Below, in pieces: positions 1 through 15,279 of a DNA stretch of 15,279 bases (position 1 is its first letter; every line of letters starts with the position of its first letter). Source of the stretch: Candidatus Hodarchaeota archaeon (GTDB lineage: Archaea; Asgardarchaeota; Heimdallarchaeia; Hodarchaeales; Hodarchaeaceae); contig JAEOSP010000660.1 in NCBI GenBank assembly GCA_016840305.1, positions 1 to 15,279 on the forward strand, in the 5' to 3' direction. Below the pieces are notes generated by a model, which ran no database searches, was not told where the DNA came from, and saw nothing but the letters and a program-made list of their open reading frames with translations. Made by a program: the position numbers and the translations under genes.

Positions 1-1005
1 AACAATTACTCGAGGTACTTGTGTAGAAAATGTTTCGATAATTACTCTATTATTGTCATATTTGATTTCTTTTACTTGATATCTTATTGAAGTGAAAAGA
101 GGTTTGAGAGGATTTTCTTTTAGTAAATCATTTTTTGGTAATATAATACTAGACTTCCCTATTTCCTTATTATTGGGTTCTTCAAAATAAGTTCTTAATT
201 TTTGTTTATTTTCAAGCTTTTCTTGATGTCTTATAGTGTCTACGCTAATTTTTGGTAGTTTGGGAGCTTTCTTAGTCGGTATGTTCTGAATAATGTTGTA
301 ATCTTTAATTTTTAGAACTTTCTCTTTGGTAACAGCATTCTCTTGTAGTTTACTCAGTCTAGAGAGATAGCCTTTTTGAATAAGGATTCCTACTGATGCT
401 AAAGCCATATTAAAGGCACATAAAAAACTACTAGAATTCATGGATTCCATTCGAATTTGGATTGCTAAATCCCCAGTTTTATACCAATGTAAGCTAAATG
501 CTTCAAAATCATAATTCTTTTCAATTAAATCACCTAAATCGGTTCTTACAATCATATCGCGAACAAAAACAGGGTTGTAAGCGTTAACATTTAATTTTTT
601 ATCCAAAGCGGGTAATCCCAAAGTTACTTTTGTTTTGGGGTCATTCCAAGCAATTTTTGGAGAAATAAGAACATTAGATATGTCGTTTCTCGCAACTTGG
701 TATTTCTTTGCATCAATCATACCTCGTAGTATTAAGTCACGATCAACGACTCCATTACGTTTTTCAGTTGTTACTCTTACTTCGAGGGTGCGAAATGGGC
801 CTGCATTTCGTGAATCTATTATTGGATCAGAAGATAATCCCCCCCAATCGGTTACTTTCGTATCAGGATAACGACGGATCAAGTAGTAGAAAACATCTTT
901 AGCAAAATCCTTTTCTCCCTTTATGTTTTGCGAATAATATGAATAAACTACAAAATAAAGAATAATTGCAGCAATACCAAGTACAATTAGTGATTCCCAC
1001 ATCAT
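1..1005 (-). CDS. Unrecognised N-terminally membrane-anchored protein, partial (C-terminus outside window)
   Basis: I do not recognise this family. The minus-strand frame from ATG at 1005 is open for 335 codons to the window edge, so the C-terminus is missing. An in-frame TAA lies five codons before the ATG, and TTTGGAGTTCTA just before it provides a GGAG ribosome binding site; a second ATG follows directly. Residues 3-22 (WESLIVLGIAAIILYFVVYS) form one hydrophobic helix, probably a signal anchor. The remainder is soluble, mixed alpha/beta in look, with no cysteine pairs or known catalytic motif that I can name. A Lys/Pro-rich stretch around residues 245-300 looks like a flexible linker before another beta-rich segment (SIRYQVKEIKYDNN). 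The gene diverges from the HTH/zinc-ribbon gene. It is probably a real gene because of its long open frame and good start signals; function unknown. Confidence 0.75.
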   Translation of the reverse strand, partial: MMWESLIVLGIAAIILYFVVYSYYSQNIKGEKDFAKDVFYYLIRRYPDTKVTDWGGLSSDPIIDSRNAGPFRTLEVRVTTEKRNGVVDRDLILRGMIDAKKYQVARNDISNVLISPKIAWNDPKTKVTLGLPALDKKLNVNAYNPVFVRDMIVRTDLGDLIEKNYDFEAFSLHWYKTGDLAIQIRMESMNSSSFLCAFNMALASVGILIQKGYLSRLSKLQENAVTKEKVLKIKDYNIIQNIPTKKAPKLPKISVDTIRHQEKLENKQKLRTYFEEPNNKEIGKSSIILPKNDLLKENPLKPLFTSIRYQVKEIKYDNNRVIIETFSTQVPRVIV

Positions 1006-1115
1006 TAGAACTCCAAATTAACTGAGATAAATCTACATAAGAATTGTTTAAGAAATCTTGGAATGAAGAAGTTCTTTCTATCATCGTACTGATTCAAAAA
1101 AAAAAATCATTGCTG

Positions 1116-1124
1116 CATAAATAG
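1116..1124 (+). promoter_or_regulatory. Candidate TATA box for the HTH/zinc-ribbon gene
   Basis: CATAAATAG is centred at about 1120. With the usual archaeal spacing of about 26 bp, transcription would start near 1146, after the upstream TTG at 1142 and before the ATG at 1193. This supports the shorter protein. Inference from spacing only. Confidence 0.35.
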
Positions 1125-1192
1125 AGAGATTTCTTGCTCTGTTGAATATAGAAGTGCTTAAATTCATTATTCTTATTGAAGAGGTATTTAAA

Positions 1193-1483
1193 ATGAAAAC
1201 ACGAAGAGAAAAAATAATAGAATCACTGAGTAAAGGAGAAGGTTTAACTATCCAAGAATTAACAGATATTACTCAATCTGACGTAAAAACTATTGCAAAA
1301 GATTTGGATTCAGTTCGTAAAACAATAAAATATGATAATAAACGAATTGAGGTACAGCCAGCATCTTGTATGGGTTGTAATTTCATATTTCAGGGAAGAG
1401 TTCGTGTATCTGATCCTCATAAATGTCCCGAATGCCATTCAGAGAGAATAAGTCACCAAAAATTTAGAATAGTTACAAATTAA
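1193..1483 (+). CDS. Small HTH plus zinc-ribbon transcriptional regulator
   Basis: This 96-aa protein resembles the archaeal family of predicted transcriptional regulators with an HTH fused to a zinc ribbon (COG3357 type, from memory), whose members are about this size. Residues 4-45 form a winged-helix-like HTH (REKIIESLSKGEG, then LTIQELTDITQSDVKTIAKD as the helix-turn-helix pair). C59-x2-C62 and C78-x2-C81 give the four zinc ligands. A frame extension to a TTG at 1142 exists, but I chose ATG at 1193. GAGG at 1181-1184 lies at a suitable distance, the extension adds an untypical hydrophobic leader, and the predicted transcript begins after the TTG. The gene faces the dUTPase gene with only 3 bp between the two stop codons. 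Target genes are unknown. Confidence 0.85.
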   Translation: MKTRREKIIESLSKGEGLTIQELTDITQSDVKTIAKDLDSVRKTIKYDNKRIEVQPASCMGCNFIFQGRVRVSDPHKCPECHSERISHQKFRIVTN

Positions 1484-1486
1484 ACC

Positions 1487-1906
1487 TTATTTACCACTGC
1501 TACCGAATCCCCCACCACGATCAAGCTTCTCATCCAGACTTTCAGCCTCAATTATCTCAAAGTTTTTAACTTCGTTGATTATCATCTGAGCGATTCTATC
1601 TCCTTGTTTAATTGAATAGTTTTCATGGCCTATGTTGTTCATAACTACCATGATTTCATCTCTATACCCTGAATCAATTACACCTGCTGTACAAAAAATA
1701 CCACGTTTCGCAAGAGAACTTCGACTTTCTATTTTTGCAAAATACCCAACAGGAATCTCAATGCATATCCCCGTATGAACTATACCCGTTGCATCCGCAG
1801 GAATTTGCATATCCTCCACTGCGTAAAGATCAAAAGCAGCATCATTAGGATTATGTTTCCTAGGGAGAAGAGCGTTTGTTAATATTTTTTTTACTTTAAG
1901 TTTCAC
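1487..1906 (-). CDS. dut: Deoxyuridine 5'-triphosphate nucleotidohydrolase (dUTPase)
   Basis: The enzyme hydrolyses dUTP to dUMP and pyrophosphate, keeping uracil out of DNA and supplying dUMP for dTMP synthesis; it acts in the cytoplasm as a homotrimer. All five trimeric dUTPase motifs are visible in order: motif 1 AAFDLYA (23-29), motif 2 SRSSL (61-65), motif 3 GVIDSGYRDEI (75-85) with D78 as the water-activating aspartate and Y81 stacking on the base, motif 4 QGDRIAQM (101-108), and the glycine-rich motif 5 RGGGFGSSG (130-138) that closes over the triphosphate. Length, 139 aa, is normal. The start is GTG: an in-frame TAG lies six codons upstream with no other start between, and AGGATCGG provides a ribosome binding site. 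One small oddity is Asp in motif 3 where GYRGE is usual. Confidence 0.96.
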   Translation of the reverse strand: MKLKVKKILTNALLPRKHNPNDAAFDLYAVEDMQIPADATGIVHTGICIEIPVGYFAKIESRSSLAKRGIFCTAGVIDSGYRDEIMVVMNNIGHENYSIKQGDRIAQMIINEVKNFEIIEAESLDEKLDRGGGFGSSGK

Positions 1907-1960
1907 TAATTTCCGATCCTAAGAATTAACTCTCTTCTACAGATAGAGAAGAAATTTGGG

Positions 1961-1972
1961 AAATTTAAATAT
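1961..1972 (-). promoter_or_regulatory. Candidate TATA box for dut
   Basis: Read on the minus strand the segment is ATATTTAAATTT preceded by the purine-rich AGGG, resembling a BRE/TATA pair. Its centre at about 1966 predicts a start near 1940 and a leader of about 35 nt before the GTG at 1906, which would give dut its own promoter downstream of the aminotransferase gene. Confidence 0.4.
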
Positions 1973-1995
1973 CCCTGTGTGATATTGTAACATCA

Positions 1996-2020
1996 GAGAG
2001 GGGATACAAAATTTCCTCTC
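1996..2020 (-). terminator. Small hairpin downstream of rocD, possible 3' end signal
   Basis: GAGAGG and CCTCTC form a 6-bp perfect stem with a 13-nt loop, beginning 24 nt past the rocD stop codon. No T-run follows on the minus strand, so this is not a classic terminator; it may be a transcript-end structure or chance. Confidence 0.2.
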
Positions 2021-2043
2021 CTAAAACGCATTTATGCATAAGT

Positions 2044-3243
2044 TTAGGACTCTAAAACGTTTTTAATTATATTAATAGCCCAATTAAGATCATCTTTAGT
2101 AATTACAAGCGGTGGGGCAAATCTTATTGCATAATCATGAGTTTCTTTGGCAAGAATGCCTTTATCTATCAGTTTTTGAGTAAAAGGTCGCGCCTTTTCA
2201 TGGAGTTCTATTGCTACAAAAAGACCTTTTCCGCGTATTTCCTTGATTCGGTTATGTTTTATTTTTCTTAATTCATTGATAAAGTAGGTTCCCAGTTCCA
2301 TTGCTCGTTCATCAAGTTTTTCATCAACTAGTACTTTTAAAGCAGCATCTCCAACCGCACATGCAAGTGGAAAACCACCAAATGTTGATCCATGAGACCC
2401 TGGGGTAAAAACCCCCATAATTTTCTTCGTACTAACAACTGCAGAAACAGGAAGTACACCACCTCCAAGAGCTTTTCCTAAAGTCATAACATCGGGGGTA
2501 ATACCTTCATGCTGGTGACAGAACATTTTCCCTGTACGACAGAATCCAGTTTGAATCTCATCCAAAATTAATAGAATGTTATTATCTGTACAGATTTCAC
2601 GAACTTTTTTCAAGTAACCTACGGATGGGACAATTACTCCAGCCTCGCCTTGAATAGGTTCAACTAAAAAGCCGACTGTATTGGCTGTAATCGCTTCTCT
2701 TAAAGCTTCAGGGTCATCATAGGGTATTATTTTGAATCCAGGAGTATAGGGGCCAAAATTTGTATTTGCATCAGGATCCGTGGAAAATCCAACGATTGTT
2801 GTTGTTCTTCCATGGAAATTATTCTCACAGACAATGATTTCAGCTTTATCTTTTTCAACTCCTTTAATTTCGTATCCCCATCTACGGGTCATTTTTAGAG
2901 CTGTTTCAACCGCTTCTGCTCCAGTATTCATTGGTAAGGCCATATCAAATCCATCACCACAAATATCAAGGAGATTTTTGAGAAACAGACCCATACGATC
3001 ATTATGGAAAGCACGTGAAGTTAAAGCAACCCGTGTAAGCTGTTCTTCTAACGCAGCTACGATCTTAGGATGTAAATGACCTTGATTTACAGCAGAGTAA
3101 GCTGATAAACAATCTAAGTACTTTTTCCCTTCAGGATCATAAACCCAAACTCCTTTCGCTTTCGTAATGACAACAGGTATTGGATGATAATTGTGAGCTC
3201 CATATTTTGAATCATATTCTATATAATCTTTTGACCTAACCAT
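2044..3243 (-). CDS. rocD: Ornithine aminotransferase (ornithine--oxo-acid transaminase), class III PLP enzyme
   Basis: Class III pyridoxal-phosphate aminotransferase, best matched to ornithine delta-aminotransferase, which converts ornithine and 2-oxoglutarate to glutamate-5-semialdehyde and glutamate, linking arginine and proline metabolism in the cytoplasm. Visible signatures: AYSAVNQGHLHPK (48-60), a close match to ornithine aminotransferases; NTGAEAVE (106-113), the phosphate-binding region; NNFHGRT (141-147); LDEIQTGF (227-234) with D228 contacting the pyridine nitrogen; TLGKALGGG (254-262) with K257 as the Schiff-base lysine; and GSHGSTFGG (282-290). Length, 399 aa, is normal. ATG at 3243 is preceded by GAAGGACTGAAGA. 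The gene follows an Lrp/AsnC regulator gene, and its promoter region carries a strong palindrome. Other class III substrates (acetylornithine, lysine, GABA) cannot be fully excluded, but the N-terminal motif favours ornithine. Confidence 0.92.
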   Translation of the reverse strand: MVRSKDYIEYDSKYGAHNYHPIPVVITKAKGVWVYDPEGKKYLDCLSAYSAVNQGHLHPKIVAALEEQLTRVALTSRAFHNDRMGLFLKNLLDICGDGFDMALPMNTGAEAVETALKMTRRWGYEIKGVEKDKAEIIVCENNFHGRTTTIVGFSTDPDANTNFGPYTPGFKIIPYDDPEALREAITANTVGFLVEPIQGEAGVIVPSVGYLKKVREICTDNNILLILDEIQTGFCRTGKMFCHQHEGITPDVMTLGKALGGGVLPVSAVVSTKKIMGVFTPGSHGSTFGGFPLACAVGDAALKVLVDEKLDERAMELGTYFINELRKIKHNRIKEIRGKGLFVAIELHEKARPFTQKLIDKGILAKETHDYAIRFAPPLVITKDDLNWAINIIKNVLES

Positions 3244-3311
3244 TCTTCAGTCCTTCTACAAATTTTACTACATAACTCAATTTATCAAGTGAACAAAATT
3301 TATCTCTTCTG

Positions 3312-3328
3312 ATTTACTAAAAGTAATT
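3312..3328. promoter_or_regulatory. Weaker copy of the palindromic operator half-sites
   Basis: ATTTACT-AAA-AGTAATT is an imperfect inverted repeat (6 of 7 positions). Its right side, AAAAGTAATT, matches the ACAAGTAATT arm of the main palindrome at 9 of 10 positions. Centre-to-centre distance to the main site is about 46 bp. It lies in the rocD leader and could be a secondary binding site. Confidence 0.3.
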
Positions 3329-3353
3329 GAATGTTTAAAAATATTTTGATTAC

Positions 3354-3378
3354 ACAAGTAATTCGTCTAATTACTTGT
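3354..3378. promoter_or_regulatory. Perfect 10-bp inverted repeat, likely operator upstream of rocD
   Basis: ACAAGTAATT (3354-3363), a 5-nt spacer, and AATTACTTGT (3369-3378) form a perfect palindrome; flanking TA pairs extend the symmetry beyond one mismatch. It lies between the TATA box at 3393-3403 and the rocD start, covering the predicted transcription start, where a bound protein would block initiation. The Lrp/AsnC-type gene directly upstream is the obvious candidate binder; this pairing is inferred. Confidence 0.6.
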
Positions 3379-3392
3379 ATACAAACCAAGGG

Positions 3393-3403
3393 ATATATAT
3401 ATA
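3393..3403 (-). promoter_or_regulatory. Candidate TATA box for rocD
   Basis: The alternating ATATATATATA segment is centred at about 3398 and predicts initiation near 3372, inside the palindrome at 3354-3378. That leaves a leader of about 130 nt before the rocD ATG. The position relative to the palindrome suggests repression by occlusion. Confidence 0.5.
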
Positions 3404-3443
3404 GGGGTATTTGATTTTCACAAAAATTGGTTGAGTAAAAGAA

Positions 3444-3923
3444 TTATTCTTCATTTAAATTCAGTACCTGATTATCTTTAACTTTTTTCAGTGTAATAGA
3501 AGTATATGTTTTGTTAACTCCTGGTATAACTGATATTCTTTCTTCTACTATTTTGTATAAGTTTTCAACAGATGATGCATTTCCTAAACAGAAAATATCA
3601 TGAATTCCAGTTGTGATTCGAATCAAATGGATCTCTGCTATCTTATTTAGTTCATCAAGAACTCCTTGCATTACACTTGCATTAATATCTAATTCACAGA
3701 AAAACTCTAAGGGATAACCCAGTTTTTCGGGATCAATTTTTATTGTGAAATACTGGATTATATTCGATTTTTCTGTTAAACTCTTAATTCGATCAGATAT
3801 CGTTTGCGATGTTACTTTTTGTTCGTCAGCGATTTTTTTCTTTGTAATCTGACTATCCGCACTTAATTTTCTGAGTATTTCCTCATTAATGTGATCTTGA
3901 TCGAGTTTGATTTTCTGCTCCAT
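3444..3923 (-). CDS. Lrp/AsnC-family transcriptional regulator
   Basis: The 159-aa protein has the two-domain plan of Lrp/AsnC (feast/famine) regulators. Residues 12-62 form the DNA-binding HTH (NEEILRKLSADSQITKKKIA, then TSQTISDRIKSLTEKSNI as the recognition helix). Residues 70-148 form an alpha/beta RAM-type effector and oligomerisation domain (LEFFCELDIN, IAEIHLIRITTGIHDIFCLG, IPGVNKTYTSITLKKV). The GxHD-like segment TTGIHDIF occupies the conserved loop in which such proteins sense amino acids. Length is typical. ATG at 3923 follows a weak GGGATCC-type binding site. The gene lies 44 bp after the membrane-protein gene and directly before rocD, all on the same strand. It probably controls rocD and perhaps itself in response to an amino acid; the ligand is not evident. 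Confidence 0.88.
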   Translation of the reverse strand: MEQKIKLDQDHINEEILRKLSADSQITKKKIADEQKVTSQTISDRIKSLTEKSNIIQYFTIKIDPEKLGYPLEFFCELDINASVMQGVLDELNKIAEIHLIRITTGIHDIFCLGNASSVENLYKIVEERISVIPGVNKTYTSITLKKVKDNQVLNLNEE

Positions 3924-3967
3924 ATTAAGGATCCCTGTTTTGATTTAAGGTATGGATAACTTAAGTA

Positions 3968-4774
3968 TTAGGTAGAAGTTTTCCGATTTATTTTCCAGAT
4001 TAACCAATATCGATGAGCAATACTTGCTGGAAGTAAAGCAGGGATCAGAACCATTAGTCCAAGCACAATAACTTTCGTAAAATCTAAATTTAGGTACAGT
4101 AGAATTGCCCATATACTCCCTGCAAAGATGATATAAACAATAAGAAATACTACATAGTCAGCGACTGTTTCAAACGCTCCTTTTACGAATCCGAATAAGC
4201 TATTAAGCATGAGAATGCCTAGTTCGATTATACCTTGAAATAATAATATTATAAACTCAAGAAATCCTCTAAATACTGAGGCTCCTCCCATGATTACCGA
4301 TCTTGCACCTGCTACTATTGAATCCAGCCCTAGATAAGCTCCTGGAATAGCAATGAAAAGTGTGTACATTCCAAGAATAAACAAAGCAAAAACTTCGTTT
4401 AAATCTGTAAATAATATTAAATATCCTATTAACACAGCAATAGGGGTAATCAAGATAGAGAAGCTAACCAATCCATCTATACCTGGATTCATCTCCTTTT
4501 CTTTAGGATTTCGTGAGAAATACTGAACTGTTCTATTTGCTTGTGCATACGTTTTTGTAGGTCGCGCTCTACGAGTAAAATGAACTCTTGATTCATTATT
4601 TGGTCGTTCTGAAGGTTTTACAACAATATTTGAGAAATCAATATCAGATAACTCATCTCTGGCAATTTTACCAGCTTTTTTCACCTCTCGATTTATTAAA
4701 TTTCCTGCTTCAACTGCTTTTTTCCCAAAAAACCTTCCAAGCTTCTTAGTAGTGGATTCATCTTTATCTTTCAT
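3968..4774 (-). CDS. Unrecognised multi-pass membrane protein
   Basis: I do not recognise a family. The 268-aa protein has a basic, soluble N-terminal part (residues 1-95; lysine-rich amphipathic stretch at 9-45 and an arginine-rich stretch at 63-81). About five hydrophobic segments follow, near 101-122, 126-150, 170-195, 204-227 and 233-253, and then a short basic tail (WKINRKTST). The positive N-terminal region is expected to lie in the cytoplasm. No catalytic motif or transporter signature is visible. ATG at 4774 is preceded by CAGGAAG at a good distance. The gene lies 44 bp before the Lrp-type regulator on the same strand and may share a transcript with it. It diverges from the methyltransferase gene at 4918. 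Confidence 0.8.
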   Translation of the reverse strand: MKDKDESTTKKLGRFFGKKAVEAGNLINREVKKAGKIARDELSDIDFSNIVVKPSERPNNESRVHFTRRARPTKTYAQANRTVQYFSRNPKEKEMNPGIDGLVSFSILITPIAVLIGYLILFTDLNEVFALFILGMYTLFIAIPGAYLGLDSIVAGARSVIMGGASVFRGFLEFIILLFQGIIELGILMLNSLFGFVKGAFETVADYVVFLIVYIIFAGSIWAILLYLNLDFTKVIVLGLMVLIPALLPASIAHRYWLIWKINRKTST

Positions 4775-4867
4775 GAATGTTCGACTTCCTGCCTTGTTAA
4801 AGATTAAAATGAATTATAGATTTTTAAGCATTATTCAAGAGGCCATAAAAAAAAGAATATGGCGATA

Positions 4868-4882
4868 GTGTTTATAAAACAC
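4868..4882 (+). promoter_or_regulatory. Palindromic TATA box upstream of the 854-aa methyltransferase
   Basis: GTGTTT-ATA-AAACAC is a perfect 6-bp inverted repeat with a 3-nt centre that contains the TATA-like TTTATAAA (4871-4878). The expected transcription start is near 4901, giving a short leader to the gene start at 4918 or 4933. Symmetry around the box could be an operator or simply a symmetric TATA element. Confidence 0.5.
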
Positions 4883-4917
4883 TGGACTGGATCTTCTCCT
4901 CGACAACCGAATTCATT

Positions 4918-7482
4918 GTGGTATTGGAAATAATGCAAGAAGATATCAAATTCCTCGCTTTCATTGACTCTACTTCACCTTTAATCAGTACCTTACTTCA
5001 AAACGAATTATTTCTGCAGAAAATTTCATCTCAAAATCATTTTGATTTAATATATAATTCTTTCAAGGTTAAATCAAAAAATAATGAAATAACTTTTCAT
5101 AATGAGATATCAAAGGTATTAGCTACGTTGATTTTTGACTATCTGTACATCGGTATTGTTACATTACGGGAAAACCATGATACAACAGATTTGATTTTAA
5201 GTATCCAAGAAAAAACGGGTCAAAATTATGGACATCAAAACCTAGAATCAGCTGAAAATTTGGTAAAATCATTTCTAAATGAGATTTTATACCAGATTAA
5301 GGAGAAGAATCCAGAAATCCCTCTCTTTCATAATCAAATTTTACCCATGACTCGAATAATATCATCCTTGGTCGAAGATTTCCAGATCTCAATGAAATTA
5401 TATGAATTTTTCATTCAACATTTTAAAGAGCCGATAAGCTATAATCAAATGAAAACACCTTACTATTTTGAACTTGGAATTCCATGGGAACATAAACAAC
5501 AATATGGTCAAGTATTTACACCAGTTAATGTCATTGATTTTATGTGTAAACAACTGATTTCAGAAGAAACATCATTAATTCTTGATCCGTCAGTTGGAAC
5601 TGGACTTTTCTTACTGGGAGCACTGAATTACTATCTAAAATCTGGTTTTACATCATTACATACTATTATCGGCATTGAGAAGGACCCAATTCTTGCTATT
5701 ATTTGTGAAAGCGCAATATTAGTTTATTGTAAGTTAAATTCGATTTCAACAATTGATTGTCAAATAATTAATGACAGTCTTTTCGATTGTGATAAGAGAT
5801 TAAGTCAAATACTTGATAAAAGCAAAGGTAATGGGGTAATTCTAATGAATCCTCCCTATACTAGACAGGAATTAATAACTAGTTCTGAAAAAATTAACAT
5901 GACAAAAAAGCTAGAATCAATACCCTTTTTCAATAAAAATAATGCTTTTTATTCTTTAATTAAGTTTTCAGGCCAATCTAGTTTGTATGTTTACTTTGTA
6001 ATATATATATCGGGTTTTTTACGTCCAAATGACCTTGTTGGTTTGATTATTCCTAATTCGTGGATGGATGTGAGGTATGGTGAGGTTCTAAGGACATTAT
6101 TTCTCGAACTATTTTCTATCCACTACATCATATCATCCAAGCTTGAAAAACTCATTCCAAGTGTTGATGTGAATACTTCAATCCTCTTCCTTCAGGTCAA
6201 GGAAAAGCCATTCAAGTTTTTATCAAAAGATTCAACACGAAAAGTGAATTTTGTAACGATTAACAGTCAAAATGATCTTACTAAAATAAATACCATTTTT
6301 AGAAGTACTAAGCGCCATTCTAAGATCCCAGGAATTCTTACAGAAGTTTCAGAGGCTTCATTGTCAAAGAATGCTAAGTGGGGGTTATTTCTTAAAGCTC
6401 CACCTTTTTTCTTCAAGTTAATCTCTAATATACAAGACAAATCTGTCAAACTTGGCTCTCAAGTGCTCATAAAACGGGGATTTACAAGTGGAGCAAACGC
6501 CTTTTTCTATTTAGGTAAACCAGGCAGAAGTAATAACCTCTTTCATTCAACTTATGATTCTGCTACTGGTAATCTAATATTGACCCCAAAGAATGATAAA
6601 ATAGTACAGGAATTTATTCATCAGCAATTTCCCAGAGATTCCTTAAAGTTTGAAATTGAGAAAGAATACTGGATGCATCCTGTCAATTCGCCAAATGAAA
6701 AAAGGGTGAACAATATTGAGTTTAAAACAGGTGAGAATACCAAATGGGTTCCAAATTATCTTATCAAATCCCCAAAAGAATTATCGACGTATGAGATTAC
6801 AAATGAAAGTGTAAATTTCATTGTATTATTAATACCTCAAGAAGAAAAAACAAAGCTTAAAGCTGGGATCCGAGAATATATAAGATGGGGAGAGAAATGG
6901 AACCCTGTGAAAGGGATAAAATACAACAAAAGAATAACGTGCGCTTCACGGAAATTTTGGTACGCAATATCTTCTTCTGAGTTCATGAATTTCCCTATAT
7001 TGTGTATGATGACAATCAATGATCGTTTTACATTTTTCTATAATCGGAATAATTATTTTTTTGATGCTAGATTATACGGAATACGCCTTATTTCTTCCAT
7101 GGTGGATATTCCCACGTTATTCTGTTTTCTAAACTCAATTTTCGTCTCTATACAGCTTGAGCTATTAGGGAGGACTAATCTCGGAGAAGGAGGATTAGAT
7201 GTCAAGGTTTATGAATACAATAATATAAAAATCTTTTTTTCGAGTGTTTTGGATAAAAATATGAAATTGGAGATTATGAACATTTTTAATCAAGTATTAA
7301 AAGAACACCCCCACTCTGTTATTGACGATATGGGGAATCTAGCAAGGGATTTACTTGATGCTTTTCTTGTTCAGCACGCACTTTTTTCTAAAGAAGATAC
7401 TGCTCAAATGAGAAAAGTACTGCAGAAGATTGTTCAAAACCGTCTTGATAAAGGTCGATCAGTTTCAAATCATAATATTTGA
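4918..7482 (+). CDS. Adenine-N6 DNA methyltransferase with C-terminal specificity region (HsdM / type IIG-like)
   Basis: Class I S-adenosylmethionine-dependent DNA methyltransferase of the gamma type, methylating adenine N6 in a specific DNA sequence. Residues 1-190 are helical with no nuclease motif seen. YGQVFTP (196-202) is the conserved entry motif, LDPSVGTG (222-229) is SAM-binding motif I, GIEKDP (252-257) the following acidic loop, and NPPY (311-314) catalytic motif IV. A later segment, LVGLIIPNSW, is the usual strand after the catalytic core. From about residue 515 (IKRGFTSGANAFFYLG) a target-recognition-like region begins, and GRTNLGEGGLDVKVYE near 749-764 is typical of the C-terminal end. 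The GTG at 4918 has no clear binding site; ATG at 4933 (residue 6), preceded by TTGGA, may be the true start. The gene overlaps the convergent methyltransferase gene by 18 bp. No restriction subunit is visible. Confidence 0.87.
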   Translation: MVLEIMQEDIKFLAFIDSTSPLISTLLQNELFLQKISSQNHFDLIYNSFKVKSKNNEITFHNEISKVLATLIFDYLYIGIVTLRENHDTTDLILSIQEKTGQNYGHQNLESAENLVKSFLNEILYQIKEKNPEIPLFHNQILPMTRIISSLVEDFQISMKLYEFFIQHFKEPISYNQMKTPYYFELGIPWEHKQQYGQVFTPVNVIDFMCKQLISEETSLILDPSVGTGLFLLGALNYYLKSGFTSLHTIIGIEKDPILAIICESAILVYCKLNSISTIDCQIINDSLFDCDKRLSQILDKSKGNGVILMNPPYTRQELITSSEKINMTKKLESIPFFNKNNAFYSLIKFSGQSSLYVYFVIYISGFLRPNDLVGLIIPNSWMDVRYGEVLRTLFLELFSIHYIISSKLEKLIPSVDVNTSILFLQVKEKPFKFLSKDSTRKVNFVTINSQNDLTKINTIFRSTKRHSKIPGILTEVSEASLSKNAKWGLFLKAPPFFFKLISNIQDKSVKLGSQVLIKRGFTSGANAFFYLGKPGRSNNLFHSTYDSATGNLILTPKNDKIVQEFIHQQFPRDSLKFEIEKEYWMHPVNSPNEKRVNNIEFKTGENTKWVPNYLIKSPKELSTYEITNESVNFIVLLIPQEEKTKLKAGIREYIRWGEKWNPVKGIKYNKRITCASRKFWYAISSSEFMNFPILCMMTINDRFTFFYNRNNYFFDARLYGIRLISSMVDIPTLFCFLNSIFVSIQLELLGRTNLGEGGLDVKVYEYNNIKIFFSSVLDKNMKLEIMNIFNQVLKEHPHSVIDDMGNLARDLLDAFLVQHALFSKEDTAQMRKVLQKIVQNRLDKGRSVSNHNI

Positions 7483-10074
7483 TTCTATTTGTTTGATCTC
7501 ATGATCATTCAGATTAAATAGTTCATAAACAATTTTATTCATTTCACGCGTTAACGGATTCCTTTCTCGTGTATGCTTAATGCTCTCTAAGCGTTTGGTA
7601 ATTTCACATAACTTTTTATATTCAGAGGTAGTTTTTTCAGGAATTACCAGTGGAAAGTTTTTGATTTGATGCGGATAAAAATCATATATACATCCTAAAT
7701 CCTTAAAGACGCTCTGAGCATAAAAAATTAATACATTAGAATTTAATAAACCTAGAAGAATGTACAAATAATCGTTCTCTGCATACTTTCTTTTAGGTAT
7801 GATCCAAGTAACATCCTTAGACGAAAGGGATCCTTCATAATCAATAGCAAAGCTATTAACCTTGGATTTGTAGGAACAGACAATCTTATTTTCTTCCCAT
7901 GGCATAGTTTTCCTCTCGTCCCCATCTCTCCATAAATAATAATTTGATACTCGACTTCGATTCAAAAGCAAATTTTTATTTTGATCCAAGTATTGAAGGA
8001 TTTTCTGTGATCTCTCGATTTCATATTGGCGAGATTTTGGAGCGTATAATACTTCCCGCCCTTCTCTTTTGATGAAGAATTGCTTAATCTCCTTTCCTTT
8101 AATCCAAGATCTATAATTAGCTAATTCTAAGTTTAAATATCTGGAAAAGAAATATGGATAGCTTGGAGCAAAAACCTTATCACATCCTGTTTCTATACCT
8201 TTACTAATCATAGCTATATCCTTTAATTTATGATTAGACGAAGATTTTATGTGATTGACCAATTCTAAGTTCTCTGAGTTCAAAATTATCCATTTTTCAG
8301 AATTTAATTTTGATTGAGGAAATTTAAATCCACTTCTTTGTTTCAAATCATCCTTGCGATATTTATAATACATAAAATCTTGATTGTTGATGAATTTTTG
8401 CTTCTTAAGAGAAATAAAGCATGTGTTGATTTTAGTATTTGAAAAAATTGGAATATCTGCGAAGTCATGAAGTTCTAATATCGTATGACCATTAATTAGT
8501 GAAGATCTGATTTTTTTTGCATACACACTCGTTTGAATATACTTTGGTAATATGAATCCAATTATCCCATGGTTAACAAGTAAAGATTTCATTCGTTCTA
8601 AGAAAAAATGAGATAGGTCATTATTACCTGTATATACAAATGGATAGAGTATCTTAAGTTTTAACCTTGTTTTCATAGGTAGATCTGTTAATGCGATGAA
8701 TGGAGGATTTCCAATAATAATATCAAACTTAGATGGGTTACGTGGGTCACACCAATGATAAACATCATCAAATATATACAAAACCATTGATTTTGCCTTG
8801 ATAAATTTCATGTCTGTGACAATACTTGTAAAAACAGCATATAACTGAGTTTCTTCATCTAGGGAGCTATCCGGTAATGAAAAATGAATTTTTGACTTAA
8901 AAGCATCATTTAAAGTGTTTTTATACTCATTCCAATTCTTAAAAGTCCCCTCTATTATAAAAAATTTGAATCCTTTCTGTGATTCAAATTCTCGAAAATC
9001 ACGATTCAATAAATCTATAACTTCATGGAAAACCGAGTGCGTTGGTAATTGATAGATAGCTAGTTTTTTCTGAAAATTTAAGTGGAAATCATTTGATAAC
9101 AGTTCTTTATTTATTTTAGTATTAGTGAGTGCTTCTGGAATTTGGAGATGACCTACTAAAGAATCGCCTGTGTTGATATTTGTATTTAATACCGTCAAAT
9201 TGGAAATTACACTGGATTCTTCTCCAATCAGCCATAATAAAAGTTTAATTTGTGTAATATAACATGCGATTTCATCTGTATCTATACCGTAAAGACTATT
9301 TTCCACGATACTCTTCTTTATCAATGTGCTTGAATTTTTTGATTTTTCACGAATAAAATTATCGTGAATCACATTACCTGTTGCGATAAGAAATACTCCT
9401 GTTCCAACTGCTGGATCCAAAACTTTTAATTTTTTATATGCGTTACTTCCTGACAACCCATTGTCTTCGTGTTCAAACCAATTAAATATTAGTTTTTCAG
9501 CTATCTGTTTAGCAATAAAATATGGGGTATACACTGTTCCTTTAGACTTGGTATCTTGTTCTATCTCATTTCGTAAAAGATAGGATATTTGATCAAAAAT
9601 ATCAAGTGTTATATACTTAGATGGAATTTCACTAGGAATAACGTGATTTTTATACCATCCAAATTCTTTAGAAAGGTATTCTGCACTTACAGCCCATGAA
9701 ATTTCTTTCTGAACTTTCGATTGATAAGCCTCACACATTCTTGGATTTCCTCCTAATTCCCCCAAACTTTGAAATATTGGCACTTGATTGCTTAACTCGG
9801 CAAGCAGACTATTTGGATCTAAAAAGCAGTCATAAACATCAAACCATGAGGTTAATTTTGAATTAACGACTTTTTTAATGAAATCTAAGCCAAGAAATAA
9901 GCTAGTTACAAAATTTACTATTAATATACTATTAAAAAAGGTGGTATATTCTTCATCCGAATTAAACTTCTGATCAACGACTTTTAACTCACTTATTAGT
10001 TTTTTTATCTCTTTTATTACCTCTAGTGACGGTTTTTTATTTTTTAGATTGAGCTGGTTCAAAAATAAAGACAA
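7465..10074 (-). CDS. Eco57I/TaqI-like adenine-N6 DNA methyltransferase (type IIG/PglX-like architecture)
   Basis: A second, clearly different gamma-type adenine DNA methyltransferase. Residues 1-175 are a helical N-terminal domain in which I find no convincing PD-(D/E)xK nuclease. GTVYTP (179-184) precedes the catalytic domain; LDPAVGTG (219-226) is SAM motif I, NSLYGIDTDEIA (259-270) the next motif, and DIIIGNPPF (451-459) is catalytic motif IV. The wide spacing between motifs I and IV, about 235 residues, is characteristic of Eco57I-type proteins. The end, from ISKGIETGCDKVFAP to LGLLNSNVLIFYAQ and FPLVIPE, matches the TaqI-like specificity domain layout. The start codon is TTG, preceded by TTGGAG at 8 nt. 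The gene lies 15 bp after the 129-aa gene, so the two are probably co-transcribed. Modification target and any restriction partner are unknown. Confidence 0.87.
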   Translation of the reverse strand: MSLFLNQLNLKNKKPSLEVIKEIKKLISELKVVDQKFNSDEEYTTFFNSILIVNFVTSLFLGLDFIKKVVNSKLTSWFDVYDCFLDPNSLLAELSNQVPIFQSLGELGGNPRMCEAYQSKVQKEISWAVSAEYLSKEFGWYKNHVIPSEIPSKYITLDIFDQISYLLRNEIEQDTKSKGTVYTPYFIAKQIAEKLIFNWFEHEDNGLSGSNAYKKLKVLDPAVGTGVFLIATGNVIHDNFIREKSKNSSTLIKKSIVENSLYGIDTDEIACYITQIKLLLWLIGEESSVISNLTVLNTNINTGDSLVGHLQIPEALTNTKINKELLSNDFHLNFQKKLAIYQLPTHSVFHEVIDLLNRDFREFESQKGFKFFIIEGTFKNWNEYKNTLNDAFKSKIHFSLPDSSLDEETQLYAVFTSIVTDMKFIKAKSMVLYIFDDVYHWCDPRNPSKFDIIIGNPPFIALTDLPMKTRLKLKILYPFVYTGNNDLSHFFLERMKSLLVNHGIIGFILPKYIQTSVYAKKIRSSLINGHTILELHDFADIPIFSNTKINTCFISLKKQKFINNQDFMYYKYRKDDLKQRSGFKFPQSKLNSEKWIILNSENLELVNHIKSSSNHKLKDIAMISKGIETGCDKVFAPSYPYFFSRYLNLELANYRSWIKGKEIKQFFIKREGREVLYAPKSRQYEIERSQKILQYLDQNKNLLLNRSRVSNYYLWRDGDERKTMPWEENKIVCSYKSKVNSFAIDYEGSLSSKDVTWIIPKRKYAENDYLYILLGLLNSNVLIFYAQSVFKDLGCIYDFYPHQIKNFPLVIPEKTTSEYKKLCEITKRLESIKHTRERNPLTREMNKIVYELFNLNDHEIKQIESNIMI

Positions 10075-10089
10075 TATGGGTCTCCAAGG

Positions 10090-10479
10090 TTAATTTTCAG
10101 AGTTATCTTCTTCTAATTCATCTTCACTAGAATTTTTTTTCCTCAATTTACTAAGAATTGATGTACCGGCTTCCTTCCATTTGCTTGGTTCATCTTCTTT
10201 AACAATTATATCTCCTTGCTCGATTAGAGCAATGAAAACAGCAGAAATATTTTCAGTTATCCATTTGTCTAATTCCTTTTCAGTAACCTTTGGAAAGGCT
10301 GAATTAGATTGAAGAGCTTGCTCAAATACCATTTTGTGTATACGACGAGTAGTATCTTCGCGTAATTCACGCCAAAGGTTCCGAATTAATCGTCTCTCTC
10401 TTACACGCATATCCTCGATTTTTAATAGCACTTTCCAGACATTTGAAGTTACATATAATGGTTCTGAATTGTCTTTCAT
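10090..10479 (-). CDS. Unrecognised small charged helical protein linked to the methyltransferase
   Basis: I do not recognise this 129-aa protein. It is highly charged and appears almost wholly helical, with an arginine-rich helix at residues 24-50 (RVRERRLIRNLWRELREDTT), a second helical region at 62-92, and an acidic, probably disordered C-terminus (SSEDELEEDNSEN). There are no cysteines and no membrane segment. The basic helix could contact nucleic acid, but no named fold is evident. ATG at 10479 follows a GCGGGAAATATGAA leader. Only 15 bp separate its stop from the TTG start of the 869-aa methyltransferase, so it is probably a functional partner: a specificity or accessory subunit, or a regulator. 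This role is inferred from position alone. Confidence 0.72.
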   Translation of the reverse strand: MKDNSEPLYVTSNVWKVLLKIEDMRVRERRLIRNLWRELREDTTRRIHKMVFEQALQSNSAFPKVTEKELDKWITENISAVFIALIEQGDIIVKEDEPSKWKEAGTSILSKLRKKNSSEDELEEDNSEN

Positions 10480-10526
10480 TTCATATTTCCCGCTTTCTGC
10501 AAAATTCAGTTATGATTCGGAGGATA

Positions 10527-10775
10527 TTAGTATAAATACTCTTTCTTAGTCTTATGACTAATAAAACGATGGATTATAACAAGCCAAAGAAAGCTAACTA
10601 TCCCCATTCCAATAAGCAATCCTGAGATCAAATTTTTGAACCAAGTAGAATCCTGACCGTATAGTTGATCAGGAATGAGTGTAGGCCAAATTAACCCTGT
10701 CGCAATAAAAATACTAGCAACCATTAGACCAAGGATTTCTGTTCTGAACTTCAATAAAAGCCGTGTATAATCCAT
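10527..10775 (-). CDS. Unrecognised small membrane protein with two helices
   Basis: The 82-aa protein has two hydrophobic segments, about residues 14-35 (LGLMVASIFIATGLIWPTLI) and 47-69 (LISGLLIGMGIVSFLWLVII), separated by a short polar loop, and a basic C-terminus (HRFISHKTKKEYLY). Hairpin topology with both ends in the cytoplasm fits the positive charges. A strong ribosome binding site, AAGGAGAA, precedes the ATG at 10775, which supports a real gene. It lies 47 bp before the 129-aa gene on the same strand and may be the first gene of an operon with the methyltransferase. I cannot assign a function; small membrane proteins occur both as housekeeping genes and as parts of defence modules. 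Confidence 0.7.
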   Translation of the reverse strand: MDYTRLLLKFRTEILGLMVASIFIATGLIWPTLIPDQLYGQDSTWFKNLISGLLIGMGIVSFLWLVIIHRFISHKTKKEYLY

Positions 10776-10870
10776 TAAAATAATTCTCCTTTCAGCTAAA
10801 ACGTGTAGATGTTTGTTTCTTTTAGATTTCGGATACTAGAAACAGTCACATAGATGCATATTTCTTGGGA

Positions 10871-10879
10871 TATTTAAAA
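10871..10879 (-). promoter_or_regulatory. Candidate TATA box for the small-membrane-protein/methyltransferase operon
   Basis: Read on the minus strand the segment is GTTTTAAATA. Its centre at about 10875 predicts initiation near 10850, about 75 nt before the ATG at 10775. Weak evidence in an AT-rich region. Confidence 0.3.
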
Positions 10880-11000
10880 CATTCTGGTTTGAAGATTCAA
10901 TCTCTATCTGAAAGTGGAGCTCTTGAATAATGATGTCGCGGTATCTTCCAATAGATACCCTTTTATTTCCTCTAACAGATCTATATACCCATATAAGTAG

Positions 11001-11008
11001 TATATAAA
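11001..11008 (+). promoter_or_regulatory. Candidate distal TATA box upstream of the polymerase gene
   Basis: TATATAAA at this position predicts initiation near 11030, giving a transcript whose first part contains the long hairpin at 11100-11170 and a polymerase leader of about 235 nt. It could alternatively serve a stand-alone small RNA. Confidence 0.3.
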
Positions 11009-11020
11009 GATGATGCATGG

Positions 11021-11058
11021 CCTTTTTAAAAGCTAGAGCATGTAAATACCTTTTTAAA
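11021..11058 (+). repeat. 10-bp direct repeat CCTTTTTAAA
   Basis: CCTTTTTAAA occurs at 11021-11030 and again at 11049-11058, 28 bp apart. Each copy is preceded by GCATG at a slightly different distance. TTTTTAAA resembles an archaeal TATA element, so these may be tandem promoter elements rather than a repeat with its own function. Confidence 0.4.
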
Positions 11059-11099
11059 TCGGGTCTGGACAGAGAAAATTACGTTATTCCATGAAGGGG

Positions 11100-11170
11100 T
11101 AATTTCATTAATTAAAAAATAGGTACCATGTTGGTATGAGTGTAACTTTCTACCTGTTTTAATGAAATTA
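11100..11170 (+). repeat. Long AT-rich hairpin (about 20 bp paired) upstream of the polymerase gene
   Basis: TAATTTCATT (11100-11109) pairs perfectly with AATGAAATTA (11161-11170). After a 6-nt one-sided bulge, AAAATAGGTA (11116-11125) pairs with TACCTGTTTT (11151-11160), with one U-G pair. The 25-nt apical part contains a further TACC/GGTA mini-stem overlapping its base. GGGTCT at 11061-11066 and AGACCC at 11173-11178 could close an outer stem. It may be a structured 5' leader, a small RNA or a remnant of a miniature mobile element. Pairing is read directly; function is not known. Confidence 0.55.
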
Positions 11171-11241
11171 AGAGACCCTGCTGAAAAATATTGAGGAATA
11201 TGGAGATCTAATTAACTTTTCCGAGTTTCAACGCTTTTCAG

Positions 11242-11248
11242 TATATAA
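11242..11248 (+). promoter_or_regulatory. Candidate proximal TATA box for the polymerase gene
   Basis: TATATAA lies about 21 bp before the ATG at 11266, slightly closer than the spacing expected for a leaderless archaeal transcript. The ATG lacks a clear ribosome binding site, which fits leaderless initiation, but the spacing makes this uncertain. Confidence 0.35.
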
Positions 11249-11265
11249 CAACATGAGTAGATCCT

Positions 11266-14200
11266 ATGTCAAGTTCAGAGTATCGCCGAACTTCTAATCC
11301 CGGCTATCGTACGTGGTTTGAATCTTTTCAGTACAATCAGCTGGTGACGTTACCTATTTTTATTCTTGATTTTGAGGCTACTAGTAGAAGGGAGGAGATA
11401 CTTGATTCATATTCTGATGATAATGATTATTCTGAAAAGGGTAAGAACTGGAATATTATCAATGGAATTCAGATATATTTCTTAGATGAACAGAATACTA
11501 AGCGAACTTCATTTTTAAGGCATGATCCATACTTTTATTTATTGTTGGAGAGTGGTTTGAATAAGAATCAAATTAATAGAATCATTGCTCAAATTCAAGA
11601 ATTAGGGGAGAAAAAAGTAAAGCACGTATCAAAACAAATCTGCCATGATGCCGCTGATTTGACTTTTCTTGCTGAAAAGGAGTTTATCAAAGTAACTGTT
11701 GATCATCCTGGATCTGTGCCTAATCTAAGAAAATTGTGTGAAAGTATTACAGGTATTATTGAATGGAGGGAAGCAGATGTACTATATAATCACAGAGTAG
11801 CAATTGACCACAATATTCGGGTCGGGAGATGGTACGAGGTTGAGATTAGTAGAGGTGAAATTCAAAAAATCTCTATGTTGATGAATAAAGCACCGCCTGA
11901 ACTGAGAATTTTAGCTTATGATATCGAAACCGTATTCGATATAACACGTGAACCTGATCCAAATAGAGACGCTATATCTATGGTATCACTATTCATGGGA
12001 GATACCAATTTTTTACTCATTAATGACCAAGTAGTTGAGACAAAGGATATTTCACAGCTAGAAATACTTTTAAAGAAAAAGGATAGTGAACACAATAAAC
12101 CATGGGTTGATTGGTGTAAATCTGGAGCAGAAATTCCTTCTTCTATGATTATTGAGCAGATTCCAGTAAAATTAGAGATTTTAAAAACAGAAAAAGGATT
12201 GCTACATAGATTCTACGAAATAATCGAGACGTTTAAGCCTGAGGTAATAGCTGACTTTTTCGGTGATCGTTTCGATATTCCATTCCTATCGGTTCGTTCC
12301 TCAAAGTATAATATCTCTTTTGAAGGACGGACAGGGTTTAAAATAAAATTCAAACAACAAACTGGTAATGAACCCAAACCAAAATTGACTGAGAATTATT
12401 CTCCAGCAAGTATTGATTCTGTTTCAGGTGCTGGAATAATTCATATAGATGCTTACTTATTCAATGAGAAGTACAGTTATCTTCCTAAGAAGGATTTAGG
12501 TCTTAAACCTAGCGTGGAGAAAAAATTAAAAATAATCCCTATAGGTAGAGAAGCACTTTTTGCGATTGAAGAAAATCCTGAAGATGCAGTTGGTTACGCT
12601 GCTTGTGATGGCTATATAACTCATCGTTACGTCAATGAGTTAGTGTTAGATTTCTTCACATCGATGGGTCAAATGTTTCCAGTTCCAGCGTCGGAATTAT
12701 TAACTCGTAGAGCAGGTTCTCTTGATGATTTACTAATTGATGCGGAAAATCACAAATTTAATATTGTTGGAAGACGTAGGGTGGAACAGGCCTTTGTTGA
12801 TTCTTTTTCCAAAAAAATTACTATTGATTCATTTGCTTATACTGGAGGGTTAGTTGAAGCAAGACGATCGGGAATTTTTCGGAGTGATATTCATACTGAA
12901 TACGGAATTGATAAGCAAGCTTTGAAAGAGATAAAAGGAATTGTTCGCCAAATAATTGTCAAGCATAGCAATAATACTGCTAAGAAGGAAATTAAAAACG
13001 AATTTGAGAGAAAGATTTTAACAAAGTTTGGTGATCTGTCTTTAGTTTATTCAGAAGATATTGATCAGCTCCTAAACAACTTTAATGGAGTTATGATAAA
13101 AAATGGAATTAATTCATCCGATCTAGAAGAAAAACATAATCAATTTCGACAGATATTAGAGGAAATTTCAAAAATCTATGTCAAAGACGTAGATAAGGTA
13201 ATTGAAGAAACTTTAAACCAAATAGATAACCTTATTGAGACTAAAGGATCAGTACAGTTACGTGGTGTTCATGTTGATGTTACATCCATGTATCCATCGC
13301 AAATTCGTCAATATAAATTACAACCATCTGGAATAGTCCCATTGAGTAAGTGTCGCGAATGTAAGTACGCTGAGAAGGACGATAGTTGTTATTTTGAGGG
13401 TGATTGGGTAATTAAGCTAACAGGTAGACGACCTTGTCGCTTCAGAGAAGAAGGTTCACGAATTTGTGAAAACACAAATTGCACACCGAAGGATGAATCA
13501 AATTGTGAGAATTATGAACCCGAGCAAGGTACAACTGGGAGAATTCAAGAAATCTTTACTTTTGATGGTAAAAGTGTCCAAACGTATGTTCTGAGGAAAA
13601 AAAGGGGACTAGTAAAGATTCCGATTAATAAATCATACCTCAGTACAATGTCTGATTATGACGTTTTTTCTGCAGTGAAAAATTGGTTAGAAAAAGCAGT
13701 TAAAGCTACTCAAATTACCTGTAACCTTGATAAAAATCATTTTGATACATTTGAAGATCAACCTGATCAGTTTAAGTTACCTCCAAACACTTTTCTAAGC
13801 TTAGATGTAAGAACAAAGAAAATTACTGTACTAATTTCTGTTAAATCAAGAGTATGTCAAAAAGCTTTTAATTTTGTTTCTCGCATAATGGATGACTTCT
13901 TCAATACAAGAGTTAAACATAAATTTGAAGCTCAAAGATTAAACCAGATAATAAAGCAGAAAACTAAACTAAACCAACCTGTACACCCAGATATGCTTAG
14001 ACAACAGAAATTCCATGATAGTACACAGCTGGGAATGAAAGTTCCCCTAAACTCTATCTATGGCTTACTTGGCATGAAAGCAGGGGTGAGAAATGCAAGT
14101 GCTCCATGTGCAGGGATTACGACCAAATTATCTGCAGATTTAATTAGTTGGGCTGCTGATCAATTAGAAAAAATTGGTATGGTGACTGAGTTGGATACCG

Positions 14201-15279
14201 ATGGGGTTTGGATGTGGGTTCCTCGTCAATTTCCGTTAGATTTTTCTGTGAATTTAGTTAACCCCTCTGAATCTGAGCAAGTAATCGAATTTAAGGAAAG
14301 TTTAATTGATAAAATATTGAATGAAAAGGTTAATACGGCTGGTTTTGTAAATGATAATTATTGGTCTAATGATGGGTCGAAAATTGAGCAGATTAGCAAG
14401 AGCCTGATTCAATTTGAACAAGATGGCCCCTATGATTTTCAATTCATAATGGGGAAGAAAAAGTATATCGTTTATAATTATGATATTGAAAGTGGACAAT
14501 GGGATGAAAAAGAGATCATAGGACTGGAGTCAAAAAGAGCTGATTTCTCAAAATTACAGAAACTCTTCCAAGAAGAGCTCATTAAAGGGTATCTTGAAAA
14601 TTACAATTTAGAGAACCCAGTGTCACTCTATGAGATCTATCAAAATGCGATTAGAGTTTCAGATGAAATAAGGAAACAAGTGGAAGAGGGCAAATTAGAT
14701 CATTCATACTTCATTAAACCTAAAGCACTTAATAAACCATTAAATGAGTACAAATCAAAGCTCCCTCAGGTTACTGCAGCTCATATATTGAAAGATCTTG
14801 GTTTCTCAATTGAACCGGGGATCCGTATCCAAATGATTAATATAATTGGTAATCACGCGATTCCATCTCAAGTATTTGATCTTGATTTCAAGAAGGTTAA
14901 GTCAGTATTTAATAAGTATGGAATATGTACACTTAGTTTTATGCTGAATGAGATAACCTCAATTGCAGATATTCTCAAATTAATTGATAAAAAGCAGTAT
15001 TTAAGTGATATTTTCGGGCCAGGAAGAATTTTTGATAGAATGATAAATTATCCTATGAAGATTCAGGAAGTAAATACTGAGTCAAGGAAAACTTTAGTAA
15101 TTGGGGATTTAGAAGAAGTAGAGGAGAATCAATTTACAGAAGGTTCAATTACTTCGAACACCGATATTGAAAAAGAAAACCTGCCAAAAACTCCCCTAAT
15201 ACCAGTGAAAATTATCAAACATAAAATCACTACTCAAAAAAAGCAGAAATTAAGTAAACGAAGGGGAAAAATAAAAACT
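11266..15279 (+). CDS. B-family DNA polymerase related to the catalytic half of eukaryotic Pol epsilon, partial (3' end outside window)
   Basis: DNA-directed DNA polymerase with 3'-5' proofreading exonuclease; 1338 codons, still open at the window edge. N-terminal signature DVLYNHRVAID...VGRWY (171-190) parallels DVPYHVR...ID in Pol epsilon. Exonuclease motifs are intact: DIE (219-221), FGDRFD (332-337, D337) and Y444xxxD448. TGGLVEARRSGIFRSD (526-541) closely matches the epsilon GGHVEALESGVFRSD. Motif A is DVTSMYPS (671-678), then LQPSGIV; motif B is K925...LNSIYG (928-933); motif C is ELDTDGVW (975-982), the epsilon form instead of YGDTDS; KKKY ends at 1067. C696-x2-C699-x8-C708 has the spacing of yeast Pol2 iron-sulfur ligands, and C724, C734, C739 and C747 follow. 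The tail (about 1313-1338) is strongly basic. An in-frame TGA lies just before the ATG, fixing the start. All catalytic acids are present, so it should be active. Confidence 0.95.
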   Translation, partial: MSSSEYRRTSNPGYRTWFESFQYNQLVTLPIFILDFEATSRREEILDSYSDDNDYSEKGKNWNIINGIQIYFLDEQNTKRTSFLRHDPYFYLLLESGLNKNQINRIIAQIQELGEKKVKHVSKQICHDAADLTFLAEKEFIKVTVDHPGSVPNLRKLCESITGIIEWREADVLYNHRVAIDHNIRVGRWYEVEISRGEIQKISMLMNKAPPELRILAYDIETVFDITREPDPNRDAISMVSLFMGDTNFLLINDQVVETKDISQLEILLKKKDSEHNKPWVDWCKSGAEIPSSMIIEQIPVKLEILKTEKGLLHRFYEIIETFKPEVIADFFGDRFDIPFLSVRSSKYNISFEGRTGFKIKFKQQTGNEPKPKLTENYSPASIDSVSGAGIIHIDAYLFNEKYSYLPKKDLGLKPSVEKKLKIIPIGREALFAIEENPEDAVGYAACDGYITHRYVNELVLDFFTSMGQMFPVPASELLTRRAGSLDDLLIDAENHKFNIVGRRRVEQAFVDSFSKKITIDSFAYTGGLVEARRSGIFRSDIHTEYGIDKQALKEIKGIVRQIIVKHSNNTAKKEIKNEFERKILTKFGDLSLVYSEDIDQLLNNFNGVMIKNGINSSDLEEKHNQFRQILEEISKIYVKDVDKVIEETLNQIDNLIETKGSVQLRGVHVDVTSMYPSQIRQYKLQPSGIVPLSKCRECKYAEKDDSCYFEGDWVIKLTGRRPCRFREEGSRICENTNCTPKDESNCENYEPEQGTTGRIQEIFTFDGKSVQTYVLRKKRGLVKIPINKSYLSTMSDYDVFSAVKNWLEKAVKATQITCNLDKNHFDTFEDQPDQFKLPPNTFLSLDVRTKKITVLISVKSRVCQKAFNFVSRIMDDFFNTRVKHKFEAQRLNQIIKQKTKLNQPVHPDMLRQQKFHDSTQLGMKVPLNSIYGLLGMKAGVRNASAPCAGITTKLSADLISWAADQLEKIGMVTELDTDGVWMWVPRQFPLDFSVNLVNPSESEQVIEFKESLIDKILNEKVNTAGFVNDNYWSNDGSKIEQISKSLIQFEQDGPYDFQFIMGKKKYIVYNYDIESGQWDEKEIIGLESKRADFSKLQKLFQEELIKGYLENYNLENPVSLYEIYQNAIRVSDEIRKQVEEGKLDHSYFIKPKALNKPLNEYKSKLPQVTAAHILKDLGFSIEPGIRIQMINIIGNHAIPSQVFDLDFKKVKSVFNKYGICTLSFMLNEITSIADILKLIDKKQYLSDIFGPGRIFDRMINYPMKIQEVNTESRKTLVIGDLEEVEENQFTEGSITSNTDIEKENLPKTPLIPVKIIKHKITTQKKQKLSKRRGKIKT

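What the first reader, a model, noticed from the sequence alone, without database searches (positions are those of the whole stretch)
11266..15279. Archaeal polymerase with the specific signatures of eukaryotic DNA polymerase epsilon
The frame shows epsilon-type sequence not only in the generic B-family motifs but also in the N-terminal DVxYxxR...ID...W-Y block, the GGxVEAxxSGxFRSD block, motif A followed by LQPS, and the ELDTDGxW motif C. Known PolB1/PolB3 enzymes of archaea, as I recall them, have YGDTDS-like motif C and lack the SGxFRSD block. This suggests direct descent shared with Pol2/POLE. From memory, epsilon-like polymerases have been noted in Asgard genomes, so the family may be known, but its biochemistry appears little described.
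Basis: partly seen in the sequence, partly recalled or inferred. Interest (0 to 1): 0.85.

Follow-up and report, generated by a model that had tools for sequence, protein, structure and literature searches.

The report
Asgard archaeal polymerase-epsilon-like replicase
This gene of a little-known archaeon encodes a cousin of the working half of DNA polymerase epsilon, one of our own main genome-copying enzymes, and the archaea found to carry such genes also keep an apparently dead version of the usual archaeal copying enzyme.

Summary

Beyond the passages I could read: (1) the four Fe-S (CysX) cysteines of Pol epsilon are almost invariant in B10, although the 2020 paper says CysX occurs in no other PolB; a second Cys quartet is invariant in B10. 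(2) All 13 held B10 genomes have a divergent PolD large subunit without the first catalytic aspartate (one row poorly aligned), conserved under purifying selection where testable; all 45 B10-less genomes read (of 199) keep the motif. This is probably one ancestral event. (3) A metagenomic group of unknown host is nearer to eukaryotic Pol epsilon than B10 (98/95).

Best reading, partly inferred: an active Fe-S replicase that took over PolD's catalytic role.

The parts
11266..15279 (+). epsilon-like (B10) family-B DNA polymerase gene, 1338 aa seen, 3' end cut by the window
11767..12498 (+). 3'-5' proofreading exonuclease domain (residues 168-411)
   Evidence: Pfam DNA_pol_B_exo1 E 1.3e-24; ExoI D219/E221, ExoII D337, ExoIII Y444/D448 without any substitution in the family alignment, gaps aside
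11767..11808 (+). epsilon-type N-terminal block READVLYNHRVAID
   Evidence: aligned to yeast Pol2
12844..12888 (+). epsilon-type block GGLVEARRSGIFRSD
   Evidence: aligned to yeast Pol2
13276..13329 (+). polymerase motif A (D671) followed by LQPS
13351..13389 (+). CysX cysteines 1-3 (C696, C699, C708), predicted [4Fe-4S] ligands; align with yeast C665, C668, C677
   Evidence: alignment positions; conserved in 71/71, 71/71, 72/72 rows with a letter; invariant in the 49-row alignment A1, which holds 44 B10 and 5 other epsilon-type rows
13435..13506 (+). second cysteine quartet of B10 (C724, C734, C739, C747), putative extra metal site
   Evidence: 70/70, 70/70, 70/70, 71/71 rows with a letter; not among the columns invariant over B10 plus the other epsilon-type rows
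13849..13863 (+). CysX cysteine 4 (C864), aligns with yeast C763
   Evidence: 70 of 72 rows with a letter; invariant in A1
14020..14067 (+). polymerase motif B (K925, N929, Y932)
14188..14211 (+). polymerase motif C ELDTDGVW (D977, D979)
10090..10479 (-). conserved 129-aa neighbour of unknown function (syntenic, not shown to be part of the polymerase)
   Evidence: present near the polymerase gene in 9 of 13 loci compared; no Pfam, PADLOC or NCBIfam match

Best explanation
The gene encodes an archaeal polymerase of group B10, an enzyme of the type of the catalytic N-terminal half of Pol epsilon. Shown by sequence: the exonuclease and polymerase catalytic residues are present; the four cysteines that align with the Fe-S ligands of Pol epsilon are present; the predicted fold is that of the Pol2 core. 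Inferred: it is an active, proofreading, Fe-S-containing polymerase, perhaps tethered to PCNA by a PIP-like motif behind the core (a weak match seen in relatives; that part lies outside the window). Also inferred: in its lineage it took over the catalytic role of PolD, whose large subunit survives conserved but without its first catalytic aspartate. The DP1-DP2 assembly may now hold the polymerase, primase or helicase at the fork, in the way that the dead C-terminal half of Pol epsilon and its B-subunit do in eukaryotes. No contact between B10 and the dead PolD has been shown.
Against: No biochemistry. All 13 B10 genomes also carry other PolBs, and so do the 6 B10-less genomes searched, so B10 is not the only candidate replicase. 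The 13 genomes are not independent: all dead DP2s lie on one side of a 100/100 branch, so the association may rest on a single event. In 28 of 46 dead DP2s the triad is N-N-D, that is, N954 and D958 are kept, and P0080 keeps all three, so residual activity is not excluded there. DP1 keeps most of its nuclease ligands (N450 to E in 10 of 10 read, H451 lost in one, the rest kept). The Pfam POL2_thumb model does not match the window protein or P0013 and P0061. Of the 13 DP2 genes only 8 were seen as complete frames of 1108-1130 codons; G001 shows an 868-aa open part with a TGA upstream, G046, G052 and G054 are cut by contig ends. The G001 B10 frame is partly masked and matches only residues 410-1434 of the query.
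Confidence: 0.72

Rival explanations
1. B10 is an accessory or repair polymerase; an ordinary PolB of the same genomes replicates the chromosome, and PolD decayed for unrelated reasons.
For: All 13 B10 genomes have further PF00136 polymerases; genomes are incomplete; no expression or biochemical data.
Against: Further PolBs are also found in 6 of 6 B10-less genomes searched whose DP2 motif is intact (G055-G058, G012, G016), so they do not track PolD death, whereas B10 does (13 of 13). B10 has a complete exonuclease, polymerase and CysX set.
Confidence: 0.2
2. [quoted passage not shown]
For: Restricted to 13 of 227 held genomes of the phylum; eX, of unknown host, is closer to the eukaryotic enzyme, which fits a pool of mobile epsilon-type polymerases.
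Against: B10 is monophyletic with eukaryotes outside it, so it is not a recent import from eukaryotes; the gene sits in a conserved neighbourhood in 10 of 13 loci compared (L066 and L067, of G054 and G053, share none of it); IMG/VR scans with the window protein, P0067 and the eX alignment found no relative, nor did P0067 in GenBank phages. These scans reach close relatives only.
Confidence: 0.4
3. It belongs to PolB1, PolB3 or a Pol delta-like clade and only resembles Pol epsilon in a few motifs.
Against: 100/100 separation from 6 Asgard PolBs; profile and fold margins; the CysX pattern is absent from 12 of 12 Asgard PolBs.
Confidence: 0.02
4. PolD of these genomes still polymerises with a changed metal site, so nothing was taken over.
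For: 28 of 46 rows keep N954 and D958, and P0080 has an unchanged triad; purifying selection is strong.
Against: D956 is invariant in the 74 other DP2s compared; 13 of 46 rows have also lost D958 to V or A and one to N; further residues that are at least 97% conserved in those 74 (R920, H891, H1072, D1076, N1080 in L116 numbering) are at 0% in the dead rows, P0080 included.
Confidence: 0.1

Closest known systems
Archaeal PolB group B10 (EpsilonN-like clade; Kazlauskas et al. 2020, PMC7544198), 'epsilon DNA polymerase' of Hodarchaeales (Eme et al. 2023, PMC10307638)
   Same: Same family: E-type motif C, C-terminal metal motif in full-length relatives, Heimdall/Hodarchaeales names among the relatives.
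   Different: The paper counted B10 in two MAGs and states in its introduction that P-domain and CysX occur in no PolB other than Pol epsilon (passages); here CysX is almost invariant in B10 and a second Cys quartet is present.
Eukaryotic DNA polymerase epsilon catalytic subunit (Pol2/POLE), N-terminal half
   Same: Motifs, four CysX cysteines, predicted fold of the core.
   Different: About 20-28% identity; no dead C-terminal polymerase half and none of its zinc-finger Pfam domains in the two B10 proteins scanned for them; longer insert with an extra Cys quartet; other C-terminus.
Metagenomic epsilon-like group 'eX' (P0067, P0189-P0195; name given here, no organism named by the sources)
   Same: Same clade, CysX conserved in 5 of 5 rows aligned, single polymerase module, 1352-1453 aa without inteins.
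   Different: Closer to the eukaryotic enzyme in the tree; P0067 and P0194 match POL2_thumb; different Cys quartet; not in the 227 genomes searched (the only hits at E 1e-20 are B10 frames).
PolD (DP1-DP2), the usual archaeal replicase
   Same: DP2 still encoded in the 13 B10 genomes, DP1 found in 10 of 13.
   Different: Large subunit has lost the first catalytic Asp; small subunit has N450 replaced by Glu in 10 of 10 read.

Membership tests
Group B10 / EpsilonN-like archaeal PolB | Glu in motif C (ExDTDG) | tested here: met
   E975 in ELDTDGVW; E in 69 of 71 family rows with a letter
Group B10 / EpsilonN-like archaeal PolB | Clade with Pol epsilon N-terminal half, apart from ordinary archaeal PolB | tested here: met
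   100/100; alpha, delta, zeta, G3, B8 and B9 not in the tree
Group B10 / EpsilonN-like archaeal PolB | One C-terminal metal-binding motif | not testable with these tools
   Lies beyond the window's end; present in 51 of 54 full-length rows of the family
Eukaryotic Pol epsilon (Pol2/POLE) | Catalytic exonuclease-polymerase core of Pol2 type | tested here: met
Eukaryotic Pol epsilon (Pol2/POLE) | CysX motif, four cysteines for [4Fe-4S] | tested here: met
   C696, C699, C708, C864 align with yeast 665, 668, 677, 763; invariant in 49 rows. The cluster itself was not tested.
Eukaryotic Pol epsilon (Pol2/POLE) | P-domain that raises processivity | tested here: inconclusive
   An insert lies between CysX 3 and 4 (155 residues here, 85 in yeast by the numbering); its fold was not compared separately
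Eukaryotic Pol epsilon (Pol2/POLE) | Pol2-specific thumb (Pfam PF22634) | tested here: not met
   No match in the window protein nor in P0013 and P0061; eX P0067 matches at 75 bits and P0194 at 56.8
Eukaryotic Pol epsilon (Pol2/POLE) | Dead C-terminal polymerase half with two zinc modules | tested here: not met
   Full-length relatives without inteins have 1416-1599 aa; DUF1744, zf_DPOE_2 and zf-DPOE absent from P0013 and P0061, present in P0064. The window's own C-terminus is not seen.
Ordinary archaeal PolB1/PolB3 | [YF][GA]DTDS motif C and no CysX | tested here: not met
   0 of 73 B10 rows have this motif C, 12 of 12 Asgard PolBs do; CysX pattern in 69 of 73 B10 rows and 0 of 12 PolBs

The most novel reading that the evidence does not exclude
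In one Asgard lineage the archaeal replicase PolD was catalytically retired but kept as a structural DP1-DP2 scaffold, while an Fe-S epsilon-type PolB became the working polymerase. That is the division of labour of eukaryotic Pol epsilon (active N-half, dead polymerase half plus dead B-subunit), reached before or in parallel with eukaryotes and with two separate genes instead of one fusion. The Fe-S cluster of Pol epsilon would then predate eukaryotes.
Probability: 0.4. Interest if true: 0.85.

Novelty: new member of a known kind. Interest (0 to 1): 0.62.

Why it matters
The origin of Pol epsilon, with its Fe-S cluster and its dead second half, is an open question of eukaryogenesis. The CysX cysteines in archaeal B10 suggest that the cluster is older than eukaryotes and go against a printed statement that CysX is confined to Pol epsilon. 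A lineage-wide loss of the PolD catalytic Asp beside an epsilon-type polymerase gives a natural, testable case of replicase replacement with retention of the old enzyme. The eX group, closer to the eukaryotic enzyme than B10, bears on the dispute between descent from Hodarchaeales and lateral transfer.

Tried and rejected
Looked for relatives in viruses: none in IMG/VR with P0067, the window protein or the eX alignment, none in GenBank phages with P0067 (the window protein was not tried there). Looked for a second, intact DP2 in B10 genomes: one match to the catalytic model per genome. Hits of G005-G007 at an epsilon-like N-terminal block turned out to be PolBs with YGDTDS motif C and two C-terminal zinc ribbons, not epsilon-like. 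The conserved membrane-protein neighbour has no Pfam match (two homologues) and no PDB match (one homologue) and was dropped as a polymerase subunit. The 129-aa neighbour gave a low-confidence model (pLDDT 64), so no fold search was run. A PIP-like motif behind the core matches a loose pattern in 42 of 54 full-length rows; some matches look spurious, for P0047 and P0049 the whole protein was scanned because the core end was not found, rows overlap, and no shuffled control was made, so it is a weak point.

Trees: the quick tree of 37 rows gave EUK+eX at SH-aLRT 94, with warnings of long branches that meet. For the careful tree I left out 16 rows: 8 of 16 B10, P0190 and P0195 of 5 eX, and 6 of 12 PolBs. 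It still warns that the PolB and epsilon-type branches are long and that five rows have an odd letter make-up. The AU tests were run on groups named after the quick tree had been seen, which makes p 0.03 less strict than it looks. In the DP2 tree G053 and G054 are very long rows whose place is unsure.

Literature: the held library has no copy of Feng et al. 2025 (Nat Ecol Evol), known to me only from citations and passages of papers that cite it, so I cannot say whether it reports the dead DP2.
Full report
What is in the window. The frame 11266-15279 (+) starts with ATG and runs off the end of the window. Pfam finds a family-B exonuclease domain (E 1.3e-24) and a polymerase domain (8.5e-12). 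The frame is incomplete: the nearest full-length relatives are 1462-1471 aa long at 82-83% identity.

Closest relatives. In a search of 5.8 billion proteins, 68 matched. P0064-P0068 are eukaryotic Pol epsilon and unnamed epsilon-type proteins. Against PDB sequences the window protein matches Pol epsilon at E 5e-59, archaeal PolB at 1e-14 and, at the cut-off of 0.001, no Pol alpha, delta or zeta (59 sequences). A profile of 27 family members scores Pol epsilon at 358 bits, archaeal PolB at 117 and Pol delta at 49.6 (126 matched, 60 shown).

Catalytic residues and cysteines. In an alignment of 73 rows (the window, P0001-P0063, nine genome frames; partly the same genes) the ExoI, ExoII, ExoIII and motif A residues show no substitution; motifs B and C are kept in 69-70 of 71 rows with a letter and the KKY lysine in 63 of 66 (the odd rows were not examined singly; the set includes fragments and intein-bearing proteins). 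Window cysteines C696, C699, C708 and C864 align with yeast 665, 668, 677 and 763 (positions read off the alignment; that these four are the cluster ligands is recalled). They are conserved in 71/71, 71/71, 72/72 and 70/72 rows and invariant in the 49-row alignment. [quoted passage not shown] A second quartet, C724, C734, C739, C747, is conserved in 70, 70, 70 and 71 rows without exception; its metal, if any, is unknown. A C-terminal CxxC...CxxC ribbon occurs in 51 of 54 full-length rows; PMC7544198 reports one such motif in B10 of two MAGs.

Tree. A careful tree of 21 rows separates B10, Pol epsilon and eX from six Asgard PolBs at 100/100; B10, EUK and eX are each monophyletic at 100/100; EUK+eX is supported at 98/95. 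Holding EUK+B10 together without eX costs 9.7 log units, AU p 0.03; eX+B10 gives p 0.03. This is a weak rejection, with long branches about and groups named after a first tree. eX (P0067, P0189-P0195) consists of eight proteins for which no source names an organism, three of them with intein domains.

Distribution. Of 227 held genomes of the phylum of G002 (the genome of the Hodarchaeum mangrovi locus), 40 have some match to B10 P0013 at E 0.001, but only 13 match the family itself (G001, G002, G043-G049, G051-G054); the others are weak matches of the kind ordinary PolBs give. The eX profile at E 1e-20 rings in the same 13 genomes and no other, through B10 frames.

PolD in the same genomes. 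The DP2 N-terminal model matches 12 of these 13 genomes at E 2e-7 to 7e-46, and 19 of 24 B10-less genomes in the same search at 1e-103 to 1e-114; G004-G007 and G050 had no match. G052 was found with the catalytic model. In the catalytic stretch the usual [ND]CDGDED has become NCNGDID (G051, G045, G002, G001, G052), NCSGNID (G044), SCNGxxD (G043, G046-G049), TANGDID (G054) or an ill-aligned stretch without the motif (G053). Among B10-less genomes I read the stretch in 45 of 199 with a DP2 match (9; 36, of which 30 were the best-scoring loci and so not a random draw); all 45 have DGDED. Two further genomes (G106, G175) gave no readable motif. In a database search 312 proteins matched and the best 120 were listed: 46 are close to the dead DP2 (P0069-P0114), with D956 lost in 45 (N 43, S 1, K 1) and D958 in 14, and one (P0080) keeps the triad; the next 74 keep D956 and D958 without exception. 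That N954, D956 and D958 form the metal triad is from PMC10721889 (passage).

The dead DP2 is maintained. Its frames are open over 1108-1130 codons in eight genomes; G053 has 1194 codons, while G001 (868, with a TGA upstream), G046, G052 and G054 are partial. dN/dS by a Nei-Gojobori script is 0.07-0.11 in six pairs and 0.27 in the closest pair, against 0.065 and 0.08 for two pairs of active DP2 and one saturated; dS is 1.1-3.6 in all but the closest pair, and the pairs share genomes. Zn-III cysteines near the C-terminus, which by the literature is the DP1-binding end, are kept in 44 of 44 rows; one Cys of the middle zinc site is lost in all. All dead DP2s lie on one side of a 100/100 branch, so one ancestral inactivation is the simplest reading and the 13 genomes are not independent. 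DP1 was found in 10 of the 13 (none in G048, G053, G054): 10 of 10 have Glu for N450, and one lacks H451; of 19 others read, 17 have Asn (one misassigned row, G003a, was dropped). Whether this kills the nuclease is open.

Artefact check. In G001 and G051 B10 and the dead DP2 lie on the same chromosome-sized contig, so false binning is not the explanation there. All 13 B10 genomes also have other PolBs (frames of about 660-1290 aa and one 325-aa fragment).

Neighbourhood. In 13 loci compared, the polymerase gene is followed by a membrane protein of about 670-770 aa and a TPR protein in 10, and has the 129-aa gene in 9 and the two methyltransferase-like families in 10 and 8. L066 and L067 (G054, G053) share none of these; the window and L067 end at or in the polymerase gene, so nothing downstream can be seen there. 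The window shares most of its upstream gene order with G047 (L062), which lacks one methyltransferase-like gene. The setting looks chromosomal and stable in most loci.

Mechanism, and what is inferred. Shown: active-site residues, CysX cysteines, Pol2-type predicted fold, loss of the PolD catalytic Asp, low dN/dS of the dead DP2. Inferred: polymerase and proofreading activity, the Fe-S cluster, tethering to PCNA, takeover of replication, and a scaffold role of the dead PolD. That the window's own organism has a dead DP2 is inferred from its relatives, since its genome is not held. In eukaryotes the dead C-half of Pol epsilon interacts with the CMG helicase and is the essential half in yeast (PMC7544198, passage), which makes a scaffold role of a dead replicase plausible but does not prove it here.

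Known versus new. Known: the family (B10), its report as restricted to Hodarchaeales among Asgards, its kinship with Pol epsilon (PMC7544198, PMC10307638, PMC12395588, PMC12198294; passages). Possibly known in part: inactive DP1/DP2 in two MAGs (PMC7544198 main text; its supplement and Feng et al. 2025 not seen). Not met in the passages I read: CysX in archaeal B10, the second Cys quartet, the lineage-wide dead DP2 under selection, and eX. The window protein itself is a new member of a known family.

Noticed in passing
P0067, P0189-P0195: Metagenomic epsilon-like polymerases of unknown host (here 'eX'), three with intein domains, closer to eukaryotic Pol epsilon than B10 in the tree; P0067 and P0194 match POL2_thumb.
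   Followed up: partly
window 4918-7482 (+) and 7465-10074 (-): Two large N6-adenine methyltransferase-like genes (Eco57I, N6_Mtase, one with TaqI_C) whose families lie next to the polymerase gene in 10 and 8 of 13 loci, unusual for a restriction-modification pair.
   Followed up: partly
L060:12162-14417 and homologues, 10 loci: Conserved protein of about 670-770 aa, apparently membrane-bound, directly downstream of the polymerase gene on the same strand; no Pfam match in two homologues, no PDB match in one.
   Followed up: partly
window 10090-10479 (-): Conserved 129-aa protein of unknown family upstream of the polymerase in 9 of 13 loci; low-confidence all-helical model.
   Followed up: partly
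L055, L056, L057 (G005, G006, G007): Genomes without any DP2 match whose PolB has two C-terminal zinc ribbons; DP1 of G005 and G006 has a changed nuclease motif. Perhaps the delta-like complex that a review passage reports for Baldrarchaeia.
   Followed up: no
P0008, P0031, P0035; L014, L015; L113, L117-L119: Intein and homing-endonuclease domains in several B10 proteins, very long B10 frames in L014 and L015, and intein-like inserts near the catalytic stretch of several intact DP2 genes.
   Followed up: no
P0080 (1095 aa): The only member of the dead-DP2 group that keeps the metal triad (NCDGDID).
   Followed up: no
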